A stretch of 64,000 nt of DNA from contig NZ_CP081150.1 in assembly GCF_019665765.1 (NCBI RefSeq), forward strand, positions 186,001 through 250,000. Direction: 5' to 3'. The position numbers and the translations under genes were made by a program. Positions 1 through 64,000 of the stretch are shown in pieces. Within the stretch, counting starts at the first letter, position 1. Every line of letters starts with the position of its first letter. The notes under the pieces were generated by a model, which did no database searches, was not told the origin of the DNA, and was given only the letters and a program-made list of their open reading frames with translations. The DNA is from Deefgea tanakiae. GTDB lineage: Bacteria; Pseudomonadota; Gammaproteobacteria; Burkholderiales; Chitinibacteraceae.

Positions 1-527
1 GATTGCATTCGGCTAAAAGCATCGCGTAAATTGTGCGTGATACTACCCGAGCCAATCAACAGCACATCATTCGGCAAAATTTCAGCTAAACGTTCACCCA
101 AAGCCCAGTGTGCGGCAGCATCCATATTTTTCGCCAGCGAGATCGTTACTACGGGCACATTGGCGGCGGGATACATCAGTTTCAGCGGCACCCATGCGCC
201 GTGATCCAGCGCGGGGTCATCGGTGATGGCCACTGTGAGCCCAGTGTTGGCGAGTTGCTGCGCTAGGCGTTGCGCGAAATCAGCGTCTCCTTGCGGGCGA
301 TATTGCATTTGGTACAGCTCAGGGGCAAAGCCGCCAAAGTCATGCCATTCCTGCCATTGTTGGGCGATACCGACCGTGGTGTGCGATTGAATATTGTGCG
401 CCGAAATCATCACGATCAACTTGGGATGCGGCAGCGCTTTACCGAGTGACAGTAGAAAATCGCGCGGCGGAACATCGTCAATAACGAGCGATGGCGCGCC
501 GTGACTAATAAATAAAATGTGGGGCAT
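1..527 (-). CDS. ygiD: DODA-type extradiol ring-opening dioxygenase (YgiD-like), 3' end cut by window
   Basis: Partial gene on the minus strand; it starts at the ATG complementary to 525-527 and runs off the left edge after about 175 residues. The protein opens MPHILFISHGAPSL and contains ISAHN and HGAW. These are the conserved histidine-bearing segments of the DODA/LigB superfamily of non-haem, metal-dependent extradiol dioxygenases (E. coli YgiD, 4,5-DOPA dioxygenase). Such enzymes open catechol-type rings in the cytoplasm; the natural substrate of bacterial members is uncertain. The missing C-terminal third would carry the last metal ligand. No operon partner is visible, and dnaQ is divergent with about 195 bp between the two starts. 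The family call is firm; the substrate is not. Confidence 0.85.
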   Translation of the reverse strand, partial: MPHILFISHGAPSLVIDDVPPRDFLLSLGKALPHPKLIVMISAHNIQSHTTVGIAQQWQEWHDFGGFAPELYQMQYRPQGDADFAQRLAQQLANTGLTVAITDDPALDHGAWVPLKLMYPAANVPVVTISLAKNMDAAAHWALGERLAEILPNDVLLIGSGSITHNLRDAFSRMQ

Positions 528-723
528 AAGTTCATCCTTTTGATGCTCCAATCATACGGTTTTGGCTTTCATGCTGCGGCGAAATGATTTGAACAACTTG
601 GTGGGAAAAAATGAATCTCGTCTTGGCGATTGACTAGAGCACTGGCCGTTGAGGCTTGCTGCTGCCGCGATGGGCTGGAACATCAGTTACAATAGCGGCC
701 ATTGTTTTGTGGGGAATGTGGGT

Positions 724-1461
724 ATGCGTCAAATCTTTTTGGATACCGAGACGACAGGTTTACGCGTTGAGGACGGCAATCGCTTGCTAGAGGTGGCTGG
801 GGTCGAAATGATTGACCGCAAATTATCCAAAGCGGAGTGTCATTTTCATCGTTTTGTGAATCCTGGCCGCGACTCGGAAGAGGGCGCATTGAATGTTCAC
901 GGCTTAACGACTGAGTTTTTGGCCGACAAACCTAAATTTGCTCAAATCGTTGATGATTTTCTCGACTTCGTCAAAGGCAGTGAGCTGATTATCCATAATG
1001 CGCCGTTTGACGTCGGCTACCTGAATATGGAGTTGGGCAAGCTTGGGCGCGGCAAGATTGAAGATTACGTTGAGAGCATTACCGATACGCTGAAAATGGC
1101 CAAAGACTTGTGGCCGGGTAAGCGTAATAGCCTCGATGCGTTGTGTGATCGTTATGATGTCGATCGCTCAGGGCGGACTTTGCACGGCGCGCTGATTGAC
1201 TGCGAGTTGCTCGCCGAAGTGTATATGGCGATGACGCGGGGGCAAGACAGCCTATTGATCGACTTTGCGCCAACGGCCGAAGAAAACGCCAGCAATTTAG
1301 AGCGCCGCAATAGCAGCCAACCGCTGATCATTACGCAGGCCAGCGCCGAAGAACTCGCTTTACATCAAAAATATCTCGATGCCCTCGATAAAACCGTCAA
1401 AGGTAGCTGTGTGTGGCGTGAACTTGAGCCGCTAGCGACGATCGAGGGCAATCCACAATGA
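724..1461 (+). CDS. dnaQ: DNA polymerase III epsilon subunit (3'-5' proofreading exonuclease)
   Basis: Proofreading exonuclease of the replicative polymerase, a DEDDh-family enzyme. The ATG at 724 gives MRQIFLDTETTGLRVEDGN, which puts the FLDTETTG exonuclease motif I at the usual extreme N-terminus; the in-frame TTG at 649 would add 25 residues that the family lacks. Motif II is HNAPFDVGYLN and motif III is HGALIDCELLAEVY. The C-terminal tail, with KYLDALDK and GSCVW, matches the polymerase-alpha-binding tail of true DnaQ rather than a generic exonuclease. At 245 aa the length is normal. Its stop codon overlaps the start of the next gene (ATGA), so it is the first gene of a short operon with the TPR protein and ispD. 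Confidence 0.93.
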   Translation: MRQIFLDTETTGLRVEDGNRLLEVAGVEMIDRKLSKAECHFHRFVNPGRDSEEGALNVHGLTTEFLADKPKFAQIVDDFLDFVKGSELIIHNAPFDVGYLNMELGKLGRGKIEDYVESITDTLKMAKDLWPGKRNSLDALCDRYDVDRSGRTLHGALIDCELLAEVYMAMTRGQDSLLIDFAPTAEENASNLERRNSSQPLIITQASAEELALHQKYLDALDKTVKGSCVWRELEPLATIEGNPQ

Positions 1462-2381
1462 GTGTTTGCATGAATACCGCCGAACTAAAATCTGCCGCGC
1501 ACGCCGCGTGGGACGACCATGACGAAGCCTTGGCCGAACAGCACTTTTTGGCTGCGCTAGCGATCGACGAGCAAGATGCGGTGACGAACTACGATTTGGC
1601 GCTGCTGTATAAATATCAAAGCCGTTGGGCCGAGTCGCTGCGCTACAATCGCCGCGCCGCAGAACTCAATCCCGAAGATGAGGCCGCGTGGTGGAATCTG
1701 GGTATTGCTGCTACGGCGATGTCAGACTGGGAAACTGCGGCGAAGGCTTGGGCATTTTTTGGCATCACTATGCTGCTGGATGCCTTGGAAAATGCCGCGC
1801 CAGATTTAAAACTGGGCTTAATTCCAGTCCGAATCACGCAGGATGATCAGGTTGAAGTGCTGTGGGCAAATCGCCTTGATCCGGCGCGGGCGCAGATTGT
1901 TAGCGTGCCGATGCCCGATTGCGGCGTGCGTTATCACGATATCGTGCTAATTGACGGCGCACCGCGCGGAACACGGATATTGCATGGCAAAGAAGTACCG
2001 GTATTTGATTGGCTCGAATTTTGGCAACGCTCGAACTACTCAACGTATGTGATTGAAGCAAATGCATCCCAAGAGCTGGCGGTAAATACCCTTGATAGTT
2101 TGGTTGTAGATGCTGGCTTGGCGCTCGAAGATTGGGGCAGTAATGTGCAAATGTTGTGTAAAGCCTGTAGCGAAGGAATACCGCACGAGCATCATGATCA
2201 GGTCGCTGCTGTTGCAGAAACAAAATGGCAGCCAGAACGCGAATTTGGCGTCGCCGCGCTGAATGATCAAGCACTGGCTGACGTGCTCGACGCTTGGCAA
2301 GCTGCGCATCCTGAAGTCGAAATCATTGAGGTGTACAACGCGCTTGATGCTGATGAAGACGCTGAGGGCGAGTCAGAATGA
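1458..2381 (+). CDS. Tetratricopeptide-repeat protein of unknown function
   Basis: 307 aa. The first ~100 residues are TPR-like helices, with characteristic segments such as NYDLALLYKYQSRWAESLRY and a following repeat containing AELNPEDEAAWWNLGIAA. The remainder is not recognised. It contains a cysteine pair in the region MLCKACSEGIPHEH and an acidic C-terminus. No signal peptide or membrane segment is visible, so the protein is probably cytoplasmic. The start overlaps the dnaQ stop (ATGA) and its own stop overlaps the ispD start (ATGA), so translation is likely coupled in a dnaQ-TPR-ispD operon. A second in-frame ATG 12 bp downstream is possible. No specific function can be assigned. Confidence 0.8.
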   Translation: MSVCMNTAELKSAAHAAWDDHDEALAEQHFLAALAIDEQDAVTNYDLALLYKYQSRWAESLRYNRRAAELNPEDEAAWWNLGIAATAMSDWETAAKAWAFFGITMLLDALENAAPDLKLGLIPVRITQDDQVEVLWANRLDPARAQIVSVPMPDCGVRYHDIVLIDGAPRGTRILHGKEVPVFDWLEFWQRSNYSTYVIEANASQELAVNTLDSLVVDAGLALEDWGSNVQMLCKACSEGIPHEHHDQVAAVAETKWQPEREFGVAALNDQALADVLDAWQAAHPEVEIIEVYNALDADEDAEGESE

Positions 2382-3082
2382 GCGCGCTGGCGCTGGTTCC
2401 AGCAGCAGGTAGCGGCAGCCGAATGGCGTCCGCCACACCGAAACAATACTTGGATTTGCTCGGGCAACCGTTGATCGCGCACACGCTACGCGCTTTGCTG
2501 GGCGCAGCGCGATTGGCGCAAGTGGTCGTCGTTATTTCCCCAGAAGACGAGTGGTGGGAAAGCTATGACTGGTCTGATTTACTCGGCGACTCGTTCGCGC
2601 GCTTGCTGGTGCTGCGCGTCGGCGGCGATAGCCGTGCGCAATCGGTGCTCAATGGTTTGGCGGCGTTGCCGCAGTCAGATGCATGGGTATTGGTTCATGA
2701 TGCTGCGCGGCCTTGTATCACCAGCTTGCAAGTTGACGCCATGATTATCCAGTTAGAGTATGACCCTGTAGGCGGTATTTTAGCTGTTCCAGTCGCAGAT
2801 ACCCTGAAGGTGGCAACGAATGAGCAGAGCATCGCTCGCACGACGCCGCGTGCCGGACTGTGGCAAGCGCAAACGCCGCAAATGTTCCGTCAGCAAGAAC
2901 TGCTGTCGGCACTACAAGCCGCTTTGCCCGAACACGTGGCAGATATTACCGATGAAGCCAGCGCGCTAGAACGGTTGGGAAAATCCCCAAAATTGATTAT
3001 GGGTAGCCCGTGGAATTTAAAAGTGACTTATCCGCAGGATTTGATTTTGGCGGGTTTATTGCTGAAGGCCGAGTCGCTCTAA
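2378..3082 (+). CDS. ispD: 2-C-methyl-D-erythritol 4-phosphate cytidylyltransferase
   Basis: Third enzyme of the MEP isoprenoid pathway; it transfers CMP to 2-C-methyl-D-erythritol 4-phosphate. 234 aa, the usual length. The N-terminal nucleotide-binding loop LVPAAGSGSRM with PKQYLDLLGQP is clear, followed by VHDAARPC and the C-terminal KVTYPQDL segment. The start overlaps the preceding TPR gene by four bases, and a strong terminator follows at 3104. ispF, often next to ispD, is not adjacent here. Confidence 0.95.
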   Translation: MSALALVPAAGSGSRMASATPKQYLDLLGQPLIAHTLRALLGAARLAQVVVVISPEDEWWESYDWSDLLGDSFARLLVLRVGGDSRAQSVLNGLAALPQSDAWVLVHDAARPCITSLQVDAMIIQLEYDPVGGILAVPVADTLKVATNEQSIARTTPRAGLWQAQTPQMFRQQELLSALQAALPEHVADITDEASALERLGKSPKLIMGSPWNLKVTYPQDLILAGLLLKAESL

Positions 3083-3103
3083 TCTGTTTGAATGACAAAA
3101 ACT

Positions 3104-3139
3104 AAAAAGCCCGCGTGAATCATTCAGCGGGCTTTTTTT
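3104..3139 (+). terminator. Bidirectional terminator between ispD and queD
   Basis: The 11-bp inverted repeat AAAAAGCCCGC / GCGGGCTTTTT encloses a 12-nt loop, with A and T runs on the two sides. It can end both ispD on the plus strand and the convergent queD on the minus strand. Confidence 0.9.
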
Positions 3140-3160
3140 ATGTTCAAAGGACTGACGTGT

Positions 3161-3754
3161 TTAAATGACTTGCTGTGGAACGGCTGAGTTGGTGAATTTC
3201 ACGCCATTGAGCAGCTTTTGATACATTTCAGGATCAATCCATTCTTGCTGGCATTGCGCTGAAAATTCAATTTGCGAGAGCTGGATTTCGCCCATGCGCG
3301 GATTGTAGGCGTCGTGGCGAAAGGCTTGCGCGTAACCCGTTTCGGTTTCGTGGGCGATGATGGAATGCAATCTAACGTCGCTTTCGCCGTTGGCCATCAC
3401 CGTTTGCGCCAACACCTGATCAATAATCACAAAGAAGAGGCGGGCAAACTGTTCAGCCGATGGTGACACTGGCATCGAGATCCAGCGCGCTGAAAATGTT
3501 TTGCATAGACGAATATATTCCGCATCATCTTTATCCCAAAAACAAATCGCATGATCGAATGCATCGATCACGTCGCGAATGGTGCCTTTCATCAAGCCAA
3601 AATCGTAAACCATTTGCCCATTATCGAGCGCATCGGCTTCCAGCAGCACTTCTACTTTATAGCTGTGGCCGTGGATCGATGTGCGGCAGCGCTCAGACGA
3701 GCAATTGCGAACGATATGGGCGTTTTCAAATTTAAATAGTTTGCGAATCAACAT
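3161..3754 (-). CDS. queD: 6-carboxy-5,6,7,8-tetrahydropterin synthase-like protein (QueD/PTPS family)
   Basis: Member of the 6-pyruvoyl-tetrahydropterin synthase fold; in bacteria QueD makes 6-carboxytetrahydropterin for queuosine. The zinc-binding histidines are visible in FKFENAH and in IHGHSYKVEV, with the cysteine-rich stretch NCSSERC between them. The catalytic-site His-Asp region includes DAFDHAICFW, and HETETGYA carries the conserved Glu. I chose the ATG at 3754 (MLIRKLFKFENAH), because the protein then begins one strand before the first zinc ligand. An upstream TTG at 3811 would add 19 unrelated residues. At 197 aa it is longer than E. coli QueD (about 120 aa), with an extra C-terminal segment, so a distinct substrate is possible. 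Confidence 0.85.
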   Translation of the reverse strand: MLIRKLFKFENAHIVRNCSSERCRTSIHGHSYKVEVLLEADALDNGQMVYDFGLMKGTIRDVIDAFDHAICFWDKDDAEYIRLCKTFSARWISMPVSPSAEQFARLFFVIIDQVLAQTVMANGESDVRLHSIIAHETETGYAQAFRHDAYNPRMGEIQLSQIEFSAQCQQEWIDPEMYQKLLNGVKFTNSAVPQQVI

Positions 3755-4401
3755 ATTAATAGCTGGCGATGAGTGAGGCTTGTTTTTAACAGAGTCAGCG
3801 CTTGAGGGCAAGGCGGGGTCTCGGTAATTGGCTGATTTTTGGGTGTACTTAATACCACTGCTTTTGAGCTTAACGGATGCTAATCGTGATTTCTTTCAAG
3901 AAAACAAAGCGAAAGAATCAAGAAAGCACATGGCTGACACAGATTTTCGAAAGAGAAAAAACATGAGATTTTCGTCACATTTGAGTCATGTTTTGCAAAA
4001 AATTTACTGCTTTGACTACTGAGGTAATTAGATTGTAGTTACATCAGTAAACGCTAATTAATGTATTGCTTTCAAGTTTTGCTGCGATTTATATCAATTA
4101 AATCATTGGCTTGGTATTTTTATGCTGCAGTGCGGCACAAGTGTGTTAGTCGTGTTATGTAGTAAATAATACGGAAGTACTGTTTTTACTCGCCACCCAC
4201 AATTTTGTTTGGATTTAGGGTGTTGACAATGGTTTTGGCTTAAGGATAAATCGTAATTGCCGAGGTCGGCCTGGAAGTGGTGTGGTCGGTCAGCAAGGGC
4301 TAATGCCATAATTCTTACAAAATGGTAACAGCTCTAAGTTGCAGAATAAGACCAATTATTTTGCAGCATGAATGCCAATCAATAATATGGAGGAGACTTT
4401 A
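3755..4401. other. Intergenic region upstream of the GH18 chitinase gene
   Basis: About 650 bp, A+T-rich, without a convincing gene. The only open frame, at 3828-4022, lacks a ribosome-binding site and any recognisable sequence. A candidate sigma70 promoter is listed separately at 4223. The long leader suggests that chitinase regulation is encoded here, but I see no clear operator. Confidence 0.5.
4223..4251 (+). promoter_or_regulatory. Candidate sigma70 promoter for the GH18 chitinase
   Basis: A perfect -35 box TTGACA (4223-4228) is followed 16-17 bp later by GATAAA/ATAAAT. It lies about 150 bp before the chitinase start, leaving a long leader. The -10 match is weak, so this is only a candidate. 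Confidence 0.35.
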
Positions 4402-7257
4402 ATGTCCCATTTGAATCGCATCGCATTTGCAGCTATTCCGGCCGCTATTGCAATGATCTCAGTAAGCGCATTTGCTGCTACTGCATGGAATAGCACTTCT
4501 ACCTACGTCGCTGGCGACGTTGTGACCTACTCTGGTAAAGATTTTAAAGCCAAGTGGTGGACACAAGGTAACGTACCTGGAACAGAGCAATGGGGTCCTT
4601 GGGAAGCATTGACGGGTCCAGTGGTAACAGTTGCTCCAACTGCAACTCCTGTTGCTCCAACGGCAACACCAGTTGGCCCAACGGCAACACCTGCATCTCC
4701 AACTGCAACACCTGCAGTAGGCTCATGTACTAATGCAGCTTGGAATTCAGCAACTGCATACAATGGCGGCGCACTAGTTAGTTCTAATGGCCGTAACTAC
4801 AAAGCACAATGGTGGACACAAGGTAATGAACCTGCGACTAATGTAGGTTCTGGCAAACCGTGGCTTGATCTTGGTCCTTGTGGCGGCAGCGTAGCGACCC
4901 CAACGCCAACAGTGGCACCAGCAACGCCAACACCAACGGTGGCTCCGGCAACGCCTACTCCGACGGCTAAGCCTGCAACACCAACGCCAACAGTAGCCCC
5001 GGCAACACCTACAGTGGCTCCAGCAACGCCAACGCCAACAGTGGCTCCAGCTACCCCGACTCCGACTCCGACAGTTACGCCACCAGCAACACCAACGCCG
5101 ACAGCCACTCCAATCGTAGGGACGCAAGACCAATGCCGTCCAGCTGGCTTGGTGTCTGAAGTTGCCAACGTGCCATACTGCGATGTTTACGATACTGCTG
5201 GCCGTGAAAAACTCGCTAACAACATGAAACGCCGTAGTATCGGTTACTTCACCAACTGGCGTACTGGCAAAAATAATCAGCCTTCATACCTCGGTGCTGA
5301 TGTGCCTTGGGGTGATATCACTCACGTGAACTACGCATTTGCACACGTGAATGACCAATGGAAAGTGTCGATTGGTGATGTAAACAATCCAAACAACTCT
5401 TCAGTAGGCATGGAATGGCCGGAGAAAGGCGCTAAATACGCGTTGAATCCAAATCTGCCATACAAAGGCCACTTCAATATGTTGCAAGCCAACAATAAGA
5501 ACGGCGTTAAACTGCTGCTCTCTGTTGGGGGTTGGGCTGAGACTGGTGGCTTCTTTAATGATGCCGATGGCCGTACCGTATCAGGTGGTTTCTACGCATT
5601 GACGACTGACCCAGTGACGGGCGCAGTTCGCCAAGATCGTATCGATGCTTTTGCTAAATCAGCAGCTGCTTTTGTTAAGAAATACAACTTTGACGGTATC
5701 GACATCGACTACGAATACCCAACTTCAATGAGCGACGCTGGTAATCCAGAAGACTGGAAGATTGGCAATGCAAAACGTGGCGACTTGTGGAAAGGCTATA
5801 TGGCCTTGATGAAAACGTTGCGTACCGAGTTGGATAAACAAGCCGTTGCTGATAATAAGTACTACCAATTGACGATTGCATCACCATCGTCAGGTTACTT
5901 GCTACGCGGTATGGAAGATTTCGAAGCAGTTAAATACCTCGACTTCGTGAACATCATGACCTACGACTTGCACGGTGCATGGAACCACTTCGTGGGCCAC
6001 AATGCTGCCTTGTATGATTCAGGTAAAGATAACGAAATCGCTGATGCGAAGATCTACGACACAGCAGGTGATGGTAAGTACTACAACGCTCAAGGTTACT
6101 TGAACATTGACTGGGCTTATAAATACTTCCGCACTGCATTGGCTGGTGGTCGTATCAATATCGGTCTACCGTACTACACTCGTGGTTCACAAAACGTAAC
6201 GGGTGGCACGAATGGTCTGTGGGGTCTGTCTGCTCTAGCTGATCAAACTAAGTGCTACCTCGGTACTGGCGGCAACTTAGGTCCTAATGCATTGAGCGCG
6301 AAAGCAGGTGCTCCGTGCGGCTTCGGCGCACAAGGTATTGATAACTTGTGGTTCGACCGTGATGCAGCTGGTAATGAAATGTTTGCCGGTGTGAATCCGC
6401 TGTGGCACGTGAACAACTTGCGTGATGGCTTGCCAACACCGTACGTTGCTCAATACGGTCATGATGTGACTAAGCCAGCTGGCCAAGCGATTGGTAACTA
6501 CATCGAGTCTTACGATGATGTTGCTAAATCATCATGGTTGTGGAACCCAACGAAGAAAGTGTTCTTGTCGACTGAAAATGAGAAATCATTTGCAGCCAAA
6601 GTACAGTACGCAATCGACCAAGGTGCCGGCGGTATTATGTTCTGGGAAATGGCGGGTGACTACAGCACGCCAGCACAAAACGGTACTTCTTCATACGGTA
6701 TGGGTAGCTACTTGACTGCAATGGCAGCGAACAAATTACGTGCTGCAGCACCGTACGGTGTGAAAGCGGGTGATGAGAAGTTTGTTCAGCCAGCTGAAGT
6801 ATTGGATGTAGCAATTGATTTGGTTGGTTTCAAACCTAAAGGCGATGATAACTACCCACTCGCAATTGGTGTGAAACTGAAAAACAACTCAAATGTTGAT
6901 CTGACTGGCGCGAAAGTATCATTCAATATCGCACCGTCTACACCATTGGTACCAGCGACAGTTCAATTCTTGAAACCTAGCGATCCACCTACAGGTGCAG
7001 GCATTGAAAACCTAGTTGATATCTATAGCGGTGGTACTTGGTCTGCAGTGCCAGCATCAAGCACTGTTGGTAACGTCGGCGGCCTGCCAAATGGCTTCCA
7101 CCGCGTAACGTACGAGATGAAAGCTACTGGTTGGGGCGTGTCTGACTTTAGTGCAGGCAAAACCATCACCATCGGTATGCGTGTATTTATGCCGATGACG
7201 ATTCCAAGTGGTGTTACGCTCACATTGCCAAACGGTAAAGTGTACGGTATCAAGTAA
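4402..7257 (+). CDS. Secreted modular GH18 chitinase with two CBM5/12 domains
   Basis: Hydrolyses chitin outside the cell. The ATG at 4402 has a strong ribosome-binding site (GGAGGA, 9 bp upstream). The 951-residue product runs: signal peptide 1-25 ending SAFA; CBM5/12 at ~27-78 (TAWNSTSTYVAGD, KAKWWTQG); Pro/Thr/Ala linker to ~112; second CBM5/12 at ~113-165; a longer PT-rich linker to ~245; GH18 barrel ~270-765; and a C-terminal ~150-residue domain resembling the ChiC domain that follows GH18 in other proteobacteria. The GH18 signature DGIDIDYE spans 431-438, and E438 is the expected catalytic acid. The linkers are built from VAPTATP/ATPTPT repeats. The gene is monocistronic, with a terminator at 7294. 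Codon choice here is less GC-biased than in neighbouring genes, as in a highly expressed gene. Confidence 0.96.
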   Translation: MSHLNRIAFAAIPAAIAMISVSAFAATAWNSTSTYVAGDVVTYSGKDFKAKWWTQGNVPGTEQWGPWEALTGPVVTVAPTATPVAPTATPVGPTATPASPTATPAVGSCTNAAWNSATAYNGGALVSSNGRNYKAQWWTQGNEPATNVGSGKPWLDLGPCGGSVATPTPTVAPATPTPTVAPATPTPTAKPATPTPTVAPATPTVAPATPTPTVAPATPTPTPTVTPPATPTPTATPIVGTQDQCRPAGLVSEVANVPYCDVYDTAGREKLANNMKRRSIGYFTNWRTGKNNQPSYLGADVPWGDITHVNYAFAHVNDQWKVSIGDVNNPNNSSVGMEWPEKGAKYALNPNLPYKGHFNMLQANNKNGVKLLLSVGGWAETGGFFNDADGRTVSGGFYALTTDPVTGAVRQDRIDAFAKSAAAFVKKYNFDGIDIDYEYPTSMSDAGNPEDWKIGNAKRGDLWKGYMALMKTLRTELDKQAVADNKYYQLTIASPSSGYLLRGMEDFEAVKYLDFVNIMTYDLHGAWNHFVGHNAALYDSGKDNEIADAKIYDTAGDGKYYNAQGYLNIDWAYKYFRTALAGGRINIGLPYYTRGSQNVTGGTNGLWGLSALADQTKCYLGTGGNLGPNALSAKAGAPCGFGAQGIDNLWFDRDAAGNEMFAGVNPLWHVNNLRDGLPTPYVAQYGHDVTKPAGQAIGNYIESYDDVAKSSWLWNPTKKVFLSTENEKSFAAKVQYAIDQGAGGIMFWEMAGDYSTPAQNGTSSYGMGSYLTAMAANKLRAAAPYGVKAGDEKFVQPAEVLDVAIDLVGFKPKGDDNYPLAIGVKLKNNSNVDLTGAKVSFNIAPSTPLVPATVQFLKPSDPPTGAGIENLVDIYSGGTWSAVPASSTVGNVGGLPNGFHRVTYEMKATGWGVSDFSAGKTITIGMRVFMPMTIPSGVTLTLPNGKVYGIK

Positions 7258-7293
7258 TAAGCTAGACCTTGACTCAGCTTGGCTGAGTTAACG

Positions 7294-7325
7294 AAAACGC
7301 CACGATTAAATCGTGGCGTTTTTTA
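7294..7325 (+). terminator. Terminator of the GH18 chitinase gene
   Basis: Stem AAAACGCCACGA / TCGTGGCGTTTT with loop TTAAA, then a run of T. A second small hairpin, ACTCAGC-TTG-GCTGAGT, lies just before it at 7272-7288. Confidence 0.9.
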
Positions 7326-7339
7326 TTGCTATCATTGGG

Positions 7340-7386
7340 CGTATATTGTTCAAGCTATTAATTAATAAGGCTTAGATGGATATACA
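7340..7386. repeat. 47-bp palindromic repeat, copy 1
   Basis: 47-bp element with ends CGTAT and ATACA, and a palindromic centre TATTAATTAATA at about 7357-7368. It lies between the terminators of the GH18 chitinase and the ParA-like gene. Ends and internal AG/CT positions fit the family described in the findings; this copy is one of the more diverged. Confidence 0.65.
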
Positions 7387-7421
7387 TTTACGGCTAGTGA
7401 GCGATACGTTTTGTTTGGGAA

Positions 7422-7453
7422 TAAAAAATCCCGCCAAGCTTGGGCGGGATTTT
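7422..7453 (-). terminator. Terminator of the ParA-like gene
   Basis: Stem AATCCCGCC / GGCGGGATT around loop AAGCTTG. The A run at 7422-7427 becomes the U tract on the minus strand, directly after the 7470 gene. Confidence 0.88.
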
Positions 7454-7469
7454 GGCTGAAGAATTAATC

Positions 7470-8096
7470 TTAGCGAACGTGCAGCCAATCAATCAGTGGC
7501 TGCCATTCTTCACGGTCACGTTCGGTTTTTGAGTGGGGTAAGTCAAATAGGGTCATGCCGCGTTGAATGGTTTGGTTGTACAACTGCGTATCGCGCAAGC
7601 AAGTCAGTAGCGGTAAGTCGTAACGATTTAAAAAGTCGGGCAGTTGCTGTGCGGACTGTGTGCGTGGATTGACGCGCATACCGACAACACCAATTTTAAC
7701 TTCATCACGCCGTACCGCTTTCAATTCTGCTAATTCAGCGAAAAAATCAGCGCAGGCCCAGAGATCAAAAGCGGATGGCAAAACAGGTACGATAACGTGA
7801 TCGACTTTGCTAATGACGTGCTTGAGTTTTTTTCCGGTAAAGCAAGCGGGCGTATCCAGAATGGCAACTTGGCATCCTTGGGGTGGGCGGGCGATTTTGT
7901 CTTCGCCGATGTCCCAGCGATGAATAAACGGAAGTGAGCTGGGGCGTAAATTAAGCCAATGGTGGCTAGAGTGTTGCTTATCTAAATCGCCCAGCATCAC
8001 GGCGTCCTCTTGCCATGCAAAGTATGTTGCTAAGTGGGTGGAGAGAGTTGATTTACCGCTGCCGCCTTTGGGATTGGCGATCAATATTTTACGCAT
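7470..8096 (-). CDS. Orphan ParA/MinD-family ATPase
   Basis: 208-aa member of the deviant Walker-A (SIMIBI class) ATPases. The P-loop NPKGGSGKSTLSTHLA lies at residues ~8-23, and a Walker-B-like segment is VAILDTPA. The serine in KGGSGKST replaces the variable residue. The protein is short, without the N-terminal DNA-binding region of plasmid ParA, and no parB or parS-like gene is next to it. Chromosomal orphans of this kind position cellular cargo or chemoreceptor clusters, but nothing here says which cargo. It has its own terminator and a 260-bp upstream gap, so it is probably transcribed alone. Confidence 0.82.
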   Translation of the reverse strand: MRKILIANPKGGSGKSTLSTHLATYFAWQEDAVMLGDLDKQHSSHHWLNLRPSSLPFIHRWDIGEDKIARPPQGCQVAILDTPACFTGKKLKHVISKVDHVIVPVLPSAFDLWACADFFAELAELKAVRRDEVKIGVVGMRVNPRTQSAQQLPDFLNRYDLPLLTCLRDTQLYNQTIQRGMTLFDLPHSKTERDREEWQPLIDWLHVR

Positions 8097-8308
8097 TGCC
8101 TAAAACTCATAATCAAAACCATTTGTGATTATGTCAGAATTTTGCAGATGAAATGTGAAGCTTTGGTTAAATTATTGCTTTTTTGTGAAAGTAATTTGAA
8201 ATTTATAAGTCAATGTTGATTGGGGGCTATTTGAGTGAACTCTCGTGCTTAAGCCAACAGAGTCTGGCCATGTGTTGATTTTATTTTCGTTTAAGTAACA
8301 AAACCGAC

Positions 8309-8362
8309 AAACCCCTGTCCAAAAGGGCTAGCCGGATCAGGTTGGTCTTACGGTATGGGTTT
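8309..8362. other. Structured segment enclosed by AAACCC/GGGTTT
   Basis: Between the ParA-like gene and the 8361 gene, AAACCC (8309-8314) pairs with GGGTTT (8357-8362) around a GC-rich 42-nt interior. It overlaps the stop codon of the minus-strand gene. It might be a weak terminator for that gene; no U tract follows. Confidence 0.25.
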
Positions 8363-8984
8363 AAGTTGCTTTCTCTGGACTTGGCTCAGGTTTTTTGAGG
8401 CTCACTGTAGCACCAGCAGGGATGCCTTCTTTTTCCCATCGGTCAAATTCGGCCATGATGGTGCTGTATGTTTTTTGGCTGATCTCGGGTAGCACTCCTC
8501 CAAGTGCTTCTTTGGCTTGGGAGAAGCCCAGTTCGACGGCATCACGGATTTTTTTCATTTGTGCTGGGTCGTCGCCCATCGCAAATTTTGCAAAGCTTAA
8601 AATTCGCTCAGAGACTTTCCTCACCCCCATCTCTCCATCTTCAGATATAGCGGCTTTCGCAGCGTCGATAGTACCTTGATCGGCAGTCAGTTTTTGCTCA
8701 CCGCTGACCACTTTTGACATCGTCAGACCTTGTTGCTCAAGCAAGGGGCGAATCAAATTCATCATTGCTTCAACTTGCCGTTCTGAATCTGCAAGCATGC
8801 TCGATAGTTCTGCTGGCATCATTCGTGGTTTGCTGTAGGTGAGTGATTCAGTCGCTTCTCCGCTCAGTTTGACCTTGTCGGTTGGCGGTGTTTCGCTGAT
8901 CTTTGCAGGCTCCGTGGCTACTTTTCGGGTGGAAACGTTGGCTGCAAGGCTGCTGGAGTTGGTACTGGAAACTTGGAGTGACAT
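8361..8984 (-). CDS. Conserved hypothetical protein, unrecognised
   Basis: 207 aa from the ATG at 8984 (MSLQVSSTNSSSLAANVST), which has AAGG eight bases upstream; a GTG three codons earlier is the alternative. The N-terminal ~60 residues are Ser/Thr/Pro-rich and probably disordered. The rest is predicted helical, with the distinctive segment GFSQAKEALGG followed by LPEISQKTYSTIMAEFD. This organisation resembles a family of proteobacterial proteins of unknown function with a conserved C-terminal FxxAKxxLGG region. No signal peptide or transmembrane segment is visible. It is not obviously co-transcribed with a neighbour. No function is assigned. Confidence 0.7.
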   Translation of the reverse strand: MSLQVSSTNSSSLAANVSTRKVATEPAKISETPPTDKVKLSGEATESLTYSKPRMMPAELSSMLADSERQVEAMMNLIRPLLEQQGLTMSKVVSGEQKLTADQGTIDAAKAAISEDGEMGVRKVSERILSFAKFAMGDDPAQMKKIRDAVELGFSQAKEALGGVLPEISQKTYSTIMAEFDRWEKEGIPAGATVSLKKPEPSPEKAT

Positions 8985-9650
8985 TTTAATCACCTTAAAA
9001 CGAATAAAGACAGATATGTATCCTTTATATCGTCATTAAGAATTGATTCAATAGGTAAATAGTGCCGCTTGAGGTGTTAAATGGCATAAAAAGAAAAGTA
9101 AATGACGGGCGGTAGGGAGTTAAGATTACTGTGCACTAATTAACGCGTCTTTTTGACCTCAAAATTGGGTAAGTGTTGGTTCAAAATTCTCTGCATTGTT
9201 GATCACGCGGCAAAACGCTAGTGACAAAATTGCAATTTATTATTAGCTTAAGTTCGGCGATGACATCTTGATCAATCCCCTTGCTTGCTGTGTAGAGTCA
9301 GCTGAAATCATCAACGGCAACTTTGATAAGGGGCGGACGTTGTGGTACTGCAGCTACGTTCTTCGCTAATAAATAGCAGCGTACAAAAAGTGTTTTTTCA
9401 GTTTTTTGTTTTAAGTCAAAGTCTCGGTTTGGTTTGAATGTAGTCCCAAAACGATAAAGTAATTACTATTTATCAGCGCTTTAGGGTTGCTGTTGGTGAT
9501 TTTGCAATTCAATAATTTCTCAGCCATGATGAAGGGTTGATATAAAAAGTGGATCAATTGATCGCTTGAGCATGTTGTATAGCCTTATCAGTAGGTGAGC
9601 CGCTTTGGCATTGAATTCAACGCAACGAGAATTGGAGGTTTTTCCCTTAC
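8985..9650. other. Long intergenic region upstream of the GGDEF-EAL gene
   Basis: About 660 bp, A+T-rich, with no open frame of useful size. A CCCCTT (about 9278) and an AAGGGG (about 9329) form a distant inverted repeat, but nothing convincing links it to a known RNA motif. Confidence 0.45.
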
Positions 9651-12257
9651 ATGCCCATCAATAAGCTTGCTGCTGAAGATTTTGATTTTTTTCGAGATTT
9701 TCTAGATGCTTTGCCCATTCAGTGCTTCGTAAAAGACGCAGAGGGGAATGCTTTATTGATGAATAAAGCCTGTGAGGATGCCTTAGGTGTGTGTTTTTCA
9801 GCGGTGAAAGGCGAGAAAATCAAGCAACATTTTCCCCAGGATCAGTGGCTAAGATTCTTACAACGTGATTTGCTTGTTTTTGAAGCGCATCAAACGATGG
9901 CATACGAAGAGACTTATTTCAGTGCGAAGTATGGCCAAAATCGAGTTGGATATGTGGTTAAAAATCCTTTGTATGATGAGCAGGGGCGACCGCAATTTAT
10001 TATTGGCTCCACGATCGATATTACCGAGCAAAAACAACTTCAGCAGCAGGTCGACAATGAGCTTGAAATGCTCAAGTTGCAAGTGGCCGATGCGCCTCTT
10101 AAGGCGGTGTTAGAGCAGTTTACTCGTAGTTTCGAGGCGACATTTCCTGGGACAATGTGCTCGATTTTATTGCTGGATGAGCTGGGTTTGCACTTGAAAC
10201 ATGGTGTTGCACCTAGTCTACCGGCCGAATACTGTGCTGCGATTGATGGCACTGCGATTGGCTTGGGCGTTGGCTCTTGCGGTACGGCGGCTTATACCGG
10301 ACAAGCTACCATCGTGGCAGATATTGCGACTGATCCGCTATGGCAAGATTATGCTGGGTTGGCTCTGTCGTATGGCTTGGCATCGTGTTGGTCTATTCCT
10401 ATCGTATCGACAAAGGGACGCATTTTAGGAACATTTGCCAATTACCACGCCCACCCATGCTCACCACAGCCAGCTGAACTGCAAGCAATAAAGCGTGCAG
10501 CCTACCTAGTTAGTTTGGCCATTGAGCATGATCGTGCCGAAAAGCAACTGGCGGAAGATCAAAAAATATTACAAGAAACGGCGCAGCACACACAAACCAT
10601 TTTAGACAATATGGCTGATGGTGTGATCACCATCGGTGTTGATGGTTTGATTGATAGTTTCAATGCATCTGCTAGTCGAATATTTGGGTTTCAGCTCGAA
10701 GAGGTTTTGGGGAAGAACGTCTCGATGTTGATGCCGGAGCCACATGCGAGCCATCATGATGCTTATTTACGACATTATCTGGATACCGGCGAGCAACGAG
10801 TGATTGGCTTACCGCGTGAGTTAGAAGGGCGACGCAAGAACGGTAGCCTATTCCCGATGCGGCTGTCGGTTTCAAAAACGATACGTGCTGGGCAGGCAAT
10901 GTTTATTGGTTTGGTGAGCGATATTACGCAGGAGTATCAGCGTACCCAAGAAATTCATCGTTTGGCATTTTATGATTCGTTGACTGGCTTGCCCAATCGC
11001 CGCCTACTCTTGGATCGAATTAAAAAAGCCATGATCGCATCGGCGCGCTCAGGTCACTATGGTGCGGTGATGTTTCTGGATTTAGATCATTTTAAACAGC
11101 TCAATGATACGCATGGCCACGATGTTGGTGATGTGCTGCTGCAGCAGGTTTCGGCGCGATTGCTCTCTTGTGTGCGAGAAAGCGATAGCGTCGCCCGTTT
11201 GGGCGGTGATGAATTTGTTATTTTATTAGAAACGCTCAGCCTGCATGAAGCTGAGGCCGCTAATCAGGCTAAGGTCGTCGCTACGAAAATCTTAGAGACC
11301 CTGGGTCAGCCTTACTGTTTGTGCGGAATTGAGCATTTGAGTACGCCCAGCATCGGCATTGTATTGTTTATGGCAGAGCACATGCCGATGGAAGAGTTGC
11401 TCAAAAAAGCGGATGTAGCGATGTATCAAGCTAAGGCGGCGGGGCGAAATACGGCCTGTTTTTTCGATCCAGAAATGCAGGCGGTTGCAGCCATTCAGGC
11501 TGATTTAGAAAAGTCTTTGCACGATGCCTTGACGCGCGAGAGCTTCTTTTTAGAGTACCAAATGCAATTGGATGGCGCGGGGCGGATTGTCGGCGTGGAA
11601 GCCTTGCTACGTTGGCAGCATCCAACGTTAGGAAAGGTGCTGCCAGAAGTATTTATCCCAATGGCTGAGGAGACTGGTGCAATTGTATTGCTGGGCCAAT
11701 GGGTATTGAAGCAGGCTTGCCAGCAATTGAGTGTTTGGGCGCAATACCCGCAAAGTGCTACTTGGATACTGGCGGTAAATGTGAGTGGTTTGCAAGTGGC
11801 GCATCCCAATTTTGTGGATATGGTTACTGCTGTTTTGAGAGAAACTGGCGCTAATCCAGTGTTGTTAAGGATGGAGTTGACCGAAAGTACTCTGCAAAAA
11901 GACGTGGAAGAAGTGATTGATAAAATGAATGAGCTGAGCGCACTGGGGGTGAGTTTTTCGCTTGATCACTTTGGCTCTGGTTACTCATCTTTGCTGTATC
12001 TCAAGCGATTGCCATTGTCGCAACTCAAGATTGACTCTTCGTTTGTGCGAGGCCTGCATCTTGATCCGAGTGATGCAACGATTGCGCAAGCAGTGATTTC
12101 ATTGGGGCATGGCTTTGGCTTGTCGGTTATCGCTGAAGGTGTGGAGTGTGTTGAGCAGCGCGATATGCTAGCGAGTATGGGTTGCAATACATTTCAAGGT
12201 CATTTATTTGGTCATCCGATGCCAGCTGCGCAATTGATTCAATATGTTGAAGGATGA
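9651..12257 (+). CDS. PAS-GAF-PAS-GGDEF-EAL c-di-GMP signalling protein
   Basis: 868 aa, soluble. Domains in order: PAS (~10-130), GAF (~150-295), PAS with PAC motif (~305-435), GGDEF (~440-600) and EAL (~610-866). The cyclase signature RLGGDEFVILLE near residue 516 is intact. In the EAL domain the substrate and metal segments GVEALLRW, AVNVSG, MELTES, LKIDSS and AEGVE are present. However, the usual DDFG metal-binding pair reads LDHFGSGYSS, with the second Asp replaced by His773. Phosphodiesterase activity is therefore doubtful, while diguanylate cyclase activity looks possible. The ribosome-binding site GGAGG is unusually far (12 bp) from the ATG. A 47-bp palindrome begins right after the stop codon, followed by a terminator. 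Confidence 0.93.
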   Translation: MPINKLAAEDFDFFRDFLDALPIQCFVKDAEGNALLMNKACEDALGVCFSAVKGEKIKQHFPQDQWLRFLQRDLLVFEAHQTMAYEETYFSAKYGQNRVGYVVKNPLYDEQGRPQFIIGSTIDITEQKQLQQQVDNELEMLKLQVADAPLKAVLEQFTRSFEATFPGTMCSILLLDELGLHLKHGVAPSLPAEYCAAIDGTAIGLGVGSCGTAAYTGQATIVADIATDPLWQDYAGLALSYGLASCWSIPIVSTKGRILGTFANYHAHPCSPQPAELQAIKRAAYLVSLAIEHDRAEKQLAEDQKILQETAQHTQTILDNMADGVITIGVDGLIDSFNASASRIFGFQLEEVLGKNVSMLMPEPHASHHDAYLRHYLDTGEQRVIGLPRELEGRRKNGSLFPMRLSVSKTIRAGQAMFIGLVSDITQEYQRTQEIHRLAFYDSLTGLPNRRLLLDRIKKAMIASARSGHYGAVMFLDLDHFKQLNDTHGHDVGDVLLQQVSARLLSCVRESDSVARLGGDEFVILLETLSLHEAEAANQAKVVATKILETLGQPYCLCGIEHLSTPSIGIVLFMAEHMPMEELLKKADVAMYQAKAAGRNTACFFDPEMQAVAAIQADLEKSLHDALTRESFFLEYQMQLDGAGRIVGVEALLRWQHPTLGKVLPEVFIPMAEETGAIVLLGQWVLKQACQQLSVWAQYPQSATWILAVNVSGLQVAHPNFVDMVTAVLRETGANPVLLRMELTESTLQKDVEEVIDKMNELSALGVSFSLDHFGSGYSSLLYLKRLPLSQLKIDSSFVRGLHLDPSDATIAQAVISLGHGFGLSVIAEGVECVEQRDMLASMGCNTFQGHLFGHPMPAAQLIQYVEG

Positions 12258-12304
12258 TGTATTGCTATCCCAGCCTTTAGTTGTAAACTCTACATGAATA
12301 TACA
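12258..12304. repeat. 47-bp palindromic repeat, copy 2
   Basis: Ends TGTAT and ATACA are complementary to each other. The element begins at the base after the stop codon of the GGDEF-EAL gene and lies before the terminator at 12320. Confidence 0.65.
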
Positions 12305-12319
12305 TCAATGATATCTAGC

Positions 12320-12349
12320 AAAAAGAGCCGAATTGATTCGGCTCTTTTT
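12320..12349 (+). terminator. Bidirectional terminator
   Basis: Stem AAAAAGAGCCGAA / TTCGGCTCTTTTT with loop TTGA, between the convergent GGDEF-EAL gene and the RsmI-like gene; A and T runs serve both strands. Confidence 0.9.
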
Positions 12350-12367
12350 CATATAAAAATTATAACT

Positions 12368-13075
12368 TTATGCTTGGATAATAAACACGGTTGGTCGTTT
12401 GTGAATATTGGGTTCGGGTTTCTTTTTCCATTGCCCCGCTTCCAAGGTCAAAATCTCTTGACTTGGCAGGGTGATGTCGCAGGCGACCGTGAGGCGTGTG
12501 CTGGGTTTAAGGCTGGCCACCAGCGCTTGAAACAGCGCGCCATTGCGGTACGGTGTTTCGATAAACAACTCGGCTTGGCCTTCTTTGGCTGATGTGGCTT
12601 CCAGTTGACGAATCGCAGTCACGCGACCTGTTGCATCCGAAGGTAAATAGCCGTTAAAACGGAATTTTTGCCCATTGGCGCCAGACGCCATCAGCGCGAG
12701 TAGTAAAGAAGATGGTCCGACGAGTGGCACGACTTTGATGCCGCGCTGATGCGCCAATTGCACTAGGCGTGCTCCGGGATCTGCAACACCGGGGCAGCCT
12801 GCTTCCGACATCAAACCCACGTCAATCCCATCGAGTAGCGGTTTGAGTAGCGCGAACACTTCGTGGTCTTTGGTGTGCTCGGATAATTCATTCATTTGTA
12901 AGCTACGCAATTCGTGCGGAGTGCCGAACATTTTCAGATGCGCGCGCGTCGTTTTGGCGTTTTCGACGACGAAATACGTGAGCCGTTTGGCGATTTCAAG
13001 CACGTCAGTCGGTAAAATATCGCTGAGTGTGTCGCCACCCATCGGGGCGGGAATGAGGTAGAGCGTTCCTGACAT
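12368..13075 (-). CDS. SAM-dependent methyltransferase of the RsmI/tetrapyrrole-methylase fold
   Basis: 235 aa from the ATG at 13075, giving MSGTLYLIPAPMGGDTLSD; an upstream in-frame start at 13114 adds residues unlike the family. Visible family elements are LYLIPAPMG, VENAKTTRAHL, GLMSEAGCPGVADPG (SAM-site loop) and VPLVGPSSLLLALMASG. These resemble RsmI, which 2'-O-methylates C1402 of 16S rRNA. Yet RsmI is ~280 aa and begins with a TPIGN-type motif, so this is probably the shorter paralogous family found beside maf in Neisseriales. Substrate unknown. It sits downstream of maf on the same strand, with a repeat-bearing 200-bp spacer. Confidence 0.85.
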   Translation of the reverse strand: MSGTLYLIPAPMGGDTLSDILPTDVLEIAKRLTYFVVENAKTTRAHLKMFGTPHELRSLQMNELSEHTKDHEVFALLKPLLDGIDVGLMSEAGCPGVADPGARLVQLAHQRGIKVVPLVGPSSLLLALMASGANGQKFRFNGYLPSDATGRVTAIRQLEATSAKEGQAELFIETPYRNGALFQALVASLKPSTRLTVACDITLPSQEILTLEAGQWKKKPEPNIHKRPTVFIIQA

Positions 13076-13127
13076 AAATGATCCAATAAGAGTGGCAAGC
13101 GCGGAGAGGTGCAAAGCAAAACCGAAT

Positions 13128-13253
13128 TGTCCACGAAAAGCACGAAAAACACGAAATTAGTATTCAGGTTGATTCGCTAGCCTTATTTGAGTGTTGATCT
13201 CGTCATCGTTTGAGTGAGCGTTTTTTTTCGTGCTTTTTGTGTCTTTCGTGGAC
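13128..13253. repeat. Inverted CACGAAA-rich repeat between maf and the methylase gene
   Basis: The left arm 13128-13157 contains three CACGAAA units after GTCCA; the right arm 13226-13253 is an imperfect reverse complement (TTTCGTG units ending CGTGGAC). The arms enclose about 70 bp. Comparable CCACGAAAGACACGAA-type repeats are dispersed in many bacterial genomes. Confidence 0.6.
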
Positions 13254-13274
13254 TCTGTTTTTGACTTTGCTGAA

Positions 13275-13880
13275 TTACAGAATCGGAAATCCTTCCGCAT
13301 CCAGCATCGTAATCAGCTCAATCAGCGGTAAGCCAATAATTGCAGCAGGGTCTTTGCCTTCGATCGCCGCAATCATCACAATGCCCAAGCCCTCGGTTTT
13401 AGCGCTGCCCGCGCAGTTATATGGTTTTTCGCGCTGCAAATAGGTTTCGATTTGCGCGTCGGTATAATTACGCATCGTGACGGTCGTGATATCCACGTAG
13501 CTTTGCGTATTGCCGTTGGCCGTATTGTAAAGACACAGCGCCGTATGAAAGGCGATGGTTTGGCCGCGCATCGCAGCCAACTGCCGAACGGCACGTTCGT
13601 GTGTGCCCGGTTTGCCCAGTTGCTCACCATTGAGCAGCGCGACTTGGTCTGAGCCAATCACCAAGCAGTTTGGAAATTGCTCGGCCAGCACTTTGGCCTT
13701 GGCAATCGCGAGGCGTTCACTGGTCTGCGCGGCGGTTTCGCCGACCAGTGGCGACTCGTCCAAGTCGGGTGCGGCGGTGATAAATGGTATACCAAGCCGA
13801 GATAAAAGTTCTTTTCGATACAATGATGTAGACGCCAAAACGAGTTGTGGCGCGGTCGCAGAGTGAGAAGTTGTGTTCAT
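13275..13880 (-). CDS. maf: Maf-family nucleotide pyrophosphatase (YceF-like)
   Basis: 201 aa. Maf proteins hydrolyse non-canonical or modified nucleoside triphosphates (the YceF subgroup prefers m7GTP) and are linked to cell-division arrest. The N-terminal signature LVLASTSLYRKELLSRLGIP is diagnostic; PDLDESP, GSDQVALL and the C-terminal GLPLIELI follow. The YxxE-like substitution SLYRKEL in place of SPRRxEL favours the YceF subgroup over YhdE. It starts at 13880 and is divergent from yceD, whose promoter lies about 36 bp away. It is followed downstream by the RsmI-like gene. Confidence 0.92.
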   Translation of the reverse strand: MNTTSHSATAPQLVLASTSLYRKELLSRLGIPFITAAPDLDESPLVGETAAQTSERLAIAKAKVLAEQFPNCLVIGSDQVALLNGEQLGKPGTHERAVRQLAAMRGQTIAFHTALCLYNTANGNTQSYVDITTVTMRNYTDAQIETYLQREKPYNCAGSAKTEGLGIVMIAAIEGKDPAAIIGLPLIELITMLDAEGFPIL

Positions 13881-13915
13881 GATGTTTAAGTTAAGCCTTA
13901 AAAGCGCAAAATACT

Positions 13916-13943
13916 TTGACAGAGGGTAGCGGTCGATTATATC
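13916..13943 (+). promoter_or_regulatory. Sigma70 promoter of the yceD-rpmF operon
   Basis: TTGACA at 13916-13921, a 16-bp spacer, and TATATC at 13938-13943. The predicted transcript begins about 25 bp before the yceD ATG at 13976. The promoter overlaps the in-frame TTG at 13916, which argues against that codon being the yceD start. Confidence 0.7.
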
Positions 13944-13975
13944 ATGCGCGGTTTCCGGTTCGAGCTAGTAGCCAC

Positions 13976-14470
13976 ATGACGGTGATTCATAGCGCGGAAT
14001 TTGCGCAAGAAGGTCGAGAACTTAAAGGTTCTATCCCACTTTCGCAGCTCTCACGTTTGAGTGATCTGTTGGCCAATACATCAGGCGAAGTCGCTTGGCA
14101 TATTGAAAGTGGTATGGATGAATTGCAGCGCCCTTGGCTTTATTTAGAAGTGAAAGGCTCTTTGCAATTGATTTGTCAGCGTTGCCTATCGGCCGCGCCT
14201 TGGCAGCTCCATGCTGAAACCGTGTTGACGCAGTTTGCGACAGAGGAACAAATCGACGATGCCGAAGCGCACGACGAAGACCTCGAAGGCATTCTGATCG
14301 ATCCGGAGCTAGATATTGAAGCGCTGGTTGAAGATGAGATTTTACTCGCTTTACCAGTAGCGCTAACACATGATGTATGTGGTGGCGATGACGCGCTGGC
14401 CAAATTGGCAAGCGATAAACCTAATCCGTTTGCAGCCCTGGCTCAGTTGAAAACCAGGAAAGCGGAATAA
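13976..14470 (+). CDS. yceD: YceD/DUF177 family protein, 23S rRNA accumulation protein
   Basis: 164 aa from the ATG at 13976. YceD proteins are encoded upstream of rpmF in most proteobacteria and are required for normal 23S rRNA levels. Visible are the family cysteine motif LICQRCLSA, the acidic middle region and the C-terminal NPFAALAQLK. The start was chosen because a good promoter occupies 13916-13943, so the longer frame cannot be translated from that transcript. It is followed 28 bp later by rpmF, with the ribosome-binding site TAGGAG. Confidence 0.9.
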   Translation: MTVIHSAEFAQEGRELKGSIPLSQLSRLSDLLANTSGEVAWHIESGMDELQRPWLYLEVKGSLQLICQRCLSAAPWQLHAETVLTQFATEEQIDDAEAHDEDLEGILIDPELDIEALVEDEILLALPVALTHDVCGGDDALAKLASDKPNPFAALAQLKTRKAE

Positions 14471-14498
14471 ACAACTGAGTACTTAGGAGTATTACAAC

Positions 14499-14678
14499 AT
14501 GGCAGTTCAACAAAACAAAAAATCACCTTCAAAACGTGGCATGCACCGCGCTCATGACTTCCTTTCTGCACCAGCATTGTCTGTAGATGCAGCTACTGGT
14601 GAAGTTCATCGCCCGCACCACATTTCACCAAACGGCTTTTACAATGGCCGTCGTGTGATCAAAGCTAAGGGCGAATAA
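14499..14678 (+). CDS. rpmF: 50S ribosomal protein L32
   Basis: 59-residue ribosomal protein beginning [20 protein letters not shown] and ending [11 protein letters not shown], a full-length bacterial L32. It belongs to the form without the four zinc cysteines. The ribosome-binding site TAGGAG is 9 bp upstream. It lies between yceD and plsX, the standard order. Confidence 0.97.
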
Positions 14679-14735
14679 TCGCAACCTGGCTGTTTTAGCT
14701 GAGCAGGTGTTTTTTTCGCCTAGCTAGCCAGTATT

Positions 14736-14780
14736 ACGGCGCAAGTGAGTGTCTCTCTGAGAATTACTCCCTTGCGCCGT
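14736..14780. repeat. Inverted repeat between rpmF and plsX
   Basis: ACGGCGCAAG with nearby GAGT (14736-14750) is mirrored by ACTC and CTTGCGCCGT (14765-14780), forming a long interrupted hairpin. It has no U tract, so it is more likely an RNA-processing or attenuation structure between rpmF and plsX than a simple terminator. Confidence 0.5.
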
Positions 14781-14876
14781 TCGTCATTCTAGGTCTTTGA
14801 GTGGATTTGTGGTCACAGTCGTATTGCATCACTGATGGATTGTGTATCACCCGTTTTAGATTTTTAAGGTGTACTG

Positions 14877-15917
14877 ATGGATATCACTGTTGCAGTTGAT
14901 GCCATGGGCGGCGATCACGGCACCCATGTCACGGTGCCTGCCGCATTGCGCTTTTTGCGCGACAATCCCGATGTCAATATCGTTTTGGTCGGGCTTGAAG
15001 ATGCCATTGCCGCCGAGTTAAAGGCGCATCATGCCGTAACGCATCCGCGTTTGCGCGTCCATGCTGCAACTGAAGTGGTGACGATGGATGAGTCGCCGCA
15101 ATCGGCGATGAAAAATAAAAAAGACTCGTCGATGCGCGTTGCCATTAATTTGGTGAAGTCGGGTGAGGCTAACGCCTGCGTTTCAGCGGGAAATACCGGT
15201 GCTTTAATGGCGACGGCACGCTTTGTGCTCAAAACCATTCCGGGTATTGATCGCCCTGCCATTGCCAAATTAATGCCAACGATGAAAGGCCAAACTGCCA
15301 TGCTCGATTTGGGCGCGAATGTGGATTCTACGCCTTTGCAATTGGCGCAATTTGCCATTATGGGCTCGGCGATGTTTTCGGCTTTGAAGCACGTTGATGC
15401 GCCAACGGTGGGCTTGCTCAACATTGGTTCAGAAGACATTAAAGGCAATGAAGCGGTGAAAGAGGCGGCAGAAATGATCCGTAAAACCCGCCTTAATTTC
15501 CATGGTAATGTCGAAGGCAACGATATCTACCGTGGTACGGTCGATGTCGTCGCTTGTGATGGCTTTACCGGTAATGTGGCGTTGAAGGTGTCAGAAGGTT
15601 TGGTCAAAATGATTTCGACCTTCTTGAAAGAAGAATTTAACCGCAATGTGTTTACCAAATTTGTCGCTGTCTTAGCGATGCCTTTATTGAAGCGCTTCAA
15701 GTCAAGACTTGATCCGGATCGATTTAATGGCGCATCATTTTTGGGTTTGCGCGGCATTGTGGTGAAAAGTCATGGCGGAGCCAATAAAAACGCGTTTTAC
15801 TGGGCGTTGGCACAAGCCGTTGAAGAAGCGCGTTCCGGCATGATTCAACGAATTACCGAGCAGGTAGAGCAAGAGTTGCTGCATCTCAATGCAGTGGTGG
15901 AATCTACCGTAGATTGA
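14877..15917 (+). CDS. plsX: Phosphate acyltransferase PlsX
   Basis: Converts acyl-ACP to acyl-phosphate for phosphatidic-acid synthesis; a peripheral membrane enzyme. 346 aa. The N-terminus [11 protein letters not shown] is the family signature. [19 protein letters not shown] and [14 protein letters not shown] follow. First lipid gene of the plsX-fabH-fabD-fabG-acpP-fabF cluster. A 47-bp palindrome begins 3 bp after its stop. Confidence 0.96.
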
Positions 15918-15920
15918 TTG

Positions 15921-15967
15921 GGTATAGCCTTGTAGCCTTTGCAGTAAAATGGCTAAAGGCTAATACC
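15921..15967. repeat. 47-bp palindromic repeat, copy 3
   Basis: Begins GGTATAGCC and ends GGCTAATACC, with inner arms AGCC / GGCT; one of the best-paired copies. It lies in the 73-bp spacer between plsX and fabH, so it would be transcribed with the operon. Confidence 0.75.
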
Positions 15968-15993
15968 TAGATTAAAATTATAAGGGGACTATG

Positions 15994-16950
15994 ATGTATT
16001 CCCGTATTGCAGGTACTGGTTCTTACCTACCAGAAAAAATTCTAACTAATGCCGAGCTGGCACAACAAGTCGACACGACGGATGAGTGGATCGTATCGCG
16101 CACCGGGATTCGCCAGCGCCATTTGGCTGCGCCGGATCAACTCACCTCTGATTTGGCATTAATTGCCGTCGAGCGCGCATTGGCTGCTGCAGGCGTTGAT
16201 AAAAGCGAAGTGGATTTGCTGATTGTCGCGACGACGACGCCGGATAATATCTTTCCATCAACCGCCTGCATTTTGCAAAATAAACTGGGTGTACATGGCT
16301 TCCCTGCGTTTGATATGCAAGCGGTGTGCGCTGGCTTTGTTTATGCACTCACGACCGCTGATCAATTTGTGAAAAGCGGCGCGGCAAAATGCGCGGTTGT
16401 GGTCGGCGCGGAAACCTTGTCGAACTTGATCGACTGGAATGATCGCGGTACTTGTATTTTGTTTGGTGATGGCGCAGGCGCAGTGGTGCTCAAAGCATCT
16501 GAAGAGCCAGGTATTTTGGCAACGCATCTGCATGCTGATGGCCGTTACAATGGCATTTTGAAAACCGACGCACGACCAAAACAAGGCGCGCTGGTTGGCA
16601 ATCCCTATGTGTATATGGAAGGCAATGCGGTGTTTAAATTTGCCGTGAAAGCCTTGGCGGAAGTCGCTGAAAGCACTTTGGCAAAAGCTGGCTTGGAAAA
16701 AACTGATATTGATTGGTTGGTGCCGCATCAAGCCAATATTCGAATTATCGAATCCACCGCTAAACATTTACACATGTCGATGGATAATGTGATTGTGACG
16801 GTGGATCAGCACGGCAATACATCGGCGGCATCGATTCCATTGGCATTGGATGCCGGCATTCGCAGTGGTAAGATTCAGCGCGGCCAGACCTTGTTGATGG
16901 AAGGGATTGGTGGTGGCTTTGCTTGGGGCTCGGTGCTCGTTAAATATTGA
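15994..16950 (+). CDS. fabH: Beta-ketoacyl-ACP synthase III
   Basis: Starts fatty-acid synthesis by condensing acetyl-CoA with malonyl-ACP. Two adjacent ATG codons (15991, 15994) exist. The second is preferred because AGGGG is then 6 bp upstream, and the catalytic cysteine falls at position 112, as in E. coli. The catalytic triad is visible: Cys112 (QAVCAGF), His245 (VPHQANI) and Asn275 (QHGNTSA). 318 aa. Confidence 0.96.
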
Positions 16951-17011
16951 TTTTGATAGATTGTATGCGGCGCTGTTGAAGCGCCGTTTTACTGTTTGAA
17001 AGGAATAAATA

Positions 17012-17938
17012 ATGTCTTTAGCTTTTGTATTTCCAGGGCAAGGTTCGCAATCGATTGGCATGATGAATGGCTGGGCTGATTTAGCCGTAGTCAAGGCTAC
17101 GTTTGACGAGGCTTCCGGCGTGTTGGGCGAAGATATGTGGGCAATGGCCTCTGAAGGCCCACTGGAAGCCATCAACGCGACCGTGAATACGCAGCCTTTG
17201 ATGTTGACTGCCGGTGTTGCGGCATGGCGTGCGTGGCAGTCACAAGGTGGCGCAATGCCAGTGGTGATGGCAGGCCATAGCTTGGGCGAATATACCGCAT
17301 TGGTGGCGGCTGAGGCATTAAGCTTTGGCGATGCCTTGCAGTTGGTGCGTTTGCGTGCCGAAGCGATGCAAGAAGCTGTACCAGCAGGCACTGGCGCGAT
17401 GGCGGCTGTGCTTGGCTTGAGTGACGAGTTGATTATCGAAGCGTGTGCAGAAGCCGCACAAGGCGAAGTAGTGCAAGCGGTGAATTTTAATTCGCCAGGC
17501 CAAGTGGTGATTGCAGGTAGTAAAGCGGCAGTTGAGCGTGCCTGCGAAGCATGTAAAGCGCGCGGCGCAAAACGCGCAATGTTGCTGCCTGTGTCTGTTC
17601 CTTCGCATTGTGATTTGATGAAACCAGCGGCAGAAAAACTCGCAGCAAAATTGGCGACCGTACAAATTAATACGCCGATTGTGCCGGTGCTGCACAACGC
17701 CGATGTGGCGGCTTATCAAGATGGCGAGCAAATTCGTGATGCCTTGGTGCGTCAACTCTATCAGCCGGTACGTTGGGTTGAAACAGTACAAAAAATGGCC
17801 GCAGACGGCGTTACCGTCGTGGCGGAGTGTGGCCCAGGCAAAGTCTTGGCAGGTTTGAATAAACGGATTTCCGCTGATGTGCAAGGCGTGGCTTTGGTTG
17901 ATGCCGCGAGCATCGAACAATTGAAATCTGTGTTGTAA
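17012..17938 (+). CDS. fabD: Malonyl-CoA:ACP transacylase
   Basis: Loads malonate onto acyl carrier protein. 308 aa. The oxyanion motif FPGQGSQSIGM is at the N-terminus, the nucleophile Ser90 is in AGHSLGEYTAL, and the catalytic His is in VPSHCDLM. The ribosome-binding site AAAGGAA precedes the ATG. A 47-bp palindrome starts 12 bp after the stop. Confidence 0.96.
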   Translation: MSLAFVFPGQGSQSIGMMNGWADLAVVKATFDEASGVLGEDMWAMASEGPLEAINATVNTQPLMLTAGVAAWRAWQSQGGAMPVVMAGHSLGEYTALVAAEALSFGDALQLVRLRAEAMQEAVPAGTGAMAAVLGLSDELIIEACAEAAQGEVVQAVNFNSPGQVVIAGSKAAVERACEACKARGAKRAMLLPVSVPSHCDLMKPAAEKLAAKLATVQINTPIVPVLHNADVAAYQDGEQIRDALVRQLYQPVRWVETVQKMAADGVTVVAECGPGKVLAGLNKRISADVQGVALVDAASIEQLKSVL

Positions 17939-17950
17939 TAAAATAGTTTA

Positions 17951-17997
17951 GGTATCTGCTGCTGGTAATTGTCAGCTATACCTTGGTGAGATATACC
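17951..17997. repeat. 47-bp palindromic repeat, copy 4
   Basis: Ends GGTAT and ATACC; inner arms are diverged. It fills most of the 77-bp fabD-fabG spacer, immediately before the fabG ribosome-binding site. Confidence 0.65.
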
Positions 17998-18015
17998 TCG
18001 ATATAGGAGTGCTTA

Positions 18016-18759
18016 ATGAGTTTGCAGGGTAAAGTAGCTTTGGTAACGGGCGCATCGCGCGGGATTGGTCAGGCGATTGCTTTGGAATTGGCTGCGCAAG
18101 GCGCAACGGTCATTGGTACGGCGACCAGCGATTCAGGCGCCGCAGCGATTGCAGAATACCTGCAAGCCGCGGGCGCGACGGGTTCAGGCTTGCGTTTGCA
18201 AGTGACTGAAGACGGTGCGTGCGAAGCGATTGTGGCGCAGATTGAAAAAGATTTTGGCCCGATTGCGATCTTGGTGAATAACGCCGGTATCACGCGCGAC
18301 AATTTGCTGATGCGGATGAAGGACGAAGACTGGGATGCCATCATGGATACCAATCTGAAGCCTGTGTACAAATTATCTAAAGCCGTGATGCGCAATATGA
18401 TGAAAGCGCGCTGGGGCCGGATTATTAATATCGCTTCAGTCGTTGGCGCAACGGGCAATGCAGGGCAAACCAATTACTCGGCAGCGAAAGCGGCTTTATT
18501 TGGCTTTACCAAATCATTGGCTAAAGAAATCGGTAGCCGTGGCGTGACTGTGAATGCGGTTGCCCCCGGCTTTATTGATACCGATATGACCAAAGGCTTG
18601 CCGGATGAGCAAAAAGCGCAATTAGTGGCAAATATTGCGCTGGGCCGTTTGGGCGATCCAAAAGATATCGCTGACGCGGTGGGCTTTTTGGCTTCAGATA
18701 AGGCCGGTTACATTACTGGCAACACCATTCATGTGAACGGTGGCATGTTTATGAATTAA
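18016..18759 (+). CDS. fabG: 3-oxoacyl-ACP reductase
   Basis: NADPH-dependent reduction of beta-ketoacyl-ACP. 247 aa, short-chain dehydrogenase fold. Nucleotide loop TGASRGIG, NNAGIT, and the catalytic Ser (NIASVVG), Tyr and Lys (NYSAAKA) are all present. It ends with the usual HVNGGMFMN. The ribosome-binding site AGGAG is 6-8 bp before the ATG. Confidence 0.97.
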   Translation: MSLQGKVALVTGASRGIGQAIALELAAQGATVIGTATSDSGAAAIAEYLQAAGATGSGLRLQVTEDGACEAIVAQIEKDFGPIAILVNNAGITRDNLLMRMKDEDWDAIMDTNLKPVYKLSKAVMRNMMKARWGRIINIASVVGATGNAGQTNYSAAKAALFGFTKSLAKEIGSRGVTVNAVAPGFIDTDMTKGLPDEQKAQLVANIALGRLGDPKDIADAVGFLASDKAGYITGNTIHVNGGMFMN

Positions 18760-18823
18760 TCGGCTGACAAGCGGCAAAGCCGCATGTTGACTGGATTAGT
18801 CTGATTTTTTTGCTTTGATTTGC

Positions 18824-18850
18824 TTGTACATTTTGTACAATTTGTACAAG
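18824..18850 (+). promoter_or_regulatory. Triple 9-bp TTGTACA repeat upstream of acpP
   Basis: Three head-to-tail 9-mers (TTGTACATT, TTGTACAAT, TTGTACAAG), each with a palindromic TGTACA core, precede the probable -10 hexamer TAGAAT (18888-18893) of acpP. The arrangement looks like a multi-site operator or activator platform; the regulator is unknown. Confidence 0.5.
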
Positions 18851-18945
18851 AAAACCCTAAAACCTGTTTGCAACGCCGTTTTTTTGGTAGAATGCGAACG
18901 TTTTTTTCGAACATTAAGCTAATAAAGGCTTGGGAATATACATCC

Positions 18946-19185
18946 ATGGAAAACCTAGAACAACGCGTGAAGAAGATCGTTGCTGAGCAACTCGGCGTGC
19001 CAGAAACTGACGTTAAGATTGATTCATCATTCGTAAACGACCTCGGCGCCGACTCACTCGACACCGTTGAACTCGTTATGGCACTTGAAGAAGAATTCGA
19101 GTGCGAAATCCCTGACGAAGATGCAGAAAAGATCACTACAGTTCAGCAAGCTGTTGACTATGTGTCAGCTCACCTGAGCAAGTAA
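18946..19185 (+). CDS. acpP: Acyl carrier protein
   Basis: 79 aa, acidic. Carries acyl chains on the 4'-phosphopantetheine attached to the Ser of GADSLDTVE. The ATG at 18946 gives [18 protein letters not shown]; a longer in-frame start at 18820 lies inside the repeat and promoter region and is rejected. It has its own terminator, so a separate strong acpP transcript is likely. Confidence 0.97.
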
Positions 19186-19197
19186 TTCAGTACGTCC

Positions 19198-19240
19198 CGA
19201 CCTCCGTTGCGGCACGCTTGTGTCGTCGCGGGGGTTTTTT
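19198..19240 (+). terminator. Terminator after acpP
   Basis: ACCTCCG pairs with CGGGGGT (one G-T wobble) around an interior that also pairs partly, followed by TTTTTT. Confidence 0.8.
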
Positions 19241-19309
19241 CATATTTAGCCCGATGAAAGAATAGGATGCGCTCGCCTTTGCTGAGCGAACTTAATTTCA
19301 TCGGTGCCG

Positions 19310-19388
19310 CCGGGAATGCCCGGTATTTATATTTGATACGGCTGGGAATACCCAGCTGCTTATTATATACGGCCGGGTGTGCCCGGCC
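19310..19388 (+). promoter_or_regulatory. Three phased hairpins in the fabF leader
   Basis: Hairpin 1 is CCGGG-AATG-CCCGG (19310-19323), hairpin 2 is GCTGGG-AATA-CCCAGC (19341-19356) and hairpin 3 is GGCCGGG-TGTG-CCCGGCC (19371-19388). Starts are 31 and 30 bp apart, stems grow from 5 to 6 to 7 bp, and all loops are 4 nt. The last one ends seven bases before the fabF ribosome-binding site. Confidence 0.65.
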
Positions 19389-19405
19389 TTCAGCGGAGTT
19401 ACCCC

Positions 19406-20647
19406 GTGTCTAAACGCAGAGTAGTTGTCACCGGCTTGGGCCAAGTTTCCCCAGTTGGCAATGATGTTGCCACTGGCTGGGCCAACCTGCTAGCTGGTCA
19501 ATCCGGCATTGATTTAATCACTCGCTTTGACCCGAGTGATATGGGTTGCCATGTTGCAGGTCAAGTGAAAGATTTCGACGTTTCACAATACGTGAACCCA
19601 AAAGACGCACGCCGTATGGATGACTTCATCCATTACGGCATTGCTGCGGCGATGCAAGCAATTAGCGATGCAGGTTTGGATGAGATTACTGATCTCGATA
19701 AAACCCGCGTTGGCGTGAATATCGGTTCGGGTATTGGTGGTTTGCAATTGATTGAGCAAACCAATGCAGCCTACATCGAAGGCGGTACGCGCAAAATCGG
19801 CCCGTTCTTTATTCCTGGCTCATTGATCAATATGATCGCTGGTCACGTATCCATTATGAAAGGCTATCAAGGCCCAAGTTATGGCATCGTTTCGGCGTGT
19901 ACCACGGGTGCGCACAGCATTGGTGATGCTGCGCGGATTATCCAATATGGCGATGCCGATGTGATGATTGCTGGCGGTGCTGAAGGCACGATTTGCAAAA
20001 TGGCAATCGGTGGCTTTGGCGCGATGAAAGCCTTGTCGACGCGTAACGACGATCCAAAAACAGCTTCACGTCCGTGGGATAAAGGCCGTGATGGTTTCGT
20101 GATGGGCGAAGGCGCGGGTGTTTTGGTGCTCGAAGAGTACGAACACGCTAAAAAACGCGGCGCAACGATTTACGCTGAACTTGCTGGCTTCGGCATGAGT
20201 TCCGACGCACATCACATCACTGCGCCAAGCGCCGAAGGCCCAGCGCGTGGCGTAGCGAACGCACTGCGTGATGCTGGCGTCAATCCAGATCAAGTGCAAT
20301 ACGTGAACGCACACGGTACTTCAACGCCATTGGGTGATGCGAACGAAACCAATGCATTGAAAATTGCCTTTGGCGATCACGCTAAGAAATTAGTCGTTAA
20401 CTCAACGAAATCAATGACCGGCCATTTGTTGGGCGGCGCGGGGGGTGTTGAAGCGATTTACTCGATCTTGGCGCTGCACAATCAAGTGTCGCCACCGACA
20501 ATTAACTTGCACGAGCAAGATTTTGAGTCAGGCTGCGATCTAGATTATTGCGCCAATACTGCGCGTGATATGAAGATCGATGTTGCGATCTCCAATTCAT
20601 TCGGCTTTGGCGGCACCAACGGTACGCTGGTGTTTAAGAAAGTCTAA
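19406..20647 (+). CDS. fabF: Beta-ketoacyl-ACP synthase II
   Basis: Elongating condensing enzyme. 413 aa from the GTG at 19406, giving [22 protein letters not shown] lies 8 bp upstream. An earlier in-frame ATG at 19379 would fall inside the third leader hairpin. The active-site Cys is in [11 protein letters not shown], with histidines in [11 protein letters not shown] and [11 protein letters not shown]. Ends [15 protein letters not shown]. Confidence 0.96.
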
Positions 20648-20667
20648 GTTGAGTAGCTCAATTGAGA

Positions 20668-20691
20668 AAGCCACCTTCGGGTGGCTTTTTT
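20668..20691 (+). terminator. Terminator of fabF
   Basis: AAAGCCACC-TTCG-GGTGGCTTT followed by T; stable UUCG-type tetraloop. Confidence 0.93.
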
Positions 20692-20694
20692 GTA

Positions 20695-20741
20695 GGTATT
20701 GCTTTCAGTGTGATGATTTGTAATATCTAGGGTTGTATACC
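20695..20741. repeat. 47-bp palindromic repeat, copy 5
   Basis: Ends GGTAT and ATACC. It begins 4 bp after the fabF terminator. Interior pairing is poor. Confidence 0.6.
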
Positions 20742-20945
20742 ATAAGGGTTCTGCTAGCTGTTGTAGCTTTGGGTATTTGCAGAATCAACTGGCTGCAAAT
20801 TGAAGCACTGCTGATATGATTTGTTGAGGGGCTGAGTTCTGCCATAAACGGACGCTTTTTCTACTGCTGTGGAGTTTCGTGCAATAGTCCTTGCTTGTTT
20901 GATATTGCAGAAATGCTCAGTGTTTACAATTTCAAAGGGCCTGAA

Positions 20946-21233
20946 ATGTCGACTTTTCAATTTTACAAAAGAACAATCGAGTCACAGAGTGAGATTCGAA
21001 ATTTATGCGTTGAAGAAGAAGATGATTTTCTTACGCGTAGAGAGAAGTTGCTGGCTCAGGGTTTTGAAGTGGTTGGCTGGCTGATTTATGCCCCGAACGA
21101 AGAAGTAGCAATTGCTCGTTTTAATGATGAAATGAAAAATCCACTAACAGAAAGCATTATTACCCCTGGTCACGATTTTACCGATTACATTTACAAAAAA
21201 TTGAAATCGATAGGCGGCAAGAAGAAATTGTAA
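20946..21233 (+). CDS. Small hypothetical protein
   Basis: 95 aa from the ATG at 20946 (MSTFQFYKRTIESQSEIRNL), which has AAGGG 7 bp upstream. Charged, with an acidic run EEEDDF and a Lys-rich C-terminus (IGGKKKL). No signal peptide, membrane segment or motif I recognise. The segment GFEVVGWLIYAP is the only hydrophobic stretch. Monocistronic, convergent with the lipocalin gene. Function unknown. Confidence 0.65.
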   Translation: MSTFQFYKRTIESQSEIRNLCVEEEDDFLTRREKLLAQGFEVVGWLIYAPNEEVAIARFNDEMKNPLTESIITPGHDFTDYIYKKLKSIGGKKKL

Positions 21234-21293
21234 TTAGCCTACTTTGGGTCGAAAGCCGCAATTCGCCTTGACCCATTTCATCTCGTACGAAAA

Positions 21294-21815
21294 TCACTGC
21301 GCTGATTTCAACTCGCTCATCATGAGTTTTGTTAAATCAAACCCCTGAGCTACGGCGCTGGTTTTGGCTGCGGCTAGATCGTTTGGCGCCATGGTTTCGC
21401 TGCGCGATAAAATCCATAAATATTTGCGGTTTGGGTTGCCGACGACGGCCCAGCGGTATTCAGGGTCGAGGCCAATAATCCAATAGTCGGCGCGGAAGGG
21501 CCAAAAAAAGCTGACTTTGAGTTGGGCATTGCCCGTGTTTTCTACGACGCTGGCACTGCCTTCGGCTTGATCAAATTCACCCTCTTTGGTGCGACAACGG
21601 TTAATGACTTTGATTTTGCCATTGTCCATTTTGCTGTAATTGGCGGTGATATCACCCACGCATTGATTTTGGAAATACATGGGGAAGCGCGCAATTTCAT
21701 GCCAAGTGCCGACATAGCGCGCTAAATCAACTTGAGGTACGGATTGCACTGGTGGCAGGTCTGCTGCCATCAATGATTGGCTGGCGAGCAGGGCGGTGAT
21801 GAAAAGTCGTTTCAT
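21294..21815 (-). CDS. Periplasmic lipocalin (Blc-like)
   Basis: 173 aa with a signal peptide (MKRLFITALLASQSLMAAD). The lipocalin signature GTWHEIARFPMYFQ and the Blc-type strand YWIIGLDPEYRW followed by NPNRKYLWILSR are clear. Blc-family lipocalins bind lysophospholipids or fatty acids at the outer membrane. The usual lipobox cysteine is absent, so this one should be soluble in the periplasm rather than lipid-anchored. Divergent from pabB by 50 bp. Confidence 0.92.
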   Translation of the reverse strand: MKRLFITALLASQSLMAADLPPVQSVPQVDLARYVGTWHEIARFPMYFQNQCVGDITANYSKMDNGKIKVINRCRTKEGEFDQAEGSASVVENTGNAQLKVSFFWPFRADYWIIGLDPEYRWAVVGNPNRKYLWILSRSETMAPNDLAAAKTSAVAQGFDLTKLMMSELKSAQ

Positions 21816-21866
21816 TAGCGGTCTTCTCTACTGTGAGTTGGCAGCGCTCTTGCTACAATAGCGCCT

Positions 21867-23189
21867 ATGCCTGAATTTAACTATTTTACTGCCGATTTGC
21901 CCCAAGCGCCGGATTTACTCGCGCTGGCGGCTCAAGCTCCTGAGCAATTTCCTGCGCTGTTGCAGTCGTCGCAAACGCAAGGCTGGGATATTTTATTTGC
22001 CTTGCCGACAGAGACTCGCCTGTATGCGGCGGGCGATGGCGCACGATTGGTGCGGGATTTAGCGGAGCTAGCAACCCACGCCGAATCAGCGCCGGGCGAT
22101 AATAATCTGCCCTTTTATGGAGGCTGGATATTCTATGCGGGGTATGAGCTGCTAGAGATTTTTGAACCTAGTGTTCAGGCTCGTACAATGGGGGAGTATA
22201 TCGACTTTCCTTTGGGCGCTTTAGTCCGTTGCCCTGCTGCTATTTTATTTGAGCGTGAAACACAAACTACAACCTTGTTGGCTGAAACCGCAGATCAGCT
22301 CGCCCAGTTACAAGCCTTGCTGACCAACACGCCCGCATGGCAAGCGCAGCCTTTGCAAGTTGCGCGGATTTCCGAAGATGAGCCGCAGCAATTTCTCGAC
22401 GGTGTCGCGCGCGCCAAGCAGTACATCGTCGACGGCGATGTATTTCAAGTGAATTTATCGCGTGGCTGGGATGTATCGCTTGCGCAAGGCACTGCGACCG
22501 ATGTGTATGCCGCGCTACGCATTGCCAATCCCGCGCCGTTCTCGGCCTATTTGGACTTGGGCGCGGCGGGGCAAATAGTGAGTTCTTCGCCCGAGCGCTT
22601 GGTGCAAGTCAAAGACGGTGTCGTGCAAACACGCCCGATTGCAGGGACTTTTGCGCGTTCACTCGATCCGATTGAGGATGAAAAGCTCAAACAACGCTTG
22701 CTCGATACGCCCAAAGAGCGGGCCGAGCACATTATGCTGGTCGATTTAGAGCGCAATGACTTGGGGCGAATTGCCGTGCCTGGAACCGTGAAAGTCGACG
22801 AACTCATGGCGGTGGCAACGTATTCCTTTGTCCATCATATCGAATCGAATATTCGCGCCGTCCTGCGCGACGGTTTGAATACGGCCGATGTATTGCGGGC
22901 GTTATTTCCGGGCGGCACGATTACCGGCTGCCCTAAAGTGCGTTGCATGCAGATCATCCGCGAGCTCGAAGACCGCCCGCGGCTGGCCTACACCGGCAGC
23001 TTGGGCTACATCAATCGAGACGGTAGTATGGATAGCAATATTTTAATTCGGACTTTTGTGCAGCGTGGCGACCAGTTGTATTTCCGTGCTGGCGCTGGTG
23101 TCGTGGCTGATTCAGATGCTGAACGCGAATTGCAAGAAACGCGGCATAAAGCGCGTGGGCTGTTGCGAGCCTTGGGAGTGCAGGGCTAA
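21867..23189 (+). CDS. pabB: Aminodeoxychorismate synthase component I
   Basis: Makes 4-amino-4-deoxychorismate for folate synthesis. 440 aa. The chorismate-binding core includes QVNLSRG, SSSPERLV, TRPIAGTFAR, HIMLVDLERNDLGR, GTITGCPKVRCMQ and GSMDSNILIRTF. PIAGT and the immediate partner pabC favour PabB over TrpE. The pabB stop overlaps the pabC start (TAATG). The glutaminase partner PabA is not in this window. Confidence 0.93.
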   Translation: MPEFNYFTADLPQAPDLLALAAQAPEQFPALLQSSQTQGWDILFALPTETRLYAAGDGARLVRDLAELATHAESAPGDNNLPFYGGWIFYAGYELLEIFEPSVQARTMGEYIDFPLGALVRCPAAILFERETQTTTLLAETADQLAQLQALLTNTPAWQAQPLQVARISEDEPQQFLDGVARAKQYIVDGDVFQVNLSRGWDVSLAQGTATDVYAALRIANPAPFSAYLDLGAAGQIVSSSPERLVQVKDGVVQTRPIAGTFARSLDPIEDEKLKQRLLDTPKERAEHIMLVDLERNDLGRIAVPGTVKVDELMAVATYSFVHHIESNIRAVLRDGLNTADVLRALFPGGTITGCPKVRCMQIIRELEDRPRLAYTGSLGYINRDGSMDSNILIRTFVQRGDQLYFRAGAGVVADSDAERELQETRHKARGLLRALGVQG

Positions 23190-23995
23190 TGCGCTTAGTG
23201 AATGGGGCTTCGAGCGACAGTTTGAATTTAAGTGACCGCGCAATTCAATTTGGCGATGGCGTTTTTCGGACGATGAAAGTGACAGCGGGTCAGATTGAAT
23301 TTTGGTCGCAACATTATGCCAAACTCGCCAGTGATTGCGCGCGCTTGGGGATTGTCGCGCCGAGCGAGGCGATCTTGTTGGCAGAGATTGCCCAACTGGC
23401 ACCTGTTGATCACAGTATTAAAATCATCGTTACGCGTGGTGAATCGGCGCGCGGCTATATGATGCCTGCCGATATCGTGCCCAATCGCATCGTTCAGCGC
23501 GCCGCTTTGCCACTCTATGCATCCAATTTATATACCGAAGGGGCGGTGCTGCGAGTTTGTGAAACCCAAGCTAGTTGGCAGCCCGCGCTGGCTGGAGTGA
23601 AACATCTCAATCGACTCGAAAACGTGTTGGCACGGCGCGAGTGGTCGGATCCTGCCATTTTTGATGGTTTAATGCTCGATCGAGATGGCTTCGTCATTGA
23701 AGGGGTGATGAGTAATGTCTTTGCTCTTATCAATGGCGTTTGGTCTACACCCAAATTAGACTGCTCGGGTGTAGCTGGGGTATATCGCGATATGCTATTA
23801 AATATGAATGCTTGTGATGATATACATGCGATTGAATGTGATTTGAAATTGGTTGATCTTTTTGCCGCCGATGCGATCTTTGTTTGTAATAGCTTGGCGG
23901 GATGTGTACCGGTTAGAGCCATTGAGCAGCACCGTTTTCCTTTAAAACCGAGATTGATCAATCAACTGCAGCAAGCATTGAGGCAAGTGAGATGA
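23189..23995 (+). CDS. pabC: Aminodeoxychorismate lyase
   Basis: PLP enzyme of the branched-chain aminotransferase fold; releases pyruvate to give p-aminobenzoate. 268 aa, normal for PabC. Recognisable segments: SDRAIQFGDGVFRTM, IIVTRGESARGYM, the PLP lysine in GVKHLNRLENVLARRE, EGVMSNVFA and CNSLAGCVPV. It overlaps pabB by one base and the next small gene by four. Confidence 0.93.
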   Translation: MRLVNGASSDSLNLSDRAIQFGDGVFRTMKVTAGQIEFWSQHYAKLASDCARLGIVAPSEAILLAEIAQLAPVDHSIKIIVTRGESARGYMMPADIVPNRIVQRAALPLYASNLYTEGAVLRVCETQASWQPALAGVKHLNRLENVLARREWSDPAIFDGLMLDRDGFVIEGVMSNVFALINGVWSTPKLDCSGVAGVYRDMLLNMNACDDIHAIECDLKLVDLFAADAIFVCNSLAGCVPVRAIEQHRFPLKPRLINQLQQALRQVR

Positions 23996-24249
23996 AGTTT
24001 AATTTATTAATGGTCTGCATGCTCTTAGCCGGAGTGGTGCAAGCGCAAGAGTATTACCAAGGTAGCCCTGAAAAATTAGCCGCGCTAGAAGCGCAGCGCT
24101 GCGCCAAAATCAGTAAAGAGCAACGTTTGATCCAGCGCCGTTTAACGGGTAATAACCAGCCTTACGATATTAGAAAAATGCAGGATAAACTGAAAATTTT
24201 GCAGGCCGATTATACAAAATACTGCGCACCAAAACCGTCCCCTCAGTAG
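23992..24249 (+). CDS. Small secreted protein, hypothetical
   Basis: 85 aa with a clear signal peptide (MKFNLLMVCMLLAGVVQAQ). The mature part is charged and contains two cysteines (QRCAKISK and KYCAPK) that could form a disulphide in the periplasm. Helical, possibly coiled coil. The start overlaps the pabC stop (ATGA), so it is translated with the pab operon. Not recognised. Confidence 0.72.
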   Translation: MKFNLLMVCMLLAGVVQAQEYYQGSPEKLAALEAQRCAKISKEQRLIQRRLTGNNQPYDIRKMQDKLKILQADYTKYCAPKPSPQ

Positions 24250-24341
24250 ACTATTGTCCTTGATTTTTCTGCAATAAAGCCCCCGTTTTAGCAAAATCAG
24301 TCTATAGATGAAGGGTGATACTGCGGTACTGGAGAGAAATC

Positions 24342-25220
24342 ATGGATGCTGGATTAGCAAATCGACTCGTTGAACTATTAGGCGAAAAGAATACCCCTAA
24401 ATTACTGATTCTCAATTATCCACGGATTGCTGAACGAATTGCGCAAATGTGGGGTCGGGAAACCTTAGTCGCGTTTTTAAACGATTTGCTGTTTGATAGT
24501 CGTGGCGATCGAGCAGGGTTTCCTCCGGATGTTGCCCACGAGCTTTTTATTGTTCAGCGTGAACACGATAATGCGATGGGCATCGGCAGTGAGGCGGCTA
24601 TTTGGGGTTATGAGGAAGCAGTGCGCACAGCTGCAATTCATCTCAGTGAATTTGATTTTCCCACTTTTTTAGAGGCTGCCAAGCAGGGTAGGATTGAGGT
24701 TTTGCAGGAGCAATTGCAAGGCGGCGTTCATATTGATGAGCCAGATGCGGATGGTTTAACTGCGCTATGGTGGGCGGTCTATTATGGGCATTTCACGGCA
24801 GCAGAGCTATTGCTGCAAAATGGTGCGCGCGCGAGTACTTCCGATCATCAGGGCCGGCAAATCGTGCATTTGTTTGCAGCGGGTGATCATTGCAATGGCC
24901 TGAATTTATTGTTGCGCTTTGGGGTTCGTTTGAATGTGGTAGATCATTCTGGTTTCACGCCGCTGATGGCTGCGGCAGCTAAGGGGCGCATCAGCGCTGC
25001 CGCCTTGCTGCTCGAAAATGGCTTGGAAGTCACTGCGCAAGATAATTCCGGTAAAACAGCATTGCACTATGCAGCCAAAGAGGGGCATCGACGCATGGTT
25101 GAATTGTTACTTAGTCATGGTGCTGATGCACATTTTCAGGATCATCATGGCCAATCCGCTTATGAGGTCGCGATGCTCCATCCTGATTCGGGCAAGCTAA
25201 AGCTTTTATTTGATTTGTGA
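24342..25220 (+). CDS. Ankyrin-repeat protein
   Basis: 292 aa from the ATG at 24342, which has GGAGAG 6 bp upstream. The N-terminal ~105 residues are an unrecognised helical domain (MDAGLANRLVELLGEKNTP). Residues ~110-285 hold about five ankyrin repeats, with consensus pieces such as DGLTALWWAVYYGHFTAAEL, GFTPLMAAAAKGR and GKTALHYAAKEGHRRMVELL. No export signal, so probably an intracellular protein-binding module. Partner unknown. Confidence 0.87.
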   Translation: MDAGLANRLVELLGEKNTPKLLILNYPRIAERIAQMWGRETLVAFLNDLLFDSRGDRAGFPPDVAHELFIVQREHDNAMGIGSEAAIWGYEEAVRTAAIHLSEFDFPTFLEAAKQGRIEVLQEQLQGGVHIDEPDADGLTALWWAVYYGHFTAAELLLQNGARASTSDHQGRQIVHLFAAGDHCNGLNLLLRFGVRLNVVDHSGFTPLMAAAAKGRISAAALLLENGLEVTAQDNSGKTALHYAAKEGHRRMVELLLSHGADAHFQDHHGQSAYEVAMLHPDSGKLKLLFDL

Positions 25221-25505
25221 TGAATATGAGGTTGCTTGGCTGTTGTTACAGCCAATGAGTCATTGCAGAAAATAGTGCTTTAGGCTGCCGTCATAGGATT
25301 TTGATATACCTACAATTGATGCATAAAATGCACAATATCCGCCGTACTTCTCGTTTTTTTCTGTTCAATTTCGATTAATTCATTCCGTTCTAACCCTCGC
25401 AAAATAAGGGCTTGCTGATGCAAGTCCTTGTTTGCCAAAGATTTAGTTTGTTGTTTTGCCAAAAATTAGGCACAATGCGCCATCTTTGTAAGGAACAGGA
25501 TCGGC

Positions 25506-26963
25506 ATGAAGAAATTCTTGATTGCGCTCTCGGCGTGCGTACTTTTGGGCTGTGGCGACTATTCGTCGCAAGCACAACGTGTATTACCATGGGCGGAGTC
25601 CAAAGAATTAACCGTGCTGGTGCAAAACGGCCCAACGACATTGTATGTCGATGCAGAAGGGCGTTATGCAGGTCTTGAATACGACCTTGTCACCCGATTT
25701 GCTGAACTGAATGATCTAAAAGTTCGCTTCATTATGGTGGGCACTTATGCTGAGGTTGTGCAGCGTCTCAAGCAAAATGAAGCGCATTTGGCTGTAGGCG
25801 TGCATCGCGGCGTGGATGGTGAAGGTTTGCTGTTTGGCCCCGCTTATCAAAATGTGACGCCGGTTTTGGTCTATGCCGCAGCGCGTAGTGAAGCGGATGT
25901 CCTTAGAGAGATTCAGCAAGGCCACGCGCCATTAAGTACTTTGCCGCAATACCTCGATTCGCTCAGTCAACAAAAAGCCAAGTACCCTAGCTTGCAAATC
26001 AATGCGGTCGAACACGCTGATAATGAAGACCTCATTGAGCAAGTCTCAACCGGTAAATTGGCCTACGCTGTTGTTGATTCTCATGCGGCCGATGTCGCGC
26101 AAAATTATTATCCGAATGTTGCCATTTCAAAGTCATTTGCCGATAACACCCAGCAATTGTCTTGGGCGGTACGTGATGAAGACCCACAATTGCGCACGAT
26201 GGCTTCAGCTTATTTCCGCCAGGTGATGGCGGAGGGATCGCTCAGCCGTTTGCAAGATCGTTACTATGGGCACGTCAATCGCGTTGATACTTTGGATGCC
26301 CTCACTTATCTTGGCCGGATCAAATCTACGCTACCCAAATTCAGAGCGACCTTTTTACAAGCCGAAGCCGAAACAGGCATCGATTGGCGTCTGCTTGCTG
26401 CGTTGGCCTATCAAGAGTCGCATTGGGATAACGAATCGATTTCGCCCACCGGTGTGCGCGGCATTATGATGCTGACCAACGATACGGCGTCTTTGCTCGG
26501 TGTTGACCGCTTAAACCCGCGAGAAAGCATCCTAGGTGGTGCGCGTTATGTGCAAATGATGCGCAAAGGGATTCCAGAAACGGTGCCAGAGCCTGATCGT
26601 ACCTGGCAGGCGCTGGCTGCCTACAATATCGGCCTAGGTCACGTTGAAGACGCACGGACTTTGGCGCTGCGTTTAAATATCAATCCCGATAGTTGGACGG
26701 ATTTAAAAGGTGTATTGCCGCTACTCAGAAAGCCTGAGCATTTTAGTACGCTTAAATATGGCTATGCGCGCGGTGGCGCTCCAGTGATTTATGTGGAAAG
26801 ACTAAAATCCTATTACGATATTTTGGTACGCTTCGAACGACCGAGCAAAGTCACTTTGCCGGAGTTTTCCAACACCGTTGTCGTGCACAATCCGGGCAAT
26901 CTAACCTTGGATATCAATAGCAAGCTCAATATCGAGAAGCCCAAGCGTTTGGCGTCTTTATGA
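25506..26963 (+). CDS. mltF: Membrane-bound lytic murein transglycosylase F
   Basis: Outer-membrane lipoprotein that cleaves peptidoglycan glycan strands. 485 aa. The lipobox LLGC places the lipidated Cys at 16. Residues ~35-265 are a periplasmic solute-binding (SBP_bac_3) domain, and ~275-400 a lytic transglycosylase domain with catalytic Glu304 in AYQESHWD and the following SPTGVRGIMMLT motif, then LAAYNIGLGHV. The domain order SBP-SLT is diagnostic of MltF. A 47-bp palindrome lies just after the stop. Confidence 0.95.
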   Translation: MKKFLIALSACVLLGCGDYSSQAQRVLPWAESKELTVLVQNGPTTLYVDAEGRYAGLEYDLVTRFAELNDLKVRFIMVGTYAEVVQRLKQNEAHLAVGVHRGVDGEGLLFGPAYQNVTPVLVYAAARSEADVLREIQQGHAPLSTLPQYLDSLSQQKAKYPSLQINAVEHADNEDLIEQVSTGKLAYAVVDSHAADVAQNYYPNVAISKSFADNTQQLSWAVRDEDPQLRTMASAYFRQVMAEGSLSRLQDRYYGHVNRVDTLDALTYLGRIKSTLPKFRATFLQAEAETGIDWRLLAALAYQESHWDNESISPTGVRGIMMLTNDTASLLGVDRLNPRESILGGARYVQMMRKGIPETVPEPDRTWQALAAYNIGLGHVEDARTLALRLNINPDSWTDLKGVLPLLRKPEHFSTLKYGYARGGAPVIYVERLKSYYDILVRFERPSKVTLPEFSNTVVVHNPGNLTLDINSKLNIEKPKRLASL

Positions 26964-26970
26964 TTTGATG

Positions 26971-27017
26971 GGTATTTGCTTCTAGTTATTAATTGACAAT
27001 GGCTAGCGTTAAATACC
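26971..27017. repeat. 47-bp palindromic repeat, copy 6
   Basis: Begins GGTATTTGC, ends AAATACC, with inner arms AGTTATT / AATGGCT pairing through two G-T wobbles. It starts 7 bp after the mltF stop. Confidence 0.75.
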
Positions 27018-27109
27018 TAGCCTCATTGTTTTTGCTTCAATTGTGATCCACAGCGCGGCTGCGCATTTCTAGTACAATAGCGGTTTTGCTATTCGCCGGA
27101 TTTGTCGCT

Positions 27110-28495
27110 ATGACCGTACGCACCCGTTTTGCCCCTTCCCCGACTGGTTTACTTCATATTGGTGGTGTTCGCACTGCGCTGTTTTCTTGGGCTTATGCCA
27201 AAAAGCACGGCGGTCAATTTGTACTACGGATTGAAGACACGGACTTAGAGCGTTCCACGCCTGAATCGGTCGCGGCGATTATGGATGGCATGCACTGGGT
27301 TGATCTTGGTTACGACGAAGGTCCGTTCTACCAAATGCAGCGCATGGATCGTTATAAAGTCGTGATTCAGCAATTGCTCGATAGCGGCCACGCTTACTAT
27401 TGCTATTGCAGCAAAGAAGAGCTCGAAGCGCAGCGTGCTGCGGCCGAAGCCAAAGGCGAAAAACCACGTTACGATCGTACTTGGCGACCAGAAGCAGGCA
27501 AGACCTTGCCTGCGATCCCTAGCGACATCAAACCCGTGGTGCGTTTTAAAACGCCAATCGGCGGCTCGGTAGTATGGGAAGACCAAGTCAAAGGCCGCAT
27601 CGAGATTGGTCATGCCGAATTGGATGATTTGATCATCGCGCGTCCTGATGGCACGCCAACATACAACTTCTGCGTGGTGGTGGATGACGCGGATATGAAA
27701 ATCAGCCACGTGATTCGCGGCGATGACCATGTGAACAACACGCCGCGCCAGATCGTGATTTACGAAGCGATGGGCGCGCCGGTGCCGGTGTTTGCTCACC
27801 TGCCAATGATCAATAACGATCAAGGCGTGAAACTGTCAAAACGCCGCGATGCGGTATCGGTGGTTGATTACGACACCCAAGGTTTCCTACCCGAAGCATT
27901 GCTCAATTACTTGGCGCGTTTGGGTTGGGGTCACGGCGACGATGAGATCTTCTCTCTCGAGCAATTCGTTGAATGGTTTGATCTGAAAGACGTCAGCGGC
28001 AGCCCAAGCCGGATGGATCGCGATAAACTTCTGTGGACTAACGCGCAATACATCAAGGCTGCTGAGCCAGCCAAACTCGCAGCGCGCGTGGCCGGTTTCT
28101 TAGCCGACAAGGGCGTTAAAACTGAGGGTGGCCCTGCACTCGCTGATGTGTGTGTCTTGCTCAAAGATCGTTGCCAAACCCTCGTTGAAATGGCCGATCA
28201 AGCTGAATACTTCTATCAAGCGTTAACGCCAAGCCAAGAAATCGCCGATAAGCATTTGCAACCCGAAGACGAAGAACGTTTGAAGTTGTTTGCCGAAGCC
28301 GCCGCTGCGCTTGAAACTTGGGACGCAGCTAGCTTGGGCGCATTGATTAAAGAGTTCGTAAAACAGCAAGGCGTGAAAATGCCACAAGTCGGCATGCCAA
28401 TTCGCGCTAAAGTCTGCGGCATTACCAATACACCATCGGTGGATGCGGTGTTGGCGTTGATTGGTCGGGAAGAAGTATTGCGCCGTCTGCGATAA
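27110..28495 (+). CDS. gltX: Glutamyl-tRNA synthetase
   Basis: Class I aminoacyl-tRNA synthetase. 461 aa from the ATG at 27110, giving MTVRTRFAPSPTGLLHIGG, the conserved start; an upstream TTG or ATG in the track would add eight residues. The HIGH motif appears as HIGG and the KMSKS motif as KLSKR, both usual for GltX. A likely -10 TACAAT lies 33 bp upstream. Confidence 0.96.
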   Translation: MTVRTRFAPSPTGLLHIGGVRTALFSWAYAKKHGGQFVLRIEDTDLERSTPESVAAIMDGMHWVDLGYDEGPFYQMQRMDRYKVVIQQLLDSGHAYYCYCSKEELEAQRAAAEAKGEKPRYDRTWRPEAGKTLPAIPSDIKPVVRFKTPIGGSVVWEDQVKGRIEIGHAELDDLIIARPDGTPTYNFCVVVDDADMKISHVIRGDDHVNNTPRQIVIYEAMGAPVPVFAHLPMINNDQGVKLSKRRDAVSVVDYDTQGFLPEALLNYLARLGWGHGDDEIFSLEQFVEWFDLKDVSGSPSRMDRDKLLWTNAQYIKAAEPAKLAARVAGFLADKGVKTEGGPALADVCVLLKDRCQTLVEMADQAEYFYQALTPSQEIADKHLQPEDEERLKLFAEAAAALETWDAASLGALIKEFVKQQGVKMPQVGMPIRAKVCGITNTPSVDAVLALIGREEVLRRLR

Positions 28496-28522
28496 ACGGC
28501 TGCGAAGCCCGTATGCTGCGTT

Positions 28523-28580
28523 AAAAATAGCTCAAAATCCTCATTTACTATTCGTAAACTCCGGTTTTTCGCCATTTTTT
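28523..28580. repeat. Long imperfect palindrome downstream of gltX
   Basis: The left arm 28523-28548 and the right arm 28554-28579 are imperfect complements (AAAATAGC...TTTAC against GTAAA...GCCATTTTT) around the loop TATTC. It precedes the real terminator, so it is an additional dispersed-type palindrome. Confidence 0.6.
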
Positions 28581-28645
28581 GCTTTGCCTACAGGCTTCTC
28601 GCTCGTTTCTTTTGCTGCATAAGATGAATCACGTCGTGATATAGA

Positions 28646-28672
28646 AGGCCAAGCAAAACTTGGCCTTTTTTG
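28646..28672 (+). terminator. Terminator downstream of gltX
   Basis: AAGGCCAAG-CAAAA-CTTGGCCTT followed by T6; it overlaps the region just before the acetyltransferase gene. Confidence 0.9.
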
Positions 28673-28693
28673 CATTTGAGTGAGGATTTTAAT

Positions 28694-29266
28694 ATGTCCG
28701 CCATTATTGAATTTAAAACCGCCCGACTGATTGCTCGCCAATGGCGCGATGAGGATTTACTATCCTTTGCGCAACTTAATGCCGATCCACAGGTGATGCA
28801 GTATTTCCCAAGCTGTTTAAGTCGCGCCGAAAGCGATGCGGCCGCTGCGCGGATGCGTGGCTTAATTGCGGAGCAGGGCTGGGGATTCTGGGCGATTGAG
28901 GAGCAAGCCTCACAGCGTTTTATTGGCTTGGTTGGTTTGAATATCCCGTCACCTGAATTACCATTTTCGCCATGTACTGAAATCGGTTGGCGCTTGGCAT
29001 CTGAATTTTGGGGTAAAGGCTATGCAATTGAAGCGGCGCAGGGCGCATTGCGCTATGGGTTTACGCAGCTTAACTTGGCCGAAATTGTGTCGTTTACCAG
29101 TATTCATAATCAGCCCTCGCAAGCGGTAATGCGTCGCTTGGGGATGCTGCAGTCTGACAACTTCGAGCATCCTAAAGTGCCTGTTGGGCATACATTACAT
29201 GAACATTGCCTGTTTCGGCTCACTCACGCCCGCTGGGCTGCACTGGAAGCAAACACCACGTCTTAA
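28694..29266 (+). CDS. GNAT-family N-acetyltransferase (RimJ/RimL type)
   Basis: 190 aa from the ATG at 28694, which has GAGGA 8 bp upstream. Typical RimJ-like layout: N-terminal FKTARLIARQW, NADPQVMQYFP, IGWRLASEFWGKGYAIEAAQ (acetyl-CoA loop region) and FTSIHNQPSQAVMRRLGM. These enzymes acetylate amino groups on proteins or small molecules; the substrate cannot be predicted. Cytoplasmic, single gene after a terminator. Confidence 0.9.
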   Translation: MSAIIEFKTARLIARQWRDEDLLSFAQLNADPQVMQYFPSCLSRAESDAAAARMRGLIAEQGWGFWAIEEQASQRFIGLVGLNIPSPELPFSPCTEIGWRLASEFWGKGYAIEAAQGALRYGFTQLNLAEIVSFTSIHNQPSQAVMRRLGMLQSDNFEHPKVPVGHTLHEHCLFRLTHARWAALEANTTS

Positions 29267-29337
29267 GTCTGGTAAATTAAGGCTGGCGGTGGGCTAGCTA
29301 AATCGATGATGACCCTGTTTCAAGGATAAGTTACGCA

Positions 29338-30882
29338 ATGAACTCGAGTTTTTCTGAATCTTTACAGCAGCAGCTTGGCCAACTGGTGATGGTTGGTTTT
29401 GATGGCTTTGTGCCGAATGCGCAAATTGAAGGATTAATCCGCGAACAGCGCATCGGTGGCGTGATTTTATTTCGCCGGAATATTGAGTCGCCCGCACAAG
29501 TGGCTGCGTTGTGCCGACGTTTACAAGCCATCAATGCAGAGGTGTCTAACATTCCACTTTTGATCGCAATTGATCAGGAAGGTGGCATGGTGATGCGGAT
29601 TGAAGAGGGCGTCACACCACTGCCATCGGCGATGGCCTACGCCAAGGGCGGTACGGTCGCAGAGTGCGAAGCGCTGCATCGGATTGGTGCGGCAGAATTG
29701 CGGCAGATGGGGATTAATGTTAATTTCGCCCCTAGCCTTGATATCAACAATAACCCGAACAATCCGGTGATCGGCGTGCGTGCTTTTGGTGAGGATGTCG
29801 CGACGGTCACGAATTATGGCTTAGCCGCCATTCGTGGGATTCAGGCGGCTGGTATTGCTGCCACCGCCAAGCATTTTCCCGGTCATGGTGATACGGCGAC
29901 GGATTCGCATTATGGCCTGCCCGTGGTCGCACACGCGGCAGAGCGACTTCATGCGGTTGAATTGGCGCCGTTTAAAGCGGCAATTGCAGCTGGTGTTGAT
30001 GCAATCATGACCGCCCATGTGGTGTTTCCAGCATATGAGTCCGACCCGAATACACCGGCGACCTTGTCCCGCGGCGTGCTCACTGGTTTATTGCGCGAAG
30101 AAATGGGTTTTAGTGGCGTTGTGTTCACCGATTGCTTGGAAATGGCCGCGATTGCCGCTGGCGTTGGCACGGTGGCTGGCGCGCTGCAATCATTTGCTGC
30201 GGGTGCTGATATCGTCTTGGTATCGCATACCTATGAGCGGCAGCGTGATACGGTGCTGGCCTTGCAGGCGAAATTGGCGAGTGGCGAACTCTCTGCGGTG
30301 CGGCTTGAGCAATCTCTGGCACGGATTGCGCGCTTAAAACAAGCGTTAGCCACCTGCGATTGGGCTGCGCCGTTTGAGTCGCAGCAATTGCAAACGCCGG
30401 AAGCGTTGGCTTTAGCGGCACAGGTGCAGTCCACTGCTTTGCAAGTGAGCGATCCCTTTCAAGCCTTGGACTTAAGTTTGCCGACTTTATTGATGACCGT
30501 TGAAGTGCAAAATCGAACGGAAATTGATGAAGTCGCGCTCGGTAAAAGCAGCGCCGCACGCGGCACTTTACTGCCTTTATTAGCGGCGGCGGGCGTTCAA
30601 GTTAACGAATTGATTGTGTCACCGTCGCCGACGGAGGCTGAGATTGCTGCGCTGGTGCTGGCGGCTGCTTCGTATTCGCAGGTGATTGTGCAAAGTTATA
30701 ACGCGTGTCTTTCGCGCGGGCAACAGGCCTTAATCGCTCAATTGCCCGCTGAATATTTGTGGTTGGTGGCTGGGCGCTTGCCCTACGATGTCAATTTGGC
30801 ACCATTGGCTAAGGGTCGATTAGCTGCATTTAGCAATCGCCCAGCAGCATTGCAATCGGTAGTGGAAAAACTAACTCGCTAA
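29338..30882 (+). CDS. Glycoside hydrolase family 3 beta-N-acetylhexosaminidase
   Basis: 514 aa. The N-terminal ~340 residues are the GH3 barrel, with AIDQEGGMVMRI, the NagZ-type KHFPGHGDTATDSHYGLP catalytic loop, and FTDCLEMAAI holding the nucleophile Asp. The remaining ~170 residues form a C-terminal domain, as in the longer two-domain NagZ-like enzymes, rather than the short E. coli NagZ (341 aa). No signal peptide, so it probably acts in the cytoplasm on GlcNAc-anhydro-muropeptides or chitin oligomers. It fits the chitin theme of the window. Confidence 0.9.
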   Translation: MNSSFSESLQQQLGQLVMVGFDGFVPNAQIEGLIREQRIGGVILFRRNIESPAQVAALCRRLQAINAEVSNIPLLIAIDQEGGMVMRIEEGVTPLPSAMAYAKGGTVAECEALHRIGAAELRQMGINVNFAPSLDINNNPNNPVIGVRAFGEDVATVTNYGLAAIRGIQAAGIAATAKHFPGHGDTATDSHYGLPVVAHAAERLHAVELAPFKAAIAAGVDAIMTAHVVFPAYESDPNTPATLSRGVLTGLLREEMGFSGVVFTDCLEMAAIAAGVGTVAGALQSFAAGADIVLVSHTYERQRDTVLALQAKLASGELSAVRLEQSLARIARLKQALATCDWAAPFESQQLQTPEALALAAQVQSTALQVSDPFQALDLSLPTLLMTVEVQNRTEIDEVALGKSSAARGTLLPLLAAAGVQVNELIVSPSPTEAEIAALVLAAASYSQVIVQSYNACLSRGQQALIAQLPAEYLWLVAGRLPYDVNLAPLAKGRLAAFSNRPAALQSVVEKLTR

Positions 30883-30907
30883 TGGTCTTGCTGTGATGGA
30901 AGTATAT

Positions 30908-30934
30908 AAAGCCCAGTTGATGACTGGGCTTTAT
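30908..30934 (+). terminator. Terminator of the GH3 gene
   Basis: AAAGCCCAGT-TGATG-ACTGGGCTTT; the T tract is interrupted (TATATTTAT). Confidence 0.75.
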
Positions 30935-30947
30935 ATTTATTATTGTA

Positions 30948-30994
30948 GGTATGCTGCTTGAGTCCTTTTTTATCAATGACTTTAATTAAATACC
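30948..30994. repeat. 47-bp palindromic repeat, copy 7
   Basis: Ends GGTAT and ATACC; inner arms AGTCCTT / AATGACT with one mismatch. It sits between the GH3 terminator and the stop of the interrupted GGDEF-EAL gene. Confidence 0.7.
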
Positions 30995-30998
30995 CTAG

Positions 30999-32234
30999 TT
31001 ACTTTTCTGGATCAGAAATAGGCAGTGCTTCGGGTTTGTGGATTGCATAGCCTTGCGCGTAATCGACGCCGAGACTGCACAGTATTTCTTTCTGAATGTC
31101 GTTTTCGACAAACTCCGCAATAGTGCACAATTTGAGCGCTTTGGCCATTTGGATGATGGCGGTCACGAGAGCGACATCTGACTCATTCCGTTCTAAATTG
31201 CGAATCATGCTGCCGTCGATCTTGAGGTAGTCGACATCTAAATCTTTTAAGTAGCTAAACGACGAAAAACCACTGCCAAAATCATCCAAAGCAAAGCGGC
31301 AACCTAATGCTTTGAGCGTACTAATAAATAATTTGGCCGAGTCCATATCGGTCATTGCGGCCGTTTCGGTGATTTCAAAGCAGACGTGAGTTGAGGGTAA
31401 ATGGCTGGCTTTCACCCACTCAACGAGGCTTTGCAAAAAAGCATGATCGGCCAAGGATGGCCCTGACCGATTAATCGCATACAGCATATTCGCGGGCAAT
31501 TGCTGTTTCAATATCGATTGTGCTACCCAGCGATCAATCCGGTTAATCAAATGAAAGCGCTCTGCTGCGGGTAAGAAAAATCCCGGCGGCACGATTTTTC
31601 CTTCTTCATCAATGCCACGAATGAGGATCTCAGCATGACCTGTGGGCGCACTGGGGTTTTGTAGGTTTTCCATTTTTTGATAAAACAGCACAAAACGATC
31701 TTGCTGCAGCATTTGCGGTATTTTGGCAGCCCAATTCATATTGGATTGCAGTTCCTCATGCTGATTGTCAACATCGTTGGAGTGGGCGATCTGCCCTGTG
31801 CCGCGTTCTTTGGCGATATAGCAAGCGGTATCGGCTCGTGCAACGAGGTCTTTGTAATGGGTTTTTTCATCCCAAATGCAGATGCCAATCGAGCCATTGA
31901 GCGAAAAAATGCGGCCTTGTGAGCTAAATGGATGATTTTGGATCAAGGTGAGAAGTTATTGCCCTTCTTCGTGGGCTAATTCGAGATTCATATCGGGCAG
32001 GAAAATACCAAATTCATCGCCGCCAAGACGAGAGATCAATGCATTATCAGGTAATGCATTGCTAAATCGATGGCTGAGTATCGTTAATAATTCATCACCA
32101 ACGCCGTGTCCGCACAAATCATTGACCAATTTGAATTGATCTAAATCGAGATAAAGTAGTGCTCCATTGGTGGTTGCTAGCGCTTTGATTCCTTTCTCAA
32201 AACCTCTACGATTTAACAGGCCGGTGAGCGGGTC
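30999..32234 (-). pseudogene. C-terminal part of an interrupted GGDEF-EAL gene
   Basis: Minus-strand remnant encoding the GGDEF domain from DPLTGLLNRRG through SRLGGDEFGIF, then an in-frame TAA at 31956-31958, then the rest of GGDEF and a complete EAL domain. The EAL domain has EILIRG, FALDDFGSGFSS, YLKIDGSMI and AEFVEND. The reading frame continues uninterrupted on both sides of the TAA, so the stop looks like a CAA-to-TAA type nonsense mutation. The EAL half after the stop (30999-31946) could in principle be translated from TTG 31946, but no good ribosome-binding site is seen. The gene's first part lies beyond the IS at 33472-34164. Confidence 0.88.
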
Positions 32235-32255
32235 ATGTGAATCGCCCCGAGTTTT

Positions 32256-33071
32256 CTAGACACTGCCGAGCCTTTCGAAATACTGCTTTTCATACTCTAC
32301 TGGTGATAGCCCATTATTGAAACTATGGCGGCGCTTGGGGTTGTAAAACATCTCGATATAATTGAACACATCTCGACGTGCCTCCTCTCGATTACGGTAG
32401 GTTTGTCGTTTGATTCGTTCCCGCTTCAATAGCTGGAAGAAACTTTCCGCGACCGCATTGTCATGGCAATTGCCACGCCGACTCATGCTCGGTTTTAAAT
32501 TATGCACACGCAGTAGATCCTGCCAATCATAACTACTGAATTGGCTGCCTTGGTCCGAATGCACTAAGACCTCTTGCTTGGGCTGACGTCGCCAAACCGC
32601 CATTAATAAAGCTTTAATCGCCAACTCACGGTCCATCCGCGCGCCCATCGACCAACCAACAACCTGTCTTGAGAACAAATCCAATACTGCGGCCAAATAA
32701 AGCCAACCTTCGTGTGTGCGAATATAGGTAATGTCAGTCACCCAAACCTGATTAGGTGTATCGACATTGAATTGCCGAGCCAAATGGTTTGGTGCCGTTA
32801 CGGTGGGCTTGCCACCATAAAAACCACGTCGACGACGATAGCCTGTTTGTGAACGAAGGCCAGCTAAGCGCATTAAGCGCGCGACGCGATGCTTGCCACA
32901 TTGTTCGCCCATATCACGCAAGTCATCATTAATCTTGCGATAACCATAGACGCCGCCGCTTTCTTGCCACGCTTCAGTGATGATGCCAGTCAAGCGCTGG
33001 TCATCAATCGTGCGCAATGATTGTGGTCGTTGCAGCCAAGCGTAGTAGCCGCTGGGATGGACTTGCATCAT
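32256..33071 (-). CDS. IS3-family transposase OrfB (DDE catalytic part)
   Basis: 271 aa with the retroviral-integrase-like DDE core: WVTDITYIRTHEGWLYL (first D), VLVHSDQGSQFSS (second D) and GNCHDNAVAESFFQLLK (E). The N-terminal HTH_21-like part includes GVYGYRKINDDLRDMG. The frame continues upstream of the first ATG with IS3-like sequence, so it is normally made as an OrfAB fusion. Intact, hence the element may be active. Confidence 0.93.
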   Translation of the reverse strand: MMQVHPSGYYAWLQRPQSLRTIDDQRLTGIITEAWQESGGVYGYRKINDDLRDMGEQCGKHRVARLMRLAGLRSQTGYRRRRGFYGGKPTVTAPNHLARQFNVDTPNQVWVTDITYIRTHEGWLYLAAVLDLFSRQVVGWSMGARMDRELAIKALLMAVWRRQPKQEVLVHSDQGSQFSSYDWQDLLRVHNLKPSMSRRGNCHDNAVAESFFQLLKRERIKRQTYRNREEARRDVFNYIEMFYNPKRRHSFNNGLSPVEYEKQYFERLGSV

Positions 33072-33127
33072 CTGGCAGAGCCGTCGAACTGGATGTAGTG
33101 CTTGATGGTCACGAATGAAGGCGTACC

Positions 33128-33409
33128 TTACCCGGATAGCTTGGCAAAGTACGCGGCGGCCTTTTTTAGGATGTCACGCTCTTCAGTTACTCGACGTAGT
33201 TCAGCTTTTAGTTGCCGAATTTCATCCTGCTGAGTAGTTGTTTGCGGTTGTTCTGGTAAAGGCGTGGCGTAGCGCTTAATCCAGCTGTAGATGCTATGCC
33301 CTGAAACCCCCAGTCGCTCAGCGACTTCTGCGACAGGATAGTTGCGTTCTGTCACTTGCTTGACGGCTTCGATTTTGAACTCTTCGGTGTAGCGATTAGA
33401 TTTGCTCAT
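33128..33409 (-). CDS. IS3-family OrfA (helix-turn-helix and leucine zipper)
   Basis: 93 aa. HTH region EEFKIEAVKQVTERNYPVAE with LGVSGHSIYSWIKRY, followed by a coiled coil QLKAELRRVTEERDILKKA. The heptamer AAAAAAG on the minus strand (33161-33167) near its 3' end is the likely frameshift site for making OrfAB. AGGAGG lies upstream of its ATG. Confidence 0.92.
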   Translation of the reverse strand: MSKSNRYTEEFKIEAVKQVTERNYPVAEVAERLGVSGHSIYSWIKRYATPLPEQPQTTTQQDEIRQLKAELRRVTEERDILKKAAAYFAKLSG

Positions 33410-33471
33410 AAGACCTCCTAATTACCTCATTTTGAGGCTCTTTAGGTGTCTAGGAAACCCGGGGCGATTCA

Positions 33472-34164
33472 ATGATCGGAGCGATATTCTAATTCCTTGC
33501 TGATATTGAAACTGTAGCGAGTAATGAAATAGACCAAGATCCCACAGATCGATAAGGTCAACAAGATTGAAATTGTAAGCTGCCATAAACGAGAAATACG
33601 CAGCACATCAATTTGTTGGATGAGCGCCAGTTCGCGTTGTTCGGTGAGCTGCGCCAATTGCTCCATGGACTCGTCGAGTTGATAAATAAAATGCTTATAC
33701 AGCGCAAGCTGCTCGTTGGCTTCAATAGGAGATTGAATATTTTTTTGCTGAAGAATCAACTGAACCTGTTCAAAGCTATATTTGTAATTCATTAAGACGC
33801 GTTGGCTGGTTTGGATGATGGTTTGGTCTTGCGCTGGTAATAGGGGTTCTAATTTTTTTAGTCGATTAAATGCCCGATTGAACGTTTGATGCCAAAGTCC
33901 GGTATTTTGGATTCTGTGTTGAGGATCATTAATCTCTAAAAAATAGTCTTTTTCAAAACGACGTAATTGACCAATGTCGATGCGCAGATTGCGAACGGTA
34001 TTGTTCGCATTGTCGGTTTGAATAATTTGCGAGCCCATTTCTTGGTAGGTTTTATTGATGCTAAAACCCATCACAAGTCCAATGAGTAAAATCACCAGCA
34101 TTAGAAATGCGAATCCTAAACCGACTCGCAGTGCGAGTTTGGCGGCAGCAAAATGACTCATCAT
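33472..34164 (-). pseudogene. N-terminal part of an interrupted GGDEF-EAL gene
   Basis: 231 codons: a transmembrane helix at ~12-35 (FAFLMLVILLIGLVMG), a periplasmic helical sensor with QTIIQTSQRVL, a second transmembrane helix at ~195-218 (LTISILLTLSICGILVYFI), then ELEYRSDH. The IS3 element follows directly and supplies a TGA. Rejoining SDH to the DPLTGL on the far side of the element gives a canonical GGDEF start, showing that the ancestral protein was ~640 aa, membrane-anchored, sensor-GGDEF-EAL. Without the rest, this fragment has no enzymatic domain. Confidence 0.88.
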
Positions 34165-34251
34165 ATTTCTCTATCGCGAAATCAACATTCAGTATAGACA
34201 ATGAATACTTGAATCAGTTGAGTCAATTTATGGGGATAAACGCTGAGCCAT

Positions 34252-34282
34252 AAAAAACGCCACATAGATACCTATGTGGCGT
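34252..34282 (-). terminator. Terminator of the GH19 chitinase gene
   Basis: ACGCCACATAG-ATAC-CTATGTGGCGT; the A run at 34252-34257 provides the U tract on the minus strand. Confidence 0.88.
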
Positions 34283-34308
34283 ATGTGTTTCTAGTTGTTT
34301 TTAGATAA

Positions 34309-36087
34309 CTATTTCAGAGCAATACCCCAGTTAGCATCAACACACTTAGTGTATTGACCATCAATCAAAGCATTGTATGGGGTTTGGTAGCTAACCAATT
34401 GGCACTTGTTATCACCACCGACTTTCCAGTCTTTTTCCCAGTAGATATTAAATGCGGCAGATGAACCACCATCGAAGCGACCCATGCCTGAGCATTTCAT
34501 TGACTCTTTGCTGATGTCCCAACCTAGATCACGAGCAAATTCGGTGTAGTAGTTGATCCGATTTTGCGCTGCTGGTTTAGTCGGTGTGTCTTGGCACTCG
34601 GCATTGATAATTTGAATCGAAGTTGGGAAGTCATTGCCCAATTGACGAGATTTATCAAATTCGTTTGGCACCCAAGTTCCGTCAATCACATGCAACATTG
34701 ATGGTTTTGGTGGTTGTGGGTACACGAAGAAGAACACCGCTGAGGCCAAGTTCAACCAGCTTTCTGCTACACGATCCGGATCTTTCAACAAGACAGATTG
34801 GTCGCCATCAAACATCGCTTGGCTGAATGGGCCGTAATTGTAGTTGTACGACAATTGCTTAGCACCACGACCGAAGTATTTCAGGTAGCCGCCTTTTGCA
34901 TCGGTACCGCAAGTCCAAACTTTATTAAATACTGGATCAGCGCACTCACCGTTATAACCGCAATTGGTGCCTGAGTCGGTACAACCCATTTCACGTACGT
35001 GTACCAAAGCTTGCAGCCATTCTGGATTACCGTATTGCTCTACGCTATGACCACCGGTTTCTTGCGCAAAGTGAGCGAACGAAGCGGCCAATGAACGGCG
35101 GCAGATTTCGTCGGCATTGCGACCATCGGTGTAGTCACCGCAGAAAGCAGGGAATTTTGCAGAAGCTTGCAAGAAGCGGGTGTAAGTGTAGCTTGGGTGT
35201 GCTTTCGAGAAGTAGTAATCCCACTTCGCTTTCGGCATGATGCCTTCGATTCGTTTCACATTGCTTGGGTTGCTCATCAAGCCGGGTGCTACTGCTTCAA
35301 CGACTGAGTTTGGCAAGGTGCGAACCGATGCTTTTACTTTGCGGAAAATATCGCTATTGGTCAGCGTTGCTGCATAAGCTTCTGCTTCCGCTTTGCTTGG
35401 TATGCCACCTGTTGAGCCGCCACCACCAGGTGCTGTTGTTGGTAAACCGGATGCATCGCATGCGCCAGATGCATTCCAAACACCGTCTTTACCTGGCTCT
35501 GCGCCGGCATTGGCCCACCATTTTGCGGTGTAGCTGGTATTGTTGTAGCTTACAACTGCGCCGCCAGCATAAGAAGAACCTGCATTCCAGGCCGCAGCAC
35601 ATTTAGCTAGGCCTGAACCTGAACCTGGCGTTGCTGTTGGGGTTGGAGCGACAGTTGGTGCAGCTGTTGGTGCTGTAGTTGGTGCTGTAGTTGGTGCTGT
35701 AGTTGGTGCTGTAGTTGGTGCTGTAGTTGGTGCAATTGTTGGTGCAATTGTTGGTTTTGCTGTTGGCGCAACGGTAGGCGCTACAGTTGGTTTAGCAGTC
35801 GGTGCTACTGTTGGAGCGATCGTAGGTGCAACTGTCGGTACTGCCGTTGGTTTCACAGTCGGTACTGGCGTGGCTGCGCCACCTGAAGAGACTAATTGCC
35901 ATGCACCCCATTGGCTAGCGCCTGGGGCTTCGCCAGTCGTCCACCATTTGGCTTTATAGGTTTGGCCTTGGTGTGTGACGGTTGCGTCTTTTAGGTAGAC
36001 TGCTTTTGCATCCCAATCGGCAGCCCATACACTCGCACTTAAAAATAAGGCGGTAATGAGCGCTGAAATTTTCGCCGTTTTGTTCAT
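34309..36087 (-). CDS. Secreted modular GH19 chitinase with two CBM5/12 domains
   Basis: 592 aa from the ATG at 36087; AGGAG lies 9 bp upstream and overlaps an in-frame GTG at 36096, which is rejected. Layout: signal peptide 1-22 (ending SVWA), CBM5/12 at ~23-70 (YKAKWWTTGEAPG), Thr/Pro/Ala linker to ~150, second CBM5/12 at ~155-205 (YTAKWWANAGAEPG), GH19 catalytic domain from ~225. The family motifs FAQETGGHSVEQYGNPEW and YFGRGAKQLSYNYNYGPFS, with the catalytic Glu residues, are present. The linker DNA contains five perfect 12-bp repeats. GH19 is less common in bacteria than GH18, and it pairs functionally with the chitinase at 4402. Confidence 0.95.
   Translation of the reverse strand: MNKTAKISALITALFLSASVWAADWDAKAVYLKDATVTHQGQTYKAKWWTTGEAPGASQWGAWQLVSSGGAATPVPTVKPTAVPTVAPTIAPTVAPTAKPTVAPTVAPTAKPTIAPTIAPTTAPTTAPTTAPTTAPTTAPTAAPTVAPTPTATPGSGSGLAKCAAAWNAGSSYAGGAVVSYNNTSYTAKWWANAGAEPGKDGVWNASGACDASGLPTTAPGGGGSTGGIPSKAEAEAYAATLTNSDIFRKVKASVRTLPNSVVEAVAPGLMSNPSNVKRIEGIMPKAKWDYYFSKAHPSYTYTRFLQASAKFPAFCGDYTDGRNADEICRRSLAASFAHFAQETGGHSVEQYGNPEWLQALVHVREMGCTDSGTNCGYNGECADPVFNKVWTCGTDAKGGYLKYFGRGAKQLSYNYNYGPFSQAMFDGDQSVLLKDPDRVAESWLNLASAVFFFVYPQPPKPSMLHVIDGTWVPNEFDKSRQLGNDFPTSIQIINAECQDTPTKPAAQNRINYYTEFARDLGWDISKESMKCSGMGRFDGGSSAAFNIYWEKDWKVGGDNKCQLVSYQTPYNALIDGQYTKCVDANWGIALK
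35666..35725. repeat. 12-bp tandem repeat in the GH19 linker
   Basis: Five perfect copies of GTTGGTGCTGTA (plus-strand sense), encoding a TAPT-type linker repeat; diverged copies flank it on both sides. It is a likely site of slipped-strand length variation. Confidence 0.9.
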
Positions 36088-36475
36088 TTGTCTCACTCCT
36101 CGCTGGTCTGTACGCTTTCCACTTTGCCGTGGGTCAGACCTTTGTTGTTCGGAAATCCATCAGTACTGCACTAACTTATTTTCGCAATGGCTTGTTGAGG
36201 TGAAGCCAACTGGTATTTAAGTAGCCTTACGGATGTTACCTGCTGTAGTGGCTGAGTCAATCACTACATAATATTTTCAAGCTACCGTTCGTCTGACTTA
36301 GTTTGCTTGTAATAATAAGGAATAAAATGCTGACGACATGCTGTTTTTTACCCCTGTTTATGTGACTTTTCTACGGGAAACTACCGGGTTATTTTTGAAT
36401 GAGTCGTTTATAATGCGCACTTTACTGCGCGCTCTTAAAACACGTGGCGCAGTGGCTTTGAAACAAGGAAGAGTT
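36088..36475. other. Divergent promoter region between the GH19 chitinase and the basic protein gene
   Basis: About 390 bp with no credible gene. It must hold the GH19 promoter on the minus strand and the promoter of the 36476 gene on the plus strand. No strong operator palindrome was identified. Confidence 0.4.
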
Positions 36476-36823
36476 GTGCTGCGAAAAATCGTTGTCTTGA
36501 TTGGTTCTATGTTGTTGGCTGGAGTGGCCTTAGCCGAAGATGCACCTCTACCATTTGATGACCCTGCTGCTGCACCGCCAATTGTGCGCAAGACCAATCC
36601 AGCAAAGGCGGCAACTGCACCGATTGTAGCTAGTTCGAAAGTGAAAACGACATCGAAGAAGGCGTATACCAGCAACCGTAAAGCCAGTAAGGGCAAATCC
36701 TACGCCAAACAATCGAAAGCCGTGGTGAGCTCCAAAAAGTCAGCCAAGTCATCGACCAAGTCGACTTCAGCCAAGAAAAAATCAACGCCGAAAAAAACCA
36801 AGTCAACGAAAAAGACTCGCTGA
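36476..36823 (+). CDS. Exported, extremely lysine/serine-rich basic protein
   Basis: 115 aa from the GTG at 36476, with AAGGAAGAG two bases upstream of the TTG/GTG pair. This start places a normal signal peptide (LRKIVVLIGSMLLAGVALAED) at the N-terminus, whereas the upstream ATGs would bury it. After an acidic spacer (APLPFDDPAAAPPI), the rest is a low-complexity Lys/Ser/Thr tail such as KKSAKSSTKSTSAKKKSTPK, similar in composition to histone H1 tails. Possible roles are binding of DNA, LPS or chitin-bound polyanions outside the cytoplasm; this is inference. Not recognised as a named family. Confidence 0.65.
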   Translation: MLRKIVVLIGSMLLAGVALAEDAPLPFDDPAAAPPIVRKTNPAKAATAPIVASSKVKTTSKKAYTSNRKASKGKSYAKQSKAVVSSKKSAKSSTKSTSAKKKSTPKKTKSTKKTR

Positions 36824-36847
36824 TTCACTCATTTGAATAGGCAGGTT

Positions 36848-36875
36848 AGCCACCCTTGCATAGGGTGGCTTTTTT
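36848..36875 (+). terminator. Terminator after the basic protein gene
   Basis: AGCCACCC-TTGCATA-GGGTGGCT followed by T6. Confidence 0.9.
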
Positions 36876-36882
36876 ATATCGC

Positions 36883-37764
36883 TTAAACTTGTGTCGAACT
36901 CAGTAGTAAATCCAGCATCGGATGATTGATTTTTTTCGGGGCATACAGTGCGTAGTAATTGGCATACAAGCCTGCTAGATGACCCAGTGATCTCAGTTCA
37001 CTACTGGGTATTGGGTTGCCGGCAATCATGGGTGATGGATATAGACCAATACCCGCAATAGCGAATGCTTTCATTAAAGCGCTGTCCGCAAATTCACCCA
37101 CAATGTCAGGCACGATATTTTGATCAGAAAACCATAGGTCTAATTGAATCCGCAGGGCGGTATTGCGCGTTGGTAACAGCATGGGCGCACCATGCAGGCT
37201 AGCGGGGAAATCTGGGGCGTATTGTGCTGTTTGCGCTGCGTTGCCTAAGATCATCACGGGGCATTCCACTAGCGCTTGGCTTGCCAAACGCAGGTGCGCG
37301 CCGTGCGCGGCGGGGCGGTCAGCCAAAACCACGTCTAGTTGGTGTAATGCTAGCTTTGCCATCAGCTCGTCGGGCGAACCCTCAATACACATTAAGCGAG
37401 TTTGCGGACTATGTGTGCTGGCTAATAATTGTTGGGCGACGATTTTTGGCAGCGCATCAGCCACACCCACATTAAAGCGCTGTCTTGGCGTTGCATCGCT
37501 GGCGAGGATTTGTTGCATCTGTTCGCCCAGCATAAAAATCTGATCGGCAAACGGCAAAATCGAACGCCCCGCATCGGTGAGTTCAAGTTGGCGACCGACT
37601 TGCTTAAACAAGGCTTTGCCTGTTTGTTCTTCTAATTTTGCTAATTGGCTGCTGATGGTTTGCGGCGTCATTTCTAATTTGCGCGCCGCTGCGCTGATGC
37701 TGCCTTCTTGGGTCACCACCCAGAAATAATATAAGTGTCGATAGTTGAGGGTCGCGTCGTTCAT
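36883..37764 (-). CDS. nhaR: LysR-family transcriptional regulator, NhaR-like
   Basis: 293 aa from the ATG at 37764 (MNDATLNYRHLYYFWVV). The HTH segment LNYRHLYYFWVVTQEGSISA with MTPQTISSQLAKLE matches NhaR, the Na+-responsive activator of nhaA, more than generic LysR. The effector domain includes GVADALPKIVAQQLL. No nhaA antiporter gene is visible nearby, so the target here is unknown. A perfect 10-bp palindrome, TGATGCATCA (37787-37796), lies 22 bp before the start. The gene is divergent from a membrane zinc-ribbon protein gene. Confidence 0.85.
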   Translation of the reverse strand: MNDATLNYRHLYYFWVVTQEGSISAAARKLEMTPQTISSQLAKLEEQTGKALFKQVGRQLELTDAGRSILPFADQIFMLGEQMQQILASDATPRQRFNVGVADALPKIVAQQLLASTHSPQTRLMCIEGSPDELMAKLALHQLDVVLADRPAAHGAHLRLASQALVECPVMILGNAAQTAQYAPDFPASLHGAPMLLPTRNTALRIQLDLWFSDQNIVPDIVGEFADSALMKAFAIAGIGLYPSPMIAGNPIPSSELRSLGHLAGLYANYYALYAPKKINHPMLDLLLSSTQV

Positions 37765-37786
37765 ATTGGCTGTCAAAAAAAGCTGA

Positions 37787-37796
37787 TGATGCATCA
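37787..37796. promoter_or_regulatory. Palindrome in the nhaR/37889 divergent region
   Basis: Perfect palindrome TGATGCATCA, 22 bp upstream of the nhaR-like start; candidate autoregulatory site. Short enough to occur by chance. Confidence 0.3.
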
Positions 37797-37888
37797 ATGT
37801 AAGCCTGATGTTTGAATCTGTAAAGCGTCTCTATACTTGCAAGTCTAAGTAATCGATTGCTGTAACGAGACGATGAGGACAACAGAAA

Positions 37889-38173
37889 ATGAATGCGTTT
37901 AACGACATTGCGGCCATCGCCGGAATTGGTGCGCTATGTGTTTTTTATTATTTTGTCGTTTATAACCCGTGGCTGCAAAAATATTGGCAGCAGTCGATGA
38001 CCAAGGTTGAGTATCTACAATGGCATGCTGATTGCGTTGTTGGCGACAAAATTTCTTGTTTTCAGTGCGGTTCGACCGAGCAAATGGATTTAGGTTTGGC
38101 GCGTCCGACGGATTTTCGGCGGCGGATTGTCTGCGCGCGCTGCAAAACTGTACTCTGGCGCGAGTCGATTTAG
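37889..38173 (+). CDS. Membrane-anchored zinc-ribbon protein, hypothetical
   Basis: 94 aa. An N-terminal hydrophobic helix (AAIAGIGALCVFYYFVV) is followed by a polar region and a C-terminal four-cysteine cluster, CFQCG ... CARCK, spaced as a zinc ribbon of about 35 residues. Probably a single-pass inner-membrane protein with a cytoplasmic zinc finger. GAGGA lies upstream of the ATG. Divergent from the NhaR-like regulator, so it may be its target. No named family recognised. Confidence 0.7.
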   Translation: MNAFNDIAAIAGIGALCVFYYFVVYNPWLQKYWQQSMTKVEYLQWHADCVVGDKISCFQCGSTEQMDLGLARPTDFRRRIVCARCKTVLWRESI

Positions 38174-38347
38174 TTCCCCAGAAAGGGCTGTAAATACTGC
38201 CAAAATCTATCGAGAAAAGTTGAAGGTGTTTCAGTCATACTCTGATTTCATTCTGCGCAGAATTACGTTAACTTGAAATCTCACTGGGCGTGATACACCA
38301 AGCCCTCTGTGATGTTTGCTTTATTTTCCCTTTGCTGGAGATTGACA

Positions 38348-38734
38348 ATGCGACCACTCATTTTGACTCATAAACTCGCCATCGATTCGTCTATGCACAG
38401 TTACATCTTGCATCGCTTGCGTCTGGCACTTGACCGCACCCTCAGCAAAATTGGCGCGATTACCGTGCGCCTTAGCGATGACAATGGACCGAAAGGCGGC
38501 GCTGATAAATCGGTTCAAGTGAAGCTGGTCGTGCCAGGGCATGATTCGGTCATCATTAATGAGCGCGGCTCTGATTTACGTTCCGCCGTAGATCGAGCGA
38601 TTCATCGCGCTGCGCAAACCATTCAACGAGTGAATGCAAAACGTCAAAAAGTAGTCCGTAAAGTGGCTAGCCGAAAAGTCATCGCCAATGAAATGGTGAT
38701 GGCAGCCGAAGAGCAAGCGCCGCAAGCGGCCTAA
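38348..38734 (+). CDS. HPF/RaiA-like ribosome-associated protein
   Basis: 128 aa from the ATG at 38348, with GGAG 7 bp upstream. Layout as in the ribosome hibernation factor family: a beta-alpha-beta fold with HSYILHRLRLALDRTL, ITVRLSDDNGPKGG, VQVKLVVPG and LRSAVDRAIHRAAQTIQR. True HPF binds the 30S decoding centre in stationary phase. This short, rather diverged version with a basic C-terminus (KRQKVVRKVASRKV) may be a paralogue. It is next to htpX, which suggests a stress theme. Confidence 0.8.
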   Translation: MRPLILTHKLAIDSSMHSYILHRLRLALDRTLSKIGAITVRLSDDNGPKGGADKSVQVKLVVPGHDSVIINERGSDLRSAVDRAIHRAAQTIQRVNAKRQKVVRKVASRKVIANEMVMAAEEQAPQAA

Positions 38735-38820
38735 GTGATCCTGTTAAGTTCGCTCGTTTGGCGTGTCAAACGAGCGACTCAAGTTGCACTAATTGAATTG
38801 AAACTGAAGAGTAAAATTTT

Positions 38821-38955
38821 ATGAGTATGATCATCTTATCTGTCGCAGCTATCATTTCACTGTACGCTTTAAGTCGTCTTGCTAAGAAAGATGCGGCAAA
38901 AAAGGAACTCGTCCCGATACGGGTGAGTCAAAGGGAAAATCAACGTAGGAGGTAA
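38821..38955 (+). CDS. Small membrane protein upstream of htpX
   Basis: 44 aa: [20 protein letters not shown], then a charged tail ending in three arginines. One transmembrane helix. It begins 86 bp after the HPF-like gene and stops 2 bp before the htpX GTG. Its last Arg codons (AGG AGG) are the htpX ribosome-binding site. Probable small protein translated with htpX, but its own ribosome-binding site is weak. Function unknown. Confidence 0.5.
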
Positions 38956-38957
38956 TT

Positions 38958-39836
38958 GTGAAAAGAATGATTTTATTGTTCGCGACTAACATCGCGATCA
39001 TGGTAGTACTCGGTATTTTTGTTAGCGTTTTTGGCCTAAATCGTTTCATTACCGCGAATGGCCTGAATTTGCCGATGCTGCTGATGTTTGCTGCGGTATT
39101 GGGTTTTGGTGGCGCATTTATCTCACTCGCGATTTCAAAATGGATGGCGAAGATCAGCACCGGTGCGCAAGTGATTGCTCAGCCGCGCAATGAAGATGAA
39201 CGCTGGTTGTTTGATACCGTTGCAAAGCTGGCGCAACGCGCTCAGATTGCAATGCCAGAAGTTGCCATTTACGAAGGTGAGCCCAACGCGTTTGCCACAG
39301 GACCGAGTAAAAATAACTCACTGGTGGCTGTGTCGACTGGCTTGTTGTACAGCATGACGCACCGCGAAATCGAAGCGGTATTGGCACACGAAGTCGCCCA
39401 CATCAAAAATGGCGATATGGTGACGATGACGCTGATTCAAGGTGTGGTGAATACCTTTGTGTTTTTCCTTGCCCGCGTCGTAGGTTATTTGGTCGATTCA
39501 TTCTTGCGCCGCAATGATGAGGAATCATCAGGCCCAGGGATTGGCTATATGGTAACGGTTATCGTCTGTGACATCGTGTTTGGTATCTTGGCGAGCGTCA
39601 TCGTGATGTACTTTTCGCGCCAACGTGAGTTCCGCGCAGATGCGGGTGCCGCGCAATTGATGGGTGAAACCGCGCCGATGGTCGATGCACTACGCCGTTT
39701 GGGTGGCATGCAGCCTAATTCTTTACCAAGCAATATGGCTGCCGCAGGGATTTCAGCCAAAGAGGGCTGGTCCTCACTGTTTAGCTCGCATCCGGCGATG
39801 GCCGATCGAATTGCGGCATTGCAAGCAATGCGCTGA
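38958..39836 (+). CDS. htpX: Inner-membrane heat-shock metalloprotease HtpX
   Basis: 292 aa, starting with GTG 6 bp after AGGAGG. Zinc protease that degrades misfolded membrane proteins with FtsH. Two N-terminal transmembrane helices ([40 protein letters not shown]), the zinc motif [14 protein letters not shown] (HExxH), two more helices, and [14 protein letters not shown] carrying the third ligand. Normal length. Confidence 0.96.
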
Positions 39837-39895
39837 TAGATATTGATGCGACACATCAAGCGATAAAATCAATTCCCTTAATCGCAATACGTAGC

Positions 39896-39931
39896 AAAAA
39901 AACCGCTGTCATATCGATGAGCGGTTTTTTT
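39896..39931 (+). terminator. Terminator of htpX
   Basis: AAAAAACCGCT / AGCGGTTTTTTT with a 12-nt loop. Confidence 0.92.
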
Positions 39932-40120
39932 ACGCCAAAGTCTACCGGCTAGTATTTTTGTTACTAAAAAGTATACCGTTCGGTAGGCTGAGTTACTAAT
40001 TGGTAGATTTATTTTTTTATTAGTACTAATCTATGCAGGACAGCTCAAAAAGCCCACTGATAGCCGATTGATCTGGCATTTTTTACGCTTCATTTTGTGG
40101 TCAAAATCCTGGAGATTAAA

Positions 40121-41455
40121 ATGAAAAAAATACATCAATGGCTAGGCATCATCGCTATCGCCAGTACACTCGTTGCCTGTGGCGGAAGTAGTGACTCAAC
40201 TCCGCTACCAAAAGATCAAGCGCAAGTCCGCGTCATCCACGCCTCTGCTGATGCACCCAATGTCGATGTTTATGCCGGTGCAGCCAAAGTGCTGACCGAT
40301 GTTCCCTACAAAGCCGCCAGCGGTCTTTTAACCGTTGATGCAGGCGACTTCCCCGTGAAAGTTACGCCAACCGGCAGTACAACAGGGGTCATTTCAGCGA
40401 CGCTCAAATTAGCCAAAGACACCGTGACCACAGTGATTGCAGTGAATAACGTGGCGAAAATTGAACCCCTCGTGATTACTGAAAGCAAAATGGCTCCAGC
40501 CGATGGCAAAGGCCGTGTTCGTGTGGTTCATGCTGCACCAGCTGCGCCAGCAGTCGATGTCTATGTAACAGCACCCAATGCCGCAATCGCTTCTGCCACT
40601 CCGACACTGAGCAACGTGCCTTTCAAAGGCTTCTCTGATGGTCTTGAAGTTGCCGCAGGTGACTACCAAGTTCGAGTTACTGTTGCAGGTAGCAAAACCG
40701 TTGTATACGACTCAGGCAAATTGGCTGTACCAGCCGGTGCCGATTTGTTAGCAATGGCAATCCCACAAGTGAATGGCAGCTCGCCGATCAGCTTGTTACT
40801 GATCAGCCGTGCCGCAACGGGCAATGTGACTGAAGTGGCAGACTCTAATGCCAAACTGCGTGTAGTACATGCTTCACCAGACGCACCAGCGGTTGATGTA
40901 TTAGCTAATGGCAGCGCATTACTGAGCAATGTACCTTTCTTTACTGCCTCAAACTACTTGACAGTGCCTGCGGCGAAATACACCACAGCCTTGCAAGTAA
41001 GCGGTACAACAACGATTGCGTTGACTAAAGACCTCACGCTAGACCGCGCAAAAAATTACACGGTATTTGCTGTGGGCTATGCTGCAAAAACGCCTGCATT
41101 GCAATACCTAGTCGGTATGGATGATGCTAGCTTGCCACCAGCAGGCCAATCTAAAGTTCGCGTAGTGCATGCTTCACCAGATGCACCAGCAGTGGATGTG
41201 TACGCCAATGACCAATTGGTGATGAGCAATGTCGCATTCCCAGCCATCGGCGATTACCTCAAAGTGCCAGCAGGACCATATGTATTCAAATTGCGTGCAG
41301 CAGGTGCAGCAGCGAGTTCAGCGCCAGCGTTCACTTCGCCTACCGTAACGACTGCCGACGGCAAGATCTATACCGTGGTGGCGCGTGGCGAATTCGCACA
41401 AGCCGGTACTAGCAATGCAACTGCGTTTACCTTGACTGTGTTAGCTGATAATTAA
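40121..41455 (+). CDS. DUF4397 repeat lipoprotein
   Basis: 444 aa from the ATG at 40121, with GGAG 7 bp upstream. The lipoprotein signal ends LVACGG, so the Cys at about 20 is lipidated. Four DUF4397 units follow, each with a variant of VRVVHASPDAPAVDVYAN near residues 27, 136, 252 and 350. These domains are beta-sandwiches found on cell surfaces; no enzymatic role is known. Low charge, Ala/Val/Thr-rich, fitting a surface or periplasmic structural protein. Monocistronic. Confidence 0.9.
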   Translation: MKKIHQWLGIIAIASTLVACGGSSDSTPLPKDQAQVRVIHASADAPNVDVYAGAAKVLTDVPYKAASGLLTVDAGDFPVKVTPTGSTTGVISATLKLAKDTVTTVIAVNNVAKIEPLVITESKMAPADGKGRVRVVHAAPAAPAVDVYVTAPNAAIASATPTLSNVPFKGFSDGLEVAAGDYQVRVTVAGSKTVVYDSGKLAVPAGADLLAMAIPQVNGSSPISLLLISRAATGNVTEVADSNAKLRVVHASPDAPAVDVLANGSALLSNVPFFTASNYLTVPAAKYTTALQVSGTTTIALTKDLTLDRAKNYTVFAVGYAAKTPALQYLVGMDDASLPPAGQSKVRVVHASPDAPAVDVYANDQLVMSNVAFPAIGDYLKVPAGPYVFKLRAAGAAASSAPAFTSPTVTTADGKIYTVVARGEFAQAGTSNATAFTLTVLADN

Positions 41456-41472
41456 TTCTTAACGCCATAATT

Positions 41473-41506
41473 AAAAACGCCACTCTTTTGAGTGGCGTTT
41501 TTTTTT
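41473..41506 (+). terminator. Terminator after the DUF4397 gene
   Basis: AAAAACGCCACTC-TTTT-GAGTGGCGTTTTT with a long T run; can also serve the convergent hydrolase gene. Confidence 0.93.
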
Positions 41507-41545
41507 GCTTAATCTAGATTAAGCCTCGATTTTTAAGACGTATGT

Positions 41546-42700
41546 TTAACTCTTTGGCCAAACGACTTTATCGTCAAGAAGATACAATTTGCATTCGCTA
41601 TCTTTCGCTTTCTGCTTGCAGTAGTGAACTGCCACTTGCTGCGCATTTTTTGCATCGGGTTCACCCCAGGAAAATCCGCAGCTGCCGTTGTCAGCAATCG
41701 CTACAGCTCTTGGACTTGGCTTGTTGGTGACTACATCCGCATATAATTCTTTACACTTTGCTTTTGCATGAGTTGGAAATTTGTCTAATTCAGTCATCTC
41801 AGCATAACCAGATGCAACAACGGTTTTTGCTTCATATTTTGAACTCACCACGGCGGTTGGCATATTAAGTTCAGTCAGTTTCTTTTCCACCACGGGCCAC
41901 CAAATAGTGTCAAAACCATCTTTGCTGCCGAACATGCCGTGTGCATCGTCGCGGTATTTCCCAAAGTTGATGAATTCAGCCGTCTGCTTGGTTTTATTAT
42001 AGTTTGCCAGCATTTGTTGAGTAAGATCGAGCGGGAATAAGCTATCGTTTTCGCCGTAGAACCAAATTGAGGTCAGCTTGGCGTTTTCCCCCAGTTTTCC
42101 TGCTGTGTGCTTCAATGCGTTTTCCCATTCACAACCCTCTTGTTTAACGCCGCCAGCAAAATTAATCAGTAGTTTCACCCCGTGTGGCGGCTCGGCGGCC
42201 AAACCCAAGGTGCTAATACCACCAAAGGACTGACCTGACACAATGATTTGATTTGCGTTGATGTCAGCCCGTTGGCCTAGTACTTGGATTAGCGCTTTGA
42301 TGTCTTCGGTTTGTTTCAAGGTGGATTCATATAATCGGCGACACCCGCCATCTAAATACATACTAGAACCGCCCGATTTACTAAAACCGCGTTGCATTGG
42401 CAGTGCAACGGCATAGCCGCGTTTTAAAAACTCACTCGCAATCAGCGGATAACGTGCACGGGGTTGGAACGATGGATTACCCAGCGTTTTGCCTTCGTTG
42501 ATGACAATCAAAGGAAAAGGGCCGTCGCCATCGGGTTTGAAAAAAGTTGTTTCTAGGCTAATGTCACCGCCATAAAATGTTTTTCCAACTGGAATCATCA
42601 ACACTTGTTCATTTAAATCAGCACGCAACGGCATGTCGTCGGCCGCCATTGCACTGAGTGAGAGCACCGCGGTGCTTAAAAACAGCTTGAGCTTGTTCAT
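41546..42700 (-). CDS. Periplasmic alpha/beta hydrolase with an extra C-terminal domain
   Basis: 384 aa. Signal peptide MNKLKLFLSTAVLSLSAMAA. The hydrolase core (~45-290) resembles dienelactone-hydrolase-type esterases, with LIVINEGKTLGNP, nucleophile Ser in IIVSGQSFGGISTLGLA, and DAHGMFG carrying the probable catalytic His. The last ~80 residues form a separate module with four cysteines, including CGFSWGEPDAKNAQQVAVHY and CKLYLLDDKVVWP. That pattern recalls DUF4189-like stress-protein domains. Substrate unknown; exported. Confidence 0.82.
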   Translation of the reverse strand: MNKLKLFLSTAVLSLSAMAADDMPLRADLNEQVLMIPVGKTFYGGDISLETTFFKPDGDGPFPLIVINEGKTLGNPSFQPRARYPLIASEFLKRGYAVALPMQRGFSKSGGSSMYLDGGCRRLYESTLKQTEDIKALIQVLGQRADINANQIIVSGQSFGGISTLGLAAEPPHGVKLLINFAGGVKQEGCEWENALKHTAGKLGENAKLTSIWFYGENDSLFPLDLTQQMLANYNKTKQTAEFINFGKYRDDAHGMFGSKDGFDTIWWPVVEKKLTELNMPTAVVSSKYEAKTVVASGYAEMTELDKFPTHAKAKCKELYADVVTNKPSPRAVAIADNGSCGFSWGEPDAKNAQQVAVHYCKQKAKDSECKLYLLDDKVVWPKS

Positions 42701-43074
42701 ATGAAGTGCTTTGTAAAGTTATATTACGGACTAATAGTCTATCACCTTAAAAATAATGAAAGCAACTGTGGCTATCCTAGCTTGAATGACTGTCCATTAT
42801 GCAATAGACATGGTCGTCGAGTGTGTCACTAGTAAAGGCATTGCTGCCCAGCGAGCTAAAGTTAGAGGCTTATGTATATGAGCCAAGCCTATAAATTAAA
42901 TGGCCTAGCGGTGAATACATCGATATTAATTGCTGAGCCAGTTTTCGGATGCGGCGAAAGAGAGTTTAAGGTTTGCCCCATCCGCCCCCCACCCGTAGAA
43001 TTGCGGGTAATTTATTATTTAACGCGGTGATTTGCAGATTTCTGCCAAATCATGGCGTTTGCTCGGAGCTGCCT
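42701..43074. other. Divergent region between the hydrolase gene and argS
   Basis: About 370 bp. Contains 47-bp palindrome copy 8 and the argS leader. The in-frame sequence upstream of the argS GTG (from 42973) reads through but is Pro-rich and unlike ArgS. Confidence 0.5.
42873..42919. repeat. 47-bp palindromic repeat, copy 8
   Basis: Ends TGTAT and ATACA are mutually complementary; interior AAGCC / GGCCT shifted by one base. The only copy lying 5' of both flanking genes. Confidence 0.6.
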
Positions 43075-44790
43075 GTGTCTTTATTACCCCTGTTGAATTC
43101 TCGTTTTGCCACGGCTTTGATCGCCGTTGGTGCGCCCAATGCCCAGCCGCTGGTGCAAGCGGCGAGCCGTCCTGAGTTTGGTGACTACCAAATGAATGGT
43201 GTGATGGGCGCAGCGAAAGCCTTAAAGCTGAACCCACGCGAATTGGCGCAACAGATTATCGATGCGGTGGATTTGGCTGGCATCGCCAGTGCGCTCGAAA
43301 TCGCGGGTCCCGGCTTTATTAATATCAAACTCGATAACGCGTATTTAGCCGCTTACGTTGAGACTGCGCTGAAAGACGAACATCTTGGCGTTGAGCAAAG
43401 CCCCGCGCAGCACGTGATGGTTGAATATTCTTCGGTCAATTTGGCCAAAGAAATGCACGTCGGTCATTTGCGCTCGACGATTATTGGCGATGCTTTGGCG
43501 CGCGTGCAGGCTTTTGTTGGTATGAACGTCACTCGCCAAAATCACGTCGGTGACTGGGGTACGCAGTTCGGGATGCTTGTGGCGTTTTTGATCGAGCAGC
43601 AGCAAGAAGGCAATGCCGATATCGCCCTGAAAGATTTGGAAGGTTTTTATCGCCGCGCCAAAGCGCGTTTTGACGAAGACGAAACCTTTGCCAATACCGC
43701 GCGTGATTATGTAGTGAAACTACAAGGCGGCGATGCTGAGGTCAACGCGTTGTGGAAGCGTTTTGTTGAAGTATCACTGTCGCATTGCAACGCGGTTTAC
43801 CAAAAATTGAACGTCTTGCTCAATGATGGCGACGTGCGCGGTGAGAGTTTTTATAACGCTGATTTGCCAATTATTGTTGATGAGTTGCGTCAGCAAGGTT
43901 TGCTGGTCGAGAGCGAAGGCGCGCAAGTGGTGTTTTTGGACGAATTCAAAAACAAAGACGGCGAGCCGCAAGCAAGCATTATTCAAAAGAAAGACGGCGG
44001 TTATTTGTATTCAACAACCGATTTGGGCGCGATCCGTTTCCGTGTGCGCGAGTTGAAAATTGATCGTTGCTTGTACGTCGTTGATGCACGCCAAGCGCTG
44101 CATTTCCAACAATTGTTCACGATTGCGAAAAAGGCCAAATTCGCACCAGAAAGCGTGTCCTTAGAACATATCGCGTTCGGCACGATGATGGGCGAAGACG
44201 GCAAGCCGTTTAAAACGCGTTCGGGCGATGTTGTGAAATTGGTCGACTTACTCGACGAAGCGCAAGAACGTGCGTTTGCCTTGGTTTCTGAGAAAAACCC
44301 AAGCTTGGACGAAACCACTCGCCGTGATATCGCCAATGCCGTTGGTATCGGTGCTTTGAAATACGCCGATTTGTCGAAAAGCCGCACCACGGATTACATC
44401 TTTAACTGGAACTCGATGCTCAGTTTTGAGGGCAATACCGCGCCGTATCTGCAATACGCCTACACCCGCGTGCAAAGTATTTTCCGCAAAGTGACAGACT
44501 ACGATCAAAACGCAGCGATTGTGTTGACCGAGCCAGCCGAGCACGCCTTGGCGCTAGAATTGGCACGCTTTAGTGATGTCGTTCATACCGTTGCCAAAGA
44601 CAGCCAACCGCATTTGTTGTGTGCATATCTATATAGTGTGGCGACGATGTTCTCGCGCTTTTACGAAAACTGCCCAGTGAATCAAGATGGCGTCACCAAT
44701 GCGTCGCGTTTAAAAGTGTGTGATTTAACCGGCAAAGTGCTGGCCGCTGGCTTGAATCTGCTTGGGATTAAAGTTTTAGAAGCGATGTAA
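43075..44790 (+). CDS. argS: Arginyl-tRNA synthetase
   Basis: 571 aa from a GTG at 43075, with GGAG 6 bp upstream; the longer frame from 42973 would add 34 non-homologous residues. N-terminal additional domain, then the HIGH motif HVGHLRSTIIGDAL after SSVNLAKEMH. NHVGDWGTQFGM, MVEYSS and TRSGDVVKLVDLLDEA also fit ArgS. The anticodon-binding tail ends RLKVCDLTGKVLAAGLNLLG. A 47-bp palindrome lies 13 bp after the stop. Confidence 0.95.
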   Translation: MSLLPLLNSRFATALIAVGAPNAQPLVQAASRPEFGDYQMNGVMGAAKALKLNPRELAQQIIDAVDLAGIASALEIAGPGFINIKLDNAYLAAYVETALKDEHLGVEQSPAQHVMVEYSSVNLAKEMHVGHLRSTIIGDALARVQAFVGMNVTRQNHVGDWGTQFGMLVAFLIEQQQEGNADIALKDLEGFYRRAKARFDEDETFANTARDYVVKLQGGDAEVNALWKRFVEVSLSHCNAVYQKLNVLLNDGDVRGESFYNADLPIIVDELRQQGLLVESEGAQVVFLDEFKNKDGEPQASIIQKKDGGYLYSTTDLGAIRFRVRELKIDRCLYVVDARQALHFQQLFTIAKKAKFAPESVSLEHIAFGTMMGEDGKPFKTRSGDVVKLVDLLDEAQERAFALVSEKNPSLDETTRRDIANAVGIGALKYADLSKSRTTDYIFNWNSMLSFEGNTAPYLQYAYTRVQSIFRKVTDYDQNAAIVLTEPAEHALALELARFSDVVHTVAKDSQPHLLCAYLYSVATMFSRFYENCPVNQDGVTNASRLKVCDLTGKVLAAGLNLLGIKVLEAM

Positions 44791-44803
44791 TTTTTTGCGT
44801 TTG

Positions 44804-44850
44804 GGTATATGCCTGCAGTCATTATTAATCAATGACTATGGGCATATACA
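44804..44850. repeat. 47-bp palindromic repeat, copy 9 (best paired)
   Basis: Arms GGTATATGCC and GGCATATAC plus inner AGTCATT / AATGACT, around the 7-nt loop ATTAATC. Nearly perfect hairpin; use as type copy. Confidence 0.85.
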
Positions 44851-44893
44851 TATTGAAGCCCATTGCGTAGCGAGCAAGAGAGAAAATTGATTC

Positions 44894-46642
44894 ATGGCGA
44901 TTAGTTCAAACGATCCGGCTGTTTTGGAGCGAACCACTGCGCTGAGCTATCGCAACGCAAATAGTGGTCCAGTTGTCTGTATTGTTGCCGCATCGGCTTT
45001 GTTTTATGTGTATCACGCCACCCAATCGATGAGTTTGCTGGGTCTATGGTGGGGCATCGCTTGTACTTTTTCCTTGTACGCCCTATGGGGAATACGGCGC
45101 TTTCAGACTCATCATGAGCAATATTCAATGGCCGGTTGGCGACACCAGCATGTTGTTGGCGTGACCATTAACAGCGTTATCTGGGCGGTCGGTGGCACGT
45201 ATATGATGCTGGCTGGGTCGCCTGACCTGAAGGTATTTACGGCCTTGATTTTCACGGCACTCGCCGTTGGCTCTATGCCCGTTTTAGGCACCATTACGTC
45301 GGTGATGCGGACCTATTCCTTTGCGGTCAGTTTACCGATGATGTTGAATGGCCTATTCAATCATTCGCCGCTTGATTTAACGCTGGCGGGAATGGCGCTT
45401 TTCTTTTTCATAATCCAGTTAAAAAGCACTCAGATTTATCACGAGACGGTTGTAGAAAGTTTGGTGCTCGAATTAAACCAAACTCGCTTGGCCGAAGAAT
45501 TAGCACAGGCGCGTAATGCTGCTGAGCAAGCGAATCGCGCCAAAAGTGAATTCATTGCCAATGTGAGCCATGAAATCCGCACGCCGATGAATGCCATTGT
45601 GGGGATGGCGCATTTGCTTGAGCAAACACCCTTATTGCCCAATCAGCAAGAAAGCGTCGAAGTGATTAGCCATTCCTCTGATCTACTGCTGGCGCTGGTC
45701 AATGATGTGCTGGATCTGTCGAAAATCGAAGCCGATTGTCTCGATATTGTCGCTAGCTCTTTTCATTTATTGGATTTGTTGCAGGAAATGCGGCAAATGT
45801 TTCGCGCAGCAGCGCAAAATAAAAGCATCGGCTTGGTGCTGAATTACCAAGGCGAGCAAGATCTCTATTTGCTAGGCGATGCGCTACGCTTGCGGCAAGT
45901 GTTGGTGAATTTACTAGGCAATGCGATTAAATTTACCCAGCAAGGTTATGTGCAGTTAGACGTGATTGCTCAATCGACGGGGTCGTCGTGTCAATTACAG
46001 ATTGCGGTGCATGATACTGGGATTGGTATTTCCGCCGAGCGCCTACCGCATATTTTTGAAGCTTTTGTGCAGGCCGATAACTCTCTCACTCGCGCGTATG
46101 GGGGGACGGGTTTGGGCTTGACGATTGCGCGGCGTTTGGTGCGCAATATGGGGGGCGAGCTGACCGCAACGGCCAATGCGGAGGCTGGCTCGACGTTTCA
46201 GTTTGAATTATTGTGGCCACAGCTTGCTGCGCCCGTCGCAGTGACTGCAACGCCGATCAGAGTACCCGCGCCAAACCCACTGCGTATTTTGTTGGCCGAA
46301 GATAATCCATTCAATCAACTGGTTGCCAAACGATTGCTGGAAAGCCAAGGCCACACCGTGATTTGCGCTGATAATGGGCAGATCGCTTTGGAAATTATGG
46401 CCCAACAAACCGTTGATCTCGTGCTGATGGATATGCAAATGCCAGAAATGGATGGCTTAGAAGCCACGCGACGCATTCGTTCGATAGAGCAAAGCGCATC
46501 AGCGCGTACGCCGATTATCGCGCTAACGGCCAATGCTATGACCGAAGACCGGCAGCGTTGCGTGGATGCGGGTATGGATGATTTCCTCACTAAACCCATC
46601 CGCCCTGAATTACTTCAGAAAGCACTGCTGGAATGGGCTTGA
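44894..46642 (+). CDS. Hybrid sensor histidine kinase with receiver domain
   Basis: 582 aa. About five to six N-terminal transmembrane helices (~30-190, e.g. [19 protein letters not shown]) without a large periplasmic domain. Then a coiled coil; HisKA with phospho-acceptor His226 in [14 protein letters not shown]; HATPase with DTGIGI and [14 protein letters not shown]; and a C-terminal receiver domain with phospho-Asp513 in [12 protein letters not shown]. Autokinase-receiver phosphorelay, but no Hpt domain here, so an Hpt partner must be elsewhere. No response regulator or cognate gene is adjacent. Confidence 0.93.
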
Positions 46643-46734
46643 TGACGTAATCGGGTGAGCTTTTCTCGCTCGCATGCCATGGTTTAAAATTGTATTTCTG
46701 GTTATGTTCAGATTTGGTGTTGATATCGTTTCGC

Positions 46735-46844
46735 ACTCGTCGAGTTGGGGTTTTAAAACCCCTCATATCAAACCGACGAAGTCGGTGCAGATATATGGGT
46801 CGCCTTCTTTTGCTTACTTTTCTTGGCGAAGCAAGAAAAGTAAG
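46735..46844. repeat. Cluster of four palindromes
   Basis: ACTCG-T-CGAGT (46735-46745), GGGGTTTTAAAACCCC (46747-46762), ACCGAC-GAA-GTCGGT (46772-46786), and CTTACTTTTCTT with its perfect complement AAGAAAAGTAAG around GGCGAAGC (46813-46844). The last resembles a repeat dispersed in many proteobacterial genomes. Confidence 0.75.
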
Positions 46845-46932
46845 TCCCCATCGCGGGTTGCGATTGTAAAACACCGTGCCGCAGGCACTTAAAATCATCA
46901 ACACCTAATCTGAACATTGCCGTATTTCTGTG

Positions 46933-46979
46933 GGTATATGACTGTAGCTATTGTTAAATAATTACTATGTTTGTATACC
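46933..46979. repeat. 47-bp palindromic repeat, copy 10
   Basis: Begins GGTATATGAC, ends GTATACC, inner CTATT / AATTACT partially paired. Lies in the spacer before the NUDIX gene. Confidence 0.7.
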
Positions 46980-47087
46980 TATAGATATCGCGCCTATCTA
47001 GACATTGTGTTGATGTTGTACCAAACCCCAAGTGACGCTGCGTTCAGGTAAAATCAGCCAATCCAATCTATTTCAAATTGACACACC

Positions 47088-47570
47088 ATGTGGAAACCCA
47101 ATGCCACCGTTGCGGCGGTGATTGAGCGCGATGGCCGTTTTTTAATGGTCGAAGAGCGTATTAACGGCGAGCTCAAACTCAATCAACCTGCTGGGCATGT
47201 TGAATTTGGTGAGTCGATTGTCGCTGCTTGCGCGCGCGAAACTCGTGAAGAAACAGCTTATCACTTTACGCCAACCGCGTTTCAAGGCCTGTATCAATGG
47301 ACGGTGCCGGGAACGGATTTAACGTATTTGCGCTTTGCCTTTACTGGCGAGCTGGGTGAGCATGATGAATCGCTGGTGCTGGGCTTGGCGGATGAAGGCA
47401 TCGAGGCTGCAGTGTGGTTGACGCGCGATGAGCTGGTTGCGCGGGCGGAACAGCATCGCAGCCCGCTGATTTTGGCGTGTGTGGATGATTATTTGGCGGG
47501 TAAATCTTATCCGCTGGCGATTTTACAGATGTTCGATGAAGTTCAAAAGTTCGATGGATTAGTGAAATGA
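47088..47570 (+). CDS. NUDIX hydrolase (NudJ-like phosphatase)
   Basis: 160 aa. Nudix box [20 protein letters not shown] followed by TAYHF; the usual Gly after EE is Ala, a tolerated change. [20 protein letters not shown] and LNQPAGHVE match NudJ, which hydrolyses nucleoside tri- and diphosphates and thiamine pyrophosphate precursors. NudJ is encoded immediately upstream of mnmA in many proteobacteria, as here. Overlaps mnmA by four bases (ATGA). Confidence 0.9.
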
Positions 47571-48631
47571 GCAAAATTGTAATTGGATTGTCGGGGGGCG
47601 TAGATTCCTCAGTCGCCGCGCATTTACTCAAAGCGGCGGGGCATGAAGTGCACGGCGTGTTTATGCAAAACTGGGAAGACGACAATAGCGACGAATATTG
47701 CTCGATCAAAGAAGACAGCATGGACGCGATTGCGGTCGCCGACTTGCTGGAGATCGACATCGAGCTGGTCAATTTTGCGACCGAATACAAAGACCGCGTG
47801 TTCGCGCATTTCCTTGCTGAATACTCGGCTGGCCGCACGCCGAATCCCGATATTTTGTGTAATAGCGAAATCAAATTTAAATCGTTTTTGGAGTTTGCGA
47901 TTAAGCTCGGCGGCGCGAAATTGGCGACTGGCCATTACGCGAAAACACGCTTGCGTGCCGACGGGCGCACCGAAATGCTGCGCGCAGCCGATCAAAGCAA
48001 AGATCAAACGTATTTCCTTTATCGCTTAAGCCAAGAACAAATATCCCACGCGGTGTTCCCGCTGGGTGATTTGCAAAAAACAGAAGTGCGCGTGATTGCC
48101 GAGCAAATTAATTTGCCGAATGCGAAGAAAAAAGATTCCACTGGCATTTGCTTTATCGGCGAGCGTCCATTTCGCGAATTTTTGAATCGTTATTTGCCGA
48201 AAACGCCGGGCAAAATGGTCACGCCGGAAGGCAAAGTGATGGGCGAGCACCAAGGCCTGATGTACCACACGCTCGGCCAACGCGGCGGCCTTGGCATTGG
48301 CGGCACCAAAGGCAATACCGAGCCATGGTTTGTTGCGGGCAAGAATCTGGAAACCAATGAGCTGCTGGTAGTGCAAGGCCACGATCATCCGTTGCTACTG
48401 AATAACACGATGATCGCGCAAGATTGCTCATGGATTTTGGGCGAAACGCCAGCGGAAGGGCGCTACACCGCCAAAACGCGTTACCGCCAGCAAGACGCTG
48501 CATGTACGCTGAGCTATGTCGACGGCGGCGTGAAGCTGGTGTTCGATGAACCACAATGGGCGATGACACCGGGACAATCGATGGTGTTGTATAAAGATGA
48601 GGTTTGCTTGGGTGGCGGGATTATTCAGTGA
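47567..48631 (+). CDS. mnmA: tRNA-specific 2-thiouridylase
   Basis: Inserts sulfur at U34 of tRNAs for Lys, Glu and Gln. 354 aa. PP-loop motif [15 protein letters not shown]; catalytic cysteines in [13 protein letters not shown] and in [28 protein letters not shown] is diagnostic. Starts within the NUDIX gene by ATGA overlap. Confidence 0.96.
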
Positions 48632-48667
48632 GATCAGAGTTTCTGAATAAGCGAGACTTGAAAAATA

Positions 48668-48964
48668 ATGCTTAGTACAAAAGCTATGCACATTTTTCGG
48701 CGTTGGTTTATACGTAAATCTAATTGGGTTTACCGCCTAGCCTTAATTCCGACTGCCCCAAGTGTTGTGGCATTTGTTCATTTGGTGACGCCCAGCGTAT
48801 TTAGTGGAACAGACAATATTTCAGGTATGGATCCAATGACTAGGCTGATTATGTGTGTATTCTTAGGTGTTGGGGCTGGCCTGATCTATGCACTATATAT
48901 TCATCTGTTTTCATTAATTGCGAACCTGCTAGATCATTTTCGACCGCTTGGTGGGTTGGACTAA
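48668..48964 (+). CDS. Small membrane protein, hypothetical
   Basis: 98 aa, two likely transmembrane helices (LIPTAPSVVAFVHLV and IMCVFLGVGAGLIYALYIHL). No family recognised. Short gap after mnmA; the ribosome-binding site is weak. It may be a passenger of the mnmA transcript. A later ATG (six codons in) is an alternative start. Confidence 0.5.
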   Translation: MLSTKAMHIFRRWFIRKSNWVYRLALIPTAPSVVAFVHLVTPSVFSGTDNISGMDPMTRLIMCVFLGVGAGLIYALYIHLFSLIANLLDHFRPLGGLD

Positions 48965-48993
48965 ACGAAGTGCAGCCCAACGTGTACCTTGAA

Positions 48994-49026
48994 TGTAGGG
49001 CTTCGCAAGCTCAGCACCAACCTACA
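48994..49026. repeat. TGTAGG/CCTACA inverted repeat
   Basis: TGTAGGGCTT and AACCTACA flank 15 bp. Similar TGTAGG-bounded repeats are scattered in other proteobacteria. Confidence 0.4.
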
Positions 49027-49062
49027 AAAATGCTTGCTTTGGTGTGCGTTTATCTTCGAATG

Positions 49063-49090
49063 AAAAAGCCACTCAATAGAGTGGCTTTTT
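49063..49090 (+). terminator. Bidirectional terminator between 48668 gene and gpsA
   Basis: AAAAAGCCACTC-AATA-GAGTGGCTTTTT. Confidence 0.92.
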
Positions 49091-49094
49091 CATG

Positions 49095-49141
49095 TGTATT
49101 GTAATAGAGCCCTTATGCATAAATGACTAGAGTTAAATACC
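49095..49141. repeat. 47-bp palindromic repeat, copy 11
   Basis: Begins TGTATTG, ends AAATACC, with inner AGCCCTT / AATGACT. One base separates it from the gpsA stop codon (49143-49145). Confidence 0.7.
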
Positions 49142-49142
49142 C

Positions 49143-50135
49143 TTACTGCATCGTTTCCATCTTCGGGCTGCGGCCCATCAGGTCGGTGATGATTTCGCTG
49201 ACCGGAACGTTTTCAAACAGTACTTGGCAAACGGCGCGGCTGATTGGCATTTCTATATTCAGCGCGGCGGCTTGGCTCACTACTTCACGTGCAGTCGGTA
49301 CGCCTTCGGCGACGTGGCCGAGGTTTTTTAAGACTTCGTCCAGATTTAAACCTTGCGCGAGCAAGAGTCCAACACGGCGGTTACGCGATAAATCGCCGGT
49401 TGCAGTCAGCATCAAATCGCCAATCCCCGCCAAGCCCATCATCGTTTCGGCTTTACCGCCGAGCGCAGTCGAGAAGCGCGCCATTTCAGCGAGACCACGC
49501 GTGAGTAGTGCGGCGCGGGCATTCAGGCCAAGGTTCAACCCATCAGCCACGCCAGCGGCAATCGCCATGACGTTTTTCACCGCCGCGCCGATTTCAACGC
49601 CAATCAAATCGTCGCTGGCATAGAGGCGCAACACGCTCGTATTTAAATCGTGTACCACTTGCTGGGCAAAATCAGCGTCGCTGGAGGCAATCGTAACCGC
49701 CGCAGGTAGGCCTTTGGCGACTTCTTGCGCAAAACTTGGGCCAGATAACATGCCGCGTGGGATTGCATCGTCCATTTCTTCTTGCGCGACTTGGTGCGGC
49801 AATTTCATCGTTCCGGCTTCAAGGCCTTTACACGCCCAAAGTACGGGCGCAGTGCTACCGAGTTCGCGCAACGCTTTCAGTGTGCTGCGCAATCCTGCCA
49901 TCGGCGTCACAATCAAAATCAATCCAGCATCGGCGATGGCGTCGGCAAGTGAGGCGGTGACGGTGAGATTGCTCGGGAAGGGAGCATTAGCGAGGTAGCG
50001 CTCATTGCTGCCAGTGGCTTGCATCTGGGCAACTTGTTCGGCTTCACGTGACCAAAGGCTGACAGTTTGACGATCAGCAAAACGAATGGCGAGCGCGGTT
50101 CCCCATGCGCCAGCACCTAAAACGGCGAGTTTCAA
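49143..50135 (-). CDS. gpsA: NAD(P)H-dependent glycerol-3-phosphate dehydrogenase
   Basis: Makes sn-glycerol 3-phosphate for phospholipids. 330 aa from a TTG at 50135, with GAGGA 8 bp upstream; the first residues [18 protein letters not shown] carry the NAD-binding GxGxxG. The longer frame adds 18 residues overlapping the SH3 gene's end. [19 protein letters not shown], and the catalytic Lys in [14 protein letters not shown] are visible. Downstream of secB and the SH3 gene, a common betaproteobacterial order. Confidence 0.93.
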
Positions 50136-50176
50136 TGTGTGTTCCTCGTGAGGTTTTTGCGAAGTAGCGAGCGCAA

Positions 50177-50653
50177 TTAAGCGCCCCAAACGTCTTCGAT
50201 ACGAATGTAGCCACTTTGGCCATCGCGATGTTTGACTTTGATCCAGCCCGTGTTGCTGGCATCGAGGCGTTCCAGCAGCACATTACGTTCTACTTTAAAC
50301 AATGTAGGGGCATTACTATCGGCCGATTGGCGTACATCGCTAAGGCGATTGACTTGCACAAAGCGGCGAGTGCTGACATCCGACTTTTTAATCCAGCTCA
50401 GTGTACCGTCGCGGTCACGAACGCGAACCCAGTCACCTTGTTCGCTCATCACTTCGAACGGAATATTAGCGCTCAGAATAAAGCGTTTAGCCGATGTGTC
50501 GGCAGGAGTATCGTAAAATATGACGCCGTGACGTGCTGTGGAGCGATATTCAACCGCCTGAGCGCCACTTGCCAATGCGGCAAGTAGGCTCATGGCAATC
50601 ACTCGTTGACTCGGCGCCAAAAGCGCCTGCCAATTAATGAGTGGTTTGTGCAT
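50177..50653 (-). CDS. Exported SH3-domain protein
   Basis: 158 aa from the ATG at 50653, which lies inside the last codons of secB (20-bp overlap, different frame). Signal peptide at 1-33 ([16 protein letters not shown]). Two bacterial SH3 domains follow, with the segments [19 protein letters not shown] and [22 protein letters not shown]3_3/SH3_4 domains bind peptidoglycan or proteins in the periplasm. Probably co-translated with secB. Confidence 0.88.
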
Positions 50654-51122
50654 TCGCGGCTTGTTCAGCAGCTTGCTGACGTTGTTGCATATAGATGCCT
50701 TCGAAATTGATAGGCTGCAACAGGAGAGGTGGGAAGCCAGCACGGGTCGTCAAATCAGAAACGGCTTCACGCAAGTATGGGAACAAGATGCTAGGGCAAC
50801 CGATGCCAAGCAATGGATCCATTTCAGATTCAGGAACGTTTTCGATTTGGAATAAACCAGCTTGAGTTACTTCAACCAAGAAGATGGTTTTGTCTTCTGT
50901 TTTTGCAGTGGCAGTCACAGTCAGGCTGGCTTCAAAGAAGCCATTGTCAAAACCGCGAGCTTGGTTGCGGAATTGAATATTGAATTCTGGCTGCTCTTGT
51001 TCCATAAATGCATTCGGTGCACTTGGTGACTCAAGAGAAATATCAGTTACGTACAATTTTTGTACGGCAAATACTGGCTGTTGTGATTCTTCTGCTGCAA
51101 CTGCTTGGTTTTCTTCACTCAT
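50634..51122 (-). CDS. secB: Protein-export chaperone SecB
   Basis: 162 aa. Keeps precursor proteins unfolded for SecA. VQKLYVTDISLESPSAPNAF, FEASLTVTATAKT, LGIGCPSILFPYLRE and FPPLLLQPINFEGIYMQQ are SecB hallmarks. AAGGGATGG before the ATG. In an operon with grxC (upstream) and the SH3 gene and gpsA (downstream). Confidence 0.96.
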   Translation of the reverse strand: MSEENQAVAAEESQQPVFAVQKLYVTDISLESPSAPNAFMEQEQPEFNIQFRNQARGFDNGFFEASLTVTATAKTEDKTIFLVEVTQAGLFQIENVPESEMDPLLGIGCPSILFPYLREAVSDLTTRAGFPPLLLQPINFEGIYMQQRQQAAEQAANAQTTH

Positions 51123-51224
51123 GATCCATCCCTTAATTGATGCGGTTGTTATATAAAAAGAACTCTAAATAGGTTCGGCTGAAATCATCGCATAGTTTCC
51201 TGCTTTGATGCCACCGACTGTGTA

Positions 51225-51479
51225 CTATTTGTTAAGTAGTGGATCAAGTTTACCGGCACGATCGAGTGCAGCTAAATCATCAAAACCACCTACATGAAAA
51301 TCATCAATATAGATTTGCGGTACGGTGCGTTGCCCACGAGAGGCCATCACTTCGCGTTGGCTAGGGTCGAGGTCGACACGAATCTTTTCTAAATCAGTAA
51401 CACCTTTATGCTGTAACAAGCGCTCAGCCCGATCGCAATAAGGGCAATAGCCAGTGCTATACATTACTACTTTGGCCAT
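51225..51479 (-). CDS. grxC: Glutaredoxin 3
   Basis: 84 aa from the ATG at 51479 (MAKVVMYSTGYCPYCDRAE). Dithiol active site CPYC, cis-Pro in TVPQIYID and GSH-binding GGFDDLAALD. The longer frame starts 17 codons upstream without homology. grxC-secB-gpsA is the standard gene order. Confidence 0.95.
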   Translation of the reverse strand: MAKVVMYSTGYCPYCDRAERLLQHKGVTDLEKIRVDLDPSQREVMASRGQRTVPQIYIDDFHVGGFDDLAALDRAGKLDPLLNK

Positions 51480-51677
51480 ATAAGACTCCAGAGGCACGCG
51501 GCCCATATAGTTGATTGTTTGAAACAACATAGGGGCGAAACAAGGGGAATCAAGAGTTGCTGTACAGAGATTGCGGGATATATAGATATATATAATGCGA
51601 TTTGGTTGCCATTTTGAGCTTGGACTGTCTGGTTTTGGCTTCTGTTTTCATTTTTTGATAAGAATCTCTCATCTATA

Positions 51678-51712
51678 AACCCAAAAGACGCGCAAGCGCC
51701 TTTTGGGTTTTG
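51678..51712. terminator. Bidirectional terminator-like hairpin
   Basis: AAACCCAAAAG and CTTTTGGGTTT arms extended by GCGC-type pairs around GCAA; isolates the rRNA operon from upstream transcription. Confidence 0.8.
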
Positions 51713-51798
51713 TAGTTTTGCTTCAGTTTTGTGTGAAGTTGGTTTCTATGTAAATCAACAACTTATCGCCTTCTGTCCATTTTCTTTGTCGGTAGGTG

Positions 51799-51827
51799 TT
51801 GACGTGTCTGCGGGGCGTGGGTATAGT
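51799..51827 (+). promoter_or_regulatory. rRNA operon promoter
   Basis: TTGACG (51799-51804), 17-bp spacer, TATAGT (51822-51827), then a GC-rich discriminator TCGGCCTC, as expected for stringently controlled rRNA promoters. About 225 bp before 16S. Confidence 0.8.
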
Positions 51828-51898
51828 TCGGCCTCTCTGCTGCTGACACAGCAAACGAAACAAGCGGTTCTAAAGCAAGTTTCGGTGTCTAAGCCACT

Positions 51899-51914
51899 GA
51901 TCTTTAACAAAATA
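51899..51914 (+). promoter_or_regulatory. boxA-like antitermination element, leader
   Basis: GATCTTTAACAAAATA is repeated identically in the 16S-23S spacer at 53973-53988. CTTTAACA matches the core of bacterial rRNA boxA (TGCTCTTTAACA). Confidence 0.7.
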
Positions 51915-51935
51915 CAGCCGATGAGTGTGAGTGCT
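51914..51935 (+). other. 5' arm of the pre-16S processing stem
   Basis: 22 bases beginning ACAGCCGATGAG pair with 53608-53629 (ending CATCGGCTGT) with one wobble position; the RNase III substrate enclosing 16S. Confidence 0.8.
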
Positions 51936-52051
51936 TGATTTGCAAGTCAAACAAGTGCTTGCATTCACAAATGAGAAATAACTCGATGTTTACATCGAGG
52001 CGCTTTAAGTTTTGAGCGCAAGCCAAGTAGTACAAAATTAGCACAGAGATT

Positions 52052-53586
<1,535 letters not shown>

Positions 53587-53689
53587 AAGAGAAAGACGAA
53601 CAAATTAAGTACTCACACTCATCGGCTGTAGATTTGAAGAATGTCGGATTGATTGAGATGAATAATCTGAATTGAGATGACAACGATAT

Positions 53690-53766
53690 GGGTCAGTAGC
53701 TCAGTTGGTTAGAGCACCGTGTTGATAACGCGGGGGTCATAGGTTCGATTCCTATCTGACCCACCA
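53690..53766 (+). tRNA. ileT: tRNA-Ile (GAT)
   Basis: Full cloverleaf with encoded CCA: acceptor GGGTCAG / CTGACCC, anticodon stem CCGTG / CGCGG with anticodon GAT at 53724-53726, T loop TTCGATT. Standard spacer tRNA. Confidence 0.97.
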
Positions 53767-53774
53767 CCTTAGTT

Positions 53775-53850
53775 GGGGGCTTAGCTCATCTGGTAGAGCA
53801 CCTGCTTTGCAAGCAGGGGGTGAACGGTTCGAGTCCGTTAGCCTCCACCA
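53775..53850 (+). tRNA. alaT: tRNA-Ala (TGC)
   Basis: Cloverleaf with encoded CCA: acceptor GGGGGCT / AGCCTCC (one G-T), anticodon stem CCTGC / GCAGG, anticodon TGC at 53808-53810. Follows tRNA-Ile by 8 bp. Confidence 0.97.
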
Positions 53851-53972
53851 TTAGTTTGGTCTGGAACTACCTAGTAGAAAATAGAATTCTATGGATTGCA
53901 CGATGTATTGTGCAGTGTATTTTATTCTGGTTTCTAAAATTAGAATGATTCACGAAAGTGAATTGAAATATC

Positions 53973-53988
53973 GATCTTTAACAAAATA
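53973..53988 (+). promoter_or_regulatory. boxA-like element, 16S-23S spacer
   Basis: Second copy of GATCTTTAACAAAATA, identical to the leader copy, between tRNA-Ala and 23S. Confidence 0.7.
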
Positions 53989-54219
53989 GAAGAAGTAATT
54001 AATTCCAATAAACATTGTTGTGGAATTAGATTTAGAGATTACTGCTTGCAGTGATGGATAAATTTGATTTCAAAGTAAATATATTGGGTTGATTGTATCT
54101 GTTCAGTTGAATTGGTCTCATGCCAGTTTGATTGAACCGCAAGTGAAATGAGAACTCACTTGCAAGTCGCAAATACGATTTCAGTAACTTGAAATACGTT
54201 TACGTGTTTGAGGTTATAG

Positions 54220-57111
<2,892 letters not shown>

Positions 57112-57343
57112 ATAACCTGAGACGCGTAATGCGACGAAGATATAGTCAACCCAAAGAAAGTAGAGTGTACGTAAGTGCATGATACGAAAGATAAATACTG
57201 AGACAGTGTGGTTGGAAAGTGTAGTATAATTACTTCTTCTATTGATTTGTGAGTTAGCGCTGTAGGCGTGTTACTAGAAATAGTGCAGCTGAATGCGATA
57301 ATTCAAAGTGTGGTGAGAAAACTCACCGCACCAGACAGTTTAA

Positions 57344-57460
57344 TGTCTGGCGACCATAGCGAGGTGGTCCCACTCCTTCCCATCCCGAACAGGACAGTGA
57401 AACACCTCAGCGCCGATGATAGTGCGGATTGCCCGTGTGAAAGTAGGTCATTGCCAGACT
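57344..57460 (+). rRNA. rrf: 5S ribosomal RNA
   Basis: About 117 nt; TGTCTGGC pairs with GCCAGAC at the ends, and GGTGGTCCCACTC, CCCGAAC and GTGAAACACCTCAGCGCC are conserved 5S elements. Confidence 0.97.
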
Positions 57461-57471
57461 TCCCTAAAGAA

Positions 57472-57500
57472 GAGCCCGATTCGAAAGAGTCGGGCTTTTT
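57472..57500 (+). terminator. Terminator of the rRNA operon
   Basis: AGCCCGATTC-GAAA-GAGTCGGGCT (one wobble) followed by T. Confidence 0.93.
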
Positions 57501-57514
57501 GCTGTGTGCTGGAA

Positions 57515-57650
57515 ATGAGGTATGTAGTGGCACACTGAATTTGGCCACCTGATTAGAGGTGTTATGCTCCAACTCGTAAGCAATTAGGAGAGGTAGCCTG
57601 AGTTGGGTGGACACGCCTGTTTGGTAAAATCGAGCCAACAGGAGGCCGTA
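57515..57650. other. Insertion-sequence end remnants
   Basis: Non-coding stretch between the 5S terminator and the orfA remnant. It contains GTGGCACACTGAATTTGGCC and, further on, GGGTGGACACGCCTGTTT, both of the type found at IS3-family termini. No intact inverted-repeat pair is present, so these are remnants. Confidence 0.4.
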
Positions 57651-57922
57651 ATGAGTAAAAAAGAAATCAACGTTACACACCCGAATTTAGAAGTGAAGCG
57701 CTCAAGCTCGTCAGCGAACAAGGCATGTCCGTGGCGCAGGCTGCTCAGCGGCTCAATATGTCCGTCGGCACTTTAGCTTCATGGAATACACAAGCACGTA
57801 AAGCGCATCTGGCTCAGCCGCCTGAATCGCTCAACGTCACCGAGCTCACCGCTGAATTAAAGCAACTGCGCAAAGAATTGGCAGAGACCAAAATGGAGCG
57901 TGATATTTTAAAAAAGGCCACG
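57651..57922 (+). pseudogene. IS3-family orfA remnant, frameshifted and truncated
   Basis: Begins with GGAGG and ATGAGTAAAAAAG. After the six-A run the HTH frame continues in another phase (RYTPEFRSEALKLVSEQG, then MSVAQAAQRLNMSVGTLASW), so one A has probably been lost from a seven-A run. The coiled coil ends LAETKMERDILKKA, where the IS30 element cuts in. No orfB follows. Confidence 0.75.
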
Positions 57923-58898
57923 GTGAGTTCAACCGGTCATTGCAACGCGTGAGCCAATTTCTCAGCGGCCGAAATATATCCTAAAACCTTTCTCGGGCGT
58001 TGATTCAGTTTTTGCGCAACCTTGTCTAGGTATTGCTGTGAGTACCCAGATAAATCAGTGCCTTTGGGAAAGTACTGACGTAACAACCGATTGGTATTCT
58101 CATTACTTCCGCGCTGCCATGGGCTTTGTGGATCGCAGAAGTAAACCGCCATCTCTGTCGAGGCATGAAATGATTCATGGTCAGCTAGCTCACCACCACG
58201 ATCCCAGGTGAGCGTTTTACGCAGTGTCTTCGGTAAAGCTAAAACCTGACGGGTCAGTGCGGACACGACACTTTTCGTATCCTTCCCATCGATTTGAATC
58301 AGCATTGTAAACCTAGAATGTCGTTCGACTAACGTCGCAATATGAGAGTTCTTAGATCCTGAAATTAAATCGCCTTCCCAGTGCCCAGCAACAAGTCTAG
58401 TTTCTACTTCAGCAGGCCGATCTTTAATCGACACAAGACGAGTAATGCTGGTCCTAGAGGACTCCTCGGATGAGGCATATTTTGAGCGCCTCATGACCCT
58501 ACGAGATCGGAGGTGTTTGATTAATTCCTTTTTCAGCACAGCTCTTGCTTGGATGTACAAGCTACGATAGATCGTTTCATGCGATATTTGCAGATCTGTG
58601 TTTTGAGGGTACTGACGTTTAAGCCAACCCGCAATTTGCTGAGGTGCCCAGTCCAACTGTAATTTCTCGGCGACAATGCTTTGTAATGTTGAATTAGTAG
58701 CAAGTCGGCATTGTTTGGGACGAGTGGCAAAATCCCACGCTCGTTGATCGGCAATATTGGCCCCTCGCGCCCACCATTACGATTAACCTCGCGACTCACT
58801 GTAGATACCGCACGCTGAATGTACTCAGCAATGCACCTGAATGACTGCCCAGCAGAAATTCCACGAGATCCTCCCGCTCTGACAAAGTAAGAGCAAGC
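57922..58898 (-). pseudogene. IS30-family transposase remnant, two frameshifts, 5' truncated
   Basis: The minus-strand body 57937-58656 encodes the IS30 catalytic part: WAPQQIAGWLKRQYP, ISHETIYRSLYIQA, GHWEGDLISG (first D), LTWDRGGELADH (second D) and GSNENTNRLLRQYFP (E). The N-terminal part is in three phases: LSEREDLVEFLL, then YIQRAVSTVSREVNRNGG, then ANIADQRAWDFATRPK. So at least two indels lie near 58770 and 58830. The left end GAGTTCAACCGGTCATTGC resembles the IS30 terminal repeat. The right end is cut by the IS3 element at 58899. Confidence 0.8.
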
Positions 58899-58937
58899 TG
58901 AATCGCACCGAGTTTCGCGGAGGCTGTTTGGTTTGAG

Positions 58938-59723
58938 TCAGACCAACACGGCCTGCTCGCTTTGATTACGATAATAGTTTGCCTCTGCTTCCGCGGGTGG
59001 AATGTGGCCAATCGACCCAAGCAAACGATGGTGATTGAACCACGAAACCCATTCCAATGTCGCTAGCTCCACAGATTCTAGACTTTTCCAAGGTCCCAAA
59101 CGGTGAATCACTTCTGTTTTGTAGAGTCCGTTAATCGTCTCCGCTAATGCATTGTCGTAACTATCGCCAGTTGTACCCACTGATGGCTCGATGCCAGCTT
59201 CAGTCAATCGTTCGGTGTAGCGAATCGAAACATATTGCGAACCTCGGTCGCTGTGATGAATCAACGCCTCACGCTCTGGCTGTCGCGCCCAAAGGGCTTG
59301 CTCCAACGCATCCAGCACAAACTCGGTTTGCATGTTGCGGCTCACTCGCCAGCCCACGATATAACGAGCAAAAACATCGATCACAAAAGCTACATAGACA
59401 AAGCCTTGCCAAGTCGACACGTAGGTAAAATCCGACACCCAGAGTTGATTCGGTCGTTCGGCTACGAATTGACGATTTACATGATCGCGGGGGCAAGCAA
59501 CGGCAGGATCGGGACGTGTCGTTCGCACCGCTTTGCCACGCGATACGCCGCGTAAACCGAGGCTTCGCATCAAGCGTTCAACGGTACAGCGCGCCACAGT
59601 ATGTCCATCTCGCTTGAGCTGCCGCCATACTTTTACCGCACCGTACACCTGATGATTCAATTGCCAGACACGCTCAATTTCACCGCTCAGTTGCTCATCA
59701 CGAATGGTACGCTGACAACGCAA
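58938..59723 (-). CDS. IS3-family transposase OrfB
   Basis: 261 aa in the listed frame. DDE residues in LWVSDFTYVSTWQGFVYV, LIHHSDRGSQYVSIRYTERL and GDSYDNALAETINGLYK. The frame continues upstream to about 59840 with FIDTHREQHGVEPICKLLQV, so the real product is the OrfAB frameshift fusion. Intact. Confidence 0.92.
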   Translation of the reverse strand: MRCQRTIRDEQLSGEIERVWQLNHQVYGAVKVWRQLKRDGHTVARCTVERLMRSLGLRGVSRGKAVRTTRPDPAVACPRDHVNRQFVAERPNQLWVSDFTYVSTWQGFVYVAFVIDVFARYIVGWRVSRNMQTEFVLDALEQALWARQPEREALIHHSDRGSQYVSIRYTERLTEAGIEPSVGTTGDSYDNALAETINGLYKTEVIHRLGPWKSLESVELATLEWVSWFNHHRLLGSIGHIPPAEAEANYYRNQSEQAVLV

Positions 59724-59836
59724 AGCTGGATTGCGCAGCCGAGCGGCGTAACGTCGATAGGCTGACGGGGCGACCTGTAATAGCTTGCAGATCGGCTCGA
59801 CCCCGTGCTGCTCACGGTGGGTATCGATGAATCCTC

Positions 59837-60157
59837 TTACGATTTCAAGCGGCGGTCGAGCTCCGCCTGTGCGAAATACGCGCTGGCCAGTCGCAGAATT
59901 TCGTTGGCTTTTTTAAGTTCGCGCACTTCGCGTTCTAGCGCTTTAATGCGTTCGTTCTCTGCTGAATTTTTGTTGGCTTGAACGGTATCGCCACCTTGCC
60001 GACAGCACCATGTGCGCAGCGTTTCTGGCGTGCAGCCTATTTTGCTGGCAATTGAAACGAGGGTTGCCCATTCAGATGGATATTCGGCAAGGTGCTCAAT
60101 GACCATGCGAACAGCCCGTTCGCGGACTTCGGGGGAAAAGTGAGTTGATTTCTTCAT
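59837..60157 (-). CDS. IS3-family OrfA
   Basis: 106 aa. HTH region [20 protein letters not shown] with [15 protein letters not shown], then a leucine-zipper-like [20 protein letters not shown]. Partner of the downstream OrfB; different IS subgroup from the element at 32238. Confidence 0.92.
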
Positions 60158-60208
60158 AGCGCCATTCTCTCAAGAATTGGAGCCGCCGCGAAACCCGGTG
60201 CGATTCAC

Positions 60209-61429
60209 TTAAACACCTAATTCTTCAACCCAATTTAGAGCTTGCACATGTGAACGGTTTAGCATGTCTGGTGTTATTTGTAATTGCTCACATAAGCGAG
60301 GAACTTCAGACATCTCTGGGTCTTCACAAGCCTCAGCAAGCTCTAAGAATGGACCATAGATACCGCTATGCTCCATTAAAGCATCGCTGACGGATTCAGG
60401 TAGAATTAAGGTCTCTAAGATTTTATCCATAGGCATATCAAGGAGTACATCGAGCAAAGAGAACATGCCGACAATAAACAAATTATCTTTGTCTTGACCG
60501 TCGAGTAAATGACCACCTAGCAATTCAACAAGCCGACCACGCGTAACAGCTGTTTTTAGAAGTGCGGGTGGACTTCCTGTTTCGGCACCGGCAGTTACAA
60601 GCAATAGTGTCAACCAGCGATATAGCTTTTGATAGCCCAGTATAGTCACGGCATGTCTAAATGACTGGATTTCACAAGATAAACCAAAACCAGCGGAGTT
60701 GATGTAGCGTAATAATTTAAAAGAGAGTGCTACGTCTCGTTTGAGTGCATTTTCAATGTCGCGGATTTCTGCATTATTTCGAAGCATATTGAGTAGCTGC
60801 AATATGTTTGCATACCCTGGGTTGATTACTTTGGCTGATAGTGTTTCTGGGTGCGCAAAATAGTAACCTTGGAAACAATCCATCCCAATATCTAGGCACT
60901 GTTTGAATTCATCTTTTGTTTCAACTTTCTCTGCAACTTGAAGAATTGGGTGACGACGTAGCTCTTTTGATAGAGCAGGTACCTGAGCCATTCCTAACTG
61001 TTGAATGTCTAATTTAATATAATTAGCAAACTCAATCATTGGCGCTGTTTGTGGCGTTAAAATAAAATCATCAAGAGCGATTCCAAAACCTTGAGACCTT
61101 AAATCTTTTAGTCGATTTAATAACTCTGCACTAGGTTGCGTAGATTCAACAATTTCTAATACAACTCGCTGCGGCTGTAATAACTCTAGAAAATTACTTT
61201 CTAGCATTGATTCTGCAACATTAATGAATGCTAACTTGCTTCCGACAAGCCAGTCTGTACCCATATTAGAAATCGTGTTTACAAGGACATTTGTACCTGC
61301 TTGCATATCACTTGAGAACTCAGCAGATACAGATTCTTTATTGAGACGAAATAAGAGTTCGTATCCAATAATCTGTTGTTGCCGATTTAAAATAGGCTGG
61401 CGTCCAATAAAAGCATGCTCTTGCGTCAT
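60209..61429 (-). CDS. EAL-HDOD signalling protein (CdgJ/YuxH-like)
   Basis: 406 aa. N-terminal EAL-like domain (~1-200) with IGRQPILNRQQQIIGYELLF. It lacks most metal ligands (GIALDDFILTPQT; no second-metal Asp or KxD pair of active enzymes), so it is probably not a phosphodiesterase. C-terminal HDOD domain (~205-400) with LLNMLRNNAEIRDIENALKR and DVALSFKLLRYINSAGFGLS. Such proteins regulate motility and c-di-GMP responses; the neighbour cheA fits. The IS3 element ends one base beyond its stop codon. Confidence 0.9.
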   Translation of the reverse strand: MTQEHAFIGRQPILNRQQQIIGYELLFRLNKESVSAEFSSDMQAGTNVLVNTISNMGTDWLVGSKLAFINVAESMLESNFLELLQPQRVVLEIVESTQPSAELLNRLKDLRSQGFGIALDDFILTPQTAPMIEFANYIKLDIQQLGMAQVPALSKELRRHPILQVAEKVETKDEFKQCLDIGMDCFQGYYFAHPETLSAKVINPGYANILQLLNMLRNNAEIRDIENALKRDVALSFKLLRYINSAGFGLSCEIQSFRHAVTILGYQKLYRWLTLLLVTAGAETGSPPALLKTAVTRGRLVELLGGHLLDGQDKDNLFIVGMFSLLDVLLDMPMDKILETLILPESVSDALMEHSGIYGPFLELAEACEDPEMSEVPRLCEQLQITPDMLNRSHVQALNWVEELGV

Positions 61430-61497
61430 ATATGGCTAACCGGCGTATACGCCGTGCTCCTAGTAAGTTTATTCGTTATTTGTAAATATATAACTAA

Positions 61498-63423
61498 TTA
61501 AGTAAATTGCTCTATGAATCGAGATGTTTTGATAGCAGCAGAATCTGCTGTATCTGACGCGAGTAGGTCTTCCATATCTAGCACTAAAACAATAGAACCA
61601 TCTCCAGATAAAGTAGCGCCAGCAACACCTTTAGGTCGAATGTTCTGTAGTGGCTTAATGACAACATCATCTCTACCAATAAAGCTATCCACGGCTAAAA
61701 TAAAAGAGTGTTCAGCAGACTGCATTAAAACACCAAACTGCGGAAGCTGAACTTCATTCCAGCCAATCAGGTGAGCTAAAGAGCGAACTGATAAGATCTC
61801 GTCACGTACTACAATAGTTGCACGACCAGAGACTTCTTGTACTTGTTCTTGTCGGATTGTAATAATCTCTCGAACCATTGCAAGTGGGACTGCAAATGGT
61901 TGATCGCAGACTTTAACAACGAGTACAGGCAATATGGCAAGGGTTAGTGGAAGTGAAATCGTGAAGCGAGAGCCTTCGGCAACTGTCGATTGAATGTCAA
62001 CGCGGCCATTTAGTTTTTGGATATTTGTTTTTACAACATCCATTCCGACACCGCGACCTGATACGCTTGAAATCTGATCTTTAGTCGAAAAGCCAGGTAG
62101 GAAAATTAATTGCAAGCTTTGTTTGTCATCTAGGCTATTTGCCGTTTCAATATCAATCAGGCCTTTTTCGATGGCTTTGCGTCGAATTACATCAGGACGC
62201 ATACCGCGGCCATCGTCAATAATCTCAATCCGAATATGGTCTCCAACTTGAGTCGCGGTTAGTTCGACTACTGCTTTCGCAGGCTTGCCACTTGCAATTC
62301 GTTCTTCAGTCGTTTCAACACCATGGTCTACTGCGTTGCGCACCAAATGGACTAAAGGATCATTTAAATCCTCAAGCATCGTTTTATCTAGCTCTGTTTC
62401 TTCACCAGAAATGACTAGTTCCACATCCTTGCCCATTTGACGGGCTAAATCACGTGCTAAACGAGGATATTTTTGGAACAAGCGACCAATTGGTTGCATC
62501 CGTGTTTTCATCACCGCATTTTGCAAGTCGCCAACCAGTAGGTCTAGCTGCCCGATTGCTTCATCAAGCGCTTTTAGCGTTACTCCATCCATCTTGCCGG
62601 ACATAATGTCCGCACGTAGGGTGGTAAGACGGTTTTTTGTTAACCCAATTTCACCTGATAAGTTTAAAACTTGGTCTAGTCGTACAGTGTCAATACGAAT
62701 TGTTGTTTCTTGGGTTGCGAGCTGTTGAGTATTTGCTTGAGCTCGCACATTACTTGTTGCCGCAGGCGCGGGTTTTAGGCTTTGCATAGGCTCTAAGAAT
62801 GGGCTCGCTGTTATTGGTTCTTCCACTTGTTCTGGTTGAGCGTCTTCAATTACCTTTGATTCAGACTGAATTAACGTTTGAACAGGAGCAGGCGTGGTCT
62901 CACCTAATAGGGCGTTGTATAAATTCGGCCAATCGGGCTCTGTTTTGGTTGAGGTTGACAGTGATTCGACAGCAGACATAACAGGGAGGGCATTTGGAGT
63001 ACCAACCGATACTGTAGGAGAGTCTGCTTTTCTCCCCTCCAATACATCATCTAGTGCTTTCAAAAGTGCAGGATCGGCAGGTGCAGGCTGCCTGCCTTGT
63101 GACATTTCACCAAACATTTCGCGAACCACACCGGTAGCAGCAAGTATTTCATCCATGATTTCAGGATCTAGAGTGAGTTCGGCATTACGGAGTTTATCAA
63201 ACAGATTTTCTGTTCTGTGGCATAAGCTAACCATAGAGTCGACATTTAGAAAACCAGCGCCACCTTTGATGGTGTGAAATCCACGAAAGATGTCATTCAA
63301 AAGCGCCTTGTCGTCTGGTCGTTTTTCTAGCTCAACAAGTTTATTGTCAACCTCAGATAAGAGCTCTGAGGATTCTGTCAAGAAGTCCTGCAGTAGGTCT
63401 TCCATTCCGCCGAAAACACTCAT
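61498..63423 (-). CDS. cheA: Chemotaxis histidine kinase CheA
   Basis: 641 aa. Hpt (P1) with phospho-His50 in FRGFHTIKGGAGFLN. Linker-rich middle (~130-235) rather than a clear P2. Dimerisation (P3) with LDQVLNLSGEIGLTKNRL. Kinase (P4) with LVHLVRNAVDHGVE and GRGVGMDVVKTNIQKLNG. C-terminal CheW-like P5 with LPLTLAILPVLVVKV. AGGGG before the ATG. In an operon with cheZ upstream; the HDOD-EAL gene follows. Confidence 0.96.
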   Translation of the reverse strand: MSVFGGMEDLLQDFLTESSELLSEVDNKLVELEKRPDDKALLNDIFRGFHTIKGGAGFLNVDSMVSLCHRTENLFDKLRNAELTLDPEIMDEILAATGVVREMFGEMSQGRQPAPADPALLKALDDVLEGRKADSPTVSVGTPNALPVMSAVESLSTSTKTEPDWPNLYNALLGETTPAPVQTLIQSESKVIEDAQPEQVEEPITASPFLEPMQSLKPAPAATSNVRAQANTQQLATQETTIRIDTVRLDQVLNLSGEIGLTKNRLTTLRADIMSGKMDGVTLKALDEAIGQLDLLVGDLQNAVMKTRMQPIGRLFQKYPRLARDLARQMGKDVELVISGEETELDKTMLEDLNDPLVHLVRNAVDHGVETTEERIASGKPAKAVVELTATQVGDHIRIEIIDDGRGMRPDVIRRKAIEKGLIDIETANSLDDKQSLQLIFLPGFSTKDQISSVSGRGVGMDVVKTNIQKLNGRVDIQSTVAEGSRFTISLPLTLAILPVLVVKVCDQPFAVPLAMVREIITIRQEQVQEVSGRATIVVRDEILSVRSLAHLIGWNEVQLPQFGVLMQSAEHSFILAVDSFIGRDDVVIKPLQNIRPKGVAGATLSGDGSIVLVLDMEDLLASDTADSAAIKTSRFIEQFT

Positions 63424-63450
63424 GGTGTACCCCTTGTGTGCAGAAAGATC

Positions 63451-64000
63451 TCAGAATCCGAGGCTTTCTAGCAAGTCATCAACTTGCTCTTGGTTAGTAA
63501 CAATATCTGTACGCCCTTCCACGCTGACTACTGGCCCATTAAGTAGGCTGGCATCATCGGTTTTAGTTGGTCCTTGTGGATTAAACATCAGCAGGAAGTC
63601 AAGCAAATGGCTTTCCATGTCTTTTGCCATACTGAGAACCCGCTTAATAACTTGCCCTGTCAGATCTTGGAAGTCTTGGGCCATCATAATTTCCAGCATT
63701 TGACTGCTAACTTGTTCTGATTGTTGAGCTGTAGTTGATAAATGAGTTCGCGTACGCTCTACTAAATTTTTGAATTCATCAATACTAAGCTCGTGCTTGT
63801 AGAATTGATCCCACTGTGCTGAAAGGCGTTTTGAGCTTTCAGTGATATTGTCTTGCAGGGGCTTTGCTACATCGAGTGCATTTAATGTCCGCTCAGCTGC
63901 TTGCTCGGTCATCGTTGCAACATAAGATAATCGATCTCTGGCATCTGGAATTGAAGCCGCAGCAGATTCCAGCGATTTATCCAAACCTAGTTCGCGTAGC
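63451..64000 (-). CDS. cheZ: CheY phosphatase CheZ, N-terminus beyond window
   Basis: About 183 residues are visible. The frame continues past 64000 (LRELGLDKSLESA), so the TTG at 63984 is not the start. The CheZ catalytic helix is present: EIMMAQDFQDLTGQVIKRV, with the Gln (DFQDLTGQ) that dephosphorylates CheY-P. The C-terminal CheY-binding tail ends QEQVDDLLESLGF. 27 bp before cheA, same strand. Confidence 0.93.
   Translation of the reverse strand, partial: LRELGLDKSLESAAASIPDARDRLSYVATMTEQAAERTLNALDVAKPLQDNITESSKRLSAQWDQFYKHELSIDEFKNLVERTRTHLSTTAQQSEQVSSQMLEIMMAQDFQDLTGQVIKRVLSMAKDMESHLLDFLLMFNPQGPTKTDDASLLNGPVVSVEGRTDIVTNQEQVDDLLESLGF

Follow-up and report, generated by a model that had tools for sequence, protein, structure and literature searches.

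Tandem expansion of a short intercistronic hairpin before fabF in Deefgea tanakiae

The acpP-fabF mRNA of Salmonella undergoes processing, and a cut between the two genes has been offered to explain why the two cistrons decay partly independently (PMC8096218). RNase E prefers RNWUU motifs within AU-rich, unstructured RNA (PMC5222698). A 5′ hairpin stabilises the bla mRNA, and 5′ stem-loop studies on ompA and papA are cited in the same review, but sequestering the 5′ end gives no stabilisation to the rpsO and lacZ mRNAs (PMC3997798). Thus, protection by a 5′ hairpin is not automatic.

Here, we examine the acpP-fabF spacer of Deefgea tanakiae within the window, the whole 64-kb stretch of DNA that was analysed. 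The gene pair is the same as in the Salmonella dicistron, and the host belongs to another bacterial class; the likeness is drawn from the gene pair, and cleavage of the present spacer is presumed. The region holds the following features.

18946–19185, forward strand: acpP, acyl carrier protein of 79 aa, the upstream neighbour (ORF and tblastn against relatives).
19199–19240, forward strand: acpP intrinsic terminator, a long GC hairpin followed by a T run (fold).
19249–19307, forward strand: variable second hairpin, imperfect, with the outer stem CGATGAAA ... TTTCATCG (fold).
19309–19324, forward strand: HP1, five Watson-Crick pairs and one G-U, loop AATG (sequence and pair count).
19325–19338, forward strand: A+T-rich spacer 1, with two RNWUU motifs at it, GUAUU (19323) and AUAUU (19329) (sequence).
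19339–19358, forward strand: HP2, six Watson-Crick pairs, or eight counting G-U and the outer pair, loop AATA (fold).
19359–19370, forward strand: A+T-rich spacer 2, free of RNWUU motifs (sequence).
19371–19388, forward strand: HP3, seven Watson-Crick pairs, loop TGTG, adjacent to the Shine-Dalgarno and the extra unit of this species (sequence and relatives).
19393–19398, forward strand: fabF Shine-Dalgarno GCGGAG, AGCGGAG being kept in the genus (sequence).
19406–20647, forward strand: fabF, beta-ketoacyl-ACP synthase II, with a GTG start (ORF and genus comparison).

Both genes are well conserved, acpP with 89–100% identity across the family relatives by tblastn and fabF with 96–97% within the genus, counted from residue 2. 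The acpP terminator is kept in all same-genus spacers and in most of the family, and the three hairpins lie downstream of it, in line with the initial annotation. The second hairpin varies in length and sequence with the species, and its counterparts in spacers L011–L016 differ in sequence.

Three other elements of the region were observed on the way. In several genera (for example in spacers L024, L036 and L033), the stem of the acpP terminator is followed by a conserved block, TTGTTCCATCTGGC. At window positions 18824–18849, upstream of the acpP promoter, TTGTACA is repeated three times with overlap (TTGTACATTTTGTACAATTTGTACAA), which looks like a candidate operator array; the repeats are present in D. 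tanakiae (G000) and its sister species G004 and G006, absent from the other four congeners and without a second genomic copy at up to one mismatch. Before the fabF start, a conserved C run (CGGAG...CCCCGTG, window positions 19393–19408) can, in many family members, pair with the GG of the Shine-Dalgarno, a possible mini-hairpin over the start site.

The three 4-nt-loop hairpins described initially are read directly in the sequence: CCGGG-AATG-CCCGG at 19310–19323, GCTGGG-AATA-CCCAGC at 19341–19356 and GGCCGGG-TGTG-CCCGGCC at 19371–19388. In keeping with that description, their starts lie 31 and 30 bp apart, the gaps between them are A+T-rich, and the last ends beside the fabF ribosome-binding site. 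The centres lie 32 and 31 bp apart, and HP3 ends 6 nt before GGAG (19395–19398). The reported growth of the stem by one base pair at each step holds only for uninterrupted Watson-Crick pairs and is an artefact of counting them alone, since the stems measure 6, 8 and 7 once G-U and outer pairs are included.

The three hairpins are real and beyond chance. When three loop-4 hairpins within 90 bp were required, no such set arose in 20,000 dinucleotide-shuffled spacers or in 30 shuffled whole windows, and the acpP-fabF array was the sole such cluster in the 64-kb window. Independently, a repeat search here returned a family of 27-nt direct repeats, with copy identities of 63% and 74%.

The same hairpin was sought genome-wide, as had been suggested, and, across the 3.56 Mb of the genome, is confined to this spacer. 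No second site was found for the HP3 pattern, the HP2 unit has no other copy at up to three mismatches, and the 171-bp spacer only short chance matches elsewhere. A general 5-bp hairpin pattern occurs at 17 sites and its reversed control at 9; of the 17, only the acpP-fabF three fall less than 100 bp from one another. Two same-genome matches elsewhere are chance matches to codons for chitinase-type DWEYP, the GH18 chitinase motif, and two in G006, one in a fumarase-like gene and the other in a repetitive, probably coding region, look like coding coincidences.

Dispersed palindromic repeats of the REP/BIME kind are similarly short, GC-rich, tandem and intergenic, but they are expected in many genomic copies whereas the fabF hairpins are restricted to one spacer, so this identity was rejected. 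The Rfam covariance models for riboswitch and leader families, searched as permissively as E = 5, matched nothing relevant, and literature searches turned up no account of a hairpin in a fabF leader. Elsewhere in the window (59766–59882, reverse strand), Rfam matches an ALIL pseudoknot with 110 bits, a frameshift element typical of IS3-family insertion sequences.

The comparison of spacers took in seven genus genomes and about 37 further members of the family, and a kindred hairpin appeared in all the genus spacers and in some other genera. A short hairpin stands before the fabF Shine-Dalgarno in 7 of 7 genus genomes, where the spacer length ranges over 157–220 nt. D. tanakiae has three copies, G004 two, and G006, G001, G002, G003 and G005 one each. 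The G004 counterpart of HP1 is GCCGG-CTTGC-CCGGT, and spacer 1 resembles the G004 counterpart TATTTTATTGATGC. HP2 matches the last hairpin of G004 and the single one of G006, GGCTGGG-GATA-CCCAGTT, which is closed by G-U. The remaining four share AACCGG-CACAGT-CCGGTT, an energetically weak hairpin with z near 0, supported by position and pairing only.

The family relatives often carry just one short hairpin about 6–9 nt 5′ of the fabF Shine-Dalgarno, clear in 4 of the 11 sampled genera. Its position is equal but its sequence is other in the congeners and in genera g6 (for example, GCCGGC-TAGAC-GCCGGT or AGCCGGC-GCTG-GCCGGCT), g8 (TGGCC-TATAT-GGCCA, TGGCC-TATAT-GGTCA and TGGTCCT-TTAT-AGGGCCA) and g11 (CCGGCAC-GATA-GTGCCGG). 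In the spacers of g2, g3, g5, g7 and g9, the hairpin is absent or weak. Hence, it is neither universal nor essential for fabF.

The stems change in the manner of RNA, with compensatory and G-U substitutions, and the proposed covariation test points the same way. MAFFT misaligned a set of nine hairpins, and the pairs were therefore scored on seven rows of equal length, comprising orthologues and copies. Covariation reached 0.463 against 0.260 in shuffles, with none of 500 as high, and 95.9% of pair cells were in standard pairing against 85.6%; since the rows are few, related, inclusive of paralogues and preselected as hairpins, both values are support rather than proof. Four pairs are altered on both sides in this set, and sliding the pairing partners abolishes the signal.

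Between HP2 and HP3, three stem bases differ with all the pairs intact, which has a chance of 0.024 under random changes. The G-U substitutions in the stems of G006 and g8 are expected for an RNA but not for a DNA palindrome. As the pairing is preserved through stem changes, the hairpin is an RNA element that has been tandemly duplicated in this lineage, and it seems to be held folded by selection. The duplicated module perceived at first sight is borne out by the copy numbers of the sister species, which are 3, 2 and 1.

The separate stems have energies of −8.0, −9.7 and −14.5 kcal/mol for HP1, HP2 and HP3. In the lowest-energy fold of 19303–19395, HP1 instead pairs along its length with HP3 to make one long hairpin with HP2 at its tip, at −47.2 kcal/mol against −35.7 for the three hairpins apart (z = −5.0 versus shuffles). 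Both forms draw on identical bases, and the equilibrium probability of local HP1 or HP3 is about 0.001; during transcription, the local hairpins would form first. Among the 20 intergenic segments upstream of a Shine-Dalgarno in the window, fabF ranks second in hairpin stability after fabD.

Opening the fabF Shine-Dalgarno costs 3.63 kcal/mol when the hairpins are present and 3.66 when all three are removed in silico. They are therefore no thermodynamic gate of the ribosome site, the suggested control of fabF translation is not supported, and sequestration of the Shine-Dalgarno, a ribosome-site switch and a thermometer were all rejected. Consensus searching finds no promoter-like site in the spacer, so a separate fabF leader transcribed from a promoter of its own gains no support.

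Our preferred reading, put forward tentatively, is that the hairpins act as passive stem-loops between the two cistrons, setting the fabF message apart from that of acpP and protecting it. A short stem-loop is retained directly 5′ of the fabF ribosome-binding site in the genus and some related genera, and a unit of about 31 bp, an A+T-rich spacer plus hairpin, has been tandemly duplicated to give three in this species. Transcripts reading through the acpP terminator may be cut by RNase E in the spacer, and a stem-loop left on or close to the resulting 5′ end would slow the 5′-end-dependent attack of RNase E. It may also hold bulky upstream structures off the ribosome-binding site. fabF mRNA would then decay separately from acpP mRNA, and the additional copies may supply back-up protected ends.

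The position 5′ of the Shine-Dalgarno, the fixed pairing with free sequence, the unaffected access to the ribosome site and the A+T-rich gaps fit such a passive stem-loop on fabF mRNA that arises by processing or read-through. The processed Salmonella dicistron, the two RNWUU motifs at spacer 1 and a conserved hairpin in the fabH-fabD spacer also speak for it. The ompA, papA and bla stem-loops (PMC3997798) are alike in being short and GC-rich, in preceding the Shine-Dalgarno and in keeping structure over sequence, which the stem energies, the distance of HP3 from GGAG, the covariation and the constant position show for fabF. The fabF hairpins differ in that they are tandem, lie between two genes and are known from sequence. 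Several points weigh against the proposal: spacer 2 has no RNWUU motif, the hairpin is absent or weak in several genera, the rpsO and lacZ mRNAs gain nothing from a sequestered 5′ end, HP1 pairs at equilibrium with HP3 in place of local folding, and the unchanged Shine-Dalgarno access without hairpins deprives its insulating part of thermodynamic support.

The main rival, quite possibly correct, is that only the hairpin adjacent to the Shine-Dalgarno matters, the two further copies being neutral by-products of slippage or recombination. The flanking genes give the tree (G004,(G000,G006)) with strong support, and the two- and three-copy states are restricted to this clade, within which the copy number is unstable; the free variation of spacer length in the genus agrees. 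HP1-spacer-HP2 of D. tanakiae aligns with both G004 hairpins, and HP3 is a unit inserted before the Shine-Dalgarno. On one simple account, the clade ancestor would have had two copies, with a gain in D. tanakiae and a loss in G006; independent gains would be equally possible.

The neutral origin of the extra copies sits less well with their divergence, as loops and spacers have drifted (63–74% identity between copies) yet every stem is paired, one change being two-sided (U-A versus C-G). Such retention of pairing has a chance of about 0.02–0.07 per comparison, and HP1 is retained in both D. tanakiae and G004.

Alternatively, the hairpins may be tandem weak attenuators, each slowing or terminating RNA polymerase by a hairpin and T-rich tail, so that the array backs the acpP terminator and meters the read-through to fabF. 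A loose scan for intrinsic terminators lists HP1, HP2 and the variable hairpin (5 in the region against 0.7 expected), and TTTT follows the single hairpins of G001–G003, G005 and g6. However, HP3 fails the scan and is followed by TTCAGCGG, the tails of HP1 and HP2 are mixed A/T (ATTTATATTT and CTTATTATAT) with no T run adjoining the stem, and a terminator abutting a Shine-Dalgarno would be unusual. We consider this unlikely.

A bolder reading is that the copy number of the Shine-Dalgarno-adjacent hairpin serves as an evolutionary dial, fabF output relative to acpP being tuned by gain or loss of units made of a stem-loop and an RNase E spacer. To this we give a slightly smaller chance than to attenuation.

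It is very unlikely that the long and the local forms alternate as an RNA switch or make an RNase III site. The 11.5 kcal/mol advantage of the long form, its z score and the scarcity of local HP1 and HP3 speak for it, but a palindrome copied in tandem can always pair with its own copies, making the long form a by-product of duplication; it is also impossible in one-copy species, and the Shine-Dalgarno opens at 3.6 kcal/mol either way.

Least probable of all is a DNA operator array bound by a dimeric repressor at three palindromic half-site pairs, because the relatives vary the loop length (4, 5 and 6) and break the DNA symmetry with G-U pairs, the unit has no further genomic copy at up to three mismatches and the spacer no promoter-like site, even though every unit forms a perfect palindrome at the DNA level and successive centres stand 3.05 and 2.95 helical turns apart, hence in phase at three turns. 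CsrA/RsmA binding was dropped on inspection, as GGA lies at the stem-loop border in two of the three hairpins but not in the Shine-Dalgarno-adjacent HP3.

The fabF hairpins have a comparable conserved counterpart in the same cluster.

16961–16990, forward strand: fabH-fabD spacer hairpin, GCGGCGC ... GCGCCGT, before the fabD Shine-Dalgarno (fold and relatives).

It is kept with similar sequence in 7 of 7 genus genomes and in both g6 genomes whose spacer was recovered. Like the fabF hairpins, it is GC-rich, stands just 5′ of the next gene's Shine-Dalgarno and is conserved in the genus and g6; unlike them, it is single, better conserved in sequence and followed by TTTTAC. Intercistronic hairpins are thus a habit of this cluster.

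In summary, the fabF array is real: an element of an ordinary kind has expanded in tandem in this one lineage, and its job is most likely routine insulation or protection of the message. If the copies matter, sister species offer a natural series of one, two and three units before one gene, from which the number of stem-loops required at an mRNA end could be gauged. If the copies have no effect, the array is a clean case of a palindromic RNA element that has multiplied neutrally in tandem. In both cases, the fab-cluster spacers in this group bear conserved intercistronic hairpins.
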